This document shows, in pieces, positions 1-64,000 of a stretch of 64,000 bases of DNA. Made by a program: the position numbers and the translations under genes. The DNA is from Candidatus Salinicoccus stercoripullorum (GTDB lineage Bacteria; Bacillota; Bacilli; Staphylococcales; Salinicoccaceae). The stretch is from NCBI GenBank assembly GCA_019113295.1, contig DXHR01000001.1:1-64000 (forward strand), in the 5' to 3' direction. The notes beneath the pieces are model-generated. The model had not been told where the DNA came from. It saw nothing but the letters and a program-made list of their open reading frames with translations, and ran no database searches. Position 1 is the stretch's first letter; every line of letters begins with the position of its first letter.

Positions 1-2
1 AT

Positions 3-173
3 TCCGCACGTTCATTTGCTCAAGCAATCGCAACTGGACATATGAGAGGGCATGCTATGGTTAGTAGTGATTACGCAATAAAGGTAGTAAATATTTTAAC
101 GAACAATTCCTTGGATGATTCAACGAACGAAAGAAAAAGACATCTCAAGATAATAGATGATTTATTGGATTGA
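3..173 (+). CDS. C-terminal fragment of an unidentified protein (possibly an oxidoreductase C-terminus), truncated by the window edge
   Basis: Open frame from base 3: SARSFAQAIATGHMRGHAMVSSDYAIKVVNILTNNSLDDSTNERKRHLKIIDDLLD*; followed by a strong terminator. Confidence 0.4.
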   Translation, partial: SARSFAQAIATGHMRGHAMVSSDYAIKVVNILTNNSLDDSTNERKRHLKIIDDLLD

Positions 174-240
174 GGGACAGTAGTTGTGAAGTGATGTACT
201 TAAACAAACGGGCGCTTTAGTGAAATAAAACACTATTACT

Positions 241-279
241 AGTTAGAACTTCCAGAAAAATGGAAGTTCTAACTTTTTA
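241..279 (+). terminator. Rho-independent terminator
   Basis: GTTAGAACTTCCA-gaaaaa-TGGAAGTTCTAAC followed by TTTTT; 13-bp perfect stem. Confidence 0.85.
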
Positions 280-491
280 TCTTATATCAAAAATAAGCTT
301 TAACATAGCCAAATAATAAAAAACAGAAGACAAAAATGAAAACCTGAACAAATCGCATGTTCAGGGGAGAGGCCGTATTGATAGTTAGGCTGTCTGTTTA
401 TCTATCAGCGCACCCACGCATTCGAACAGTACATTGATATAGGGTGTCTACCATGTTTCCTGATTATGAAAACCATTTTGGCTGGAAACAT

Positions 492-530
492 ATTCAGTCC
501 CCTGGCCGGATTGCCGGGCAGGGGACTGAA
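492..530 (-). terminator. Inverted repeat, probable terminator of the DUF6176-like gene
   Basis: TTCAGTCCCCTG...CAGGGGACTGAA just downstream of the minus-strand stop. Confidence 0.5.
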
Positions 531-540
531 TTGATTGAGA

Positions 541-882
541 CTATTTCATTACTTCGCGTACTTTTTCCGGCAACATCATGACTTCCGCTTCCATATCATC
601 CGGACGGAATGTCTTGTCGATGCATTCGTCCATGAAATCAATGTGCTTCTGATCGATATATGCATCTTCGATCGATTCCGGATTTTTATCATCCTGTACG
701 CTGTACCAGTAGAGATATTCGCGATTGTCGAACTTTTCACGGAAAATCGTCTCGACATACATCTTTTCACCTTCGAGGCCGAGCAGTACATCATCCATGT
801 GGTTGTGCATATATTCGAACCATTCATCCACACGTCCGCTCTTGCCCGGCTTTACCCTGAATTTCGTCAATTCTACTCTCAT
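541..882 (-). CDS. Small conserved hypothetical protein, DUF6176-like
   Basis: 113-aa ORF MRVELTKFRVKPGKSGRVDEWFEYMHNHMDDVLLGLEGEKMYVETIF...; RBS-like ggaggcag before ATG. Confidence 0.7.
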   Translation of the reverse strand: MRVELTKFRVKPGKSGRVDEWFEYMHNHMDDVLLGLEGEKMYVETIFREKFDNREYLYWYSVQDDKNPESIEDAYIDQKHIDFMDECIDKTFRPDDMEAEVMMLPEKVREVMK

Positions 883-1070
883 AACTGCCTCCTTGCCGGC
901 TGTATAAAGGAATGGGGTCTTCCTTTACAGTTTCGCCTGCGAATTACACGTTTGTGTATAATATATACTATGAATTCCATGTAATACTATAATCAGTTTT
1001 GATGAAACTGTGAATTAATACTCACATTGACTTGTAATGAGTAATAACTTGAGATAAGGATTTCCTGATT

Positions 1071-1300
1071 ATGAAACAGACGGATAGAAGAGTGGCGAAA
1101 TCGATAGATGCAATCACGCGTGCTTTCACCGGCCTGCTTTGTCAGCAGGACTTTGAGAATATTTCCGTCATGGAAATCAACAAGACGCATCAATGTTGTC
1201 TGAAAGACGTCCTGCCTCTACTATACTGATAAATATGATCCGCTGTATTCACTCCTCGATGATACCAGAGTGGGGAAGGTAAGGGAAGTCGTAATCAGCT
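1071..1300 (+). pseudogene. Truncated/frameshifted TetR-family regulator remnant
   Basis: MKQTDRRVAKSIDAITRAFTGLLCQQDFENISVMEINKT... is a TetR N-terminal helix set; stop at 1227-1229; TetR-like DKYDPLYSLLDD resumes in another frame right after. Confidence 0.6.
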
Positions 1301-1660
1301 TGTGATTTCTGCAATCAGGTCTCTGAAGTCTTCCAAATTCTTAGCGGAATCGAGAATGGCGCTCATCCAGTTATTCCTGTCCATATGATAGGCAGGATAT
1401 TTCCCTGAGGACGTCGATCTTTTCAATCCGTTCCATGCCAGATGAGCCGGTCTGAGGCCATGTCGCTCACGGACAAAGGCAGGACTTCTTCTCTAACCGA
1501 CATATATCGACCTCCATCGCTTCATCGCTTTATGTATCTCTACCCCGGAACCTATGTTTCTACTCCATATGTATTATCGGTGTGTGCAGTTGGACAATCT
1601 CATGACAAGAAACCCGCCATTCTGATCTTGCAGACTGGCGGGTGATCTGTAAAAGGATAA

Positions 1661-2092
1661 TTATTTGATGATCAGAACCGGTATGTTCACGCGTTTGGCC
1701 AACTTATGTGTAACATGTCCCAGTACATGCTTGATGTCGCGTTTTGAACGTTTGTTGCTCATTACGACAATCTCATAATCATTCTCATTTACTTCATTCA
1801 TGAGTTCCGGGATGATGCGTCCTGTTTTGAAGGATGTCTTGTAATTCAGACCACGCTCATCCAGCTGGTCCGTGAACGGCTTGAGGTCTTCGATCTTGTC
1901 ATTGCATATATCCTCAAAATGCTTGCCGTGGTATTTTACGTTATCCGCCTGTTCGGTTTCCGATATCACGTTGAAGATTGTGATGACGGCATCCTCATTC
2001 TGACCGGTCAGTTTGACAAGCTCATCAGGCACGTTGCTGAAGGAGTTTCCAAAATCGTAGGGCAGCAGAATATTTTTGTACATCAATAACAC
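1661..2092 (-). CDS. Universal stress protein (UspA family)
   Basis: MYKNILLPYDFGNSF...; C-terminal VVMSNKRSKRDIKHVLGHVTHKLAKRVNIPVLIIK typical of Usp. Confidence 0.9.
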   Translation of the reverse strand: MLLMYKNILLPYDFGNSFSNVPDELVKLTGQNEDAVITIFNVISETEQADNVKYHGKHFEDICNDKIEDLKPFTDQLDERGLNYKTSFKTGRIIPELMNEVNENDYEIVVMSNKRSKRDIKHVLGHVTHKLAKRVNIPVLIIK

Positions 2093-2412
2093 ATCCTTCT
2101 TAATTATATGAGTATAAGTGTATATATAATATTATACTTGATTTTACCCTTCGCGGGTTTAAAAAAACTTCAAAAAAGTGGTCATTCCCCGAAAGATATC
2201 TTCCATGCCAGAAATCCGCTTCATCCGGATATATGCCGGGGAATTCGAATAGCTCCTTGGTTATTTGTGTTTTCGCAGGTACATAATATATTTTCCCATT
2301 ATTTATATAGGGAAGAATTATCGTTCACTTAAAAAGGGATAAATGGAATGGACTATCATGTTTAATAACAAATTGTCTTTCGTTTAATATAAGATGAGTA
2401 TACAAATCAGTA

Positions 2413-2967
2413 ATGGAAAGTAGGTTGTCTATGGCAAGAGTTTCTAAGAAGATGCAGATGCTGGAGGCGGCTGCCCACATTGTAAATGAACAGGGCAGTG
2501 ATTATTTGACGCTGGATGCCGTCGCTGAACGGGCCGGTGTGAGCAAGGGTGGGCTGATCTATCATTTCAAAAACAAGGATGCACTGATCCACGGTCTAGT
2601 GGAGCATGCCGACCGGATGTACCGTGATAATGTGGACAGGCACATCGCACAGGATGATGAATCCAACGGCAGATGGTTGCGCGCCTTCATCGAAGCGACG
2701 CGGCAGAACCGGGTGGATAATGCGGATATCACTTCAGGCATGCTTGCTGCACAGGGCATCAACCGTGAGCTGCTCGCACCGCTGCAGAAGACGTACAGCG
2801 AATGGCAGGAAAAGATCGAGCAGGACGAAATCGACAATGTGGATGCCACGATCATCCGCCTTGCGGTGGACGGTCTGTGGCTGTCCGAGATATTCGGGCT
2901 GGATGCGATAGATGACGATATGCGGGAGAAGATACTCGACCGTCTGAGCAGCTATACGGAAAAATAA
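2413..2967 (+). CDS. TetR/AcrR family transcriptional regulator, probable regulator of the carnitine operon
   Basis: N-terminal HTH ...AAHIVNEQGSDYLTLDAVAERAGVSKGGLIYHFKNKDALI; directly upstream of the operon. Confidence 0.9.
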   Translation: MESRLSMARVSKKMQMLEAAAHIVNEQGSDYLTLDAVAERAGVSKGGLIYHFKNKDALIHGLVEHADRMYRDNVDRHIAQDDESNGRWLRAFIEATRQNRVDNADITSGMLAAQGINRELLAPLQKTYSEWQEKIEQDEIDNVDATIIRLAVDGLWLSEIFGLDAIDDDMREKILDRLSSYTEK

Positions 2968-2986
2968 AAAGATTGGATCTAAATTA

Positions 2987-3015
2987 TTGAAAAAGAACCG
3001 ACCAGTTGGTACACT
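2987..3015 (+). promoter_or_regulatory. Promoter of the carnitine operon with TetR-type operator in the spacer
   Basis: TTGAAA (2987-2992), 17-bp spacer, TACACT (3010-3015); imperfect palindrome ACCGACCAGTTGGT at 2997-3010 (ACC-N-AC-NN-GT-N-GGT symmetry). Confidence 0.6.
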
Positions 3016-3056
3016 AAGCGACGTGTTGAAAATAATGACAACGGAGGTCGGTAGTT

Positions 3057-3947
3057 TTGACTAGAAAAGTAATGCTTACTGCAGCGATAACAGGCGCTGG
3101 AGATACAGTGGAAAAGAATGAAAATGTGCCGGTGACACCACAGGAAATCGCCGATTCTGCCCTCAGGGCGGCGAAAGCCGGCGCGACGGTTGCCCACCTG
3201 CATGTGCGCGACCCCAAGACAGGAGGTATCAGTCATGAGATGGGTCTGTTCCGTGAAGCGGTCCGTCTGATCCGTGAATCCGACCAGGATGTCATCATCA
3301 ATCTGACGTCGGGCGGCGGTGGTGACTTCATCCCGGATATGGCCGACCCGTACCAGGCCGGAAAGGGCTCTGATATACAGACGCCGGATGAGCGCCATGA
3401 GCCGGTCGGTGCACTGCTGCCGGAAATGTGTACACTCGACTGCGGCAGTGTCAATTTCGGTGACGCGGTCTATCTGAGTCCTTCGGATTGGCTGAAACGT
3501 CAGGCTAAACTGGTCAAAGATGCAGGCGTAAAACCTGAGCTGGAATGCTTCGACACCGGACATATCGCTTTTGCCAAGCAGCTGATCAGGGAAGGTCTCA
3601 TCGAAGGGGAGCCTTTATTCCAATTCTGCCTGGGCATTCCGTGGGGTGCTGAAAATGATGCGGAAACGATCGAATACTTCAAGACGCGCCTCCCTGAAAA
3701 TGCCCACTGGTCCGCGTTCGGCATCGGCCGTATGCAGCTGCCGACGGTGGAGGAAGCTGCAAAACGCGGCGGCAACGTGCGTGTCGGCCTGGAGGATAAT
3801 ATATATCTGTCCAAAGGGGTCAAAGCGACGAATGAATCATTGGTCGGGAAAGCTGTGGAAATCCTGAAAGAACAGGATGTTGAACCGATGACAGCACAGG
3901 AAGCAAGAGAATTTTACAACCTCAGAGATCCGAAAGGAGGCCAATGA
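3057..3947 (+). CDS. 3-keto-5-aminohexanoate cleavage (BKACE) family protein, probable dehydrocarnitine cleavage enzyme
   Basis: TTG start after ggaggtcgg RBS; MLTAAITGAGDT...AHLHVRDPKTGGIS...NLTSGGGGDF are BKACE/DUF849 signatures; followed by carnitine dehydrogenase-type gene. Confidence 0.88.
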   Translation: MTRKVMLTAAITGAGDTVEKNENVPVTPQEIADSALRAAKAGATVAHLHVRDPKTGGISHEMGLFREAVRLIRESDQDVIINLTSGGGGDFIPDMADPYQAGKGSDIQTPDERHEPVGALLPEMCTLDCGSVNFGDAVYLSPSDWLKRQAKLVKDAGVKPELECFDTGHIAFAKQLIREGLIEGEPLFQFCLGIPWGAENDAETIEYFKTRLPENAHWSAFGIGRMQLPTVEEAAKRGGNVRVGLEDNIYLSKGVKATNESLVGKAVEILKEQDVEPMTAQEAREFYNLRDPKGGQ

Positions 3948-4912
3948 TGAAGTTCGCAATCGTAGGAACAGGCGTCATCGGCTCCGGCTGGATTACGCGC
4001 GTGCTCGCACACGGCCATGAAGTCGTCGCAACGGATCTTGCCGACGGTGCATATGAAGCGATGATGAAACAGGTGCAGCAGAATTGGCCGTATGCCGAGG
4101 AGCTCGGGCTTAGTGAAGGGGCTTCCATCGACCGCCTGACATTCACTCAGGATCTCACCGAAGCGGTGAAGGATGCGGATGTCATCCAGGAAAATGTGCC
4201 TGAAGTGGAAGCCATCAAGGACACGGTGCTGCGCGAAATCGATGCATATGCACCGCCGGATGCGCTGATCGGCTCAAGCACATCCGGCATCATGCCGTCC
4301 GAACTGCAGCAGAACCTGAACCATCCGGAACGATTTGTTGTGGCACATCCGTTCCATCCGGTCTATATACTCCCGCTTGTCGAAATCGTGCCGGGAAAGG
4401 AGACGAGTGAAGGGAACGTGAGAAAAGCGGAACTGGTGTATGAAAGTATCGGCATGGATGTGCTTCACGTGCGCAAGGAGATTGAAGGCCATATCGCAGA
4501 CCGTCTGATGGAAGCATTGTGGAGAGAGGCACTGCATATCGTCAATGACGGCATCGCAACAACCGAGGAAGTGGACAAGGCGTTCACACATGGTGCGGGA
4601 CTGCGTTATGCACAGCACGGGCCGTTCATGACATTCCACCTGGCCGGCGGAGAAGGCGGCATGCGCCACATGCTGAAGCAGTTCGGCCCGGCACTTAAAA
4701 AGCCATGGACGAAGCTCGAAGCACCGGAACTCACCCAAAACCTGTATGATAATGTTGTAAGCGGATGTGAATCATCTTCAAGTGATTATACGATGTCTGA
4801 GCTCGACCGGAACCGCAATGAATTCCTGGTGAAGGTAAAACAGCTGGCGGAAGAATACTGGCTGACTCAGACTGAAGCAATGAGAAAAAATGAAAAGGCG
4901 GCTCAGCTATGA
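3944..4912 (+). CDS. 3-hydroxyacyl-CoA dehydrogenase family protein, probable L-carnitine 3-dehydrogenase
   Basis: MKFAIVGTGVIGSGWITRVLAHGHEVVATD Rossmann motif; SSTSGIMPSELQ...HPFHPVYILPLVE; overlaps BKACE stop. Confidence 0.88.
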   Translation: MMKFAIVGTGVIGSGWITRVLAHGHEVVATDLADGAYEAMMKQVQQNWPYAEELGLSEGASIDRLTFTQDLTEAVKDADVIQENVPEVEAIKDTVLREIDAYAPPDALIGSSTSGIMPSELQQNLNHPERFVVAHPFHPVYILPLVEIVPGKETSEGNVRKAELVYESIGMDVLHVRKEIEGHIADRLMEALWREALHIVNDGIATTEEVDKAFTHGAGLRYAQHGPFMTFHLAGGEGGMRHMLKQFGPALKKPWTKLEAPELTQNLYDNVVSGCESSSSDYTMSELDRNRNEFLVKVKQLAEEYWLTQTEAMRKNEKAAQL

Positions 4913-5379
4913 CAGTGGAAACGTATGAGTACAAAACGATCGTCCCCAGGGACTGGGTCGATCACAACGGCCACATGAATGACGGTGAATACGGCCGTGC
5001 GTTCAGCGATGCCGGTATGGCGTGGCTGGCACAGATGGGGCTTGATACGGAGAAAATCGAGGAGATCTCCTATACGATATTCACACTCGAGAACCATATT
5101 GTGTACCAGAAGGAAGTGTTCGGCGGCGATGAGATCACCGTCAGGATCAGAATCCATGATTATGATGACAAACGTCTGCATGTCTTCATGACACTGCATG
5201 ATCCATCCGGTGACCAGTGTGCGGCATACGAAGTGATGTACATGGGTATGGACCGGAAGACGAACCGTCCTGCACCGTTTCCGGAATTTTTCGCACGGAG
5301 CGTCGAGGATTACTGCAGCACGCAAAATAATGATGTCAACATCAAAGAGATGGGACGCATAATAGGAATCAGAAGATGA
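4909..5379 (+). CDS. Acyl-CoA thioesterase family protein, probable betainyl-CoA thioesterase
   Basis: Hot-dog fold pattern KTIVPRDWVDHNGHMNDGEYGRAFSDAG; translationally coupled to the previous gene. Confidence 0.82.
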   Translation: MTVETYEYKTIVPRDWVDHNGHMNDGEYGRAFSDAGMAWLAQMGLDTEKIEEISYTIFTLENHIVYQKEVFGGDEITVRIRIHDYDDKRLHVFMTLHDPSGDQCAAYEVMYMGMDRKTNRPAPFPEFFARSVEDYCSTQNNDVNIKEMGRIIGIRR

Positions 5380-5384
5380 TGTTT

Positions 5385-5417
5385 AAAAACGGCAGCCGAA
5401 ATCCGGCAGCCGTTTTT
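5385..5417 (+). terminator. Rho-independent terminator of the carnitine operon
   Basis: AAAAACGGCAGCCG-aaat-CCGGCAGCCGTTTTT. Confidence 0.75.
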
Positions 5418-5478
5418 AAGTTTGCCTGTAAAAGGGAAGAGAATTCCATATACAAATGCAGTGGAAGGAGAGAGTATA

Positions 5479-6333
5479 TTGAATCATGAGTGGATTGAAA
5501 AACTTCCGGTGGATGGCATCAGGGATATCATTCCGGCAGCCGGTGGTGATGTGAACGATGCCTACCGGGTCGAGACGGATGATGAACCGAAATTCCTCCT
5601 TGTCCAGCCCGGCCGGAATGAAGCGTTCTATGCGGCGGAAATCGCAGGGCTCGAAGCATTTGAAGAGGCGGGGATCACCGCCCCGCAGGTGCTCGGCAGC
5701 GGAGAGATTGATGGTGATGCCTGGCTTTTATTGACGTACCTCGAGGAAGGATCCGGCAGCCAGAAAGACCTCGGGAAGATGGTGGCTAAGATGCATAAGG
5801 CACATCAGACAGAAGGGATGTTCGGTTTCGATCAGCCTCATGAAGGCGGGGATATTTCATTCGAAAATACATGGACGGATTCATGGAGTGAGCTTTTCAT
5901 CGAACGCCGGATGGATGTGCTGAGGGAAACAATCGTGGATAAAGGACTGTGGACAGCCATGGACGCAGAAAGCTACATGAAAGTGCGGAAAATCATGACA
6001 GCAGCGCTGGAAGAACATTCAAGCGAGCCGTCCCTTCTGCACGGAGATCTGTGGGCGGGCAACTATATGTTCCTCTCTGACGGCAGGCCGGCACTTTTCG
6101 ATCCGTCCCCGCTGTACGGCGACCGGGAATTCGATCTCGGGGCGACCACTGTATTCGGCGGTTTCTCCAGAGACTTCTATGATGCCTATGAAGCAGAATA
6201 CCCGTTGGAGGAAGGGGCCTGGGAACGGATCCGTTTCTATCGGCTGTATCTTCTGATGGTCCATCTACTCAAGTTCGGAGATATCTATAAAGCAAGTGTC
6301 CATGAAACGATGCAGGATATTTTAAATGATTAA
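5479..6333 (+). CDS. Fructosamine kinase family protein
   Basis: TTG start after ggagagag proposed; LLHGDLWAGNYMFLSDGRPALFDPSPLYGDREFDLG matches fructosamine/ketosamine-3-kinase family. Confidence 0.85.
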   Translation: MNHEWIEKLPVDGIRDIIPAAGGDVNDAYRVETDDEPKFLLVQPGRNEAFYAAEIAGLEAFEEAGITAPQVLGSGEIDGDAWLLLTYLEEGSGSQKDLGKMVAKMHKAHQTEGMFGFDQPHEGGDISFENTWTDSWSELFIERRMDVLRETIVDKGLWTAMDAESYMKVRKIMTAALEEHSSEPSLLHGDLWAGNYMFLSDGRPALFDPSPLYGDREFDLGATTVFGGFSRDFYDAYEAEYPLEEGAWERIRFYRLYLLMVHLLKFGDIYKASVHETMQDILND

Positions 6334-6477
6334 AAATGAAATAGGGACCCGGGATAGCCACTGTAGATCTCTCACCGGCCCCGGCGGCAGTGAAACAAGG
6401 TGTGTAAACGCTGCAATTCTGATATAGTCATAAATGACAATGATTTAAATTGAGAGATGGGTACAGGTGATTTTCAG

Positions 6478-7476
6478 ATGCGGACGATCAAAGATATAGC
6501 TCAAATGGCCGGGGTCTCCCGTACGACGGTCTCGAGAGTGCTCAATGACTCTGGATATGTCAGTGAAAAAGCGAGGAAGAAAGTGCTGGAGGTAATAGAG
6601 GAGACGGGTTATGTACCAAGTCAGCATGCAAAATCCTTAAGGACAAAAGAAACCAAAATCATCGGTGTCATCCTTCCGAAAATCAGTACAGACACTTCTT
6701 CCAGGACGGTCGACGGAATGAATGAAGTGTTCGGTGAGAAAGGCTATCAGATTCTTCTGACCAGTACAAATTTGGACAAAGCGAAGGAAATAGAACATCT
6801 GAGACTTCTGCAGAACAGGCAGGTGGATGGCATTGTGCTGCTCGCGACAAACACCGATGAGGATCTGATCAGAGAAATGCAAAACTCCAAAGTGCCGGTA
6901 GTGGTGATTGGCCAGGAAGTCCCTGATGATTCCGGCATTCCATCAGTTGTCTTCGATGACTATAGAGCAGCTGTAAAATTGATGGAAGCATTGATTGGGA
7001 GTGGACGGAGGAAAATCGGCTATGTTGGTGTGGAGGAAACTGACCAGGCAGTCGGTGTAATGCGGAAGCGGGCCTATTTTGATGTCATGGAACGCCATGG
7101 ATTTGAGCGCGGAGCGTCATTGGTACAAACCGGTGACTTTTCAATCGAGTCAGGATATGAAGCGGCATCCCGCATGTTTTCTGATGGGACCGGTGATGTC
7201 GATGCCATTTTTGCGGCGACGGACCGCATGGGAATCGGTGTGTGGAAATTCTTGCGGGAAGCGGGGCTTTCCGTTCCAGGTCAAGTGGCTGTTGTTGGCA
7301 TCGGTTCATCTGAAACTTCCCGTTTCATCGAACCTGCCATGACGACAATCGAATATGAATTCGAGGAGGCCGGCAGGGCAGGTGCAGAAACCCTTCTGAG
7401 TATTTTAAATGGCTCTGATGACGGAACTGAGAAAAAAACTCTTGACTTCAAACTGGTATCGCGAGATAGTTTATAA
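6478..7476 (+). CDS. LacI family transcriptional regulator, probable sucrose operon repressor
   Basis: MRTIKDIAQMAGVSRTTVSRVLNDSGYVSEKARKKV HTH; periplasmic-binding-like domain; upstream of sucrose PTS genes. Internal ATG preferred over 6457. Confidence 0.88.
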   Translation: MRTIKDIAQMAGVSRTTVSRVLNDSGYVSEKARKKVLEVIEETGYVPSQHAKSLRTKETKIIGVILPKISTDTSSRTVDGMNEVFGEKGYQILLTSTNLDKAKEIEHLRLLQNRQVDGIVLLATNTDEDLIREMQNSKVPVVVIGQEVPDDSGIPSVVFDDYRAAVKLMEALIGSGRRKIGYVGVEETDQAVGVMRKRAYFDVMERHGFERGASLVQTGDFSIESGYEAASRMFSDGTGDVDAIFAATDRMGIGVWKFLREAGLSVPGQVAVVGIGSSETSRFIEPAMTTIEYEFEEAGRAGAETLLSILNGSDDGTEKKTLDFKLVSRDSL

Positions 7477-7482
7477 AGAGGA

Positions 7483-7496
7483 TGAAAACGTAATCA
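7483..7496 (+). promoter_or_regulatory. cre-like site upstream of the sucrose PTS gene
   Basis: TGAAAACGTAATCA, one mismatch to TGWNANCGNTNWCA. Confidence 0.35.
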
Positions 7497-7573
7497 TTTT
7501 GTTCATCTTCTTTTTTTGAAGCATATGTGGAATCGATTCCCTATATTGAACACATAAAAAGGAGTGTAGAGTA

Positions 7574-8980
7574 ATGACTGTAAACAGCAAAATCGCAAAG
7601 GAAATCATTGAAGCTGCCGGCGGAGAGGACAACATTGAGTCTGTTGCCCATTGTGCCACCCGTCTTAGGATTGTCGTGAGTGACAAGGAGAAGATCGACC
7701 AGGACGCCGTAGAGGATATCGACAAAGTCAAAGGTGCATTCTACAATTCCGGGCAATTCCAGGTGATACTTGGAACCGGGACGGTCAACCGGATATATGA
7801 GGAAGTGCTCAAGTTCGGCCTGGAAGGAAAAAGTAAAAAGGAAGTTAAAAAAGAAGCGGGGACGCGGGGAAATATGTTCCAGCGCGCAATACGCACATTC
7901 GGTGACGTATTTGTGCCGATCATTCCGATACTGGTTGCGACCGGTCTTTTCATGGGGCTGCGGGGTCTTGTTGTACAGGAGGAGATACTCGGGCTCATCG
8001 GGTTATCATACGATGATATTTCGGACAACTTCCTGCTGTTTACCGAAGTGCTGACTGACACTGCGTTCATATTCCTGCCGGCGCTCGTCGCCTGGTCGAC
8101 GTTCAGAGTGTTCGGCGGCACACCGATCATCGGCATGGTCCTCGGTCTGATGCTCGTAAGTCCGGCACTGCCGAATGCCTGGGATGTTGCCGGCGGAGGC
8201 GTCGAACCGATCATGTTCGCAGGGTTCATCCCGGTTGTTGGATACCAGGCATCGGTGCTCCCTGCCTTCATTGCGGGGATATTGGGGGCGAAGCTTGAAA
8301 AAAGGATACGCGATAAAGTGCCTGAAGCACTCGATTTGATCGTCACTCCATTCATGACTCTCCTGATTATGATCACACTGGCTTTATTCGTAATCGGGCC
8401 TGTCTTCCATGCAGTGGAAGGCCTCATCCTGGATGCCACACTGTCTGTACTCGCATGGCCGTTCGGCATCAGCGGTATACTCATTGGCGGATTGAATCAG
8501 ATCATCGTAATCACCGGTGTGCACCATATTTTCAACCTGCTTGAAATACAGCTGCTTGATAAACTTGACGCAAATCCATACAACGCCATCGTCACCGCTT
8601 CGATCGCAGCCCAGGGCGGGGCAACGCTTGCTGTCGGTCTGAAAACGAAGTCCAAAAAACTGAAAGCACTGGCACTGCCTTCCTCATTCTCGGCGTTCCT
8701 CGGGATTACAGAACCCGCAATATTCGGTGTCAATCTGAGGTATTTCAAACCTTTCATCATGGGTCTCATCGGCGGGGCAGCAGGAGGGTTCCTCGCCTCC
8801 GTCACAGGACTTGAGGCGACCGGAATGGCAATCACAGTCATACCAGGTACACTGCTGTACCTGAATGAGCAGATAGTCATGTATATCCTTGTTAACCTGG
8901 TAGCCATTGCGGTCGCTTTCGTACTGACGTGGCTGTTCGGTTTTTCCGACAAGCAGAAAGAAAAGATTGAAGAAGCCTAG
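7574..8980 (+). CDS. scrA: PTS sucrose transporter subunit IIBC
   Basis: IIB motif ESVAHCATRLRIVV; IIC GITEPAIFGVNLRYFKPFIMG; adjacent to sucrose-6-phosphate hydrolase. Confidence 0.9.
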   Translation: MTVNSKIAKEIIEAAGGEDNIESVAHCATRLRIVVSDKEKIDQDAVEDIDKVKGAFYNSGQFQVILGTGTVNRIYEEVLKFGLEGKSKKEVKKEAGTRGNMFQRAIRTFGDVFVPIIPILVATGLFMGLRGLVVQEEILGLIGLSYDDISDNFLLFTEVLTDTAFIFLPALVAWSTFRVFGGTPIIGMVLGLMLVSPALPNAWDVAGGGVEPIMFAGFIPVVGYQASVLPAFIAGILGAKLEKRIRDKVPEALDLIVTPFMTLLIMITLALFVIGPVFHAVEGLILDATLSVLAWPFGISGILIGGLNQIIVITGVHHIFNLLEIQLLDKLDANPYNAIVTASIAAQGGATLAVGLKTKSKKLKALALPSSFSAFLGITEPAIFGVNLRYFKPFIMGLIGGAAGGFLASVTGLEATGMAITVIPGTLLYLNEQIVMYILVNLVAIAVAFVLTWLFGFSDKQKEKIEEA

Positions 8981-8993
8981 AAGGAGTTATTAA

Positions 8994-10433
8994 ATGGTTC
9001 AATATATGAATTACCGGAAATCTATAGATGAAGCGGTCTATGACAACAGGAACAAAGTGGAAAATGACAGACATCGTCTCCGGTATCACCTCATGCCACC
9101 GGCGGGCCTCTTGAACGATCCGAACGGACTGATCCACTTCAAAGGTGCCTACCATGTGTTCTTCCAGTGGAATCCATTTGAAACCAGACACGGCAGCAAG
9201 TCGTGGGGACACTATGTTTCAAAGAATCTGACAGACTGGACTCTGGAGGAAGCGGCACTTGTACCGGATGAGTGGTATGACAAAGATGGCTGCTATTCGG
9301 GCAGTGCAGTGGAGCATGAAGGGAAGATGTATCTGTTCTATACAGGAAATGTGAAGAATGAACAAAACGAACGTTCAACATATCAGTGTCTGGCGGTTTC
9401 GGATGATGGTATGGACTTTGAGAAGAAAGGTCCTGTACTGAAATTACCTGACGGTTATACCCCGCATTTCAGAGACCCGAAAGTGTGGGATGAAGGCAGC
9501 CGCTGGCTGATGATTCTCGGCGCCCGGAATGTCAGTGGGGAGGGCGAAGCGGTTTTGGCGCAGTCGTATGACATGAAAAATTGGGAATTCCTCGGACCGG
9601 CTGCCGGAAGCAATATCAACGGACTCGGCGATTTCGGTTACATGTGGGAGTGCCCGGATCTGTTCCGGCTCGATGGAGAAGATGTACTGGTTGTCTGTCC
9701 GCAGGGGCTTGAGGCAGAAGGGGACCGTTATCAGAACTTGTATCAGGCAGGATATTTCACCGGCAGTTTTGATGCAGAAAAAGGGAGTTTTGAACATGGT
9801 GCATTTGACGAACTCGACAGAGGATTCGATTTCTATGCTCCGCAGACCATGCTGGATGATAGCGGCCGCAGAATAATGATCGGCTGGATGGGCATGACCG
9901 ATGACCGGGAGCAGAGTCATCCCACCATCGCGAGCAATTGGATCCATGCCCTGACACTTCCGAGGATGCTCGAAGTAAAGGCAGGGAAGATTCTTCAGAA
10001 ACCTGTCCCTGAGCTTGAAGTGCTCCGTGGAACGAAAACAGCATATGAATTGAATTTGCAGCCCTCGGAAATATTTACGGAAACAGTTTCTCCGGCATCG
10101 GAAGTTGTTGTCAATTTCGATAAAACCCTGAAAAACGGTTTTGAAATGGAAATCAGAAAAGACGTCCGTATTGTTTTTGAAGATGGGAAGTTTATCGTCG
10201 GAAGGAACACTTTTGATAAAGCCGGACGGGAGCAGCGGACGGTTGAGCTTGATCGTCTCGAAGGATTGCAAATCTATCTCGATCATTCATCCGTGGAGAT
10301 CTTTGTAAATGCAGGTGAAGAAGTGTTCACATGCCGATTCTTTCCGGATGCAAATGATAATGAGATCAGGCTGATGCACAGTAATACCCATACAGTTAAT
10401 TTCTCTCACTGGCCGCTTGATACAGGAGAATAA
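8994..10433 (+). CDS. scrB: Sucrose-6-phosphate hydrolase (GH32)
   Basis: LMPPAGLLNDPNGLIHFKGAYHVFFQWNPF, FRDPKVW, WECPDLF GH32 motifs. Confidence 0.95.
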   Translation: MVQYMNYRKSIDEAVYDNRNKVENDRHRLRYHLMPPAGLLNDPNGLIHFKGAYHVFFQWNPFETRHGSKSWGHYVSKNLTDWTLEEAALVPDEWYDKDGCYSGSAVEHEGKMYLFYTGNVKNEQNERSTYQCLAVSDDGMDFEKKGPVLKLPDGYTPHFRDPKVWDEGSRWLMILGARNVSGEGEAVLAQSYDMKNWEFLGPAAGSNINGLGDFGYMWECPDLFRLDGEDVLVVCPQGLEAEGDRYQNLYQAGYFTGSFDAEKGSFEHGAFDELDRGFDFYAPQTMLDDSGRRIMIGWMGMTDDREQSHPTIASNWIHALTLPRMLEVKAGKILQKPVPELEVLRGTKTAYELNLQPSEIFTETVSPASEVVVNFDKTLKNGFEMEIRKDVRIVFEDGKFIVGRNTFDKAGREQRTVELDRLEGLQIYLDHSSVEIFVNAGEEVFTCRFFPDANDNEIRLMHSNTHTVNFSHWPLDTGE

Positions 10434-10522
10434 CATTGTCTTGGATGTGTTTTCACGTTTAGCTTCACACTCCCTGAGGTACATTAAAAGCATATAAGCA
10501 ATATACTTCTGGAGGTGTAAGC

Positions 10523-10771
10523 ATGGCGGATGAGCGCGGAAATTATTTCGAGGAAAGAGAAGGTACAGAAGATGCACGCTATCATGTTGTACCCGGGGAT
10601 GATGGACAATGGGCGGTGAAAGAAGAAGGGAAAGACGAAGCGGTCTTCACTTCTGACGGCAAAGACGACGCTGTGAAAGAAGCCAAAAGACAGGCGGAAG
10701 AGGCGGGCACCAAAGCCATCATCCATGATGATGGCGGACAGATTGAAGACCAGATCGAATATGATGCCTAG
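10523..10771 (+). CDS. DUF2188 domain-containing small protein
   Basis: YHVVPGDDGQWAVKEEGKDEAVFTSDGKDDAVKEAKRQAEEAGTKAIIHDDGGQIED pattern. Confidence 0.8.
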   Translation: MADERGNYFEEREGTEDARYHVVPGDDGQWAVKEEGKDEAVFTSDGKDDAVKEAKRQAEEAGTKAIIHDDGGQIEDQIEYDA

Positions 10772-10810
10772 GCCATGGCTTTAAACCCAGTTCCTCATGG
10801 ATACGCCAAT

Positions 10811-10842
10811 GAATCCCCCGTCCGGCTGCAGACGGGGGATTC
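10811..10842 (+). terminator. Rho-independent terminator
   Basis: GAATCCCCCGTC-cggctgca-GACGGGGGATTC followed by T-rich tract. Confidence 0.7.
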
Positions 10843-10929
10843 GTCGTTTCTGAAGACAATTTGACCGCTCTCCTGCACAGCCTTATAATTAAGTTGAATT
10901 GTTACAAACTTGTGAATGGGGTTATTCGT

Positions 10930-11790
10930 ATGAAAAACAGGAGTGCATCATTAAAACTTGCCACAGTGGTTCTGGGAAGCGCAATGTTCCTTGGTGCCTG
11001 CAGCAATCCGTTCAATTCTCTGGCGGATGAAATCAACAGCTGGATGAACAGTGATGATTCTGCTCAGGAAGAGTCGACGGAAGAGGAAACGACTGAGGAG
11101 GCGGCTGAAGAAACGGCTGAAGAGACGACTGAAGAAGAAACATCGGAGGACACCAGCGGGACGGATGGTTGGGAAACATCGGATGAAGGACAGTCTGAGG
11201 GAACAGACAGCGGTTCGGAGTCGGAGGAAACTGAAGTCCAGCCGAAGGATTACAGCGGCCTGATGGGCGAAGGTGAAGAGACGACACTGGAATCAGGGAC
11301 TCATGAAGTCGGAGAAGACATTCCTGAAGGAAGATATGTGATTACGGCGGATACCGGTATAGGTCATATCTTCATCAATAATGATGAAGATACGACCGTC
11401 TTAAGTACGACACTCAATGGCGAAGAGGAAGCAGAGGATTATGGTTCGGGCAAAGTCATCGCTTTTCTGGAAGAGGGCCAGTCCATTGAAATCGACGGTC
11501 TGGAAAATGTGAATTTCTCACCGCATGAAACGGGGGAAGTCTCAGAACTCTTCACAGGCATGTGGGTCGCCGGTGAAGACTTCCCGGCGGGCGTATACGA
11601 AATCACTGCAGAAGATGGCTCGCAGTTCGGCACTCTGGAGACATACACACATCCGGACCGCATCAAAGCGCGGTATTCCCTGGGGGACTCTGAGTACGGT
11701 GGTATGTCGTCATTCGTCACTTCTTTTGAAGAAGGGGATATCGTGCTGCTCAGAAATTATCCGTCAGTTACAATTTCGCAAAAAGACTAG
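10930..11790 (+). CDS. Lipoprotein with acidic Thr/Glu-rich low-complexity linker and two related C-terminal repeats
   Basis: MKNRSASLKLATVVLGSAMFLGACSN lipobox; EESTEEETTEEAAEETAEETTEEETSEDT; GEDIPEGRYVITAD and GEDFPAGVYEITAED repeats. Confidence 0.85.
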   Translation: MKNRSASLKLATVVLGSAMFLGACSNPFNSLADEINSWMNSDDSAQEESTEEETTEEAAEETAEETTEEETSEDTSGTDGWETSDEGQSEGTDSGSESEETEVQPKDYSGLMGEGEETTLESGTHEVGEDIPEGRYVITADTGIGHIFINNDEDTTVLSTTLNGEEEAEDYGSGKVIAFLEEGQSIEIDGLENVNFSPHETGEVSELFTGMWVAGEDFPAGVYEITAEDGSQFGTLETYTHPDRIKARYSLGDSEYGGMSSFVTSFEEGDIVLLRNYPSVTISQKD

Positions 11791-11800
11791 CTTCATAGAA

Positions 11801-11834
11801 AAAAGGCAAAGCCTCCCGGGCTTTGCCTTTTGTT
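11801..11834. terminator. Bidirectional terminator between convergent genes
   Basis: AAAAGGCAAAGCC-tcccg-GGCTTTGCCTTTT. Confidence 0.85.
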
Positions 11835-11855
11835 TGAGTATCGTATTCTACAAGA

Positions 11856-12758
11856 TCAGATCCTGCGTGTAAATGATTCGGGAGTTTTCGATTCGAACCG
11901 CATGACTTCTCCGGTCGTCGGGTGTTTGAATTGAAGCGCATATGCGTGTAATCCGAGCCGGCCGATGATATTTTTGCGGGAACCATATTTTCTGTCCCCG
12001 ATAATCGGATGACCGAGATCCTGCATGTGGACCCGGATCTGATTTTTGCGGCCAGTCTCCAGGTTTACCTGCAGAAGGGACAATTCACGCCCTGTTTCCA
12101 ATACTTTATAACGGGTCACGGCTTTCTGCCCTTTATCCGGCCTGGAGCTTGAGCGCATCGTGAGTGTCTTATCCTCTGTCAGCCAGGAAGTCACTGTGCC
12201 GTTCTTTTCAACAATGCCCTCTACAAGCGCGATGTACGTCCGTTCTCGCACGCTGTCCTTCCAGGAATTCTGCAGACGCTGCTGGATCTGTTTGCTTTTC
12301 GCAAACAGCATCACACCCGAAGTGTCACGGTCCAGCCTGTGAACGATGAAAATGCGGGCTTTCGGATTGCCGCTTTTCACATAGTCCGAAAGCTGCCGGT
12401 AGGCGGTCGCCTGCTTTTCCTTATCCGAGGCAATTGTCAGCAGACCGGCTTCCTTGTCAACTGCGACCAGGTCATCATCTTCATACAGGATTTCAATACC
12501 CTTGACTTTCACTTTGGGATTCGCACCCTCGGAAAGGATGGCGACGCGGTCGCCTGTTGACAGTGTCTCATTGAATTGCGTTATCACATTGTCATTGACG
12601 GTGACCTGCCCGCGGCCAAGCATGCCTTTTACTGATTTCCTGCTTTGCGACGGCATCATTTCAAACAGGAACTTCAGCAGTTCCGCCGGTTCCCGGACGA
12701 TCCATCCGGCTTTCTGTTCGTTCGATTTCTTCTTCATCATAATCTTCCTCTGTTCCAT
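11856..12758 (-). CDS. RluA family pseudouridine synthase
   Basis: Q...FIVHRLDRDTSGVMLFAKSK, GRKNQIRVHMQDLGHPIIGDRKYG. Confidence 0.93.
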   Translation of the reverse strand: MEQRKIMMKKKSNEQKAGWIVREPAELLKFLFEMMPSQSRKSVKGMLGRGQVTVNDNVITQFNETLSTGDRVAILSEGANPKVKVKGIEILYEDDDLVAVDKEAGLLTIASDKEKQATAYRQLSDYVKSGNPKARIFIVHRLDRDTSGVMLFAKSKQIQQRLQNSWKDSVRERTYIALVEGIVEKNGTVTSWLTEDKTLTMRSSSRPDKGQKAVTRYKVLETGRELSLLQVNLETGRKNQIRVHMQDLGHPIIGDRKYGSRKNIIGRLGLHAYALQFKHPTTGEVMRFESKTPESFTRRI

Positions 12759-12845
12759 TCCGGCTCCAGCCGGAAGGTGATATTGTCCATCTAATATTAC
12801 TATAATAAGAGGGAGTATAAAAATGAAATTTCATCGATTCCTGAT

Positions 12846-13736
12846 TTATTGGCTGTGGTTTTTCCTCACCGGCATCCATACTTCGCTGTAGGCATGGTTC
12901 TCTTTCTCCTCATCCATGATGGTGAATGAGAAAGAGGGGGCATCCACAATTTCGTAGTCCGATGATGGCAGCCATTCGGAATAGGTGCGTGCCGTCGTAT
13001 TCTGGAGTGTTTCCGGGAAAGGACCTTCATTCGGGAAGACAGCCCACGTGTGGGACTCAACTTCCACAGTATCCAGCAGCGGACCGGTATGCGTCTCTGT
13101 TGTCAACACACCGATGGCGTGGGTCAATTCGCCCTCATCCTTCAAAAACTTCTCATCTGCATCAAATGAAGCATTGACGATCTGGGACGGTTCCATATTC
13201 TGCAATTCATGCATCTTTGTCCTCTGTTCTTCGGTGATGCTTTCAGCCAGTTTGACAATTTCCTGATTTACTCCCTCAAACTGCATCGGCACCTTCTTTT
13301 TGACACCGGCAATCGTGAATGCCGGCAGCTCTTTGATCTGTACTTCCATGTTTTCTCCTCCTCTGACATCGATATAGAATGAAAGTTTCGGAAACGAAAT
13401 GATGACTTTGTCCCTGGAAGCTTCAGAGGGCAGATAGCCGCTCCAGGATTTGAACGCCCTCGTAAAGCCGTCGATGGACTGATAGCCGTACTTGAACGCC
13501 GTATCCGTCACGCTCCTGCCATCCACGAGCTCCTGGCCGGCCTGTGACAGCTTGCGTTTTTTGATATATTCACTGAGCGGCATGCCACTGATGTATTGGA
13601 ATATCTTCCTGAAGTGGTAGTCCGATTCTCCGATATACTTTGCCACATCCTCAAGCCTGATACCTTCTTCCAGGTTGTCTTCGATATAATCGATTACATC
13701 ATTCAATGTCTTAAGCATCATTCCCCATCCTTTCAA
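12846..13736 (-). CDS. AraC family regulator with GyrI-like effector domain
   Basis: N-terminal AraC HTH (IGESDYHFRKIFQYISGMPLSEYIKKRKLSQAG); C-terminal GyrI-like region with WAVFPNEGPFPETLQNT. Confidence 0.9.
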   Translation of the reverse strand: MKGWGMMLKTLNDVIDYIEDNLEEGIRLEDVAKYIGESDYHFRKIFQYISGMPLSEYIKKRKLSQAGQELVDGRSVTDTAFKYGYQSIDGFTRAFKSWSGYLPSEASRDKVIISFPKLSFYIDVRGGENMEVQIKELPAFTIAGVKKKVPMQFEGVNQEIVKLAESITEEQRTKMHELQNMEPSQIVNASFDADEKFLKDEGELTHAIGVLTTETHTGPLLDTVEVESHTWAVFPNEGPFPETLQNTTARTYSEWLPSSDYEIVDAPSFSFTIMDEEKENHAYSEVWMPVRKNHSQ

Positions 13737-14081
13737 ATACTATCCTACAGAGGTATTCTCTCCTATATTCGATATTTTTCTGTTGAATGATATCGGATAT
13801 TTTCACACGGAAGTTTCCTCGTTGCTGAAGATGCGGGTCATGATGGACAGCATGGACCATGTCATCCTTTCCATGTATGGGTGGAATACGATCCGGGCAA
13901 TCCGATAACCGAATATTCCATGAATTTATTCTTCGACAGATAAATATACGTGATCCTTTTCATATGATCGCCTCTTTGAAATGTATTGTTTCTTTGGAAT
14001 TTTCCTGAGTTGAAAGTTTTGACCTAAAGAAAGATATAATGGTTATAAGGATCATTGTAAAGAACACAGGGGGATGGAAAT

Positions 14082-14816
14082 ATGAAATTCATCGGAATCG
14101 ATCTGGCGTGGACTTATAAGAATGAGTCAGGTATTTGTGTGATCAGTGAGAGCGGGGCGGTGGAACTCCTGGATTCCCAAGTATATTCGAACGGCGATTT
14201 ACTTGGGATCATTAAAAAGTACAACAGGGATGGAATGTGCATCGCCATCGACGCACCGCTGCTCGTAAAAAACGCGACCGGCTCAAGAGGGGCGGAAGGT
14301 GCACTGATGCGGACGGAAATTCACGGGTGCCGGCTGTCCGCCTTCAATTCAAACAGAAATTACTTCATGAAGTTTTTCGGTGATATACGCGGCGAAACAC
14401 TTATGGAGATGATACTGCAGGAATTCCCGGATATGGAAATCGGCTTCAGCGATTCAAAAAGCCTCCTCGAAACCTTCCCCACTGGCATCTGCTGTGGGCT
14501 GTTCCCGGAAATTTACCCGGTGAAGTATAAACGGAAGCCCAGGGTGCCTTTTGAAGAAACATGCCGGCATATGGGAATACTGCTCAATAGATTTGAGAGA
14601 ATAGAAACAGTTGAGGGTCATGTCAGCGGACTTATTTCAAAGCTCGCTGTAGACGTGTCTTCACTCACACGAAAAGAGCATAAGCACGTCGAAGATAAGA
14701 TTGATGCATTTTTGTGCGCCTATGGCATGTCCAGCATTTATCATGGCAGGGCAGAAGACACTATGTTCGGCAATACTGAAGACGGATTCATAGTGGTGCC
14801 GGTAAAAAATGACTGA
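14082..14816 (+). CDS. DUF429 domain-containing protein
   Basis: MKFIGIDLAWTYKNESGICVI...IAIDAPLLVKNATGSRGAE...HKHVEDKIDAFLCAY. Confidence 0.85.
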   Translation: MKFIGIDLAWTYKNESGICVISESGAVELLDSQVYSNGDLLGIIKKYNRDGMCIAIDAPLLVKNATGSRGAEGALMRTEIHGCRLSAFNSNRNYFMKFFGDIRGETLMEMILQEFPDMEIGFSDSKSLLETFPTGICCGLFPEIYPVKYKRKPRVPFEETCRHMGILLNRFERIETVEGHVSGLISKLAVDVSSLTRKEHKHVEDKIDAFLCAYGMSSIYHGRAEDTMFGNTEDGFIVVPVKND

Positions 14817-14830
14817 AATGCAGTGTTTAT

Positions 14831-15679
14831 TCATCGATTGAGTTTCGAAAGCCTGAAGACCAGTATGGAAAAGCAGATGAGGCTCCCCATCACTACGAAC
14901 AGGAATGAAAGATAGATGATCAGTGCACCGGGAAACAGCTCATCGAATACGATGAGCCCTTCCTTTCCTGTACTCGTCGCACCGGAGATAAACCGCGCCG
15001 TCTCAAGGTAGATGAGATGGAATATGATGCTCATCCAGAGCGTGCCTGTATATTCCTTGGCCAGCTGAAGAACGAGACCGAAGAAGAATATCAGTATGAT
15101 GTAGTCCGGTGTGATGGAGAAGGGATCGCCGAACAGGACGGACTGCAGCATGAAGCTTGAGACCGCCACCAGCAGGAAAATCATTGTCTGAAAGAACAAA
15201 GAGACCAGGAAGCTGAATTTTCTTCTCAGCTGTTCGTAGATGAGTCCTCGCAGGAACAGCTCTTCGGGGAACGCTTCATACAGGAATGCTGTAACCGTGT
15301 CGAGCAGCAGCGCCATCATGACGGACGTCTTCAGATTCAAGGAAGTATTTTCAACCAATCCGAATATATCGGCACTGAGGATTCCGAGAGAGATGAGGAT
15401 GAAAGGAATCAGTATGGCTGTCTTCATCCTTCCGGGACTTTTGGGACTGCCAAGTTTTATCTTCCGTACGATCTCCCCGTCTTTACGACGTACAAAGAAG
15501 AATAGAACCAGAGTAAGGGCGGTAAACAGGACGCCCTGCAGGAAGCGGACCAGCTTCAGGGACAGGTCTGTATTTTCCAGAAGATAACTGCCGGTCTGAC
15601 CGGAGATGAACAGGAAGGCCGCAGCCAGTGCTGCATAGATGACGATGGCGGACGGCTGGATGTTTTGGTTGTCTTCCAT
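14831..15679 (-). CDS. CPBP family intramembrane metalloprotease
   Basis: Multi-TM protein with EAFPEELFLRGLIYEQLRRKFS (EExxxR-type motif) and MSIIFHLIYL. Confidence 0.85.
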   Translation of the reverse strand: MEDNQNIQPSAIVIYAALAAAFLFISGQTGSYLLENTDLSLKLVRFLQGVLFTALTLVLFFFVRRKDGEIVRKIKLGSPKSPGRMKTAILIPFILISLGILSADIFGLVENTSLNLKTSVMMALLLDTVTAFLYEAFPEELFLRGLIYEQLRRKFSFLVSLFFQTMIFLLVAVSSFMLQSVLFGDPFSITPDYIILIFFFGLVLQLAKEYTGTLWMSIIFHLIYLETARFISGATSTGKEGLIVFDELFPGALIIYLSFLFVVMGSLICFSILVFRLSKLNR

Positions 15680-15769
15680 GGAATCACCTTCCTGAAATAA
15701 TCTGTTTTTAATCTACCCTTTTGTGGGTAAAGTTATACAATGAATCCGAGAAACTGAAGGAGTGATTTC

Positions 15770-16666
15770 ATGGGGAGAACGATGGGGGAAGTCGTGGGAC
15801 TGGCCAGCTCACATGGCCTGGAACTGAATCCGAAAAACCTGGTGGAAAATAATTCAGGACTGGATTTCCAGGTGGTATTCGGATCAGACAAAGAGGATAG
15901 GAACTGGGTATTGAGAATACCGAGGAGGGAAGATGTGTTTGTCCGGACGAAACCTGAGAAGAGGGCACTGGACCTGATTGTTCGGAACGTAGATTTTGAA
16001 GTGCCTGTATGGGAAATATATGAAAAGGACCTGATCGCCTATCAGAGCCTGACCGGTGTCCTTGCGGGAACGATCGACCCGGCGATACAGAATTATATAT
16101 TCGAAATTGACAATCAGAACCTGCCTGAAAATTTTACCAGGACACTGGCTGAAACGATGGTGGATCTGCACAGTATTTCCCTTGATGAAGCCCGGGAGGC
16201 GGGCATAGAGGCCATCGGACCCGGGGATCTGAGGGGGAATATGAAAGAACGCATGTTGAAGGTTAAAGACCGTTTCGGAGTTTCTGAAGCGCTGTGGGAC
16301 CGTTGGATGAAGTGGGTTGAAACAGATGGACTGTGGCCGAAAGAAACAGGCATGATCCACGGAGATCTGCACCCCGGCCATATCATGGTGGATAGCGAAT
16401 CCAACGTCAAAGGGCTCATCGACTGGACTGAGGCGAAAGTTTCGGATATATCGAAGGATTTCATGGGCCACTACAGAGTCTTCGGCGAAGAAGGTCTCGA
16501 TAATCTGATAGAGGCCTATAAGGCAGCCGGCGGCTATCATTGGCCGGGTATGAAAGAACATATGATTGAACTCATGACCTCGTTTTCAGTTGATATTGCG
16601 GAATTTGCGATGGAATCCGGTATGGAGGAATATGAAAAGATGGCGAGAAAAGAACTGGGCGTGTAG
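15770..16666 (+). CDS. Macrolide 2'-phosphotransferase (Mph)-like kinase
   Basis: NNSGLDFQVVF...WVLRIPRR; MIHGDLHPGHIMVDSESNVKGLIDWTEAKVSDISKDF matches the Mph branch of APH kinases. Confidence 0.82.
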   Translation: MGRTMGEVVGLASSHGLELNPKNLVENNSGLDFQVVFGSDKEDRNWVLRIPRREDVFVRTKPEKRALDLIVRNVDFEVPVWEIYEKDLIAYQSLTGVLAGTIDPAIQNYIFEIDNQNLPENFTRTLAETMVDLHSISLDEAREAGIEAIGPGDLRGNMKERMLKVKDRFGVSEALWDRWMKWVETDGLWPKETGMIHGDLHPGHIMVDSESNVKGLIDWTEAKVSDISKDFMGHYRVFGEEGLDNLIEAYKAAGGYHWPGMKEHMIELMTSFSVDIAEFAMESGMEEYEKMARKELGV

Positions 16667-16721
16667 AGATAGCAGCACCGGTGGTTTTCGACGACGTTTT
16701 TTGATGGCCTTGGAATTTTAA

Positions 16722-16750
16722 TTGAGAATCGTTATCATTTGTTATATACT
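16722..16750 (+). promoter_or_regulatory. Fur box overlapping the -35 of a sigma-A-like promoter
   Basis: TGAGAATCGTTATCA (16723-16737), 2 mismatches to TGATAATNATTATCA; TTGAGA-17 bp-TATACT. Confidence 0.7.
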
Positions 16751-16791
16751 GATACCAGTATTGATAAATGATGACGGGAGACTGATAATAT

Positions 16792-17493
16792 ATGCAAATC
16801 CATTGGACAAAGATAAACAGAGTGATTCAGGAAACACCGGAAGTAAGGACGTATATGCTGGATTGTCCTGAAGGATTCACCTGGGAAGAAGGTTCGCACA
16901 CGCATCTCGGACTTGAAGGATTCAATGCAGGAGAGAAGCCCAATAAAGGTCTGGTCCGCCATATGTCCATCTCAACACTGCCGGATGAAACATCCATAGG
17001 GATTACGACCCGTATCCGAAAGCAGCGCTCCGAGTTCAAAGATATACTGGAAGGTCTCGATGCCGGCAGTTCTGTGGCGGTGTTCAAGACACACTCCAAT
17101 GTGCCGCTGAAAAGAGAGGAAAAAAATATCTATCTCCTTTCGTCGGGCGTCGGGCTGGCAACGTTCAGGCCGCTTGTCCGGGAATACATGAACCGGCCGG
17201 ATGAGGTTGGAAATCTGTATTCATTGAATATCGATTCCTCAAAAGATTATCTTTTCACCGATATTTTCGATTCGGCACCGGAAAAAGGCTTCATCTCAAA
17301 ATTTGTGGATAACCGGGATGAATATTATGAGCGGGTCAGATACCTTGCTGACGATAAAGATGGCCTTTTCTACGTAGTGGGAAGCGATGCATTCCTGGCA
17401 GAGAACATTGCCCTGCTGCGCGGGTCAGGCATAAAGACAGAGCAGATCATGCTGGATAAGCGTGAACATATGATGCAGGAATTCCTTGGATGA
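16792..17493 (+). CDS. Ferredoxin reductase-like FAD/NAD-binding oxidoreductase, putatively Fur-regulated
   Basis: GLVRHMSISTLPDETSIGITTRIR (FAD-binding), YLLSSGVGLATFRPLVREYM (NAD-binding); Fur box upstream. Confidence 0.8.
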   Translation: MQIHWTKINRVIQETPEVRTYMLDCPEGFTWEEGSHTHLGLEGFNAGEKPNKGLVRHMSISTLPDETSIGITTRIRKQRSEFKDILEGLDAGSSVAVFKTHSNVPLKREEKNIYLLSSGVGLATFRPLVREYMNRPDEVGNLYSLNIDSSKDYLFTDIFDSAPEKGFISKFVDNRDEYYERVRYLADDKDGLFYVVGSDAFLAENIALLRGSGIKTEQIMLDKREHMMQEFLG

Positions 17494-17496
17494 ATG

Positions 17497-17533
17497 AAAA
17501 AGGTTCAGATCAGATTGATCTGAACCTTTTTTG
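17497..17533. terminator. Bidirectional terminator between convergent genes
   Basis: AAAAAGGTTCAGATCA-gat-TGATCTGAACCTTTTTT. Confidence 0.9.
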
Positions 17534-17535
17534 TG

Positions 17536-18801
17536 TCACTCGAGGTTTTCGAAGAAATCCTTGAGTATGAGGACGGCATCCCTGATATCGCTGATATGGC
17601 TGAATTCCTCGGGAGTGTGGCTGACGCCGCCGATGCTTCTGACGAAAAGCATGGTGATCGGATGTTTCGTACCGATACTCATCGCATCATGACCGGCGCC
17701 GCTCGGCAGTTGGACGGGAATCTGTTCCTGCCTTCTGAAGGATTCCTCCATGCGGGCGATCACCTCATCTTTGACCGGTACCGGCATGATGCGTGTGGTG
17801 AGATCTATCCGGGCTGTGACGGCTGACTGTTCTGCAATGCTTTCAGCGTGCTTCCTCACACTTTCGATGAGTTCGCCCTGCCGGCCCTCATTGATGTCCC
17901 TTGCATCCACGACGAGGTCTACGCTTCCCGGGATGACGTTGACACCGTTCGGGCTGACACTAAGCTTGCCGACGGTGGCGACAGCGGTCGGACTCACTGA
18001 TGTCGCGACTTCCGGCAGTGTCCGAATGAATTCCGATGCCTGGACAAGCGCATCATTCCGCTGGTGCATCGGTGTGGATCCCGCATGCCCGGCTTCGCCT
18101 CTGAATGTGACATTCGTCCGCGTCGCCCCCGCAATGCCGCTCACGATGCCGACAGGCAGGTTTTTTTCCTCCAGCTGCTTCGCCTGTTCGATATGGATTT
18201 CTCCATACATCCTTATATTGCAATCCTGTCCTTTTGACGCGAGGAAGTGCTTTCGGTCCGAACCGATATTTCCAAGTACGTCATCGATTGTCCGTCCTTC
18301 CGGGTCGCGGTATTTGTCCAGTTCATCTTCATCGATCAGTCCCATGAACGCCCGGCTTCCGGTAAGTCCGCTGTTGAAGCGGCTGCCCTCCTCATCTGAA
18401 AATATGACGACTTCATAGGAATATTTCGGCGTATACCGGGCTTCATGCCACAATTCCGCAATCTCAAGCGCAGACAGCACACCCGCCACGCCGTCGAAAT
18501 TCCCGCCGTTTGGTACAGAGTCCAGGTGGGAGCCCGCCATGAATACTTCAGAATCATCATGGCCCCGGTATCTCCCGAATACATTGCCGGCACCATCGGT
18601 GCGGACACTCATGCCGATATCTTCCATCCAGCCGGTGACTTTCTCCTTCGCCTCCTTTTCCGGCACGGAGTAGCCCATGCGTTTGGAGCCTTCATCTTCG
18701 GTCCGGCCAATCTCGGATATTTCAAGGATCCGGCTGTGCAGTCTTTCCGACGTTTTGTCATCCAGCATTTCTGCTTTCATCTTTTCAAGAAAAGTGTTCA
18801 T
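17536..18801 (-). CDS. M20 family Zn-dependent hydrolase; N-carbamoyl-L-amino acid hydrolase / allantoate amidohydrolase type
   Basis: DGAGNVFGRYRG...MAGSHLDSVPNGGNFDGVAGVLSALEIA; EIHIEQAKQLE; internal ATG with gagcg RBS proposed. Confidence 0.9.
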   Translation of the reverse strand: MNTFLEKMKAEMLDDKTSERLHSRILEISEIGRTEDEGSKRMGYSVPEKEAKEKVTGWMEDIGMSVRTDGAGNVFGRYRGHDDSEVFMAGSHLDSVPNGGNFDGVAGVLSALEIAELWHEARYTPKYSYEVVIFSDEEGSRFNSGLTGSRAFMGLIDEDELDKYRDPEGRTIDDVLGNIGSDRKHFLASKGQDCNIRMYGEIHIEQAKQLEEKNLPVGIVSGIAGATRTNVTFRGEAGHAGSTPMHQRNDALVQASEFIRTLPEVATSVSPTAVATVGKLSVSPNGVNVIPGSVDLVVDARDINEGRQGELIESVRKHAESIAEQSAVTARIDLTTRIMPVPVKDEVIARMEESFRRQEQIPVQLPSGAGHDAMSIGTKHPITMLFVRSIGGVSHTPEEFSHISDIRDAVLILKDFFENLE

Positions 18802-19003
18802 TGTCAGATCGCTCCTGTTATATTGTAAAAATGATTCATTTCCGTATGCAGTGACGGATATATGAGTTTTGAATTTTCCCAATAATTTAAAATCAACTAT
18901 AACATATCAAGGGGGTCTGATAGAATCGAATTGACCAAATATTTAATTTTCACCATTATAAGTTATACTTTAAGGGACGAATATGAAAAAAGAGGGTGAA
19001 ACA

Positions 19004-19723
19004 ATGGAAGTCAGACAGTATGCGGAAAATGCGCTTACGATATATATGGGTGGCGACATCGACGAGGAGGTGAACCGGCGGCTGGTCGAACTGAAGAAAA
19101 AAATAGAGTCACTTGATATAACCGGTCTCGGGGAAATTGTCATCTCATATACGAGTCTGATCGTCTATTTCGATATTTTTGAAACGGATGCTGGAACCGT
19201 CGAAAGGAAGATCGGGGATATCGATATGGAGGCGCTGCTCGAAGGCGGGTTTGAATACCGGTTGGTGGAAATTCCGGTCTGCTACGGAGGGGGATATGGT
19301 CCGGATATTGAAAATTTTGAAGCGGACGGACTTTCTGCAGATGAAGTTATTGAAACGCACAGCGGGAAGGAATATCTGGTGTATATGCTCGGCTTCATGC
19401 CCGGCTTTCCGTATCTCGGAGGACTTGATGAAAAACTGCATAAGGCGAGGCTTGAGACACCGAGGGTACGGATCCCCGCCGGCTCGGTCGGCATCGGAGG
19501 GAAACAGACCGGCATGTATCCTTTCGAATCCCCGGGCGGCTGGAATCTGATCGGACGGACACCGGTCCCTTTATTCGACCCGGGGCGCGTGGAACCGATA
19601 CTCTACCGGGCAGGGGACAGGATTATATATCGGGCCATCGATGAAGAAGAGTATGATGATATAAAAGCATCGGTCGAAGCCGGACGGTATGAAGTGAAAA
19701 TTGAGTCGGGGAGTGATGGATGA
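19004..19723 (+). CDS. pxpB: 5-oxoprolinase subunit B (KipI/AHS1 family)
   Basis: HSGKEYLVYMLGFMPGFPYLGGLDEKL...TPRVRIPAGSVGIGGKQTGMYPFESPGGWNLIGRTP. Confidence 0.92.
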   Translation: MEVRQYAENALTIYMGGDIDEEVNRRLVELKKKIESLDITGLGEIVISYTSLIVYFDIFETDAGTVERKIGDIDMEALLEGGFEYRLVEIPVCYGGGYGPDIENFEADGLSADEVIETHSGKEYLVYMLGFMPGFPYLGGLDEKLHKARLETPRVRIPAGSVGIGGKQTGMYPFESPGGWNLIGRTPVPLFDPGRVEPILYRAGDRIIYRAIDEEEYDDIKASVEAGRYEVKIESGSDG

Positions 19724-20709
19724 TGGTCTTGAAAGTGAAGAATCCGGGACTTTTTACGACAGTCCAGGATATGGGAAGATACGGCCATCAGGCCGAAGGT
19801 TTTTCTCCAGCCGGTGCGATGGACTGGCGGGCCATGATGCTCGCGAACCGGCTGCTCGGCAATGACGAAGGGGCGGCAGTGCTTGAAATGACTCTGCAGG
19901 GTGCGTCCTTTGAAGTGACAGAAGATGTAACGGTCGCCACAGCCGGCGCGAAAATGCCGGTGGCTGTCCCCGGCCGGGAAATGGGAACCGGCACGGTGAT
20001 TCCGCTGATGAAAGGGGAACAGATATCTTTCGGCGGCGCAGAGAGCGGTGCGCGCACCTATCTCGCTGTGACCGGCGGCTTCAAGGTCCCCGGAGTGTTC
20101 GGCAGCGCATCGACGCATACGCGGAGCGGCATCGGCGGGTTCTACGGCAGGATGCTGAAAACCGGTGACAGACTGAGAGCGGGCGGAGGCACCACTACCC
20201 CCGGCATGAAGCGGCTCAGGGTGTTTGATGACGACGATGATGTCATCCGCGTGATCCCGGGTCAGCAGTACGACAGATTCAAGGAGACTCTGGATACGTT
20301 CTACGGATCAGGGTATACACTTACTAAAGACTGTGACCGTATGGGGTTCAGGCTGGATGGAGAGGTACTCGAAGCTGCAGGCGGACACGACGTGCTCAGT
20401 GAACCGACACAGCTCGGCAGCATCCAGATTCCGAAAAACGGCAAACCGATCATCCTGCTGAATGACAGGCAGACCGCCGGCGGCTACGCCCGTATTGCCA
20501 CGGTGGCGCTTTGTGATATACCGAAACTTGTGCAGAAGCGGCAGGGGGATACCCTCCGGTTTGAGGAAATTGGTGTAGGCGAAGCGGCAGAACTGTATAA
20601 AGCTGAGATCATGAAAATCCATTCGGGCGGATATTTTGAAATCGACAATGATTTCAAGCCCCACAGACGGCTGCTGGCTGGAAAGATTGAAAGTATCATG
20701 AAGAGGTGA
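19720..20709 (+). CDS. pxpC: 5-oxoprolinase subunit C (KipA/AHS2 family)
   Basis: PGLFTTVQDMGRYGHQAEGFSPAGAMDWRAMMLANRLLGN; QTAGGYARIATV. Confidence 0.93.
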   Translation: MMVLKVKNPGLFTTVQDMGRYGHQAEGFSPAGAMDWRAMMLANRLLGNDEGAAVLEMTLQGASFEVTEDVTVATAGAKMPVAVPGREMGTGTVIPLMKGEQISFGGAESGARTYLAVTGGFKVPGVFGSASTHTRSGIGGFYGRMLKTGDRLRAGGGTTTPGMKRLRVFDDDDDVIRVIPGQQYDRFKETLDTFYGSGYTLTKDCDRMGFRLDGEVLEAAGGHDVLSEPTQLGSIQIPKNGKPIILLNDRQTAGGYARIATVALCDIPKLVQKRQGDTLRFEEIGVGEAAELYKAEIMKIHSGGYFEIDNDFKPHRRLLAGKIESIMKR

Positions 20710-20713
20710 CGAT

Positions 20714-21139
20714 ATGGATATGGAAAAAATCAGGGAACTGATAAAACTGGCAAAAGAAGAAGATCTTAAAGTGCTCCGCATCGGAGACATGGATACGGAG
20801 GTGCACATCGAGACGAAAGGCGGCGACCCTGTCGTGGCGGAGCGTGGCGATAAAAAAGACATGGCTTATGTGGAAGGAGGACAGGACGGACTGCATACAG
20901 TGAAAGCGACGCAGATCGGCACGTTCTATACGCATAAAGAGGAAAACAGCACGGAGAATTTCGTTGAAACGGGTGACGCGGTTTCAAGCGGCGATCAGAT
21001 TGGCATGATCGAAGCCATGAAAGTATTCAATGATGTGCTGGCCGACGCCGACGGGGTGGTTGAAGAGATACTTGTCGGGAACGGGGAAACAGTCGAATAC
21101 GATCAGCCGCTTGTGACGCTCAGGCCGAAGGGGGACTAG
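20714..21139 (+). CDS. accB: Biotin carboxyl carrier protein
   Basis: C-terminal biotinyl domain with MIEAMKVFNDVLADADGVVEEILVGNGETVEYDQPL. Confidence 0.9.
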   Translation: MDMEKIRELIKLAKEEDLKVLRIGDMDTEVHIETKGGDPVVAERGDKKDMAYVEGGQDGLHTVKATQIGTFYTHKEENSTENFVETGDAVSSGDQIGMIEAMKVFNDVLADADGVVEEILVGNGETVEYDQPLVTLRPKGD

Positions 21140-21144
21140 TCAGT

Positions 21145-22491
21145 ATGAAGAAAGTATTGATTGCCAACCGCGGTGAAATCGCTGTCCGCATCATACGGAC
21201 ACTCAGGGAGATGGATCTCGGGAGTGTAGCCGTCTATTCCACAGCGGACCGGGACAGTCTGCATGTCACGATGGCGGATGAAGCCATCTGCATCGGGCCG
21301 CCCAAAAGCAGTGACAGCTATCTTGACATCGACCGCATACTACAGGCGGCGGAAGCCTCGGGAGCGGATGCCATCCACCCGGGCTACGGGTTCCTGTCGG
21401 AAACCCCCGAATTTGCACGGCGCTGCGAGGAAGCGGGCATCATTTTTGTGGGACCGGATTCTTCCATCATGAAAAAGATGGGAGACAAGGCGGAAGCGAG
21501 ACAGACCGTGAAAGCGGCGGGCATCCCGGTCATCCCGGGCAGCGAAGGAGTTGTGGAAAGCATCGATGAAGTTAAGGAAGTCGCAGAGGATATCGGCTTC
21601 CCGATCGTCATCAAGGCCGTCTTTGGCGGCGGCGGAAAAGGGATGCGTTTCGTGCATGATGAACAGACCCTCGAAAAGCAGTACAAAAATGCCAGAAAAG
21701 AGGCGAAGAATGCGTTCGGCGACGATCGGATCTATGTAGAGAAATATATTCCGAAAGCGCGGCACATCGAAGTTCAGGTCGTGGGTGACGGCAATGGGGA
21801 CGCAGTGCATCTTTTTGAACGGGACTGTTCGATACAGCGCAATAATCAGAAGCTGATAGAGGAGGCGCCGGCCGGTGTCCTTACCGATGCGACGCGTGCG
21901 GATATTACGGAGCGGACGGCTGCCGCCATCGGCAGGCTCGGGTATGCCGGTGCAGGCACTGTCGAATACCTGTACGTCGAGGAAGAGGATGCGTTCTACT
22001 TCATGGAGATGAACACGCGGGTGCAGGTGGAGCATACGGTTTCCGAGATGATTACCGGAATCGACATCATCCGTCTCCAGCTTGAGGTGGCATTGTTCAA
22101 TCGATTCACCATCCGGCAGGAAGATATAGAGATGAACGGCTTTGCTATCGAATGCCGGATCAACGCAGAGAACCCTGCTGAAAATTTCATGCCGGCTCCG
22201 GGTGACATCGACCGGCTGCACTTCGGTCTCGGCAATGGTGTCCGCATCGATACACACGTATTTGCGGGCTGCCGGATTCCGCCGGACTACGATTCGATGA
22301 TCGCCAAGATCATTGCACATGCCCCGGATCGTGAGAAAGCCATCAGCAAAATGCGGCATGTACTAGAAGAGACGGTGATCTCACCAATCGATACGACACT
22401 TGATTTCCAGCATTACCTGATGAACCATCCGAAATATAGGGATAATAACGTGGACATCAAGTTTTTGGAACGCAATGGAATCATAGAATAG
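21145..22491 (+). CDS. accC: Biotin carboxylase
   Basis: KKVLIANRGEIAVRIIRTLREM; HPGYGFLSE; KAVFGGGGKGMR; YFMEMNTRVQVEHTVSEMITGIDI. Confidence 0.95.
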   Translation: MKKVLIANRGEIAVRIIRTLREMDLGSVAVYSTADRDSLHVTMADEAICIGPPKSSDSYLDIDRILQAAEASGADAIHPGYGFLSETPEFARRCEEAGIIFVGPDSSIMKKMGDKAEARQTVKAAGIPVIPGSEGVVESIDEVKEVAEDIGFPIVIKAVFGGGGKGMRFVHDEQTLEKQYKNARKEAKNAFGDDRIYVEKYIPKARHIEVQVVGDGNGDAVHLFERDCSIQRNNQKLIEEAPAGVLTDATRADITERTAAAIGRLGYAGAGTVEYLYVEEEDAFYFMEMNTRVQVEHTVSEMITGIDIIRLQLEVALFNRFTIRQEDIEMNGFAIECRINAENPAENFMPAPGDIDRLHFGLGNGVRIDTHVFAGCRIPPDYDSMIAKIIAHAPDREKAISKMRHVLEETVISPIDTTLDFQHYLMNHPKYRDNNVDIKFLERNGIIE

Positions 22492-22500
22492 AAAGGGAGT

Positions 22501-23265
22501 ATGAACATGCTGACAGTTGATTTGAATGCGGACCTCGGAGAGAGCTACGGCAACTACGCGATAGGTAACGATGATGAAATCATTCCGCTGATATCATCGG
22601 CGAACGTCGCCTGCGGATTCCATGCGGGCGATCCGTCGGTCATGCTGAAGACTGTTGAACTGATCAGGGAAAGTGGGGGCACCGGCATCGGGGCACATCC
22701 GTCATATCCCGATCTGATGGGTTTCGGCAGAAGGTATATGGAACTTTCCATGCCGGAAGTCAGGTCCCTCATGTTCTACCAGCTGGGCGCCCTGGATGGT
22801 TTTGCGAAAGTTGCGGGGCTTGGGATGAACCATGTCAAACCGCACGGGGCACTGTATAATGCAACGTTCAATGATGAGGTGCTTGCCAAAACGATTGCCG
22901 AAGCGGTGCACGATTACAATCCTGAACTCAAGCTGCTGGGGCTCTCCAACCAGAACCTTGTGAAGGCAGGGGAGGAAGCGGGCCTTGAAGTCAGGCACGA
23001 AGTCTTCGCCGACCGTGCCTATGAGGATGACGGCACTCTTGTCTCAAGAAGGAAGGAAGGCGCGATGATAACGGATACCGACCATGCGGTCGAGCGCGTC
23101 ATCCGCATGGTCCGCGAAGGCAGGGTCGAATCCATCGGCGGCCGTGACATCGACATCCAGGCAGACAGCATATGTGTGCACGGTGACGGACCAAAAGCAC
23201 TTGAATTTGTCAGCGAAATCAGACGGCAGCTCGGGGAGAACGGGATAAAGATCAAAACGATGTAG
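22501..23265 (+). CDS. pxpA: 5-oxoprolinase subunit A (LamB/YcsF family)
   Basis: VDLNADLGESYGNYAIGNDDEIIPLISSANVACGFHAGDPSVM; HVKPHGALYN. Confidence 0.95.
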   Translation: MNMLTVDLNADLGESYGNYAIGNDDEIIPLISSANVACGFHAGDPSVMLKTVELIRESGGTGIGAHPSYPDLMGFGRRYMELSMPEVRSLMFYQLGALDGFAKVAGLGMNHVKPHGALYNATFNDEVLAKTIAEAVHDYNPELKLLGLSNQNLVKAGEEAGLEVRHEVFADRAYEDDGTLVSRRKEGAMITDTDHAVERVIRMVREGRVESIGGRDIDIQADSICVHGDGPKALEFVSEIRRQLGENGIKIKTM

Positions 23266-23286
23266 ATTAGAAGGGGATGTGGAAAA

Positions 23287-24498
23287 ATGAATGAAAAGCC
23301 AAAATTGACTGCAGCGCAGCGGCGCCTGCTTTTTGGTGCCATCTTCCTGATGGCGACTTCATCAATCGGCCCGGCGTTCCTGACGCAGACGGCTGTGTTT
23401 ACTGAACAGTTCCTGGCAAGTTTCGCCTTTGCCATCCTGGCTTCGATCATTATTGATATCGGTGCGCAGCTGAACATCTGGCGGATACTCAGCGTCTCCG
23501 GCAGACGGGGGCAGGATGTTGCAAACGATGTTGCCCCGGGACTTGGTCATGCTGTGGCACTGCTAATCGTCCTCGGCGGCTTCGCTTTCAACATCGGCAA
23601 CGTCGCCGGGGCGGGACTCGGTTTCAATGCGATATTCGGATGGGATGTACGCATTGGTGCGGCATTGACCGGTGCATTCGCTATTTTCGTCTTCCTTGTC
23701 AAGAACGGCCGTGCTGTGATGGACGTTGTCACACAGTCGCTTGGTGTGCTGATGATCCTCATTACAGCCTTTGTAATGATACGGTCCGCTCCGCCATATG
23801 GCGAGGCAGCGCTCCGGGCGATTGCGCCCGAGGAGCCCATGTCACTTGTAGTTCCGATCATCACGCTGGTCGGCGGCACAGTGGGCGGCTACATTACATT
23901 CGCCGGCGCACACAGACTGATTGAAGCGGGAATGACGGGGCAGGAGAGCCTGAACTTCGTCAGCAAGGCAGCAAACTACGGCATCCTTACAACCGGCGTC
24001 ATGCGCGTACTTTTATTCCTCGCAGTGCTCGGTGTGGTGGCGACGGGTGCGACACTCGACCCGGATAATCCGCCTGCTTCCGTGTTCCAGATTGCCCTTG
24101 GCGATATCGGTATGCAGGTATTCGGTGTCGTGCTGGTTGCAGCGGCATTGTCATCCGTCATCGGTTCAGCCTATACCAGCGCATCCTTTCTGAGGTCGAT
24201 GCACAGATTCTTTGATGAGTATAACAATATGGTGATTGTCGCGTTCATCGTCGTGTCGACGGTGATATTTACCTTCGTCGGCCGTCCCGTGGCGCTGCTC
24301 ATCCTGGCAGGGGCGTTCAACGGCCTTATCCTGCCGCTCACCCTGGGTGCGATACTGATCGCCTCCAGAAGGAAGAGAATTGTCGGCGATTACCGTCATC
24401 CGACATGGATGATCATTTTCGGAGCCATCGCTGTAATCGTCACACTCATTGCCGGTGTCATGTCACTTGAAGGGCTGGCAGATCTATGGAATGGATAG
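23287..24498 (+). CDS. NRAMP-superfamily (YcsG-like) membrane transporter
   Basis: 11-TM-like protein ...GPAFLTQTAVFTEQFLASFAFAILASIIIDIGAQLNIWRI...; within pxp operon as in ycsG-pxp loci. Confidence 0.82.
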   Translation: MNEKPKLTAAQRRLLFGAIFLMATSSIGPAFLTQTAVFTEQFLASFAFAILASIIIDIGAQLNIWRILSVSGRRGQDVANDVAPGLGHAVALLIVLGGFAFNIGNVAGAGLGFNAIFGWDVRIGAALTGAFAIFVFLVKNGRAVMDVVTQSLGVLMILITAFVMIRSAPPYGEAALRAIAPEEPMSLVVPIITLVGGTVGGYITFAGAHRLIEAGMTGQESLNFVSKAANYGILTTGVMRVLLFLAVLGVVATGATLDPDNPPASVFQIALGDIGMQVFGVVLVAAALSSVIGSAYTSASFLRSMHRFFDEYNNMVIVAFIVVSTVIFTFVGRPVALLILAGAFNGLILPLTLGAILIASRRKRIVGDYRHPTWMIIFGAIAVIVTLIAGVMSLEGLADLWNG

Positions 24499-24510
24499 GA
24501 GGGTTCCGAT

Positions 24511-25284
24511 GTGGATTCTAAAGAATTAAGGGAAGCAATCAGGGACGGTGAATTTACGGGGACGACGTCAGGTGCCGCCGGCCATAAGGTCCAGGCGAAC
24601 CTGGTCATCCTGCCGAAAGCTTACGCATTTGACTTCCTGTTGTATGCCATGCGCAATAAAAAGGCCGTGCCCGTCATTGAAGTCATGGAAGACGGGCATA
24701 CTGAAAGCCGGTTTGCGGACGGTTCCGACATCCGGACAGACGTGCCGAAGTATAATATTTATAAGGATGGTGTGCTTCAGGAAACCGTGCCGGAAGTCAG
24801 TGGATGCTGGCAGGATGATTTCGTCACGTTTCTTATCGGCTGCAGCTTCACTTTCGAGCAGGCCATTTTGGATGAGGGTCTCTCCATCAGACATATTGAT
24901 GAGGGGCGGAATGTCGCAATGTACAAGACGAACATCGCAACCGCTCCGGCAGGTGTTTTTGCCGGAGAACTGGTCGTTTCGATGCGCCCGTTTGATGAAA
25001 GTGAAGTGGAGACCATCACACGTGTAACGGAACAGTTCCCCGAAATGCACGGCGGGCCGGTGCATTTCGGCAGCCCGCATGAGATCGGCATCAAAGATAT
25101 CGGCAACCCTGAATACGGAGAGGGGGTTGAAATCAGGGAAGGAGAAATACCGGTATTCTGGGCATGCGGTGTCACTCCGCAGAATGCAGCATTGAATGCA
25201 CAGCCTTCCATCATGATCACCCACGCGCCGGGCCACATGTTCGTGACCGATCTCGAGAATGAGGATTACAGGAAAAATAATTGA
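24511..25284 (+). CDS. DUF1445 putative hydro-lyase (YcsI / D-glutamate cyclase-like)
   Basis: GTG start; TSGAAGHKVQANLVILPKAYAFDFLLY...CSFTFEQAILDEGLSIRHIDEGRNVAMYKTN...ACGVTPQNAALNAQPSIMITHAPGHMFVTD. Confidence 0.92.
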   Translation: MDSKELREAIRDGEFTGTTSGAAGHKVQANLVILPKAYAFDFLLYAMRNKKAVPVIEVMEDGHTESRFADGSDIRTDVPKYNIYKDGVLQETVPEVSGCWQDDFVTFLIGCSFTFEQAILDEGLSIRHIDEGRNVAMYKTNIATAPAGVFAGELVVSMRPFDESEVETITRVTEQFPEMHGGPVHFGSPHEIGIKDIGNPEYGEGVEIREGEIPVFWACGVTPQNAALNAQPSIMITHAPGHMFVTDLENEDYRKNN

Positions 25285-25298
25285 AAAGTAAGCGGATT

Positions 25299-25336
25299 AG
25301 CGGAAATGTGCAGGGTTGTACACATTTCCGCTTTAT
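25299..25336 (+). terminator. Rho-independent terminator of the pxp operon
   Basis: AGCGGAAATGTG-cagggttgta-CACATTTCCGCT-TTAT. Confidence 0.75.
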
Positions 25337-25393
25337 CCATCTGCCGATCCATAGTATTGTAGTAGGTATAATAAGTAAATATGCAATGGGGGA

Positions 25394-26971
25394 ATGAAGA
25401 TGAAGAAATGGTATTTTCTGATTGTATCGTTGATTTTTGTCTTGGCAGCATGCACGGATGACAGCGAAGTGGATGAAGCTTCTGAACCAGGCGGCAGTAC
25501 GGAGCAAACGACAGGAAAGGACATCAATTTCAGTTTGCTTGCCATGCCGGGCTCACTCGATCCGCATGCGGCGAATGATGGCTATTCCCTCTATGTGATG
25601 ACCAACATATATGAGACGCTGGTGAAGATGAACCAGGATCTTAAACTCGAGCCCGCACTTGCTGAATCCTACGAGCAGCTGGACGATACGACTTGGGAAT
25701 TCAAGCTGCGTGACGACGTCACTTTCCATGACGGCAGTGCATTCAATGCCGAGGTCGTAAAAGCGAATCTCGACCGTGTGAGGGACCCGGAAGTCGGAGC
25801 CCCCCTGGAATTTTTATTCACAGAAATAGATGAAGTGGAGATCGTTGATGATTACACTGTCCGGATACATACCGACGGGCCGTTTGCAGCACTGCCTGCA
25901 CACCTGGCACACCCGGGCGGACACATGATCAGCAAGGAAGTGATCGATGCAGACTATGCAGGTATGGAAAAGGGCGGCAATCCACTGACGGAGGTCAATG
26001 AAAACCCGGTAGGCACCGGATTCTTCAAGTTTGAGGAGATTGCAGAAGGAGATCATGTGACGCTCGTGCGCAACGAAGAGTACTGGGGAGAGCCGGCAAA
26101 GCCTGAATCTGTCACATTCAAGGCGGTGCCTGAAGATGGTACGCGCATTGCTGAGCTGTCGACAGGTGATGCAGACCTGATCTACCCGGTCAACCCAAGT
26201 GATGTTGCCCGTATTGACGGCACAGAAGGTACACGTGTGGAACAGAACCAGAGCGCCAGCATGTCATATATGGGATTCAATGTTGAGAAGGAACCGTTCG
26301 ATGATCCGGATGTGAGACGTGCGATTGCCATGTCCATCGACAAGGAAGCCATCATCAATGAAATGCTCGAAGGTATCCCGGCGGTTGCCGATACACCGCT
26401 CAACCCGACGGTGACAGGCTACAGCGAAGACCTTGAACCGGTGCCTTTCGATAAGGAAGCGGCAAAGGAACTCCTTGAGGAGAGCGGTCACGGGGACGGG
26501 TTCACGGCTGAAATTGTCGTGAATGACCGGACGACTGCGGATATCGCCACATTTATACAGGAAGAGTTGAAAGACCTGGACATCAATTTGGAAATCAGTC
26601 AGATGGAGTCCGGAGCCTATCAGGAATTCACTGCCAACGGTGAACATGAAATGTTCATGGGCAGCTGGGGTACGGTGACGCTTGATGCCGATTATGGGCT
26701 CTATCCGATGTTCCATTCGGACAACCACGGCGCACCGGGCAACCGCACGAGATATGCCAATGAAGAAGTGGACCAGCTGCTGGACCAGGCAAGGACTGAG
26801 ACGGACGAGGCGGCACGTATGGAACAGTACGGCAGGGCGCAGCAGATCATCATCGATGAATCGCCGCTCGTGCCGATCTACCATTCTGTACTGCTTGCGG
26901 GTATAAATGATGAGCTTCTCGGATACTATCAGTATCCGAGCAGCTTCCCGTATTTGAAAGATCTGGATTGA
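25394..26971 (+). CDS. ABC transporter substrate-binding lipoprotein, peptide/nickel (family 5)
   Basis: Lipobox LIFVLAACTD; LDPHAANDGYSLYVMTNIYETLVK; FKLRDDVTFHDGSAFNAEVVKANLDR. Confidence 0.92.
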   Translation: MKMKKWYFLIVSLIFVLAACTDDSEVDEASEPGGSTEQTTGKDINFSLLAMPGSLDPHAANDGYSLYVMTNIYETLVKMNQDLKLEPALAESYEQLDDTTWEFKLRDDVTFHDGSAFNAEVVKANLDRVRDPEVGAPLEFLFTEIDEVEIVDDYTVRIHTDGPFAALPAHLAHPGGHMISKEVIDADYAGMEKGGNPLTEVNENPVGTGFFKFEEIAEGDHVTLVRNEEYWGEPAKPESVTFKAVPEDGTRIAELSTGDADLIYPVNPSDVARIDGTEGTRVEQNQSASMSYMGFNVEKEPFDDPDVRRAIAMSIDKEAIINEMLEGIPAVADTPLNPTVTGYSEDLEPVPFDKEAAKELLEESGHGDGFTAEIVVNDRTTADIATFIQEELKDLDINLEISQMESGAYQEFTANGEHEMFMGSWGTVTLDADYGLYPMFHSDNHGAPGNRTRYANEEVDQLLDQARTETDEAARMEQYGRAQQIIIDESPLVPIYHSVLLAGINDELLGYYQYPSSFPYLKDLD

Positions 26972-26981
26972 TCGGGGAGGG

Positions 26982-27009
26982 GCTCCCGTTTTGAGATGGG
27001 AGCTTTTTT
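26982..27009 (+). terminator. Rho-independent terminator
   Basis: GCTCCC-gttttgagat-GGGAGC-TTTTTT. Confidence 0.75.
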
Positions 27010-27058
27010 CTCTGTAGTCTGATACATTGTAAGTGACATGATTATGCGAGGTGGGAAA

Positions 27059-27658
27059 ATGATGAAGAAATTACTGCTTACAGGTTTTGAACCATTTTTG
27101 AAGTTCAGGTCTAACCCGACAGAAGCCGCCGTGCGCGAGTTGGACGGCCTTGAAATCGGCGAGTACAGTGTGACGGGGAAAGTCTACCCTGTCGTTTTTG
27201 ATAAGATCGATGAACTGATCACAAGGGACATAGAAATGGAACAGCCGGACACAGTCGTCTGCCTGGGGCTTGCCGGAGGCCGTCATACGATTCATATCGA
27301 ACGGATTGCGATCAACTGCATAGACGGCAGAACGGATAATGACGGCTTCAATCCTGATGGGGAGAAGATAGACGAGGCGGGACCGGATGGTATATTCTCA
27401 ACACTGCCTGTGAAAAAGCTGGAAGCGGCACTCAAAGAAACAGAGATTCCGTCCGATATTTCCAACACTGCCGGCACTTATCTGTGCAACAACGTCATGT
27501 ACACTGCGCTGAATCATATCCAGAAGAATGGGCTTGATATTCCCGCCGGATTCATCCATGTGCCGGCACATCACGAAATTGGTACGGAGCTGGATATTCC
27601 GAGCTGGTCCCAGGAGGACATTACCCATGCAGTGCGAACAATTGTAGAAAATCTGTAA
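27059..27658 (+). CDS. pcp: Pyroglutamyl-peptidase I
   Basis: LLTGFEPFLKFRSNPTEAAV; VCLGLAGGRHTIHIERIAINCID; SNTAGTYLCNNVMY. Confidence 0.95.
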   Translation: MMKKLLLTGFEPFLKFRSNPTEAAVRELDGLEIGEYSVTGKVYPVVFDKIDELITRDIEMEQPDTVVCLGLAGGRHTIHIERIAINCIDGRTDNDGFNPDGEKIDEAGPDGIFSTLPVKKLEAALKETEIPSDISNTAGTYLCNNVMYTALNHIQKNGLDIPAGFIHVPAHHEIGTELDIPSWSQEDITHAVRTIVENL

Positions 27659-27803
27659 GAGGGTAATCGTGTGAATCAACTATCAATTTTTCTAGTCTTT
27701 CAACTTTTTTCGTGATATTATAAATTTGAATAATCCGGGATTTCCTTCATCTGGATATCCCGGAATACATATCCTGTATTGGAATAGAACACGGAGGCGC
27801 TTT

Positions 27804-28526
27804 ATGGAATTAAGCAAAGTGAAAAATTATGATGAAATGAGCATGGAAGCAGCTAAGATCGTATTTCAGAAAATAGTAGACTCGAACAGGCTGGTACTGG
27901 GTCTTGCAACAGGTTCCACACCGGAAAAGATGTATGAGTATCTTGCGGACATGCTGAATAAGAACAAAGTGGATCTCTCCCACGTCTACACGGTGAATCT
28001 GGATGAATATGTCGGCCTTTCTCCGGAAGATGAGCAGAGCTATCACTATTATATGAGAGAGATTTTCTTTGATAAGATCGATATACCGCTTGAGAATACG
28101 AAGCTTCCAGATGGTGTTGCTGAGGATCTCGATCTGGAGACACGCGAGTACGATAAGATGATCGAAGAGCTCGGCGGCGTTGATCTGCAGATTCTCGGCA
28201 TCGGCAGAAATGCACACATCGCATTCAATGAGCCGGGCACTTCATTTGAATCCGGCACACACGTCGTCGATCTGACAGAAAGCACTATCCAGGATAACGC
28301 GAGATTCTTCGATAAAACTGAAGATGTCCCAGTTAAGGCAGTATCCATGGGACTCGGCACTATCATGAACGCCAGGAGCATCCTGCTCATGGCATCAGGA
28401 GACAGCAAGAAACAGGCACTTAAGGATATGATCCACGGCGAAGTCACCGAAGAAGTGCCGGCATCCATACTGCAGCGTCACCATGACGTGAAAGTCATCA
28501 CAGACGTTGCAGATATAGAATTATAA
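27804..28526 (+). CDS. nagB: Glucosamine-6-phosphate deaminase
   Basis: LGLATGSTPEKMYEYL; VNLDEYVGLSPEDEQSYHYYM; LGIGRNAHIAFNEPGTSFES; ATG after ggaggcg RBS. Confidence 0.95.
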   Translation: MELSKVKNYDEMSMEAAKIVFQKIVDSNRLVLGLATGSTPEKMYEYLADMLNKNKVDLSHVYTVNLDEYVGLSPEDEQSYHYYMREIFFDKIDIPLENTKLPDGVAEDLDLETREYDKMIEELGGVDLQILGIGRNAHIAFNEPGTSFESGTHVVDLTESTIQDNARFFDKTEDVPVKAVSMGLGTIMNARSILLMASGDSKKQALKDMIHGEVTEEVPASILQRHHDVKVITDVADIEL

Positions 28527-28544
28527 GAGTTGGGATTGGATCTG

Positions 28545-28572
28545 GCCCTCCGCATGTGTGCGGAGGGTCATT
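28545..28572 (+). terminator. Terminator downstream of nagB
   Basis: GCCCTCCGCA-tgtg-TGCGGAGGGT-catttgtg. Confidence 0.6.
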
Positions 28573-28667
28573 TGTGTTGGGGACGATCCGGCGGGAGATT
28601 CCCGTCTGCCTCATCGTCGTTTTCTGATCGGTGATAAGTAAAGGCGTTGTCCTGCCTTCGTTTCAGG

Positions 28668-29019
28668 ATCGATGATGTGAAAAGTGGTTCTTACCTCATT
28701 GGTTTCATTCCGTTGAGGTGAGCCCCCCGTTCTCATCTCAATGAAATCCGATCGATGATGTGAAAAGCCGTTCTCACCTCATTGTTTTCATTCCGTTGAG
28801 GTGAGACCCCCAAGCTCATCTTAATGAAATCCGATCGATGATGTGAAAAGCCGTTCTCACCTCATTGTTTTCATTCCGTTGAGGTGAGCCCCCCAAGCTC
28901 ACCTCAATGAAATCCGATCGATGATGCGAAAAGCCGTTCTTACCTCATTGTTTTCATTCCGTTGAGGTGAGCCCCCCAAGCTCACCTCAATGAAATCCGA
29001 TCGATGATGCGAGAAGCCG
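28668..29019. repeat. Tandem array of about 4.2 copies of an 83-bp hairpin-forming unit
   Basis: atcgatgatg phase marker recurs at 28668, 28751, 28834, 28917, 29000 (exact 83-bp spacing); each unit has two CTCACCTCA-like arms and one TGAGGTGAG arm. Confidence 0.95.
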
Positions 29020-29080
29020 GCGACCCCACCTCCTCTACGCAACAAAAAAAGGAAGGACAGGAGTCCTTCCGACAACACAA

Positions 29081-30301
29081 CTATTCTCTTCTGATGCGCT
29101 TCAGGTTTTTCAGTATGCCTTTGTCCGTTGACAGAACGCTGTTTCTATAAATGCTAGCAGCGAGCCAGATGACGGCGGCGATGGTCACAATCAGTATCAC
29201 GATGCCGAGCAGCAGTTCGACCTGGCCGGTAGTCTCATGCATGGCACGGAGCGGCATGACGAACGGTGTGAACGGCGGAATGTAGCTCGAGATGATGACG
29301 AGCATATTTTCGCTTGTCCAGATGTTGAAGATTGCGATATAGAAACCGATCAGTGAAAACATCGTTACCGGCAGAAGCGCCTGCTGCAGATCCTCCATGC
29401 GGCTGATGAATGAGCCGAGAAGGGCGGAAACTGACAGGTACAGCACCAACCCGAGTATCAGATAGATCAGCGAGTAGACGGCCAGTGTGACTGTCCGATC
29501 ATTAGATTCTAAACCGAATTCAGAGATCAGGTTGTTGAAATCGAACATCTGTATCGCCGCGATGACTGCCAGGACGAAGACGATGAGCTGGGTCAGACTG
29601 ACAGAGATCATTGCGGAAATCTTCGCCATCAGGTGGGTCACCGGAGGAACACTCGATACGATCATTTCTATGACTCGGGATGTCTTCTCCATGGCGATCT
29701 CGGTGCCGATCTGGCTGGCGTAGTTGATGATGATGAAGAACATGATGATTACTGTGACATAGAATATGATGCTGTTGAGCGGGTTCATGTCGGCGGCAGA
29801 GCCTTCATCATCAGTTTCCCCCTTATCCGCGGCGATGTCGTAACTGATTTCAGGCGACTCGCCGAGACTGGCTGTTTCTTCAGGTGTCAGCTTGAGTGCC
29901 TGTATCGTATTCATGCGCTGCACTTCAGCCAGGGCAGTTTCGATTTCCGTCTTCTGTTCATCGGGAAGATCATGTTCAGCCGAAACCGTAAACGTCATCG
30001 GATCCGTTTCCTCAAGGGTCAGCACAGCGCCGCCCGACGGGGCATCCCCGCCTTCGTACGGTTCGATTTCAAATTCTGCATCCATGGATTCGAACATCGA
30101 TTCGATCGCCCCGTACTGCGCTTCTTCCGCATCGACCTGCAGAATGGTCACTTCTTCGCTCGAATCGAAGAAGTCGATGATCTTGTCGATATTCGCTGCG
30201 AGGAATATCAGGAGGACGATGATGAGTGTGCTGATGATGAACGACTTTGCACGGATTTTGGAAATATATGTCTGCAGGAACGTCGTCATGAATTTACTCA
30301 T
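29081..30301 (-). CDS. ABC transporter permease (NatB/YhaP-like)
   Basis: TM segment near N-terminus, large extracellular domain, C-terminal TM cluster including IVSSVPPVTHLMAKI; overlaps ATPase gene. Confidence 0.88.
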   Translation of the reverse strand: MSKFMTTFLQTYISKIRAKSFIISTLIIVLLIFLAANIDKIIDFFDSSEEVTILQVDAEEAQYGAIESMFESMDAEFEIEPYEGGDAPSGGAVLTLEETDPMTFTVSAEHDLPDEQKTEIETALAEVQRMNTIQALKLTPEETASLGESPEISYDIAADKGETDDEGSAADMNPLNSIIFYVTVIIMFFIIINYASQIGTEIAMEKTSRVIEMIVSSVPPVTHLMAKISAMISVSLTQLIVFVLAVIAAIQMFDFNNLISEFGLESNDRTVTLAVYSLIYLILGLVLYLSVSALLGSFISRMEDLQQALLPVTMFSLIGFYIAIFNIWTSENMLVIISSYIPPFTPFVMPLRAMHETTGQVELLLGIVILIVTIAAVIWLAASIYRNSVLSTDKGILKNLKRIRRE

Positions 30302-31193
30302 ATTTACGACCCACTTTCGAAATAAAGATATCGTTCAGCGAAGGTTCATTCACCTGGAACCGTTTGAAATATCCGAGCTTGACGATTTCATTGAAGATTG
30401 ACTCGGCATACTGTTCGTCTGATATCTTCAGTGTCGTCTTCTTCCTGACCTGCTTCATATCGAGGACACCCGGCATTCCTTTAAGGAATGAAATGTCATG
30501 GTCGCCTTCGATGATGATCTCCTTCTGGCCGAAGTCGCTTTTGATCTGGTCGATATTGCCGCTGACAACCTGGGCGCCGTGGTTGAGGATGCAGAGCTCC
30601 TCGCACATTTCCTCGACATGTTCCATGCGGTGCGTGCTGAAGATGATCGTCGCGCCATTTTTATTAAGTTCCTTTACGGACTTTTTAAGTATCTCCACAT
30701 TGACCGGGTCGAGGCCGCTGAATGGTTCATCCAGTATGATAAGATCGGGCTCATGGATGATCGAGGCGATCAGCTGGATCTTCTGCTGGTTTCCCTTGGA
30801 CAGTTTCTCTATGCGCTTGTCCCGGTTTTCCGGAACTTCGAACCGTTCGAGCCACTCATCGAGTCTCACATCGATGTCCTTCTTTGACATTCCCTTAAGC
30901 TGGGCGAGGTAACGTATCTGCTCTTCGACTTTCAGTTTCGGGTGAAGTCCGCGTTCCTCCGGCAGATAGCCGATGCGGTTCGTGATGTTGTAATCGATGG
31001 GCTTCTTATTGTAGGTGATCGTACCTTCCGTCTGTTTCAGAAGCCCAAGAATCATCCGGAATGTCGTCGTCTTGCCCGCACCGTTTCCACCGAGGAAACC
31101 GTACATGCTGCCGGTGGGTACAGTGAGATTGATATCATCAACTGCAACATTTTCACTGAATTTCTTGGTAAGCTGGTTCAGTTCAAGTGACAT
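30294..31193 (-). CDS. ABC transporter ATP-binding protein (NatA/YhaQ-like)
   Basis: Walker A GGNGAGKTT, signature LSKGNQQKIQLI, Walker B DLIILDEPFSGLD. Confidence 0.93.
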   Translation of the reverse strand: MSLELNQLTKKFSENVAVDDINLTVPTGSMYGFLGGNGAGKTTTFRMILGLLKQTEGTITYNKKPIDYNITNRIGYLPEERGLHPKLKVEEQIRYLAQLKGMSKKDIDVRLDEWLERFEVPENRDKRIEKLSKGNQQKIQLIASIIHEPDLIILDEPFSGLDPVNVEILKKSVKELNKNGATIIFSTHRMEHVEEMCEELCILNHGAQVVSGNIDQIKSDFGQKEIIIEGDHDISFLKGMPGVLDMKQVRKKTTLKISDEQYAESIFNEIVKLGYFKRFQVNEPSLNDIFISKVGRKYE

Positions 31194-31276
31194 GGCATTT
31201 CCTCCCTCTCTTACACCGATTTTACCATAGTGAAATGCCTGTTGTTACTATATAATGGATAATACTCGATCAGAAA

Positions 31277-33040
31277 ATGAGGTCAGAACCCATGACAGGA
31301 AAATTACAGGAAAAGTCCGTAACATTCACGGATTTCATGCAGCTGCTACGGCGGACACGGCTCAATAAGGGGATTTTTATATTCGCCATTGGACTCACTT
31401 TATTCGGCACGATCGGCAGTCTCATCGTACCGCTTCTCACACAGCGGTTCATCGACGGCTTTGATGCTGATATGTTTTCAGCCGGCATCATCGTCCTCAT
31501 CATCTCAGTATTCCTGCTCAGTGCCATACTCGACGGGTTCTCCTATTACATACTCGCGCGTGTCGGCCAAACGATCATCTCCAGACTTCGCGAAATCGTA
31601 TGGGACAAGTTCCTCAAACTCCCCGTCAGCTATTTCGACCGGACCAAAAGCGGAGAGTCGGTCAGCAGGGTGGTCAACGATACTGCGATCATCAAAGATC
31701 TGATCACCCGCCATTTCCCGCAGCTCATCGGCGGCATCATGTCAGTGGCAGGTTCGGTGGTGATCCTTTTCGTCCTGGACTGGCGCATGTCGCTCATCAT
31801 GTTCATCACTGTGCCTGTCTCAATACTTGTCATCATGCCGCTCGGCCGGAAAATGAGCAAAATTTCCAGAGCGCTCCAGGATGAGACTGCGAAATTCACA
31901 GGCAGTGTCCAGGAGACGCTGAGTGAAATCAGGCTCATGAAATCCTTCAACGGCGAAGCATATGAACGGCAGAAAGGCCGCTCCGGCATCAGAAGACTCT
32001 ACAACTACGGCATGCAGGAGGCGAAGATCAATGCATTCCTTTCGCCAATCATGGGTACAGTGATGATGTTCGTCATCATACTGATCATCGGTTACGGCGG
32101 TCTGCGTGTCGCAGAAGGCACGCTGTCTGTCGGGACGATGGTGGCGTTTTTGCTCTACCTGTTCCAGATCATCATGCCGATGACGATGTTCGCCATGTTT
32201 TTCACCGAGTACAATAAAGCCCTCGGTGCCACCAACAGGATCATCGGCATTCTGGACCATGACGAAGAAGCGGGTGCAAAGGAAACGATTCCAGAGGAGA
32301 GTCTGCAGTTCAGGACGCTTGAATTCAAAGATGTGCATTTCGGGTATGGGGAGGATATACCTGTTCTGCAAGGCATAGATTTCAGGGCGGAACATAACAG
32401 GAAAGTGGCGTTCGTCGGACCGAGCGGAAGCGGGAAATCAACGATTTTCGCGCTCATCGAAAGGTATTATGACATCCTTTCCGGCGCGATTGAAATCGAT
32501 GGCATAGACATCCGTGACATTCCGCTTGCTTCCCTGCGCAAAAATATCGGCTATGTGGCCCAGGAGAGTGCAATCATTTCAGGGACCATACTTGAGAACA
32601 TCACCTACGGTCTTGAAGATACGGATTACACCCGGAAAGAAGTGGAGGCGGCGGTGATAAAGTCATATGCGAAGGAGTTCATCGATGAGCTCGAGGACGG
32701 CCTCGATACAAAAGTCGGCGAACGTGGCGTAAAACTCTCGGGCGGACAGCGGCAGCGGATCGGTATCGCCCGGGCCTTCCTGAAAAATCCGAAACTGCTC
32801 ATGCTGGATGAGGCGACGGCAAGTCTCGACTCACTCTCGGAACGCTACGTCCAGGAAGCGCTGGATGAACTGATGGAAGGACGGACTGTGTTAGTGATTG
32901 CACACAGGCTGTCCACTGTTGTAAACTCAGATAAAATATTCTTCATCGATAACGGATATCTGACAGGGAGCGGAACGCACCGGGAACTCATGGAGACCCA
33001 TGAAATGTACAGGATATTTACAGAACAGCAATTTGGCTGA
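31277..33040 (+). CDS. ABC transporter ATP-binding protein/permease (exporter half-transporter)
   Basis: N-terminal 6-TM domain; Walker A GPSGSGKST; LSGGQRQRIGIARAFL; LLMLDEATASLD. Confidence 0.93.
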   Translation: MRSEPMTGKLQEKSVTFTDFMQLLRRTRLNKGIFIFAIGLTLFGTIGSLIVPLLTQRFIDGFDADMFSAGIIVLIISVFLLSAILDGFSYYILARVGQTIISRLREIVWDKFLKLPVSYFDRTKSGESVSRVVNDTAIIKDLITRHFPQLIGGIMSVAGSVVILFVLDWRMSLIMFITVPVSILVIMPLGRKMSKISRALQDETAKFTGSVQETLSEIRLMKSFNGEAYERQKGRSGIRRLYNYGMQEAKINAFLSPIMGTVMMFVIILIIGYGGLRVAEGTLSVGTMVAFLLYLFQIIMPMTMFAMFFTEYNKALGATNRIIGILDHDEEAGAKETIPEESLQFRTLEFKDVHFGYGEDIPVLQGIDFRAEHNRKVAFVGPSGSGKSTIFALIERYYDILSGAIEIDGIDIRDIPLASLRKNIGYVAQESAIISGTILENITYGLEDTDYTRKEVEAAVIKSYAKEFIDELEDGLDTKVGERGVKLSGGQRQRIGIARAFLKNPKLLMLDEATASLDSLSERYVQEALDELMEGRTVLVIAHRLSTVVNSDKIFFIDNGYLTGSGTHRELMETHEMYRIFTEQQFG

Positions 33041-33059
33041 GAGATAAGAGGAATGGAAA

Positions 33060-33623
33060 ATGTACGAACTATACAATGCTTTTGAACCGGTCATCCCGGT
33101 TTTCATCATACTGTTCTTTGCGGTGGTATTCATCACACTCGTGATCAACAGCCGCAGTGGATACAAACTGGATAACAGGAAGAAGATCGTAAGCTATCTG
33201 ACATATGTCGGGCTTGTGATGACTCTGATCGGAATGGCGCTGGTAACACTGCTGCCGGGTCACAACCCTGAAAAAGTCACGTCATTCATTCCGTTTCTGA
33301 GCATCATTGAAACGTGGGAGTATGCAACGACCAGGGCGATCATCAACTCTCTGCTGATGAACATCATACTTTTCGTCCCTTTCGGTTTTTTCGTATACCT
33401 GCTTTTAAGGCGTGCGTTCTGGACGGTATTCCTGGCTTTTGTGACGTCGGTGGCCATCGAATTCCTCCAGTATATCCTGCCGATAGGCAGGATTTCGAAC
33501 GTGGATGACGTCCTGCTCAATACAATCGGCGGCTTCGTGGGAATGGTGTGCGGTTCAATATTTGCAAAATTTGGAATTGTTTATTATATTAAAAGCGGGG
33601 GTAATGATAACAACAAACATTAA
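33060..33623 (+). CDS. VanZ family protein
   Basis: INSLLMNIILFVPFGFFVYLLL...SVAIEFLQYILPIGRISNVDDVLLNTIGGFVG. Confidence 0.9.
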   Translation: MYELYNAFEPVIPVFIILFFAVVFITLVINSRSGYKLDNRKKIVSYLTYVGLVMTLIGMALVTLLPGHNPEKVTSFIPFLSIIETWEYATTRAIINSLLMNIILFVPFGFFVYLLLRRAFWTVFLAFVTSVAIEFLQYILPIGRISNVDDVLLNTIGGFVGMVCGSIFAKFGIVYYIKSGGNDNNKH

Positions 33624-33638
33624 GGGGGGGACGGAAGC

Positions 33639-34031
33639 ATGCACAAACATTTGAAGGACATGGGAAACATAGAGCTTTTTGAGGAGGAAGTGGCCGGTCC
33701 CGCACTTGTCGGGACGGTTGAGTATGAGCAGGACGGCCGCCATGAATTTTACGGGGCCGTCATCCCGACAACCCATCGCCTGTTTATAAGGATCTCCATC
33801 AATGAGAATGAGATCGAGAGCAGTGGGGTGCTCTACCAGGATATTACGGGGGTCAGCGAAGAGAAACTGCTGATGCTCGGTACAGTGATCCATTTCTGGA
33901 TCGGAGAGCGCATCGGAGTCAGTCTGAAAAGCGTGTCGGACGGGGACATAGACCGGACACTCGAGTTCCTCTATAAATACAGGACGCGGGAACTCCATCT
34001 GGAAACAGAACCCCACAGCAACGCCGGATAA
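33639..34031 (+). CDS. Conserved hypothetical protein (possible YokE-like PH domain)
   Basis: 130-aa ORF with ggggggacggaag RBS; VIPTTHRLFIRISI pattern. Confidence 0.6.
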   Translation: MHKHLKDMGNIELFEEEVAGPALVGTVEYEQDGRHEFYGAVIPTTHRLFIRISINENEIESSGVLYQDITGVSEEKLLMLGTVIHFWIGERIGVSLKSVSDGDIDRTLEFLYKYRTRELHLETEPHSNAG

Positions 34032-34144
34032 AGGAATATGATACAGGTATGAGACCGGGCCCCCGGTCTTTTTTGTGCGTCATTTTAACCGGAGCAGGAT
34101 TGATGTATAATTGAAACTGATCTGAACGTAGGGGATATGTAAAA

Positions 34145-35065
34145 ATGAAAATGAGATTGATGATGGTGATCCTGTCGGTATTACTGCTGTCGGCCTGCAG
34201 CAGTTTCAGGGAAACAGGGATTTCCGATGATGGTGAAATCAGACAGATCATGACAGAGCACAGTGAGGAGATCGAACTGCCCTCCGATCCAAAACGGGTC
34301 ATCCTGTTCCGTGGGATTGACGCGGGGAATGCAGAACTGCTCGGCGGTGACACCCGGGCTGTATCGGCTGTCGTGGAGGACAGCCGGTATGCCCCGATGC
34401 TCACGGGCGGCGATGCAGCATATCTGGAGCACGGGGATCTTGAAGCGCTGAAGGGGCTTAATCCGGACCTGATCGTGACGTATACGCCGGATGAATATCT
34501 ATTTGACTATCAGAAAATCGCTCCGACCGTGCAGGTGAACTACAGCACTTCCACATTCAGTCCCTTCAAGGAACGGCTCTATCTGACACATCTGTTCAAC
34601 CTCGGGGTCATACTGAACAAAGAGGAAAAGGCGGAGGAAATCGGTGATGAGTGGCTGGAGAAAGCGACCCGGCTGCAACGCGAGGCCGCAAATATTGTTG
34701 AAGGCAATACGGCCATGGTCCTGTCAAAGGAAGATGACGGTTATTTACTGTATGAGGAATATACGGGTTTCGGAACTGAGGCAGTCTATGATGTTTTGAA
34801 ATTCGGGATTGATGAGACGCTGGCGGCCGAATTCGAAGAGCGGGGACCAGGTCCGAAAAAACTCGGAGATCTCAAGGAAGTGGAATCGGATTATGTATTT
34901 GTGAGTGTCAGGGAAGGCGGACAGAGCGGTGTCAAAGAAGAGGTGTCTGAGACACTCGGTGTAGCGGAAGATAATGTCATTCTGCTGGATTACGGCACCT
35001 ACAGGCTCAACGATCTGATATCGGTCAGGAAGCAGACAGAGGAAATCATGGAGAAGATAAAGTAG
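34145..35065 (+). CDS. ABC transporter substrate-binding lipoprotein (ferric-siderophore type)
   Basis: Lipobox LLLSACSS; IELPSDPKRVILFRG...LEALKGLNPDLIVTYTPDEYLFDYQKIAPTVQVNY. Confidence 0.85.
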   Translation: MKMRLMMVILSVLLLSACSSFRETGISDDGEIRQIMTEHSEEIELPSDPKRVILFRGIDAGNAELLGGDTRAVSAVVEDSRYAPMLTGGDAAYLEHGDLEALKGLNPDLIVTYTPDEYLFDYQKIAPTVQVNYSTSTFSPFKERLYLTHLFNLGVILNKEEKAEEIGDEWLEKATRLQREAANIVEGNTAMVLSKEDDGYLLYEEYTGFGTEAVYDVLKFGIDETLAAEFEERGPGPKKLGDLKEVESDYVFVSVREGGQSGVKEEVSETLGVAEDNVILLDYGTYRLNDLISVRKQTEEIMEKIK

Positions 35066-35134
35066 GCATGTCGTGACGGGCATGCCTGTTTTCGGTATGA
35101 TGAAGGTAATAAAACGACATATGGAGATGATCAT

Positions 35135-36010
35135 ATGGTGAAAGAGAGCGTATTTCCGGAAGAGTTCGGATATCATTTCTCGGAGGGCAATTTCAAGCGC
35201 ATATATGACCAGGCGATCAAAGATTTCCGTCTGAGCATGGGAGAGGATGAGTTTACTGCCGCCGCAGCGGAGTTCAACGATGGCGCCGGTCCGTTCTCCC
35301 TGAAGCGGATCAATCAGCTGGAACCGGGCATTAAGCGTTATCAGTGGGTGGCGGAGGAAAGCGGTCGTATGCTCGTCACCGCCTTCAATAATGAAGGAGA
35401 GATCATGGGCATCCAGTTTGATATTTACGAGAAATTCGATACCGACAGGGAATCGACGATAAACAGCTACCGCCTGCCGTTCACAGGGGAATGGTTCGTC
35501 CTCTGGGGCGGCGCGGACAGCTTCCTGAACTACCACTACCCCCACAAGCATCAGCGATATGCCTATGATTTCATCAAAAAGGTGGATGGCAGGGCATTTT
35601 CCGGAAATCCCGATGAGCTTTTGTCCTATCATGCATACGGAGAGGAAGTTGTGGCACCGAGGGCGGGCAAAGTCGTCCACGTCATCAAGGAGGTGGAGGA
35701 CAATGCGCCGCACTGTATGAGCATGGTATCGCCGGAAGGCAACTGCATCATCCTGGAACACGGCTATGCTGAATATACAATGCTTGCGCACCTCCGGGAG
35801 CATTCCGTCACGGTGGAAGTCGGCGATGAGGTGGAGCGGGGCCATAAGCTTGCACAATGCGGCAACAGCGGCGCCTCGGACACACCGCACCTCCATTTCC
35901 ACGTGATGGATGGCTCCCACCCCTACGAGTCGGATTCCATCCGGATACAGTTCACGGAAGGACGCGAACCGAAACAGGGAGACACTGTGAAAGGACAGGG
36001 AATGATATGA
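35135..36010 (+). CDS. M23 family metallopeptidase
   Basis: GEEVVAPRAGKVVHV...GNCIILEHGYAEYTMLAHLREHSVTVEVGDEVERGHKLAQCGNSGASDTPHLHFHV. Confidence 0.9.
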   Translation: MVKESVFPEEFGYHFSEGNFKRIYDQAIKDFRLSMGEDEFTAAAAEFNDGAGPFSLKRINQLEPGIKRYQWVAEESGRMLVTAFNNEGEIMGIQFDIYEKFDTDRESTINSYRLPFTGEWFVLWGGADSFLNYHYPHKHQRYAYDFIKKVDGRAFSGNPDELLSYHAYGEEVVAPRAGKVVHVIKEVEDNAPHCMSMVSPEGNCIILEHGYAEYTMLAHLREHSVTVEVGDEVERGHKLAQCGNSGASDTPHLHFHVMDGSHPYESDSIRIQFTEGREPKQGDTVKGQGMI

Positions 36011-36882
36011 TTATGCGAGTGGACGGCCCCTTTGATTTCGGGGTGATGTATGATTTCATGGAGCGTCAGGACGACTGCCTGTATCGGACATGGGATAAAA
36101 AAGTGCGCCGTGCGGAAAGCTTTGACGGAAGGCGGGTTTTATTCGAAGTGTCGGAAGCTGCGGAGCCGGATGCGCTTGAGGTTGAGATTTTGTATGATGA
36201 GGGTGCAGGAGAACGCGTGGTCCGTGAATATGTGGCGGATTGGTTCGATTTGGACTATGATCTGGAACGATTTTATGAATTTGCACGTATGGACAAGCGG
36301 TTTGAGGGAGTGACCCGCGAGTATTATGGATTCCGCATGCTCGCCTATGTCAATATAACCGATGTGCTGGTCTGGTCGATCATCGGTCAGCAGATCAACA
36401 TGAAATTTGCTTTTGAACTGAAAAGGCGGCTCGTGGCGCATTTCGACCATTTCATCGAGTACGAAGGTGAAAAATACTGGATCATGCCGCGCGCCGGGGA
36501 GCTGCTCACGCTCAGTGTGGAAGATATGCGGGAAATGCAGATTTCTAGACGGAAGGCGGAGTATATACTGAACTGCGCCGAAGGAGTGGAGAACGGCAGC
36601 CTGTCAAAGGAATATCTGCAGAGTTTTGGCAGTTACAGCAAGGCGAAAGCCCATCTGACCGGTGTCAGGGGCATCGGTCCGTGGAGCGCCAACGTCGTGC
36701 TGATGCGGACGATCAAGTTCAGGCATGCAGTCCCGGTCGGGGATGCCGGACTCCGGAATGCGTTCAAAATTACGGACAGGCTGGACAAGAAGCCCGACTC
36801 CCGCTATATGGAGGATATCATCAGCGGATGGGGCCGATTCGGTGCCTATGCAACGCTCTATATGTGGCGCGTACTTGGATGA
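36007..36882 (+). CDS. DNA-3-methyladenine glycosylase (AlkA-type HhH-GPD)
   Basis: SIIGQQINMKFAFELKRRLV; LTGVRGIGPWSANVVLMRTIKF; start at ATG overlapping the upstream stop. Confidence 0.9.
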   Translation: MIMRVDGPFDFGVMYDFMERQDDCLYRTWDKKVRRAESFDGRRVLFEVSEAAEPDALEVEILYDEGAGERVVREYVADWFDLDYDLERFYEFARMDKRFEGVTREYYGFRMLAYVNITDVLVWSIIGQQINMKFAFELKRRLVAHFDHFIEYEGEKYWIMPRAGELLTLSVEDMREMQISRRKAEYILNCAEGVENGSLSKEYLQSFGSYSKAKAHLTGVRGIGPWSANVVLMRTIKFRHAVPVGDAGLRNAFKITDRLDKKPDSRYMEDIISGWGRFGAYATLYMWRVLG

Positions 36883-36900
36883 AAATAGAGGGGGATGGAT

Positions 36901-38040
36901 ATGAAGTTTTTATTGCCGGTATTGTTATTTCTGGGACTTTTCGGAGGCGGTGCTGACGCAGGACCTAATGGAACATTCGAGAAGGAACTGGAACCTCTGG
37001 AGACATCGGATGTGGAGCCGGTCATTGCGGAACATTTTTCACAGAGTTTTTCCTTCGCCGGTGCGGGGGATGTGCTGATTCATGATCAGCTATATGAAGA
37101 TGTGGAGACGGCGGATGGCTATGATTTTGCTTCGCGGGTGTCTGAAGTGGCGCCTTACATGAATGATAAGGACCTTACTTTTCTGAATCAGGAGACGCCG
37201 ATCGGCGGAGAGGAGCTGGGTCTGAGCGGCTATCCGAATTTCAATTCACCGGTTGAAGCGGGAGATCTGCTGTTGGAATTTGGTGCGGATATCGTTTCGA
37301 ATGCGAACAACCATACCCTCGACAAGAAAGAAGAGGGCATACTCAGGACCATCGATCTGTTCGAAGATAAGGGGATTGAGTATGTCGGCGCCAATAAGAG
37401 CGCGCAAGATGCAGAACGGGACAGGATACTTGAGGTGAACGGCATCAAAGTCGGCTTCCTGGGATATACATACGGGACAAACGGGATGCCGGTGCCTGAG
37501 GGCAAGGATTACCTGGTCAATCTGATCGACGGCAGTCCGATCAATCAGGATATTGAGGCTCTTGATGAAAAGGTCGACCTGCTCATCGTCAGTATGCACC
37601 AGGGCGTGGAATACGAAGAATATCCGCAGGAGGCCGACAGGCAGCAGATGATCGAGATGACGGAACGCGGTGCTGACGTCGTGCTGGGTCACCACCCGCA
37701 CGTACTCCAGCCGATCGAAATCAATGAGACGGCGGACGGCAGGGAAGCGGTCATTGCATATTCGCTCGGGAACTTCTTCAGCGCCCAGCAGTCACTTGAA
37801 ACGAAGCTCGGCGGCATTATCGGCTTTGATGTGACAAAAGCGGGCGGGGAGACAAGCGTGGATAACGTGAAGTTCATGCCGACATATGTAGCGAGTGAGG
37901 AATATGACAATTTCCAGCTTGTACCGCTTGCGGATGCCGGAGAACACGGACTATCCGATGCAGAATCAGTCTATGAAGATGTCAGTTCTCATATGACGGA
38001 GTATTCCGACGAAGTGGAAATAGTCGACTATATGGAATAA
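36901..38040 (+). CDS. CapA family protein (poly-gamma-glutamate biosynthesis/metallophosphatase fold)
   Basis: FAGAGDVLIHDQLYED; DIVSNANNHTLDKKEEGILRTID; GADVVLGHHPHVLQPIE. Confidence 0.9.
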   Translation: MKFLLPVLLFLGLFGGGADAGPNGTFEKELEPLETSDVEPVIAEHFSQSFSFAGAGDVLIHDQLYEDVETADGYDFASRVSEVAPYMNDKDLTFLNQETPIGGEELGLSGYPNFNSPVEAGDLLLEFGADIVSNANNHTLDKKEEGILRTIDLFEDKGIEYVGANKSAQDAERDRILEVNGIKVGFLGYTYGTNGMPVPEGKDYLVNLIDGSPINQDIEALDEKVDLLIVSMHQGVEYEEYPQEADRQQMIEMTERGADVVLGHHPHVLQPIEINETADGREAVIAYSLGNFFSAQQSLETKLGGIIGFDVTKAGGETSVDNVKFMPTYVASEEYDNFQLVPLADAGEHGLSDAESVYEDVSSHMTEYSDEVEIVDYME

Positions 38041-38075
38041 AAAGACTGCGGGGCCTTTATCGGCTTTCTCAGTCC

Positions 38076-38264
38076 TTATTGTTCACTGTCATTTTTAGAT
38101 TTCTCCAGGACAGGCATGAGGGACAGAAGTCCGATTGGTATAAGGATGACGAGGAGGGCGTTGGATAGCGCCGGGTTCAGCCGTCCATCCAGGAATGTGT
38201 AGATAGCAAACAATGCGATTATGGTCAGTATGAAATTCAGCCATTTCATCCCTTTGAAATTCAT
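38076..38264 (-). CDS. Small membrane protein of unknown function
   Basis: MNFKGMKWLNFILTIIALFAIYTFLDGRLNPALSNALLVILIPIGLLSLMPVLEKS; aaggag RBS upstream. Confidence 0.7.
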   Translation of the reverse strand: MNFKGMKWLNFILTIIALFAIYTFLDGRLNPALSNALLVILIPIGLLSLMPVLEKSKNDSEQ

Positions 38265-38379
38265 TAGAACACTCCTTGTGATAATGATTGACAACAGTGC
38301 GTTTACTTTAAAAGCGCTTACGGCAATGTTATCATAAAATTGAAAGTCAGAAGCATCATTTATCAGGGAGGAATGGAAT

Positions 38380-38685
38380 ATGAACTATATTATGGCAATC
38401 CAGCTGGTTCCGCATCATCCCAAAACCAGTGAATATCAATCGCACGTCAACAGTGCGATCGAAATCATCGAAGAAAGCGGGCTGACACATTTCGTCGGCC
38501 CGATGGAAACAACAATCGAAGGATCGATTGATGAACTGATGAACATTGTGAAGAAACTCAACCGCCATCTTGAAAATGAAGGGTGCGACCAGGTGACTTC
38601 GAACATCAAACTCATCCAGTCGGAACAGCCAATCAAAATCAAGGAAATACTTGCAGACTACTACGAATTCGACGAAGACGAGTAG
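38380..38685 (+). CDS. MTH1187/UPF0045 family thiamine-binding-like protein
   Basis: AIQLVPHHPKTSEYQSHVNSAIEIIEESGLTHFVGPMETTIEGSIDELMNIVKKLN. Confidence 0.85.
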   Translation: MNYIMAIQLVPHHPKTSEYQSHVNSAIEIIEESGLTHFVGPMETTIEGSIDELMNIVKKLNRHLENEGCDQVTSNIKLIQSEQPIKIKEILADYYEFDEDE

Positions 38686-38705
38686 TTTTGAATGCAAACG
38701 GAGGG

Positions 38706-38732
38706 CCCGGGACAATTGTCCCGGGTATTTTT
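38706..38732 (+). terminator. Rho-independent terminator
   Basis: Perfect 20-bp palindrome CCCGGGACAATTGTCCCGGG then TATTTTTAT. Confidence 0.75.
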
Positions 38733-38884
38733 ATACGCACTCTGTGTCATCAAACGGGTTTCGTGGCCCAGGGACTGAAATAGCGGCCATCTGGGCATGG
38801 CCCCCGCGCCAAACCCATATAACGCTTTAAGCGGGCATGGCACCCCGTGCCTTTCAAGTCATCTGCTATCCGCGAAAACTCCAT

Positions 38885-38909
38885 CAAAAAAACCGGGTCG
38901 CCCCGGTTT
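38885..38909 (-). terminator. Terminator of the ALDH-DUF779 operon
   Basis: On minus strand AAACCGGGGCGACCCGGTTTTTTTG. Confidence 0.7.
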
Positions 38910-38925
38910 CTGTCGAAATCTATCC

Positions 38926-39258
38926 TTATATCGGTTCCGAACGGATATGGAATCTGACGCCGCGTGGACCTTCTATGCTGAACATGCCTCCGATGCCTTC
39001 CACGACATCCAGTGTGAGATGTGTATGTTTCCAATATTCGTACTGCCTGTGATGCATATAGAACGGCACACCTTCGACTTCTCCCAGTTTGACATCGGCA
39101 TCACCGATGATCATTGTGCCTTCCGTGAAGCACATCGGGCTCGAGCCGTCGCAGCATCCGCCGGACTGGTGGAATATGAGTGGACCGTGCTCTTCTTTCA
39201 GCTCCCTGATGAGGGATCTGGCTGCCTCTGTTGCATCTATACTGTTCAGCGTTTCCAT
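38926..39258 (-). CDS. DUF779 domain-containing protein
   Basis: LKEEHGPLIFHQSGGCCDGSSPMCF...IGDADVKLGEVEGVPFYMHHRQYEYWKHTHLTLDVVEGIGGMFSIEGPRGVRF. Confidence 0.93.
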   Translation of the reverse strand: METLNSIDATEAARSLIRELKEEHGPLIFHQSGGCCDGSSPMCFTEGTMIIGDADVKLGEVEGVPFYMHHRQYEYWKHTHLTLDVVEGIGGMFSIEGPRGVRFHIRSEPI

Positions 39259-39259
39259 T

Positions 39260-40780
39260 TTAGAAGAATCCTTTTGGAGATTCGCTGTAACTGACAAGCA
39301 GGTTTTTGGTCTGCTGATAGTGGCTGAGCATCATCAGGTGGTTTTCGCGTCCGATACCACTCATCTTATAGCCGCCGAATGCAGCATGGGCAGGGTAGTC
39401 ATGATATGTGTTCACCCATACACGGCCTGCCTGGATTGCACGTCCGAATCTGTAGGCTTTATTCTGAGAGCGGGTCCACACGCCGGCACCGAGTCCATAT
39501 AATGTATCGTTGGCGATTGCGATGGCTTCATCATCGTCCCTGTATGTCGCGACGGCGAGTACCGGACCGAAGATCTCCTCCTGGAAGATGCGCATCGTAT
39601 TATCGCCTTTGAAGATAGTCGGCTCGAAGTAGTACCCGCCTTCGATGTCGCCGTCCACTTCCTTGATCCTCCCGCCGGTCAGTATTTCCGCGCCTTCTTT
39701 CTGGCCGATTTCAAGATAGGAGCTGATCTTCTCTTTCTGCTCTTTTGAAGTCTGGGCGCCCATCATTGTATTTTCATCGAACGGGTTGCCGACCTTGATC
39801 TTTTCGACACGCTCGATGACACGCTTGATGAATTCATCATAAATATCCTCGTGGATGAGTGCGCGTGACGGACAAGTACACACTTCACCCTGGTTCAGGG
39901 CGAACATCACGAGACCTTCAATGGCTTTGTCCAGATAATCATCATCGGCGTCCATTACGTCTTTTGCGAAGATGTTCGGGGATTTACCGCCGAGTTCCAG
40001 TGTGACCGGGATGATATTCTGGCTGGCATTCTGCATGATGATCCGTCCTGTAGTCGTCTCCCCGGTGAATGCGATCTTGTTGATCTTATCGTGGGTGGCG
40101 AGAGTCTGGCCGGCTTCGGAACCGAAACCATTGACGATGTTCACGACACCTTTGGGAATGAGGTCTCCGATGAGCTCCATCAGGTGCAGGATGGTCGATG
40201 GTGTCTGTTCCGCTGGTTTCAGTACGACGGAGTTGCCCGCAGCAAGCGCCGGTGCGAGTTTCCATGTCGCCATGAGCAGCGGGAAGTTCCAAGGGATGAT
40301 CTGTCCGACGACACCGAGCGGCTCATGGTAGTGGTAGGCGACTGTATCATTGTCAATCTGGGAAATACCGCCTTCCTGTGCCCGGATGGCGCCGGCGAAG
40401 TATCTGTAGTGGTCGACCACAAGGGGCAGGTCGGCGTTCAGGGTCTCGCGGACAGCCTTGCCGTTCTCAAATGTTTCAAGCACTGCGAGTTCCTCGAGAT
40501 TTTCTTCGATACGGTCGGCGATCTTAAGCAAAATGTTACTGCGCTCGGTTGGTGAAGTTTCTCCCCACGTCTTCTGTGCTTCATGCGCTGCAGCAACCGC
40601 CTTATCGACATCCTCCTTCGTGGAACGCGGGACTTTGGACACAGCTTTGCCGATCACCGGTGATTCATTGTCGAAGTATTTTCCGCCTGCCGGTGCTACC
40701 CATTCGCCTCCGATATAGTTCTCATATTGAGCTTTAACCTTGTATTGTGCATTCTCTTTGTGCGGAAATTCATATACCAT
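39260..40780 (-). CDS. Aldehyde dehydrogenase family protein
   Basis: [59 protein letters not shown]. Confidence 0.95.
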
Positions 40781-40920
40781 CTATCTTACCTCCTAATAGT
40801 TATAATACAATTTTATCTGAATACTCTGCATTTTGTAAAGGCTTTCATACTTTTGAAGTCGACTTGGTTGAGGGAAGCATTTACTTTATACTGGAATGGT
40901 AAAAAAGAGGGGGTGAAAGT

Positions 40921-41223
40921 ATGGGGAAGTGCCCATATTGCAATCACGTTTGGACTTATAAAGAAAAACTGCTGGGCTACGCAATAAAACCAAGGACCCG
41001 TATAAGATGTCCCGAATGCCGTGAATACATAGAGCCTTCGACACTTTCGATCATCTATGATTATATCGCAGTCCTCGGCGTGGCATTGATGGTGTTCCTC
41101 TTGATTCCCATAATGCATCTGCCGGCCGGAATATCCATGCTGATGAGCATTGCGCTGCTTGTGATCTACCTGGTTGTGTTTTTGCCTTTTACAGTCAGAT
41201 TCAAGAAATACAACTATAAATGA
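40921..41223 (+). CDS. TIGR04104-type putative zinc-finger membrane protein
   Basis: MGKCPYCNHVWTYKEKLLGYAIKPRTRIRCPECREYIEPST then two TM segments. Confidence 0.8.
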   Translation: MGKCPYCNHVWTYKEKLLGYAIKPRTRIRCPECREYIEPSTLSIIYDYIAVLGVALMVFLLIPIMHLPAGISMLMSIALLVIYLVVFLPFTVRFKKYNYK

Positions 41224-41323
41224 ACCGATAATGAACTTTGCCGTCCTGACGGCTGGGGTGCATTCTGCAAAGAGATTGGGATGATCGCCCAGGTCAGCCT
41301 GCCCCGGCCGCGGTGATGCACAT

Positions 41324-41368
41324 GAAAACGGCCCGTCCGGGGAATTTCCTCCGGAGGGGCCGTTTTCG
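41324..41368. terminator. Bidirectional terminator (convergent genes)
   Basis: GAAAACGGCCC...GGGGCCGTTTTC. Confidence 0.75.
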
Positions 41369-41369
41369 T

Positions 41370-42509
41370 CTAAGAGAATACTTCGCCTTTGACAATAGTC
41401 TGTGTCAGGTTGGCTTTACCATCATACAGGACGAGATCCGCATCCGCGCCTTCTTTGATGACGCCTTTCTGTTCTGTGATGCCGAGTTCCCGTGCCGGGT
41501 TGTAGGATGACATCTTGACGATATCCGGCCAGCCGCAGCCGGTGAAGCCGAGCATATTCCTGACTGCCTGGTCCATCGTCAGCACACTGCCGGCAAGTGT
41601 GCCGTCGGCCAGACGGGCTTCATTGCCCACCACATTGACTTCCTGTCCGCCGAGGTCATACCGGCCGTCGGGAAGTCCCTGGGCACGCATTGCGTCGGTG
41701 ATCATGATCATCCGGTCGGAAGTGATGTTGTCGTAGGCAAGCTTTACCATTTCGGGGCGTGAATGGATGCCGTCGGAGATGATTTCAACGAATGCGTCGG
41801 ACATGTATGCGAATCCGACAACACCGGGTTCCCGGTGATGGAGCCCGCGCATGCCATTATACAGATGGGTGACATGGCTCACACCATTCTTTTCAGCTTC
41901 AATCAATGTTTCATACAGCGCATCGGTATGGCCGGCTGACGCAATGATACCGAGTTCCTTCAGGGCTTCGAGGAATGTACCGTTTTCATCCTCCTCGGGT
42001 GCGAACGTGATCTGCCGGATCCTGTTGCCGGAAATATCCTGGAGACGGCGGATCATTTCCACATCAGGCGCAATGATATGATCCGGGTGCTGGGCACCGG
42101 GATGTTTTTTGGAAATAAAAGGCCCCTCCTGATGGATACCGAGCATTTCCGCACCGGAGTGGTAAGTGTAATCAGCGAGGTTCATCAGCGAGCGTTCAAC
42201 ATTTTCTATCGTAGAAGTCATCGTCGTCGCAAGGAACGATGTGGATCCCGTCTTCGGCAGGTGGGCGGAGATTTTTTCGATATATTCCATGTCTGCATCC
42301 ATCGCATCGACACCGTCGGCACCATGGATGTGCATCTCAATGGCACCGGGAAGGAGGTAATTGTGTTCCGCATCTATCGTTTTTTCAGCTTCCGGGCAGT
42401 TTACCATAGGGCCGAAAGAATGGATCTTCCCATTTTCAGTCAGCAGCCAATGATCCTCATGAACATTCTCATGAGTGACAATACTGGCATTCTTAATAAG
42501 TAATTTCAT
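41370..42509 (-). CDS. nagA: N-acetylglucosamine-6-phosphate deacetylase
   Basis: LLPGAIEMHIHGADGVDAMDA; VSHVTHLYNGMRGLHHREPGVVG; MITDAMRAQGLPDGRYDLGG. Confidence 0.95.
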   Translation of the reverse strand: MKLLIKNASIVTHENVHEDHWLLTENGKIHSFGPMVNCPEAEKTIDAEHNYLLPGAIEMHIHGADGVDAMDADMEYIEKISAHLPKTGSTSFLATTMTSTIENVERSLMNLADYTYHSGAEMLGIHQEGPFISKKHPGAQHPDHIIAPDVEMIRRLQDISGNRIRQITFAPEEDENGTFLEALKELGIIASAGHTDALYETLIEAEKNGVSHVTHLYNGMRGLHHREPGVVGFAYMSDAFVEIISDGIHSRPEMVKLAYDNITSDRMIMITDAMRAQGLPDGRYDLGGQEVNVVGNEARLADGTLAGSVLTMDQAVRNMLGFTGCGWPDIVKMSSYNPARELGITEQKGVIKEGADADLVLYDGKANLTQTIVKGEVFS

Positions 42510-42600
42510 TAAATCGCTTCCTTATAAAAATATAATTTATTATAAAACTTTATATGCGAATAAAAATAGTATATCAAAGATATGGCAAAATATGCTATAT

Positions 42601-42614
42601 TGTAAGCGATAACA
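42601..42614 (+). promoter_or_regulatory. cre (CcpA) site upstream of nagE
   Basis: TGTAAGCGATAACA, perfect match to TGWNANCGNTNWCA, in the nagA-nagE divergent intergenic region. Confidence 0.75.
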
Positions 42615-42643
42615 TATATTTAGGATAAAAGGGAGGAAAAAAT

Positions 42644-44128
42644 ATGTTACGCTATGTTCAAAATATGGGGAGATCATTCATGCTCCCTGTCGCTGTACTG
42701 CCGGCAGTTGCACTTCTGGTCGGATTTGCATATATAATTGATTCAGATGGTCCGGCAGGCGACAATATCATTTCACTTGCCCTTTTCCGGGCAGGCACCT
42801 CGGTACTCGATAATCTGGCGCTGCTGTTCGCTGTAGGACTGTCATTCGGCATGTCCAAGGATAAGAGCGGGGCTGCAGCGATTACAGGTCTGGTTTCGTT
42901 TCTTGTAGTCACCAACCTGCTTAATGCAGATGCAATGGAATTATTCAAAGGCATCCCGGCAGATGAGGTTACGGGGGCATTTACTGTAATTGACAATAAC
43001 GTCCTAATCGGTATACTGACCGGACTCATTTCAGCAGCATTGTACAATAAATTCAGTAATGTAAAGCTGCCTGATTATCTCGCTTTCTTCAGTGGCAGGC
43101 GTGCAGTACCGATCATCGCGGTATTTGTAATGGCTGCTCTGGCGGGTCTCCTGTATTTGGTTTGGCCGATAATGTATAATGGTCTGGTCAACTTTGGCGA
43201 ATGGATCAGCGGCCTTGGTGCATTGGGCGCCGGTCTGTACGGTTTCTTCAATAGACTGCTCATTCCGACCGGCCTGCATCATGCACTCAACTCTGTATTC
43301 TGGTTCGATACTGTCGGCATCAACGATATCGGAAACTTCTGGGCGAACGAAGGGGAACAGGGGATTACAGGACGTTATCAGGCCGGGTTCTTCCCGATTA
43401 TGATGTTCGGCCTGCCGGGCGCTGCGCTCGCGATGTATCATACAGCGAAAACCAAATATAAGAAAGCAGCGGCTTCATTGCTGCTTGCGACTGCACTTAC
43501 GGCATTCCTTACAGGTGTGACTGAACCGATGGAATTCTCATTCATGTTCCTTGCGCCGCTGCTCTATGTTGTTCATGCATTACTTACAGGGGTATCAATG
43601 TTCGTTGCGGCAAGTTTCGAATGGACAGCAGGTTTCAGTTTCAGTGCGGGACTGATAGATTTCCTGCTAAGCTCAAGGATACCGATTGCGAATCAGCCGT
43701 ATATGCTGATGGTTCAGGGTGCTGGATTCTTCATCCTGTACTACATCATATTCAGGGTCCTGATTACTGCATTGAATATTAAGACGCCAGGACGTGATGC
43801 CTCAATACTCGGAGAATCTGAAGATGTAACCGTAGACACACAAGAGGAAGTAGCAGGACATCCTGTCTCCAATACTGCTGGAGAAGATAAATATACACAG
43901 AAAGCCGACAAAATCCTCATCGGGCTCGGCGGCAGGGAGAACATCGATACGGTGGATTACTGCACGACAAGGCTGAGGGTAAATGTCCACGATGATTCCA
44001 AGATCGATGAAGGCCAGCTTAAGGCTTCGGGTGCCCATGGCGTGGTCAAACCGGGCAAAAACAACGTTCAGGTTGTTGTAGGTACGGAAGTTGAACATGT
44101 GGCTGAAGAAATGAAACGCATGCTCTAG
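42644..44128 (+). CDS. nagE: PTS N-acetylglucosamine transporter subunit IIBC
   Basis: IIC with IPTGLHHALNSVFWFD, FLTGVTEPMEFSFMFLAPLLY; IIB NIDTVDYCTTRLRVNV. Confidence 0.93.
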   Translation: MLRYVQNMGRSFMLPVAVLPAVALLVGFAYIIDSDGPAGDNIISLALFRAGTSVLDNLALLFAVGLSFGMSKDKSGAAAITGLVSFLVVTNLLNADAMELFKGIPADEVTGAFTVIDNNVLIGILTGLISAALYNKFSNVKLPDYLAFFSGRRAVPIIAVFVMAALAGLLYLVWPIMYNGLVNFGEWISGLGALGAGLYGFFNRLLIPTGLHHALNSVFWFDTVGINDIGNFWANEGEQGITGRYQAGFFPIMMFGLPGAALAMYHTAKTKYKKAAASLLLATALTAFLTGVTEPMEFSFMFLAPLLYVVHALLTGVSMFVAASFEWTAGFSFSAGLIDFLLSSRIPIANQPYMLMVQGAGFFILYYIIFRVLITALNIKTPGRDASILGESEDVTVDTQEEVAGHPVSNTAGEDKYTQKADKILIGLGGRENIDTVDYCTTRLRVNVHDDSKIDEGQLKASGAHGVVKPGKNNVQVVVGTEVEHVAEEMKRML

Positions 44129-44140
44129 AAGTTTTTCAAG

Positions 44141-44168
44141 GCATTCCGGATTTCCGGAATGCTTTTTT
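44141..44168 (+). terminator. Rho-independent terminator
   Basis: GCATTCCGG-attt-CCGGAATGC-TTTTTTT. Confidence 0.9.
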
Positions 44169-44217
44169 TAGTGGTGGCGGGAAGTTTATTATATAATGGC
44201 GGAAAAGGAGGGGGACA

Positions 44218-45330
44218 ATGTTCTCGTTTAATAATCCCGTAGAGATAAAGTTCGGGGATGGTATTTTCACCCGGCTGAATGAATTTGTTGAAGACTTTGG
44301 CTATGAACGGATCGTTGTGGCCGCATCCGGGTCCCAGGTGAAGAATGGTGTCGTGGAACTGATCGAATCACTGCTCGGGGACAAGGTGCGCGGGGTGATC
44401 ACAGGCATTGAGGCGAATCCGACGCTCGCCAATGTCGAATCGATTGCCAGTGCAATGTATGAACATGATGCACATGCCGTCATTGCAACGGGCGGCGGCT
44501 CGGTGATGGATGCAGCAAAAGCTGCTGCGGCGTCATATATGCAGGGCATCGATGTCGGGGAACTGTTCGGGCATACGGATTTCTCAGAAGCACTGCCGAT
44601 CATTGCGGTGCCGTCTACGAGCGGCTCCGCTTCGGAAGTGACACCGACAAGTGTCATCAGTGACAAGGAAAACGGTTTGAAAGTTCCTTTGGCAGGAAAA
44701 GGGCTCTATCCGAAGCTGGCGGTTGTGGATCCGGAGCTTACATTTACATGCCCTCCCAATATTACGGCTGTTTCAGGTATCGATGTCATCTGCCATGCTC
44801 TTGACAGCTTTGGGTCGGTCAAAAGCAATCCGATCTCCGATACACTTGCAGTCCGTGCGGCCGGACTCGCGTTCCGTAATCTGGAAGCGGCATTTCTGGA
44901 GCCCGAGAACAGGGAAGCGCGCAGAAACATGTCACTCGGCAGCATGCTTGCCGGACTGGCATTCAGTCAGACCGGCACGACGGCGTCACACGCAATGAGT
45001 TATTATCTGACTTCGCATTTCAACATCCCCCACGGAGAAGCGTGTGCTTTTTCACTGGATGAATGGTTCGTCATCAACGCGGAAGCGGATCCCCGGCTGC
45101 ATCATCATGCAAAGGACATAGGATTCGAAGATGCCGGGGACCTCGCCCGCCGGTTCAATGAACTCAAGGGCAAAGTGGGTCTGAGGATGACCTTGAAGGA
45201 TCTTGGCATCGGACAGGAAGCGATGGAGGATATTGCGGATGAGACACTGAAGCAGGCGAACATGAAAAACAACATAGCACAATTGGATAAATCGGGAATC
45301 GTACAGCTGCTTGAACGAAAGCGGGGATGA
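44218..45330 (+). CDS. Iron-containing alcohol dehydrogenase
   Basis: VIATGGGSVMDAAKAAA; IIAVPSTSGSASEVTPTSVISD; SHAMSYYLTSHFNIPHGEACA. Confidence 0.92.
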   Translation: MFSFNNPVEIKFGDGIFTRLNEFVEDFGYERIVVAASGSQVKNGVVELIESLLGDKVRGVITGIEANPTLANVESIASAMYEHDAHAVIATGGGSVMDAAKAAAASYMQGIDVGELFGHTDFSEALPIIAVPSTSGSASEVTPTSVISDKENGLKVPLAGKGLYPKLAVVDPELTFTCPPNITAVSGIDVICHALDSFGSVKSNPISDTLAVRAAGLAFRNLEAAFLEPENREARRNMSLGSMLAGLAFSQTGTTASHAMSYYLTSHFNIPHGEACAFSLDEWFVINAEADPRLHHHAKDIGFEDAGDLARRFNELKGKVGLRMTLKDLGIGQEAMEDIADETLKQANMKNNIAQLDKSGIVQLLERKRG

Positions 45331-45399
45331 TCTTTATTAAGAGGTCCCTTTTTTCAGCGGGTTTATGCTGTGCTGATTTTACTTGCGGGGTGTGACGGT

Positions 45400-45909
45400 A
45401 TGGGTGAGGAAAAGGATTATCTGGTGATCAGGAGGCCGGAGATTTCCGATGCGCTGAGAATTGCCGTAATATGCAGCGAAGGCTGGCGCCAGACGGTGGA
45501 CGGGACGATGTCCGAATCTTTCCAGCGGAGCATAATCTCCTTCTGGTACACAGAAGATAAAGTGGCCGGGGATATCAGACGCGGCAGCTACAGTTATGTT
45601 GCAGAGGTAAACGGCGTGGTCGCAGGGGTCATCGGAGGCGGCATGACGGCGCTTGATACATCTAAAGTGTTCGTCTTTTATGTAGACCGGGAATACCGTT
45701 ACCGGGGCATCGGTAAAGAACTGCTTGCGAAAATTACAGAGGGTCACAGGAAAAGAGGGGCGGTCTGCCAATGGGTCTCTGTACAGGAAGGGAATGAACA
45801 CGGCCTGCCGTTTTACGAAGCAAGAGGTTTCGTATACCAGCGCGACAAGAAGACGAAGACCGAAACCGGGGAGGTGCAGATATCCCGCCGGTACAGGCGG
45901 GAACTGTAG
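45400..45909 (+). CDS. GNAT family N-acetyltransferase
   Basis: VFVFYVDREYRYRGIGKELLAKITEGHRKRGAVCQWVSVQEGNEHGLPFYEARGF. Confidence 0.85.
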   Translation: MGEEKDYLVIRRPEISDALRIAVICSEGWRQTVDGTMSESFQRSIISFWYTEDKVAGDIRRGSYSYVAEVNGVVAGVIGGGMTALDTSKVFVFYVDREYRYRGIGKELLAKITEGHRKRGAVCQWVSVQEGNEHGLPFYEARGFVYQRDKKTKTETGEVQISRRYRREL

Positions 45910-45935
45910 AAGTCTGTATGCGTGACAATGCGCTG

Positions 45936-46832
45936 TCACAGGCTTTTGTTTTTACGGAGATTGTCAATCTCTGTTCCCGCCACTCTGACGTGGTCTGCCA
46001 CTTTTTCGCTGATGTCTTCCAGATGGAAGGCGGATTCCGCTTTACTCAAATGTTCTTCCGCGTTATCCGGATCATACAGAGCGGTGTAGATGAGGCACAT
46101 GAGATGATGGGTCCTGCCCAGATAGTACATCGTGTTGCGTTCCTGGATTCTGATCAGCAGTTTGTAGCATATGTCCAGTGCCTGTATGTAATCGTGGTTG
46201 CTGTACAGGCTGTTCGCGTAGCCGTAGTATAACTGGATCAGCATATAATGATCGAAGTGATTGATATCCTCATGTTCCAGTATGCGTGTCCTGTAGCGGG
46301 TGTACATTTCAAGTGCATCGTCATACTTTTCCTGAATAAGGTATAAATCTCCAAGTGAATTGATAATCTCAAGCTCGAGATCCGACTTGTTCTTCTTTGT
46401 TCTCATCAGTTCCACGAGAATCTTTTCTGCTTCATCGTACTTCTTTTCATTTCTGAATGTGATGGCAGAGTATGTCCTGAAGAGTCTGTCGAAATTATTG
46501 TATTTCAAGTCGAAACCGTCATGCTTGTTTATTGTTTCATCGGCATCCTTCAGGGTCATCTTCAGCATTTCGGGATGTCTGAAATAGACATATTCACGCA
46601 ATTTTTCCAAATAATAATCGATCATCGCATATTCTGAGCCTTCGTCGACGAATAAAGTCTGTATGCTGATGCCAAGGCGCTGGCACAGCTGATAGAGCAC
46701 CTCTGCCGTAATTGCAGTATCCCCGCGTTCGAATCTGTAGATGGTTGTCATGCCGCATATGCCTTCTGTGAGATCTTTATGGGTCAGACCTTTCAGCTGG
46801 CGTAATTTTTTGAACCGCTCAAAATATTCCAT
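45936..46832 (-). CDS. RRNPP-type (Rgg/PlcR-like) HTH regulator with C-terminal TPR-like repeats
   Basis: N-terminal Cro/CI HTH FKKLRQLKGLTHKDLTEGICGMTTIYRFERGDTAITAEVLYQLCQRLGISI; TPR-like helices to about 290 aa. Confidence 0.82.
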   Translation of the reverse strand: MEYFERFKKLRQLKGLTHKDLTEGICGMTTIYRFERGDTAITAEVLYQLCQRLGISIQTLFVDEGSEYAMIDYYLEKLREYVYFRHPEMLKMTLKDADETINKHDGFDLKYNNFDRLFRTYSAITFRNEKKYDEAEKILVELMRTKKNKSDLELEIINSLGDLYLIQEKYDDALEMYTRYRTRILEHEDINHFDHYMLIQLYYGYANSLYSNHDYIQALDICYKLLIRIQERNTMYYLGRTHHLMCLIYTALYDPDNAEEHLSKAESAFHLEDISEKVADHVRVAGTEIDNLRKNKSL

Positions 46833-46849
46833 TGATATCCTCCCGTTTG

Positions 46850-46872
46850 TTCACAATTTTTGCATATGTGAA
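46850..46872. promoter_or_regulatory. Palindromic candidate operator between the HTH-TPR regulator and the small secreted peptide
   Basis: TTCACA-N11-TGTGAA in the divergent intergenic region. Confidence 0.4.
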
Positions 46873-46934
46873 TATTGATTAAATATTTAGAATACTACAT
46901 AATATGGTTATAGACATTGATTGGTGGTGAAGGG

Positions 46935-47111
46935 ATGAAAAAACTTATCAGCGTATTGATTGTGAGTCTGATGCTGTTTGGCGCAGTGACATTCACCAGT
47001 CCGGAAACAGTAGAAGCGAGTATTGTTAAGTCGGATGAGCCGGCATACAGTGTCATGAACGGCGGTCCATACATGTCTGATGGTAGACCCCGCCCGATCG
47101 ATGTTTATTAG
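46935..47111 (+). CDS. Small Sec-secreted peptide, candidate signalling pro-peptide
   Basis: MKKLISVLIVSLMLFGAVTFTSPETVEASIVKSDEPAYSVMNGGPYMSDGRPRPIDVY; signal peptide followed by about 30-aa tail; ggtggtgaaggg RBS; own terminator. Confidence 0.7.
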   Translation: MKKLISVLIVSLMLFGAVTFTSPETVEASIVKSDEPAYSVMNGGPYMSDGRPRPIDVY

Positions 47112-47156
47112 CAACTTATAGTAAGTTCATTTTTTCCTTACCCTTAATTGGATTTA

Positions 47157-47210
47157 CCCCTGCCTGAGAAATGCACCCGACCTCTTAATAATTTCAGGCA
47201 GGGGCTTTTT
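47157..47210 (+). terminator. Terminator after the small secreted peptide
   Basis: CCCCTGCCTGA...TCAGGCAGGGG-CTTTTTAT. Confidence 0.7.
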
Positions 47211-47387
47211 ATGCCCGAAATATGCTGAATGCATATAAATAACCTGGTTTTCATGTTAACATACCCAGATTCGAAATACTTTAACGCCCAAATGAAATTT
47301 ATTTATCATAATTATACATATGACACGGTTTAATTTCATTTTCGAAGCAATTTGTTATAATTGGGGAAAAAGATTTCGGAGGAAGAC

Positions 47388-47780
47388 ATGAAGAAATACA
47401 TAAGAGTGGTCGGAGCTGTCATTGTAAATGAAAATGACGAAATTTTATGTGCCCAGCGCCCTGAAGGAAAAAGCCTTGAGCTGATGTGGGAATTCCCCGG
47501 CGGTAAAATCGAAGAGGGGGAGGAACCTCTGGATGCCCTGATACGTGAACTGGAAGAGGAAATGGGCTGCCGGATCGAAGTGGGTGACAAGATCACCACT
47601 ACTGTCCATGAATATGATTTCGGCATTGTCGAGTTGACGACCTATTACTCCAAAGTGACATCTGGTGAAATCCAGCTGCTTGAACATGTCGATATGAAAT
47701 GGCTCAAAAGGGATGTCATCGATGCACTGGATTGGGCGCCTGCCGACATTCCGGCGATTGAACTGATTAAAAAAGGATAG
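47388..47780 (+). CDS. (Deoxy)nucleoside triphosphate pyrophosphohydrolase, Nudix family
   Basis: Nudix box GGKIEEGEEPLDALIRELEEEMG; ATG after ggaggaag RBS. Confidence 0.92.
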   Translation: MKKYIRVVGAVIVNENDEILCAQRPEGKSLELMWEFPGGKIEEGEEPLDALIRELEEEMGCRIEVGDKITTTVHEYDFGIVELTTYYSKVTSGEIQLLEHVDMKWLKRDVIDALDWAPADIPAIELIKKG

Positions 47781-47796
47781 TTTTATATGGAAGGTA

Positions 47797-48106
47797 CATT
47801 ATACCCGTTCAGAACGCAGCACATATTTCGCGACAGGTGAAAATCTCAGGGAGCAGTATGACGAAAGCATTGTGCTGAAAGACCTGCTGGGACCGACAAC
47901 GTTCAACAACAGGTACATCATTGAAGATGTCGGTTACGGGCTTGTCCTGTGGAAGAGTACAGGGGAGTTGCCGGGCATTGAGACACCGGCAATCGTTCTA
48001 TCATCCATCTGGCATCAATCATGCAGGAGTGCAACTTCACGCAGGAGGGGCTGACCTTTGATAAAGCCGGTATCGACAGTAAAATGGAACTGAATGCACA
48101 AGTATG
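47797..48106 (+). pseudogene. Degenerate C-terminal remnant of an NAD/NADP octopine/nopaline (opine) dehydrogenase-family gene
   Basis: GENLREQYDESIVLKDLLGPTTFNNRYIIEDVGYGLVLWKSTGELPGIETPAI then frameshift to RSIIHLASIMQECNFTQEGLTFDKAGIDSKMELNAQV*. Confidence 0.65.
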
Positions 48107-48112
48107 AAAAAC

Positions 48113-48282
48113 GGGGCTGGGACATAAACATCCCCAGAAAAATTAATCCGTACATTAGCTTTCCCGGGGCATCTGCGTAAGCCTGCAGTCTTACGCAGAT
48201 GCCATTCGCCGGGTGTCTAACGTACGGATTTTATCTGTAATTCATAAAATATACTATCTTCCGGGAGTTTTGTCCCAGCTCC
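48113..48282. repeat. 170-bp nested-palindrome intergenic element
   Basis: Ends GGGGCTGGGACA / TGTCCCAGCTCC; middle stem AATCCGTACATTAG / CTAACGTACGGATT; inner stem GCATCTGCGTAAG-N8-CTTACGCAGATGC. Confidence 0.85.
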
Positions 48283-48289
48283 AATTCAG

Positions 48290-48706
48290 CTATTCATCCT
48301 TTTTATGGGTGATGACTTCCGCTCCGCGGTTGCCGGCGATCTCTTTTGCCCGCTTAACGGCTTCCTCTTTCGTATCATACGTGTTGCTGGGACGTTTCGC
48401 CCCTTTTGTCTGTACTTTCCATTCGTCATCTTCATAGAAGACCTCGACGTCGTTATCAGCTATTTTGCCGCCCTGGACATCGGGATCGTCTTCGTGCTGG
48501 GTGATGTCTTTATCCTCAAGTTCTTTTAATTCTTTCTCGGTAGCATCTTTATACCAATCCTGTGCCTGTTCGGTCCCGATCGGGATTGCACGGTCATCGT
48601 CATACCCTTCTTTAAGCAGTGCATTGATGATATCAATCGCTTTTCTTCGTTCCAGCTTTTCCATATTCTTCAGTGAATCCGGATAATCATTTGTTGTATA
48701 AGGCAT
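48290..48706 (-). CDS. DUF2188-like C-terminal domain protein of unknown function
   Basis: MPYTTNDYPDSLKNMEKLERRKAIDIINALLKEGYDDDRAIPIGTEQAQDWYKDA...DDEWKVQTKGAKRPSNTYDTKEEAVKRAKEIAGNRGAEVITHKKDE. Confidence 0.8.
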   Translation of the reverse strand: MPYTTNDYPDSLKNMEKLERRKAIDIINALLKEGYDDDRAIPIGTEQAQDWYKDATEKELKELEDKDITQHEDDPDVQGGKIADNDVEVFYEDDEWKVQTKGAKRPSNTYDTKEEAVKRAKEIAGNRGAEVITHKKDE

Positions 48707-48774
48707 TCCGATTTCTCCTTTCGTCAATCTCTAGTAATATAGTACCCACAATACTGAAGATTAAAGGTGATAAA

Positions 48775-49173
48775 ATGCTATTCAAGTATGAAGTCGAAAC
48801 CGATAAGCGGGAAAGTTTTATCAATATCGATTCACTCGTGCAGAAAGCGCTCGCAGAATCCAAGCTGAAAAGCGGGGTGGTGGTTGTCTTCACACCGCAT
48901 ACTACTGCGGGTGTTACAATCAATGAGAATGCAGATCCGGATGTCGTGCGGGATCTGGTCTACGGCATGAATGTCACGTTCGACAACAAAAAAGAGTACC
49001 GGCATGCCGAGGGCAATTCGGACTCCCATATGAAATCGTCGCTCGTGGGTGCAAGTGAGACGCTGATTGTGGAAAAAGGCGAAGTGATCTATGGCACATG
49101 GCAGAGCACATACTTTGCAGAGTTCGACGGGCCGCGCAGGAGAACCGTCTATATTAAAGTGGTCAAAGGATAA
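48775..49173 (+). CDS. YjbQ family (UPF0047) protein
   Basis: VVFTPHTTAGVTINENADPDVVRDL...HAEGNSDSHMKSSLVGASETLIVEKGEVIYGTWQSTYFAEFDGPRRRTVYIKV. Confidence 0.93.
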   Translation: MLFKYEVETDKRESFINIDSLVQKALAESKLKSGVVVVFTPHTTAGVTINENADPDVVRDLVYGMNVTFDNKKEYRHAEGNSDSHMKSSLVGASETLIVEKGEVIYGTWQSTYFAEFDGPRRRTVYIKVVKG

Positions 49174-49386
49174 TTGATTTGCGCAGACACAGAAAAACCT
49201 GCACCGGGTGAGTGCAGGAAAAATAGGAGAAATTTTTATTAAGAAAATGGAATAGGTTATAGTTAATGTTAATTAACTATCTTTATAATACTGAATTTTC
49301 AGATTAATTGCAAGGGCTTATTTCATTTTTCCGGTTTATTTTTTGGGTATTGGGTAAATGATGGCAAAAGGATATAGGAGGCAGTT

Positions 49387-49557
49387 ATGGAATTCATCAA
49401 ATCATTATTTGTATTTCTTTTTAAATTGTTGGTTGTACTGCTCGTCGTTGCAACAGCGGGAATTGCCGTTTTGGCATTCTTTTTGAAAAAAGACGTGGAT
49501 GAAATCAAAGAATTCACGGAGAACCTGAAACGGGAAGTCAACACGGAAAACGAATAG
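49387..49557 (+). CDS. Small single-TM membrane protein (56 aa, absent from supplied ORF track)
   Basis: MEFIKSLFVFLFKLLVVLLVVATAGIAVLAFFLKKDVDEIKEFTENLKREVNTENE*; ataggagg RBS; terminator follows. Confidence 0.7.
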   Translation: MEFIKSLFVFLFKLLVVLLVVATAGIAVLAFFLKKDVDEIKEFTENLKREVNTENE

Positions 49558-49569
49558 CCGGTCTTTTTG

Positions 49570-49597
49570 GCGGGACACTTCCGGTGTCCCGCTTTTG
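49570..49597 (+). terminator. Rho-independent terminator
   Basis: GCGGGACAC-ttccg-GTGTCCCGC-TTTTG. Confidence 0.85.
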
Positions 49598-49799
49598 TCT
49601 TGGCCGGCGGGTGTCCGGGGCATGATTGAGCGCACGGATGCACAGCCCGGCAGACATGCAATCATTTACGCGCCATTTCCGCTTTTAATTCCAGCGTGCT
49701 CATATACCGGATCACTGTTCCCTTATCATCGCTTCTTAAACGACGATAAGATGAGGCCGCTATGTCATCATCGTTCCAAAACCGACGCTGACATCCCGA

Positions 49800-49825
49800 C
49801 AAAAAACGCCCCGGAAGGGGCGCCC
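49800..49825 (-). terminator. Terminator of the zinc-binding lipoprotein gene
   Basis: Minus strand GGCGCCCC-ttcc-GGGGCGTTTTTTG. Confidence 0.7.
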
Positions 49826-49834
49826 AATTCAAAA

Positions 49835-50800
49835 CTATTCGTTCAACGCTCTGTCGATCACCTGGATATTTTCACGCATAAGTGATTGATAGGTTGCATC
49901 ATCTGGATCTCTGTCGGTCAGAACGGAGAGGTTGTGGAATTCCAGCGGCTCGGTGTCGGTTTCCCGCCGGATGGTGTCGGCAATCCTGGATGTGAGGTTC
50001 TGTTCATAAAGTATATAAGGTGTCCCCTGTGCTTCGACGTTTTCTATGATTTCGACGAGTTCCTGCTGGGACGGCTCCTGATTGTTCATGCCGGTGATGC
50101 CGACCTGGTTGAAATGATATCGGTCTGCAAGATAACCGAGGGATTCGTGCGAAATGTAGATGGTGTCGCGCACAGGAGTTCCGGTTATAGCCTTGAATTC
50201 TGCATCGATGTCTTTGAGATCATTCGCAAGAGCCTCGAAGTTTTCATTGTAGAGCGCTTCCTGATCCGGATTCATCTCCACCAGCCTGTCCTTTATCGAT
50301 TCGGCCATCTGAAGGGAAAATACCGGATCCAGCCATATGTGCGGATCTTCCGATCCATGCCCATGCCCTTCATCACCATGTCCATGCGCCTCATCATGAT
50401 CTTCATCCCCGTGGTCATGCCCCTCGTGCATTTCTATGAAATCATCTTCGGAAATGGTGTTTCCCGCTGCATGGAAATTGCTGTGGTCTCCGACTGCATT
50501 TTTGATCTTTTCCGCGACGGGGTCGAATTCATCGGTAGTGTAGAGGAACAAATCCCCGCCGGCGAAGTCGATCATCTCTTTTTGTGTGGGTTCATATGAG
50601 TGAATGTCGACACCATTCGGATAGATCGTCTCCACATCGACCGTGTCCCCGCCAATCTGCTCAGCAAAACTTTTCAGCGGGAAGACGGTTGTATAGATCT
50701 GCATAGTCCCATCTTCACTGCCGCCATCTCTGTCATTTCCACAGGCGGCAAGTGTGAGCACCAGCAGAGCCGTATATATGACTGTCATTATTTTTTTCAT
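49835..50800 (-). CDS. Metal (zinc) ABC transporter substrate-binding lipoprotein, ZnuA/AdcA type
   Basis: Lipobox LTLAACGN; His-rich loop HEGHDHGDEDHDEAHGHGDEGHGHGSEDPHIWLDPV; SHESLGYLADRY. Confidence 0.93.
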   Translation of the reverse strand: MKKIMTVIYTALLVLTLAACGNDRDGGSEDGTMQIYTTVFPLKSFAEQIGGDTVDVETIYPNGVDIHSYEPTQKEMIDFAGGDLFLYTTDEFDPVAEKIKNAVGDHSNFHAAGNTISEDDFIEMHEGHDHGDEDHDEAHGHGDEGHGHGSEDPHIWLDPVFSLQMAESIKDRLVEMNPDQEALYNENFEALANDLKDIDAEFKAITGTPVRDTIYISHESLGYLADRYHFNQVGITGMNNQEPSQQELVEIIENVEAQGTPYILYEQNLTSRIADTIRRETDTEPLEFHNLSVLTDRDPDDATYQSLMRENIQVIDRALNE

Positions 50801-50827
50801 GTATGTGTACTCCTTTTATTCGGCATA

Positions 50828-50869
50828 ACGTAATGATTACGATTTAAAATTATATCGTAACGATTACGA
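50828..50869 (-). promoter_or_regulatory. Two tandem Zur boxes upstream of the zinc-binding lipoprotein
   Basis: ACGTAATGATTACGA (50828-50842) and TCGTAACGATTACGA (50855-50869), each near the Gram-positive Zur palindrome TCGTAATNATTACGA. Confidence 0.8.
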
Positions 50870-51151
50870 TTGCACAAGGGGATGAATCGTTATTTTTATA
50901 AAAGTATTGAAAAAAACAGTAGAAACGCTTAAAATGGTTAAGGCGGTTTAATGAATACGGGGATCTGGCTGATATTGTACAGCAATCGTTTCATCCCACA
51001 TTGCGGGATGATCAACTGGCCAGTTGAAAAGTAGCCCGGCAGTCCTTTCAGAGTACTGTCTGACATGGTATAATATTAATATTGTTCCAATTTTGCAGAT
51101 CCATCGCCGCAAATCGAACTGGAAACACGTATAGCAAAGGAGGCGGAACTG

Positions 51152-51301
51152 ATGAGAGTAAATGTAACTTTGGCTTGCACTGACTGTGGAGATCGTAACT
51201 ATATTACGACTAAAAACAAAAAAAACAATCCTGAGCGTATTGAAATGAAAAAATACTGCCCTAGATCAAACAGCTACACACTTCATCGTGAAACGAAGTA
51301 A
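51152..51301 (+). CDS. rpmG: 50S ribosomal protein L33 (absent from supplied ORF track)
   Basis: [49 protein letters not shown]; aaaggaggcgg RBS. Confidence 0.97.
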
Positions 51302-51314
51302 GTGTCGCTTTCCG

Positions 51315-51345
51315 GCCTCCTGATTACAGGCGGCCTTTTTTGTGC
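51315..51345 (+). terminator. Terminator of rpmG
   Basis: GGCCTCCTG-atta-CAGGCGGCC-TTTTTT. Confidence 0.8.
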
Positions 51346-51446
51346 GCGTATATGATTAGTGGCGGTTCCTGTGTTTATTCTGCTATGATTGAAGGGAAGA
51401 GTACACGGTTTGTGTTCATAAAAAGTCCATGGAGGAGAACTTGCTA

Positions 51447-52319
51447 ATGACGACGATTATGGAAGGTAAGAAAGTTGCTGCCTATCTTTCCGGGGAGATT
51501 ACGGATGCGCTCGCGGAATCCCATAAGCACGGGATCAAGCCGAAGGTGGCCTTTGTCAGGATCGGGGAACTGACGGATGCGATCTCCTATGAAAATGCCG
51601 CAATGAAACGCTTGGAAAAGCTCGGCATCGAGACGGAACAGTATCACTTTGCGGGGGACGTTTCCGCAAAGGCGTTTCTGACGAAATTCAGGGAGATCAA
51701 CGAGGATTACTCGGTCAACGGCATCCTGCTGCTGCAGCCGGTGCCGAAACACATCGACATGAAGCGCGTCGTGGAACTGATGAATCCGATCAAGGACATC
51801 GACGGCATGACGCCGGTCAACATGGGGAAGGTATTGACGGGTGAGCCGGACCGCCTTGAACCATGCACACCCGCTGCAGTCATGGAAATCCTGAAATTCT
51901 ATGACATCGATCTCAAGGGCAGGAATGTCACCGTGGTCGGCGCGAGTGCGGTTGTGGGTAAACCGCTCACCCTGTCGCTGATTAACAAAGAAGCGACGGT
52001 GACCACATGCAACCTCTACACCGATGACCTGGTGGATAAATGCAAAAATGCGGATGTGATCATCAGCGCTGCAGGCGTCAGAAATCTGGTCGATGATGCA
52101 CACGTCAAAGAGGGCGCGGTCGTCATCGATGTCGGTATCAACTTCACCGAGGAAGGCAGAATGGTCGGTGATGTGAACTATGAAGCAGTCAAGGACAAGA
52201 CTTCCTATATCACCCCTGTGCCGGGTGGTGTGGGTGCAATCACTACGACTGTGCTTGCCTATCATCTGATGATGGCGACGGATTTTCAAAAAGAACCGGT
52301 GCTGTTCCTCGAGGACTGA
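51447..52319 (+). CDS. folD: Bifunctional methylenetetrahydrofolate dehydrogenase/cyclohydrolase
   Basis: GILLLQPVPKHID; DIDGMTPVNMGKV; CTPAAVMEILKFYDIDLKGRNVTVVGASAVVGKPL; PVPGGVGAITTTVLAYH. Confidence 0.95.
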   Translation: MTTIMEGKKVAAYLSGEITDALAESHKHGIKPKVAFVRIGELTDAISYENAAMKRLEKLGIETEQYHFAGDVSAKAFLTKFREINEDYSVNGILLLQPVPKHIDMKRVVELMNPIKDIDGMTPVNMGKVLTGEPDRLEPCTPAAVMEILKFYDIDLKGRNVTVVGASAVVGKPLTLSLINKEATVTTCNLYTDDLVDKCKNADVIISAAGVRNLVDDAHVKEGAVVIDVGINFTEEGRMVGDVNYEAVKDKTSYITPVPGGVGAITTTVLAYHLMMATDFQKEPVLFLED

Positions 52320-52370
52320 CCGGCATGTACCGGCCGGGCGTATGCCCCGGCCTTTTTGAATACGCATTTT

Positions 52371-52757
52371 TCACAGCATCATTATATCGAGGATGTCCAT
52401 GAAGGAGATGAACACCATATCATCCGCCGGGCTGTTTGTCTTCTGTCCGATCAGCATCATGCTCCACTTGTCTATCGTGATGATATCGACTGTAATATGG
52501 AAACGTCTACCGTCATAGTAGTATTCGACTTTTACCTTTCGTTTGTCCTGCCGGGCTTTTTTCAGTATGCGGTCCATCTCCTCCAGCCGGTCGTCGGAGA
52601 GTTCCGGGCGGCTGATCTTTGTCTGGTCGTCGACCAGACGCCTGACTGTTTCGAATTGTTCAGGCATCGTGGCGAAAGGGGCCCATTTGATCATCCCTCT
52701 GCCCTGTGGAATATTGGAGTCCAGTTTTTCGATGGGTATATCCCGGTAATCCATTTG
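52371..52757 (-). CDS. YolD-like family protein
   Basis: MDYRDIPIEKLDSNIPQGRGMIKWAPFATMPEQFETVRRLVDDQTKISRPELSDDRLEEMDRILKKA...; LexA-type promoter upstream. Confidence 0.85.
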   Translation of the reverse strand, partial: QMDYRDIPIEKLDSNIPQGRGMIKWAPFATMPEQFETVRRLVDDQTKISRPELSDDRLEEMDRILKKARQDKRKVKVEYYYDGRRFHITVDIITIDKWSMMLIGQKTNSPADDMVFISFMDILDIMML

Positions 52758-52791
52758 CATCGCCTCTTCTTCAATAAACTTTGTCAACCTC

Positions 52792-52820
52792 ATTATACGA
52801 ACATATGTTCTGTTTTTCAA
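52792..52820 (-). promoter_or_regulatory. Sigma-A promoter with LexA (SOS) box in the spacer
   Basis: Minus strand TTGAAA-AACAGAACATATGTTCG-TATAAT (17-bp spacer); CGAACATATGTTCT (52798-52811) is 13/14 to CGAACRNRYGTTYG. Confidence 0.85.
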
Positions 52821-52902
52821 TGAAGGATATCAAACTGTTCATTTAGGGAACAGGGACTTGTATGCTAAGATTATTAGAAAGTGAAATTAGGAGGAAGAAT
52901 AA

Positions 52903-53922
52903 ATGATCGGATATATTGGAAGTTACACCAAAGAGAACGGCCAGGGTATATACAGGTATGAGTTGGATTCTGAAAAAGGGGAGTTCAAATCTGTTGAAGT
53001 TGCTGCGCAAACACCGAATGCGACTTATCTGGACATTCAGAATGACCGCATCTATGCAATCAAAAAAGGCAAGACAAAAGGCGGTGTGGCAACATACGAA
53101 ATCGCCGATCTCGAAACGGGTGAACTCAGGTTCATCGACGATTGCCTGGAAGAGGGCGGATCGGGCTGCCACTTGATGCTGACTTCGGATCAGAACCATC
53201 TGGTGGATACCGTCTACGGATCCGGAGAGGTACGTCTTTACGAAGTCGATGACAGAGGTGTCGTGACGGACCGGCTGGATGTTTTCCAGGTAGAGGGGGA
53301 CGGTCCGCACGAACGCCAGGACGGCCCGCATGCCCATTTTGTAACGGAGACTCCCGACAGGCAGTATCTTGTTGCAGTGGATCTTGGTGCCGATAAACTG
53401 GTTACATTGAAAATCGATGAAGGCAAACTTGAGCAGGTGGCGGAGTGCAGTGTGGCTCCGGGCAGCGGTCCGCGTCATCTTGTGTTCAACGAAGCTGGGG
53501 ACTATGCGTTCATATTCACTGAACTGTCCAATGAAGTGATCGGCGCCTCTTATGAAGACGGAGTCTTCACGCCGGAGGATGTTTATTCCGCTCTGCCTGA
53601 GGATTTTGACGGCCACTCGCAGGGGGCGGCAATCCGCAGGCACCCGAGCAGGGGATTCCTTTATGTATCGAACAGGGGCCATAACAGCATAGCCGTGTTC
53701 AAAGTGGACGAAGCGGGGAGGAAACTCGAGAGGATCCAGATTGAACCGACCCACGGCGACTGGCCGCGCGATTTCAACATCACACCGGATGGGAAGCACC
53801 TCATCTGCGCCCATGAGCGGTCACATAACCTCGTGCTGTTCGATGTGAATGAAGACGGCACGCTCACGCGTCGGGAAAGCGAAGCGGAAGTGCCGGAAGG
53901 TGTTTTCGTCGGATTCATGTAA
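52903..53922 (+). CDS. Lactonase family protein (6-phosphogluconolactonase type)
   Basis: IGYIGSYTKENGQGIYRYELD; DGPHAHFVTETPDRQYLVAVDLGADKL; GSGPRHLVFNEAGDYAFIFTEL; beta-propeller pattern. Confidence 0.92.
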   Translation: MIGYIGSYTKENGQGIYRYELDSEKGEFKSVEVAAQTPNATYLDIQNDRIYAIKKGKTKGGVATYEIADLETGELRFIDDCLEEGGSGCHLMLTSDQNHLVDTVYGSGEVRLYEVDDRGVVTDRLDVFQVEGDGPHERQDGPHAHFVTETPDRQYLVAVDLGADKLVTLKIDEGKLEQVAECSVAPGSGPRHLVFNEAGDYAFIFTELSNEVIGASYEDGVFTPEDVYSALPEDFDGHSQGAAIRRHPSRGFLYVSNRGHNSIAVFKVDEAGRKLERIQIEPTHGDWPRDFNITPDGKHLICAHERSHNLVLFDVNEDGTLTRRESEAEVPEGVFVGFM

Positions 53923-53923
53923 G

Positions 53924-54211
53924 ATGAGAAAAAAGACAGTGATCCTCATTATATTCATCCTCGCGGCCGTCCTCCTGCTTGTCCTGCCGCTTGCGGACAA
54001 GACGAGCGGTTCGGAGCGGGTCATCATAGACAATACACTCCGCGAGATTGTGCATCCTTCCTGTTTTGATCAGGCGGAGCTCACGAACTATATCGATGAA
54101 GTGTCCTATTCAAGGGCCACAGAAGAGCTCGGCTATACAGTGGAAGATGAATGCTCCGGGCAGTATCTCGAAGAAGGCAGGGAAAGTGTAATAAGTAAAA
54201 TATTTAATTAG
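53924..54211 (+). CDS. Small secreted/membrane-anchored protein of unknown function
   Basis: MRKKTVILIIFILAAVLLLVLPLADKTSGSERVIIDNTLREIVHPSCFDQAELTNYIDEVSY...; overlaps the lactonase stop. Confidence 0.6.
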   Translation: MRKKTVILIIFILAAVLLLVLPLADKTSGSERVIIDNTLREIVHPSCFDQAELTNYIDEVSYSRATEELGYTVEDECSGQYLEEGRESVISKIFN

Positions 54212-54311
54212 TACAGTTGATGGATTATATTGATTTTTCAGAAAACTGATGGTACTATTTAGTCATACCATTTTTTTCATTCTTTCAACTATTATTTTTT
54301 GGAATTGCCTT

Positions 54312-54351
54312 CCATAAAAAAGGCCCCGCAAATGCGGGGCCTTTTTTATGG
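54312..54351. terminator. Bidirectional terminator
   Basis: CCATAAAAAAGGCCCCGC-aaat-GCGGGGCCTTTTTTATGG, 18-bp perfect stem. Confidence 0.95.
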
Positions 54352-54352
54352 C

Positions 54353-54616
54353 CTATTTTATTTTGACGTCATCATATGCATCGTCTTTAATGGCGGCTGC
54401 CACATAAGGGCATGTCGGCTGGATCTTTTTGTCATTTGCCCGTGCCATCTCGACAATCTCATCGACGAGATCCTTGGCAAGACCTCTGTTGCGGTATTCA
54501 GGTTCTGTAAACGTGCTGGTCACATCGTAGTAGTCGCCATGCTCTTCGTAGATGAGTTCGGCGATGATGTTATGCCCTTCCTCGAGAAAAAGTTTTCCGT
54601 CTTCTTTCTTAAGCAT
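54353..54616 (-). CDS. GNAT-like N-acetyltransferase (YidJ/NATD1 type)
   Basis: FFLEEGHNIIAELIYEEHGDYYDVTSTFTEPEYRNRGLAKDLVDEIVEMARANDKKIQPTCPYV. Confidence 0.88.
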   Translation of the reverse strand: MLKKEDGKLFLEEGHNIIAELIYEEHGDYYDVTSTFTEPEYRNRGLAKDLVDEIVEMARANDKKIQPTCPYVAAAIKDDAYDDVKIK

Positions 54617-54631
54617 GAAATCTGCTCCTTT

Positions 54632-55555
54632 CTATGACAAAGCTTTGGTGATATTCGGTACAACCTGCTTCTTGCGGGAGACGACTCCCTCCAATACTGC
54701 GGTGTTATCATCAAGGGCGACATCGAATGCTTTCTCTACAGCACCGGACTCCTTGCCGAGTGACAATACTTTGGAGTCGGATTTAAGGATATCAGTCACG
54801 ACGAGTACGAACAGATCGTAACCTTCCTTTTCAATCTGGCCATTGATTGCTGCTTCGATTTCTTCTCTCCGTTCAAAGACCTCATCCACATCCACGACAT
54901 TGATCTGGGCGATGCGCGTCGTCTTGATACCCATGTCGAAGGACTTCGCATCTCCTGTGATCAGTTCTTCGGCGGACTTGTCCTTAGTGGAAGCCCCCGC
55001 CTTGAGCATGTCGATTCCGTACGCTTCAAGATCCACACCTGCAATCTCCTTCAGTTCCGATGCTGCATCGATATCCTCTTCAGTCGTTGTCGGCGACTTG
55101 AACAGCAGCGTATCCGAGATGATTGCAGAAACCATCAGTCCCGCCATCTCTTTTGTGATTTCAAGTCCGTTTTCCTTATAGACCTTGTTGAGGATTGTCG
55201 CTGTACATCCCACAGGTTCCGCACGATAGTGGAGCGGGGCTTCTGTGTGGAAGTTTGCGATGCGGTGGTGGTCGAACACTTTCAGGATCTCCGCTTTTTC
55301 GATGTTGTCCGCGGACTGCTGGAACTCATTATGGTCGACCAGGATGACGGTCTCATCCGCGTCGAGTGCCCCGAGGATCTCCGGTGACGGAGCACCGAAG
55401 TATTCAAGCGCGTATTCTGTCTCCGCATTGATTTCACCGAGGCGGAAAGCTTTTGCGTCGCGCCCCAGACGGCTTTCGATGTCTGCTGCAACAATCGCGG
55501 ATGTGATCGTATCCGTGTCCGGATTCTGATGTCCAAAAATTTTAACTGCACTCAT
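54632..55555 (-). CDS. ppaC: Manganese-dependent inorganic pyrophosphatase
   Basis: KIFGHQNPDTDTITSAIVAAD; ILVDHNEFQQS; VFDHHRIANFHT; ISDTLLFKSPTTTEED. Confidence 0.95.
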   Translation of the reverse strand: MSAVKIFGHQNPDTDTITSAIVAADIESRLGRDAKAFRLGEINAETEYALEYFGAPSPEILGALDADETVILVDHNEFQQSADNIEKAEILKVFDHHRIANFHTEAPLHYRAEPVGCTATILNKVYKENGLEITKEMAGLMVSAIISDTLLFKSPTTTEEDIDAASELKEIAGVDLEAYGIDMLKAGASTKDKSAEELITGDAKSFDMGIKTTRIAQINVVDVDEVFERREEIEAAINGQIEKEGYDLFVLVVTDILKSDSKVLSLGKESGAVEKAFDVALDDNTAVLEGVVSRKKQVVPNITKALS

Positions 55556-55617
55556 GTTTAATGTCTCCTTTGATATGTTATTACTATTCCCATTTTATCA
55601 CTCAGCCACTCATTCTT

Positions 55618-56169
55618 CTATCGTTCAACTGTTGCGCCGAGTGAATTTTTGAAGTGTTCCAGTGCAAAAGTGTGGCCGTCAGGGTTGAATGAACCCACAC
55701 ACGACGCAGGTACTGTGATCCGGTACCCTTTATTATACGCATCCACTGCGGTGTGCAGGATGCAGATGTCGGTAACGAGACCGGTGAGGGTGAGAGAATT
55801 GATGCCTCTTTCCGCGAGCAGCTGTCCGAGATTGGTGCCGGCAAACGCACTGTACCGGGTCTTGTCTATGAAAAATATGTTTGGCGCAGATTCGATCTCT
55901 TCATAGATGTCCTTTACCCTGCCGAACAGTTCACGTCCCTTTGTGCCGGCAATGTTGTGGGGCGGGAACAGCTTTGTTTCAGGATGATGCTCGTCCCCTT
56001 CCTGGTGGATATCCATCAGGAAGAACACCGGGCGCCCGGCTTCATGGAATTCCCTGATCTTATCCGTCAGTGCATCTTCGATTGCGAGAGCAGGTTCCCC
56101 CGCGGTAAGTTTTCCTTGCGGTGCGGCGAAATCATAGGAATAATCGATGACAAGCAGTGCTTCTGACAT
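55618..56169 (-). CDS. pncA: Cysteine hydrolase / nicotinamidase family protein
   Basis: ALLVIDYSYDFAAPQGKLTAGEPA; SAFAGTNLGQLLAERGINSLTLTGLVTDICILHTAVDAYNKGYRI; internal ATG with gaggga RBS. Confidence 0.85.
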   Translation of the reverse strand: MSEALLVIDYSYDFAAPQGKLTAGEPALAIEDALTDKIREFHEAGRPVFFLMDIHQEGDEHHPETKLFPPHNIAGTKGRELFGRVKDIYEEIESAPNIFFIDKTRYSAFAGTNLGQLLAERGINSLTLTGLVTDICILHTAVDAYNKGYRITVPASCVGSFNPDGHTFALEHFKNSLGATVER

Positions 56170-56229
56170 ATAGATCCCTCTTTTCTGAATATTTGTTACG
56201 TCCATTATTCCATTAAATGGTACAGAATT

Positions 56230-57411
56230 CTATCGTACGGCAGCTTTTCCTTTCTGCATGAATAAAATATTCATAGTTACCAGTACAAAGATGATGCATG
56301 CGAAAAATGTGAAGTAGTGTGCACCGCCCGTCATGCCGATAATTGCCCCGCCTGCGGCAGGGCCGCTAATGCTTCCGAGGCTGAACATGACGCCTGCCAT
56401 CAGGTTGCCCGCCGGCAGGTTCGATTTCGGCGTGATATCGGTCATGTAGCTGATACCGAGCGAATACATGGAGCCGACGAAGATGCCCGCCAGTATGAAG
56501 GAGAGGAGGAGCATGATGAATGACCCGCTGAATATCTCCATCATGAGAAATGTGGCCACGCCGAGGGCGAGCAGTATGTTGATGAGCTTCCCCCGTCCGA
56601 CCCTGTCACCGAGACCGCCGATCGGCACCTGGAGCAGTATGGCTCCGAGGCTGAAGGCCGGCAGTATCCATGTGATCTCCGACAGCTTGAAATCATGCCG
56701 GATGGCAAACACCGGGAAGTTGCTGTTGAGGGAGGCCTCGAGCACCCCGTAGAGCATGGGGAATAAAAATGCCACCCAGCTTGTTTTCAGCACATTCCTG
56801 AAGTTTTTGAGTGTATTGACCAGACTGGCCTTCCCGCCGGTGTCTTCGGGCTTTGCACCCTCCGCACCCTTCAGCAGGAAAATCAGCGGCCACGCCATCA
56901 TTGTCAGCACCCCTGAAACGAGGAACGGGAGCGGCTCCCATATTGTTACGAGCTCGCTCACTTTCGGGCCGATCATGAATCCCGCCGAGAAGAACAGGCC
57001 GTAAAAGGCGATGACTTTGCCGAGTTTGTGCTGAGGCGTGCTTGTGGTCAGCCATGTCTGTGTGCTGAAGTGGAGTGCATTGTCGCCGATGCCGACGATC
57101 AGGCGGAGTATGAACCACAGCCATATCGAATCGAGCAGGGGGAATGCAAGGAGTGACAGACCCACGATGGCGCCGCCTGTGATGATCATCGGACGGAAAC
57201 CGTATCTTCGGAGCGGCGCCTCGATGAACAATGCCGACAGGAGGACGCCTATGTAAAGGCCCGATGCATGCAGCCCGTTGATGGTGGCACTGACCTGCCG
57301 GTTTTCGAAGATGAATGATATGAGTGGGAGGAGCATTCCCTGGGAGAACCCGGATATGCAGACGATGACGGACAGGATGATGAATCGTGCCCTGAAGCTC
57401 TCTGTTTTCAT
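56230..57411 (-). CDS. MFS transporter
   Basis: MKTESFRARFIILSVIVCISGFSQGMLLPLISFIFENRQVSATINGLHASGLYIGVLLSALFIEAPLRRYGFRPMIITGG; the track ORF is over-extended. Confidence 0.9.
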   Translation of the reverse strand: MKTESFRARFIILSVIVCISGFSQGMLLPLISFIFENRQVSATINGLHASGLYIGVLLSALFIEAPLRRYGFRPMIITGGAIVGLSLLAFPLLDSIWLWFILRLIVGIGDNALHFSTQTWLTTSTPQHKLGKVIAFYGLFFSAGFMIGPKVSELVTIWEPLPFLVSGVLTMMAWPLIFLLKGAEGAKPEDTGGKASLVNTLKNFRNVLKTSWVAFLFPMLYGVLEASLNSNFPVFAIRHDFKLSEITWILPAFSLGAILLQVPIGGLGDRVGRGKLINILLALGVATFLMMEIFSGSFIMLLLSFILAGIFVGSMYSLGISYMTDITPKSNLPAGNLMAGVMFSLGSISGPAAGGAIIGMTGGAHYFTFFACIIFVLVTMNILFMQKGKAAVR

Positions 57412-57516
57412 GTTATGCCTCCAGACGATTATAGTAATGATACAGTATATTCTTGTGTTAAACTGGTTATGAATAATTATAACTGATTTACAGCATACAT
57501 GAAGGGATTGGCAAGG

Positions 57517-58968
57517 ATGTATAAATTTGAGGACGACAGCTTTATGCTCCACACGGATCTGTACCAGATCAACATGAGCCAGACTTATCTGGAACAGGGT
57601 TTGGCAGACCGCACTGCGGTGTTCGACCTTTATTTCAGGGAAATGCCTTTTGGCAATGGCTACGCCGTATTTGCCGGGCTGGAGCGCATCATCGACTTTT
57701 TGGAGAATCTCCGTTTTACAGAATCGGATATTGAATATCTGAGGAGCCTCGGATACGGAGAGGATTTTCTGGGATATCTCCGGGATCTCCGGTTCACGGG
57801 CAATGTCCGGGCTGTGGAGGAGGGCGAGCTCGTATTCGCCAACATGCCGCTCGTGCAGATCGAAGCGCCGATTATTGAAGCGCAGCTGATTGAAACGGCA
57901 CTGCTCAACATTGTAAACTTCCAGACGCTGATTGCGACAAAGGCGAGCAGGATCCGCCAGCTTGTGCCGGGTGATATGCTGATGGAGTTCGGCACCCGCC
58001 GGGCGCATGAATTCGATGCGGCACTGTGGGGGGCACGCGCTGCCATCATCGGCGGTTTCGACGGGACCAGCAACGTGCGTGCCGCGAAACTGTTCGGTCT
58101 GGATGCAAGCGGCACCCATGCCCATGCGATGGTCCAGGCATACGGCGATGATTATGATGCGTTCAAAGCCTATGCCGGGACACACAGGGACTGTGTATTT
58201 CTCGTTGATACCTTCGATACACTGAGGTCGGGAGTGCCGAATGCGATCAGAGTGGCCAAAGAATATGGCGACCGGATCAACTTCATCGGCATACGGCTCG
58301 ACTCAGGCGATATCGCCTACCTTTCCAAGGAGGCGCGCAAGATGCTGGATGAAGCGGGTTTTCCCGAAGCCAAGATTGTCGTCTCCAACGACCTTGATGA
58401 AGTGACAATCGTTTCACTGCTGTCGCAGGGGGCTAAAGTGGACAACTGGGGTATCGGCACAAAGCTGATCACTGCCTATGATCAGCCGGCACTCGGTGCC
58501 GTCTATAAACTGGCTGCCGTGGAAAACGAAGCGGGGACACTTGAGAACCGCATCAAGATTTCCGGCAATCCGGAAAAAGTCACGACACCTGGCAAAAAGG
58601 ATGTGTACCGCATCATCAATAAGTATACCGGCATGTCCGAAGGCGAGTACATCACCCATGCCGGTGAAGAGGTGGATGAAGATGCACCGTTGCTCATGTT
58701 CCACCCTGTCCATACGATGAAGCGCAAGCTGATCCGGTCATTTGAGAAAGTGGAGCTCCTGAAGGATATCTTCAAGGATGGGGAACTGGTATATGAAAGG
58801 GAAGAAGTAGCTGAGATAAAACGGCGCCTTGAGAGTAATCTCTCCATTCTTTGGGAAGAGTATAAGAGATTCCTGAATCCGGAGGCATATCCGGTGGACC
58901 TCTCCACTGAACTGTGGCAGATCAAACAGGACCTTATCGAAGAAGCAAGCAATAAAACATTGGAGTGA
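57517..58968 (+). CDS. pncB: Nicotinate phosphoribosyltransferase
   Basis: LHTDLYQINMSQTYLEQG; EFGTRRAHEFDAALWGARAAIIGGFDGTSNVRAAKLFG; GTHAHAMV; IRLDSGDIAYLSKEARKMLDEAG. Confidence 0.95.
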   Translation: MYKFEDDSFMLHTDLYQINMSQTYLEQGLADRTAVFDLYFREMPFGNGYAVFAGLERIIDFLENLRFTESDIEYLRSLGYGEDFLGYLRDLRFTGNVRAVEEGELVFANMPLVQIEAPIIEAQLIETALLNIVNFQTLIATKASRIRQLVPGDMLMEFGTRRAHEFDAALWGARAAIIGGFDGTSNVRAAKLFGLDASGTHAHAMVQAYGDDYDAFKAYAGTHRDCVFLVDTFDTLRSGVPNAIRVAKEYGDRINFIGIRLDSGDIAYLSKEARKMLDEAGFPEAKIVVSNDLDEVTIVSLLSQGAKVDNWGIGTKLITAYDQPALGAVYKLAAVENEAGTLENRIKISGNPEKVTTPGKKDVYRIINKYTGMSEGEYITHAGEEVDEDAPLLMFHPVHTMKRKLIRSFEKVELLKDIFKDGELVYEREEVAEIKRRLESNLSILWEEYKRFLNPEAYPVDLSTELWQIKQDLIEEASNKTLE

Positions 58969-58974
58969 TTATGT

Positions 58975-59814
58975 ATGAGACCATTACAGCAGGAAATAAT
59001 TGATGATTTTCATGTAAAGCCCGAAATAGATCCGGAAACAGAGATCAGAGAAATCATCGATTTCATGAAGACATATGTGAAGCACAATCCATTCATAAAG
59101 TCCTTTGTCCTCGGCATCTCGGGCGGACAGGATTCAACCCTGCTCGGAAAGATGGTACAGATGGCTGTCGATGAACTCAATCAGGAGTCGGGGGGCGGCT
59201 ATGCATTCCATGCGCTCCGTCTGCCCTACGGCAGACAGAATGATGAGGCGGATGCGCTTGATGCGATCGAGTTCATCAGCCCGACACACGAAGCAACAAT
59301 CGATATCAAGCCGAGTGTCGATGCGAGTGTGGAATCGCTGCAATCGGCGGGATATGAGCTGAACGATTTCGTCGAAGGGAATGAAAAGGCGCGTGAACGC
59401 ATGAAAGCACAGTATGCGGTTGCAGCAAGCCAGAACGGAATCGTGCTCGGTACCGACCATCCGGCCGAAGCCATCACAGGCTTCTATACGAAATACGGGG
59501 ACGGAGCGAGTGACCTTGTGCCGCTGTTCGGATTGAACAAACGCCAGGGTAAGCTGATGATGGAATATCTCGGTGCGCCGGAGAACTTATTGAGCAAAGT
59601 GCCGACGGCGGATCTTGAGGATGACAGGCCGATGGTCAGCGATGAGGAGGCGCTGGGTGTTACCTACAAAGCGATTGACGACTTCCTTGAGGGCAGGGAA
59701 GTGTCCGATGAGGACTATGAAACGATTGTAAAATGGTACAAAAAGTCCCAGCACAAACGCGATCTGCCGTACCACAGGCATAACCTGCCGAAATACGAAG
59801 CAGAAGAAAAATAG
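58975..59814 (+). CDS. nadE: Ammonia-dependent NAD+ synthetase
   Basis: [60 protein letters not shown]. Confidence 0.95.
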
Positions 59815-59849
59815 AATTTCAGAAATTGTAAGCAGAGAGGGAATTTAGC

Positions 59850-60494
59850 ATGATAACAGCCATTTCCACAAACCCCTGGCTGATGGTGCTTGTCATATTC
59901 GTCATCAATATCATATATGTGAGCTTTCTGACGATGCGCACCATTGCAACACTTAAAGGGTACCGTTATACAGCAGCAACATTCAGCATCATGGAGACAT
60001 TCGTCTATGTCATCGGACTGGGACTTGTGCTTGAGAACCTGGATCAGTTCCAGAATGTCGTGGCATATGCACTCGGCTTCGGGGCAGGTATCCTTGTCGG
60101 GCTCAAGATTGAAGAAAGGCTGGCGCTCGGCTACCTCGTCGTCAATGTCATCACGGCGGAGAAGGACCGTGATCTGCCGACGAACATCAGAGACCTGGGA
60201 TACGGCGTCACGCACGGCTATCAGTACGGCCGGGACGGCGAACGGACCACGATGCAGATTCTTACACCGAGGAAATATGAGCGTAAACTCATCGCAACCA
60301 TCAAAGAGCTGGATGAGAAAGCATTCATCATCACCCACGAACCGAAGAACATCAACGGTGGATTCTGGACAAAGGGTGTCAGACGCCGACGCCTGAAAAA
60401 TTATGAACCGGAAAACGTGGAAGAAGTACTGGAGGAAATCTATGGAGAGAAGGAACGGGAAGATGCCGGAGAAGCCCAAGAAGAAAAAATTTAA
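59850..60494 (+). CDS. UPF0316/DUF2179 family membrane protein
   Basis: [82 protein letters not shown]. Confidence 0.9.
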
Positions 60495-60657
60495 AGTCGC
60501 GGGAGGGGAAAGCCCGGGTGACTGTCTGGACCGTATGCGGGCTGAAGGCTACTCCCCCGTGCGGCGCACTGAGCGGCCTGTATTCACAGAAAAGGACGGC
60601 GGAAAGGTCGTTGACTATCAGGAGATAATTTTTGAAGGAAAACTCACAGAGGAATAG
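60442..60657 (+). CDS. NETI motif-containing protein
   Basis: ATG after ggaggaaat, overlapping the upstream gene; [36 protein letters not shown]. Confidence 0.7.
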
Positions 60658-60684
60658 ACGGGGGCCGTCGCCTGCACTTATTTG

Positions 60685-60718
60685 CGAACATTGAAATTAA
60701 TTATAATTTCAATGTTCG
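60685..60718 (+). promoter_or_regulatory. Probable PurR operator (convergent PurBox pair) upstream of purB
   Basis: CGAACATTGAAATTA-atta-TAATTTCAATGTTCG, 15-bp perfect arms; minus-strand half AAAACGAACATT fits AWWWCGAACWWT. Confidence 0.65.
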
Positions 60719-60774
60719 TTTTTATTGATGTTTGTTATAATGATACCGAATTGATAATTAAGGAGCGTGTATGC

Positions 60775-62070
60775 ATGATTTCCCGTTATTCCCGTGAGGA
60801 AATGTCAAAGATTTGGACAGAAGAGAACAGATTTAAAGCATGGCTTGAAGTGGAGATCCTGGCATCGGAAGCATGGGCGGAGCTTGGGTTTATTCCGGCG
60901 GATGAGGTCGGCCTGATCAGGAAGAATGCTGAAATCGATGTCGACCGCATCAAGGAGATAGAAGCCGAAACCCGTCATGATGTCGTCGCTTTCACCCGTC
61001 AGGTGTCTGAGACATTGGGCGAGGAGAAGAAGTGGGTGCATTACGGCCTCACTTCGACGGATGTTGTGGATACAGCACAGAGTTATATCATCAGACAGGC
61101 GAATGAAATAATCGAACGTGACCTTGAGCGTTTCATCGATGTGCTTGCCGCCAAAGCGAGAGAGCATAAGAAGACAATAATGATGGGACGCACACATGGT
61201 GTCCATGCGGAGCCGACGACATTCGGCATCAAGATGGCGCTCTGGTACATGGAGATGAAGCGCAACCTTGAACGTTTTAAAAATGTCAGGAAGGAAATCG
61301 AAGTCGGCAAGATGAGTGGGGCGGTCGGTACGTTTGCAAACATCCCGCCGGAAGTTGAGGCATATGTATGTGAACATCTGGGGCTTGGTGCCGCAGAAGT
61401 CTCCACACAGACGCTGCAGCGTGACCGCCATGCCTATTACATCGCCACTCTCGGCCTGATTGCGACATCGGTCGAAAAATTTGCCGTCGAAGTGCGCGGC
61501 CTCCAGAAGACGGAGACACGGGAAGTGGAGGAGGCATTCGGCAAAGGTCAGAAAGGCTCCAGTGCAATGCCGCATAAACGGAATCCGATCGGCAGTGAAA
61601 ATGTGACGGGCCTCTCCCGTGTGATCCGCGGCTACATCACTACAGCATATGAAAACGTGCCGCTTTGGCATGAGCGTGACATTTCACATTCCTCCGCCGA
61701 GCGCATCATGCTGCCGGACGTCACCATTGCATTGAACTATATGCTCAACAGGTTTGCAAATATCATCGGGAACCTGACAGTATTCGAAGATAATATGAAA
61801 GCCAATATCGACAGGACATTCGGCCTGGTGTATTCACAGCAGGTCATGCTCACACTCATAGATAAAGGCCTTGTGCGTGAAGAGGCGTATGACCTTGTAC
61901 AGCCGAAGGCCATGGAATCTTGGGAAACGAAGGTACCATTCCGGGAACTCGTCGAAAAGGACCAGCGGATCAGAAAACTTCTGACCCCGGAGGAGATTGC
62001 TGGGTGCTTTGACGAGAAGCACCACCTGAAACGTGTGGAGACCATATTCAAGCGTGCCGGACTCGAATAG
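60775..62070 (+). CDS. purB: Adenylosuccinate lyase
   Basis: [68 protein letters not shown]. Confidence 0.97.
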
Positions 62071-62105
62071 ACACCCGGCTGTGCCGGTGCAGAAAGGGGG
62101 ATTTT

Positions 62106-62792
62106 ATGAATAGAAAGCTGTTAACGGGGTTGATGGTTTCAACGGCATTGCTGATGTCTGCATGCAGTATTACGCTGGATGAATTACAGACTGCATCCCA
62201 CGGAACATTTGAAAAACAGTATTCTCCGGCTGACATTGGCAGTCTCAATGCACTGCCGGACATCGAAGTCATTGACGGTATCACATATGTCGACGGCATA
62301 CTGGTCGTCAACAAGGAAATCCCGCTGCCGCCGGACTACAGCCCAGGCCTTCAGCAGGAAGTGATCGATGCCTATAAAGAGCTGTTTGCCGATGGTGCGG
62401 AGCGGGGCCTTGATTTCACACTGGTCAGCGACTTCAGGACCTACGATTATCAGGCGGGGCTGTACAATAATTATATTGACCGGGACGGGCGTGCGGCGGC
62501 AGACAAGTACAGTGCAAAACCCGGTCATTCTGAGCATCAGACCGGACTTGCAATTGATGTGGGTTCAGAGGACAGTGCCACAACCCTCAACATAAAATTC
62601 GGTGATACGCCCGAATATGAATGGATGAAGGATGTCGCGCACGAATACGGCTTCATCATAAGGTACCTGGAAGGGAAGGAAGATATTACAGGCTACCAGT
62701 ATGAACCATGGCATCTGAGATATGTCGGGGACGAGGCGGAGGCCATATATGAAAGCGGCCTGACACTTGAAGAATATCTGGGGATAGACTGA
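62106..62792 (+). CDS. D-alanyl-D-alanine carboxypeptidase (VanY/M15B) lipoprotein
   Basis: Lipobox LLMSACSI; LVSDFRTYDYQAGLYNNYI; AKPGHSEHQTGLAIDVGS; YEPWHLRYVG. Confidence 0.93.
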   Translation: MNRKLLTGLMVSTALLMSACSITLDELQTASHGTFEKQYSPADIGSLNALPDIEVIDGITYVDGILVVNKEIPLPPDYSPGLQQEVIDAYKELFADGAERGLDFTLVSDFRTYDYQAGLYNNYIDRDGRAAADKYSAKPGHSEHQTGLAIDVGSEDSATTLNIKFGDTPEYEWMKDVAHEYGFIIRYLEGKEDITGYQYEPWHLRYVGDEAEAIYESGLTLEEYLGID

Positions 62793-62920
62793 ATACTTTG
62801 GCGCGGCTCATCGAGCCGCGTTTTTTGTTCGCAAAAACCATGGTTTTCGCACATAATATAAAACAGTGGAGGCTTAAAAATGATATAATATCCTTATGAA
62901 ATTTAATGGGAGTTTTATAT

Positions 62921-63589
62921 ATGCTGAAGGATTGTAGACATGTATTCAAATTGGATCCTGCGAAGGATATCACTGACGAGGCGCTTGCAAAAATCTGTGA
63001 ATCGGATACTGACGCCATCATCGTCGGCGGGACGGATGGCATAACAGAAGACAATGTACTGGATCTGATGGCCCGGGTGAGGAGGTTTTCCGTGCCGGTG
63101 GCGCTGGAAGTGACATCGACGGAAGCTGTCGTGCCGGGGTTCGATCATTACTTCATACCCGCCGTGTTCAATACTAAAGACATCAAATGGCAGCACGGAC
63201 TGTTGCTCCAGGCGCTGGCTGAATACAGCCATCTGATAGATTACAGTGAAATGTCACTTCTGCCATACATCATCCTGAATGAAGAATGCAAGGCATTTGA
63301 AAAATCGGATGCAGAACGTGTGACACATGAAATGGTTCCGCATTACATCAACATGTTGGACAAGCTCTACCAGACGTCCTATATTTACATAGAATACAGC
63401 GGTACCTACGGAGAGCCGGAGATTATGCGGATGGTGTGTGACAATGCAGCGCATTCCCACGTCATCTACGGCGGCGGTATCGGGGGACGCGACGAGGCAC
63501 GGGAGATGGCACAGTATGCCGATACGATAGTGGTCGGAAATGTAATCTATGACAGTACAAAAAAGGCACTCAGAACAATTATCAAGTAA
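62921..63589 (+). CDS. pcrB: Heptaprenylglyceryl phosphate synthase
   Basis: HVFKLDPAKDITDEALAKICESDTDAIIVGGTDGITEDNVLDLMARVRRF; IEYSGTYGEPEIM; VIYGGGIGGRDEAREMAQYADTIVVGN. Confidence 0.94.
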   Translation: MLKDCRHVFKLDPAKDITDEALAKICESDTDAIIVGGTDGITEDNVLDLMARVRRFSVPVALEVTSTEAVVPGFDHYFIPAVFNTKDIKWQHGLLLQALAEYSHLIDYSEMSLLPYIILNEECKAFEKSDAERVTHEMVPHYINMLDKLYQTSYIYIEYSGTYGEPEIMRMVCDNAAHSHVIYGGGIGGRDEAREMAQYADTIVVGNVIYDSTKKALRTIIK

Positions 63590-63604
63590 ATTGGGGTTTT
63601 TAAA

Positions 63605-64000
63605 ATGGACTTAAGCTTAATGAATGAAGAACAAAAACGGGCCATCCGGACGACTGAAGGCCCACTGCTCATAATGGCTGGTGCAGGCAGCGGGAAGACA
63701 CGTGTGCTCACCCATCGTGTCGCCTATCTGATGGAGGAGAAGGATGTGCCGGCACGGAACATACTGGCCATCACTTTCACCAACAAGGCAGCCCGTGAGA
63801 TGCGGGACCGCGCGTCTGCACTCATCCGTGACGGCGCCGCTGACATATGGGTGTCCACGTTCCACGCGATGTGTGTGCGCATACTGCGCAGCAACATCAA
63901 CTATCTTGGGTATGAAAACAGCTTCTCCATCCTTGATCCGACAGATCAGCGTTCTGTAGTGAAGGATATACTGAAGCGGCGCAACCTCGATATCAAACAG
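63605..64000 (+). CDS. pcrA: ATP-dependent DNA helicase PcrA, N-terminal part (truncated by the window end)
   Basis: [74 protein letters not shown]...[16 protein letters not shown]. Confidence 0.96.

Follow-up and report, generated by a model that had tools for sequence, protein, structure and literature searches.

The window, a stretch of 64,000 nucleotides from Candidatus Salinicoccus stercoripullorum, contains a row of palindromes lying between a nagB-like gene and the convergent genes of an ABC exporter. The features are listed below, together with a small remnant of the same repeat family further along the window.

27804-28526, + strand: nagB-like gene (Glucosamine_iso, PF01182)
28543-28570, + strand: nagB intrinsic terminator (12-pair stem, T-rich tail)
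28608-29013, no strand: whole array of 10 palindromes (motif/profile scan)
28608-28640, 28649-28681, 28690-28722, 28732-28764, 28773-28805, no strand: palindromes 1-5
28815-28847, 28856-28888, 28898-28930, 28939-28971, 28981-29013, no strand: palindromes 6-10
28608-28681, no strand: palindromes 1 and 2, older and diverged; their homologues are units of the three-unit arrays that S. sediminis and S. carnicancri carry at this locus
28667-29019, no strand: probably recently amplified part, 4.3 copies of an 83-bp two-palindrome module (TRF)
29051-29070, - strand: intrinsic terminator of the ABC exporter genes (8-pair stem, T7)
29081-30301, - strand: ABC-2 membrane protein (PF12698), convergent with nagB
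30294-31193, - strand: ABC transporter ATPase (PF00005)
49720-49794, no strand: two-palindrome remnant of the same family, adjoining a znuA-like gene (49835-50800, - strand)

The initial annotation described this intergenic region as a tandem array of 83-bp units, and the period is real: the decamer atcgatgatg, which it used as a phase marker, starts at 28668, 28751, 28834, 28917 and 29000, and TRF reports a period-83 repeat at 28667-29019 (4.3 copies, 94% matches, no indels, score 601). The true unit, however, is half as long. A scan with the motif CRTTGAKGTGAG (M) and its reverse complement (m) gave an unbroken alternation of the two every 20-21 bp across the array, and with a profile refined on all arrays of the family we count 20 half-sites, each of 12 bp and each inverted relative to its neighbours, which make up 10 palindromes of 33 bp. 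Each consists of a 12-bp half-site m, a 9-bp loop and an inverted 12-bp half-site M; linkers of 8 or 9 bp separate the palindromes, which recur every 41-42 bp, two of them to each 83-bp period. The consensus is CTCACCTCAWYG-N9-CRTTGAGGTGAG in the nagB array and CTCTTATYATCG-ATYnnnRAT-CGATRATAAGAG in relatives. The phase marker (CGATGATGTGAA), while recurring as described, turns out to be a degenerate M half-site itself. A degenerate extra unit suspected upstream resolves into the two older palindromes, 28608-28640 and 28649-28681, which are kept in S. sediminis and S. carnicancri. Because the nagB arrays of those two species are only three palindromes long, the 83-bp two-palindrome module was probably amplified later. 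As had been noted, no ORF covers the array (none of at least 60 aa between 28527 and 29080).

Searching the source genome with the unit, a check suggested at the outset, gave 43 matches to the 33-bp pattern, all of them clustered, and 0 to a reversed control. These form at least five full arrays in addition to the two-unit remnant: two on contig C37 (the nagB array and one at 74169-74496, outside the window) and the others on C12, C31 and C27. Arrays occur in five of 12 genus members, namely the source genome (G000), S. sediminis SV-16 (G010), S. carnicancri Crm (G008), S. halodurans CGMCC 1.6501 (G005) and a fifth genome, G006; the relatives have arrays in common with the source genome as well as additional ones. 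The same gene pairs carry arrays at nagB in five species, at a NERD-like gene in four, and at pyrG, gatB, a znuA-like gene, ROK/uxuA and ribH in three each (names of flanking genes were assigned by eye, except those with Pfam matches). The ortholog of the znuA-like gene that adjoins our remnant has a full array of 16-19 half-sites next to it in both S. carnicancri and S. sediminis. In the fifth genome, G006, whose half-site is a different one (CGARTAYAAG), the corresponding pattern matches 70 times or more, at a 41-bp period. Four of its contigs, C26, C29, C14 and C11 (L158, L161, L162 and L163), start or stop within palindrome arrays; the arrays thus break the assembly and may be much longer than what we see.

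The family appears to be confined to this genus. In the seven other Salinicoccus species, nagB and pyrG are without an array, and none of three motif patterns finds a match; in five array-less species (L128, L129, L131, L133 and L134) an msrA-like gene, named by eye, directly follows nagB, and the convergent ABC exporter is absent. Beyond the genus, blastn found no match in 39 relatives, the motif patterns gave isolated single matches only in other genera of the family, and among 66 GTDB stretches chains occur only in five Salinicoccus ones, the rest being single chance matches. We reject a plasmid or phage origin on the ground that blastn gave no match in a plasmid or a phage collection. Two further chains, G008 C1-486k and G010 C4-13k, pair poorly (WC 0.47-0.48), one of them overlapping an ORF, and we regard both as doubtful. 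The doubtful, poorly paired chains, at L115 2376-2777 and L041 1776-1931, lie near a secreted-protein gene family (MKKTLFSIATVTA...). The L115 chain, which overlaps an ORF, is perhaps a chance match to coding repeats. We found no description of these Salinicoccus arrays in the open-access literature, where genome papers on S. carnicancri and S. halodurans give repeat counts only, and as far as could be searched the family has not been described previously.

The geometry of the arrays is constant, whereas the half-site sequence varies between species and also between arrays of one genome. When no spacing penalty is applied, 206 of 208 m-to-M distances measure 21 bp; the M-to-m distances are then 20 bp (127 cases), 21 bp (59) or 19 bp (3). 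This spacing rule holds in two groups with different half-site sequences. With G006 excluded, 25 of 27 chains begin with m and end with M, which identifies the whole palindrome as the unit. The 9-bp centre has A/T-rich edges and a variable middle, and the linkers are G+C-rich. The half-sites of the main group hold about 11 bits of information and those of G006 about 14; the two have positions C1, G2, A6 and G10 in common. In the G006 palindromes (L158-L164), the partner half-sites usually differ at positions 4, 7 and 11 (identity 0.13, 0.33 and 0.13).

Palindromes that fold this well invite a reading as RNA, in which + strand transcripts form alternative stem-loops acting in 3'-end stability, termination or regulation. 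The initial annotation took that direction, proposing mutually exclusive hairpins preserved by G-U-compatible changes. The 11-bp perfect stem that it cited (28879-28889 with 28897-28907) is present and even extends to 13 pairs with one G-U; the predicted fold lies well below shuffles (z -9.65 on the + strand, -5.77 on the - strand), and G-U changes in the nagB array fall in 17 cells on the + strand versus 7 on the - strand. Low folding energy is, however, expected of any palindromic array, on both strands, and the arm substitutions do not all preserve G-U pairs on the + strand as had been asserted: the distinct differences in the nagB array comprise 7 that give G-U on +, 4 that give G-U on - and 7 that pair on neither strand.

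The wider family speaks against pairing as well. By permutation, partners within palindromes are identical at 8.08 of 12 positions, versus 7.92 for random half-sites of the same array, and a similar small excess is seen across linkers (8.16 versus 8.01); this weak excess (p=0.006 within palindromes, p=0.01 across linkers) would allow for a small contribution of pairing or of homogenisation over short distances. In G006 the corresponding values are 7.87 and 7.90. Single changes between S. sediminis and S. carnicancri break 33 pairs and make 23 in one frame and break 22 and make 31 in the other, and there is one paired-to-paired double change. Across arrays, wobble-type differences do not prefer a strand: the majority strand has 153 of them, against 162 expected by coin flip. 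About 14% of partner positions form no pair on either strand. Partner half-sites thus pair at about the random level, with no compensation in the permutation, the orthologues or G006. Rfam covariance models gave no match above the gathering score, and the array lies beyond the nagB terminator. Hairpins with G-U-tolerant arms are rejected by the permutation, ortholog and strand tests, and we consider an RNA role of this kind improbable. Of the two options first offered, a structured RNA or a protein-binding repeat, the former is refuted by what we found, a dispersed family without covariation in which arm changes ignore pairing, and the latter fits.

What is conserved is the arm sequence. In five orthologous array pairs from S. 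sediminis and S. carnicancri, aligned positions differ by 8.8% in arms, 18.5% in loops and 20.7% in linkers (loops plus linkers 19.5%; Fisher p=3e-10), and with the frame set by the other species of the pair the figures are 8.3%, 19.1% and 20.6% (p=1e-11). Were gene conversion between units at work, we infer, it would hardly be expected to protect the 12-bp arms while passing over the intervening 9-bp loops. The arms are conserved as sequence, not as base pairs.

The nagB array lies between opposing terminators (28543-28570 on the + strand and 29070-29051 on the - strand), and the pyrG array is placed in the same way, so that these two arrays need not be transcribed on either strand. For the three remaining arrays of the source genome a terminator is predicted on one side only. 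By a crude ORF call, the gene setting of the 27 chains is convergent in 16, co-directional in 10 and divergent in 1; the true convergent share is probably higher than 16/27, since at least one co-directional call (on C12) rests on an ORF resembling an antisense artefact. The - strand of the C27 array (L035 2954-3189) contains five successive sigma-70-like matches versus 0.8 expected, a by-product of the recurrence of TATCAT in the half-sites.

We favour, with moderate confidence, a reading of the array as a row of operator-like sites in double-stranded DNA for a candidate DNA-binding protein. A symmetric dimer of a sequence-specific protein would occupy each 33-bp palindrome, with each subunit on one of the two 12-bp half-sites. 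The half-sites lie exactly two helical turns (21 bp) apart within a palindrome, and palindromes recurring every 41-42 bp, about four turns, would place successive dimers on the same face of the DNA, where neighbours could touch and build a nucleoprotein stretch between the convergent genes. We infer all three elements, namely protein binding, the dimeric state and cooperation of neighbours, from a motif that is kept as sequence, alternates, is phased and, where this can be judged, lies outside transcribed DNA. Support comes from the array itself, its geometry and its orthologous occurrence, and also from the conservation of arms over loops and linkers, the absence of compensatory pairing and the opposing terminators; the last three, with the lack of strand bias, are why we favour binding to double-stranded DNA over an RNA hairpin. 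Counting against it, the putative binder would have to be tolerant, as arrays within a single genome differ in their half-sites; arrays are present in only five of 12 genus members; and some (10 co-directional, 1 divergent of 27) are not between convergent genes. As to a role, chromosome organisation or insulation of convergent transcription units would be our guess. A stronger version, which we put forward only as a tentative possibility, is a genus-specific nucleoprotein system in which a dedicated, fast-evolving dimeric binder covers the rows of 33-bp palindromes of some ten intergenic loci and builds phased filaments there, between one transcription unit and the next; the half-site would drift between species at fixed geometry, a behaviour that may be likened to that of satellite DNA and its binder.

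The main rival to a DNA-binding array is a host-neutral tandem repeat: a non-coding mobile or selfish element, BIME-like or satellite-like, that has spread, grows by tandem duplication, has no host function and sits in intergenic or convergent sites merely where insertions are tolerated. Its lineage restriction, its fast-shifting copy number, the exact duplication of 83-bp or 41-bp modules, the variation of the motif between species and the many loci per genome are all consistent with such an element. We nevertheless consider it unlikely, given that in orthologous arrays the arms change less than half as fast as the loops and linkers, that the exact 21-bp geometry persists in diverged arrays, that positions are inherited rather than reshuffled, and that the Y1 transposase is found in no array-bearing genome (RAYT, Y1_Tnp, PF01797: 0 in the source genome and, among the 12 Salinicoccus genomes, only in the array-less G011).

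Gram-positive intergenic palindrome arrays are poorly understood. In the present family the geometry is strict and measurable, and named type strains offer orthologous arrays for comparison; selection on arms over loops without pairing points to a putative protein that binds double-stranded DNA. The comparison also corrects a natural misreading, in that palindromic arrays that fold strongly are easily mistaken for structured RNA.

Among known systems, TIGR guide-RNA arrays, with alternating 8-12-nt repeats and 9-nt spacers (PMC12045711), agree in dimensions: the Salinicoccus arrays alternate 12-bp half-sites with a 9-bp loop or an 8-9-bp linker, in 5-16 units. However, a Nop-domain protein (PF01798) is found in 0 of 12 Salinicoccus genomes, on which ground we reject TIGR-Tas. 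The two repeats are reverse complements, so there is no strand polarity; the spacers, rather than being unique, recur as copies that share a fixed pattern of A/T-rich edges; and the several arrays are dispersed, with no tas gene seen adjacent. Such a guide-RNA array is therefore very improbable.

REPs and BIMEs are palindromes that cluster at regular spacing between genes, in many cases at a gene's 3' end, and the Salinicoccus arrays share the regular intergenic clustering. BIMEs bind IHF, gyrase and Pol I, and the palindromicity of REPs is preserved by compensation (PMC2817692; for BIMEs see also PMC3733652). In contrast, our arrays have no GTAG-tagged hairpin, are known only as arrays, keep a fixed 21-bp half-site phase and are without complementary mutations that maintain palindromicity; a REP/BIME of the RAYT type is rejected for want of both RAYT in array-bearing genomes and compensation.

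Staphylococcus STAR elements, from the same order, are intergenic clusters with a period of about 50 bp, species-specific abundance and orthologous loci that expand and contract, with no function assigned (PMC3532100). The Salinicoccus repeats are also intergenic and clustered at loci that grow and shrink, but a STAR is a 14-bp direct GC-rich motif, TNTGTTGNGGCCCN, and ours are alternating palindromes. In the 64 kb of the window TNTGTTGNGGCCCN has two one-mismatch matches versus 0.8 expected, which is chance level, and none in the array, so a STAR element is rejected.

The F-plasmid parS site (sopC) consists of twelve 43-bp tandem repeats, most with an inverted-repeat protein site (PMC6238139), and thus resembles our arrays both in repeat length, which is nearly equal, and in its inverted-repeat site. 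It differs in having a 16-bp palindrome, a single locus and a partition operon, whereas the Salinicoccus palindromes are 33 bp long and occupy many chromosomal loci; we saw no par genes adjoining the arrays (nagB and the ABC exporter flank this one, and the nearest genes of the others were identified by eye). By analogy, the Salinicoccus arrays would work most like sopC, and they look most like BIMEs and STAR elements.
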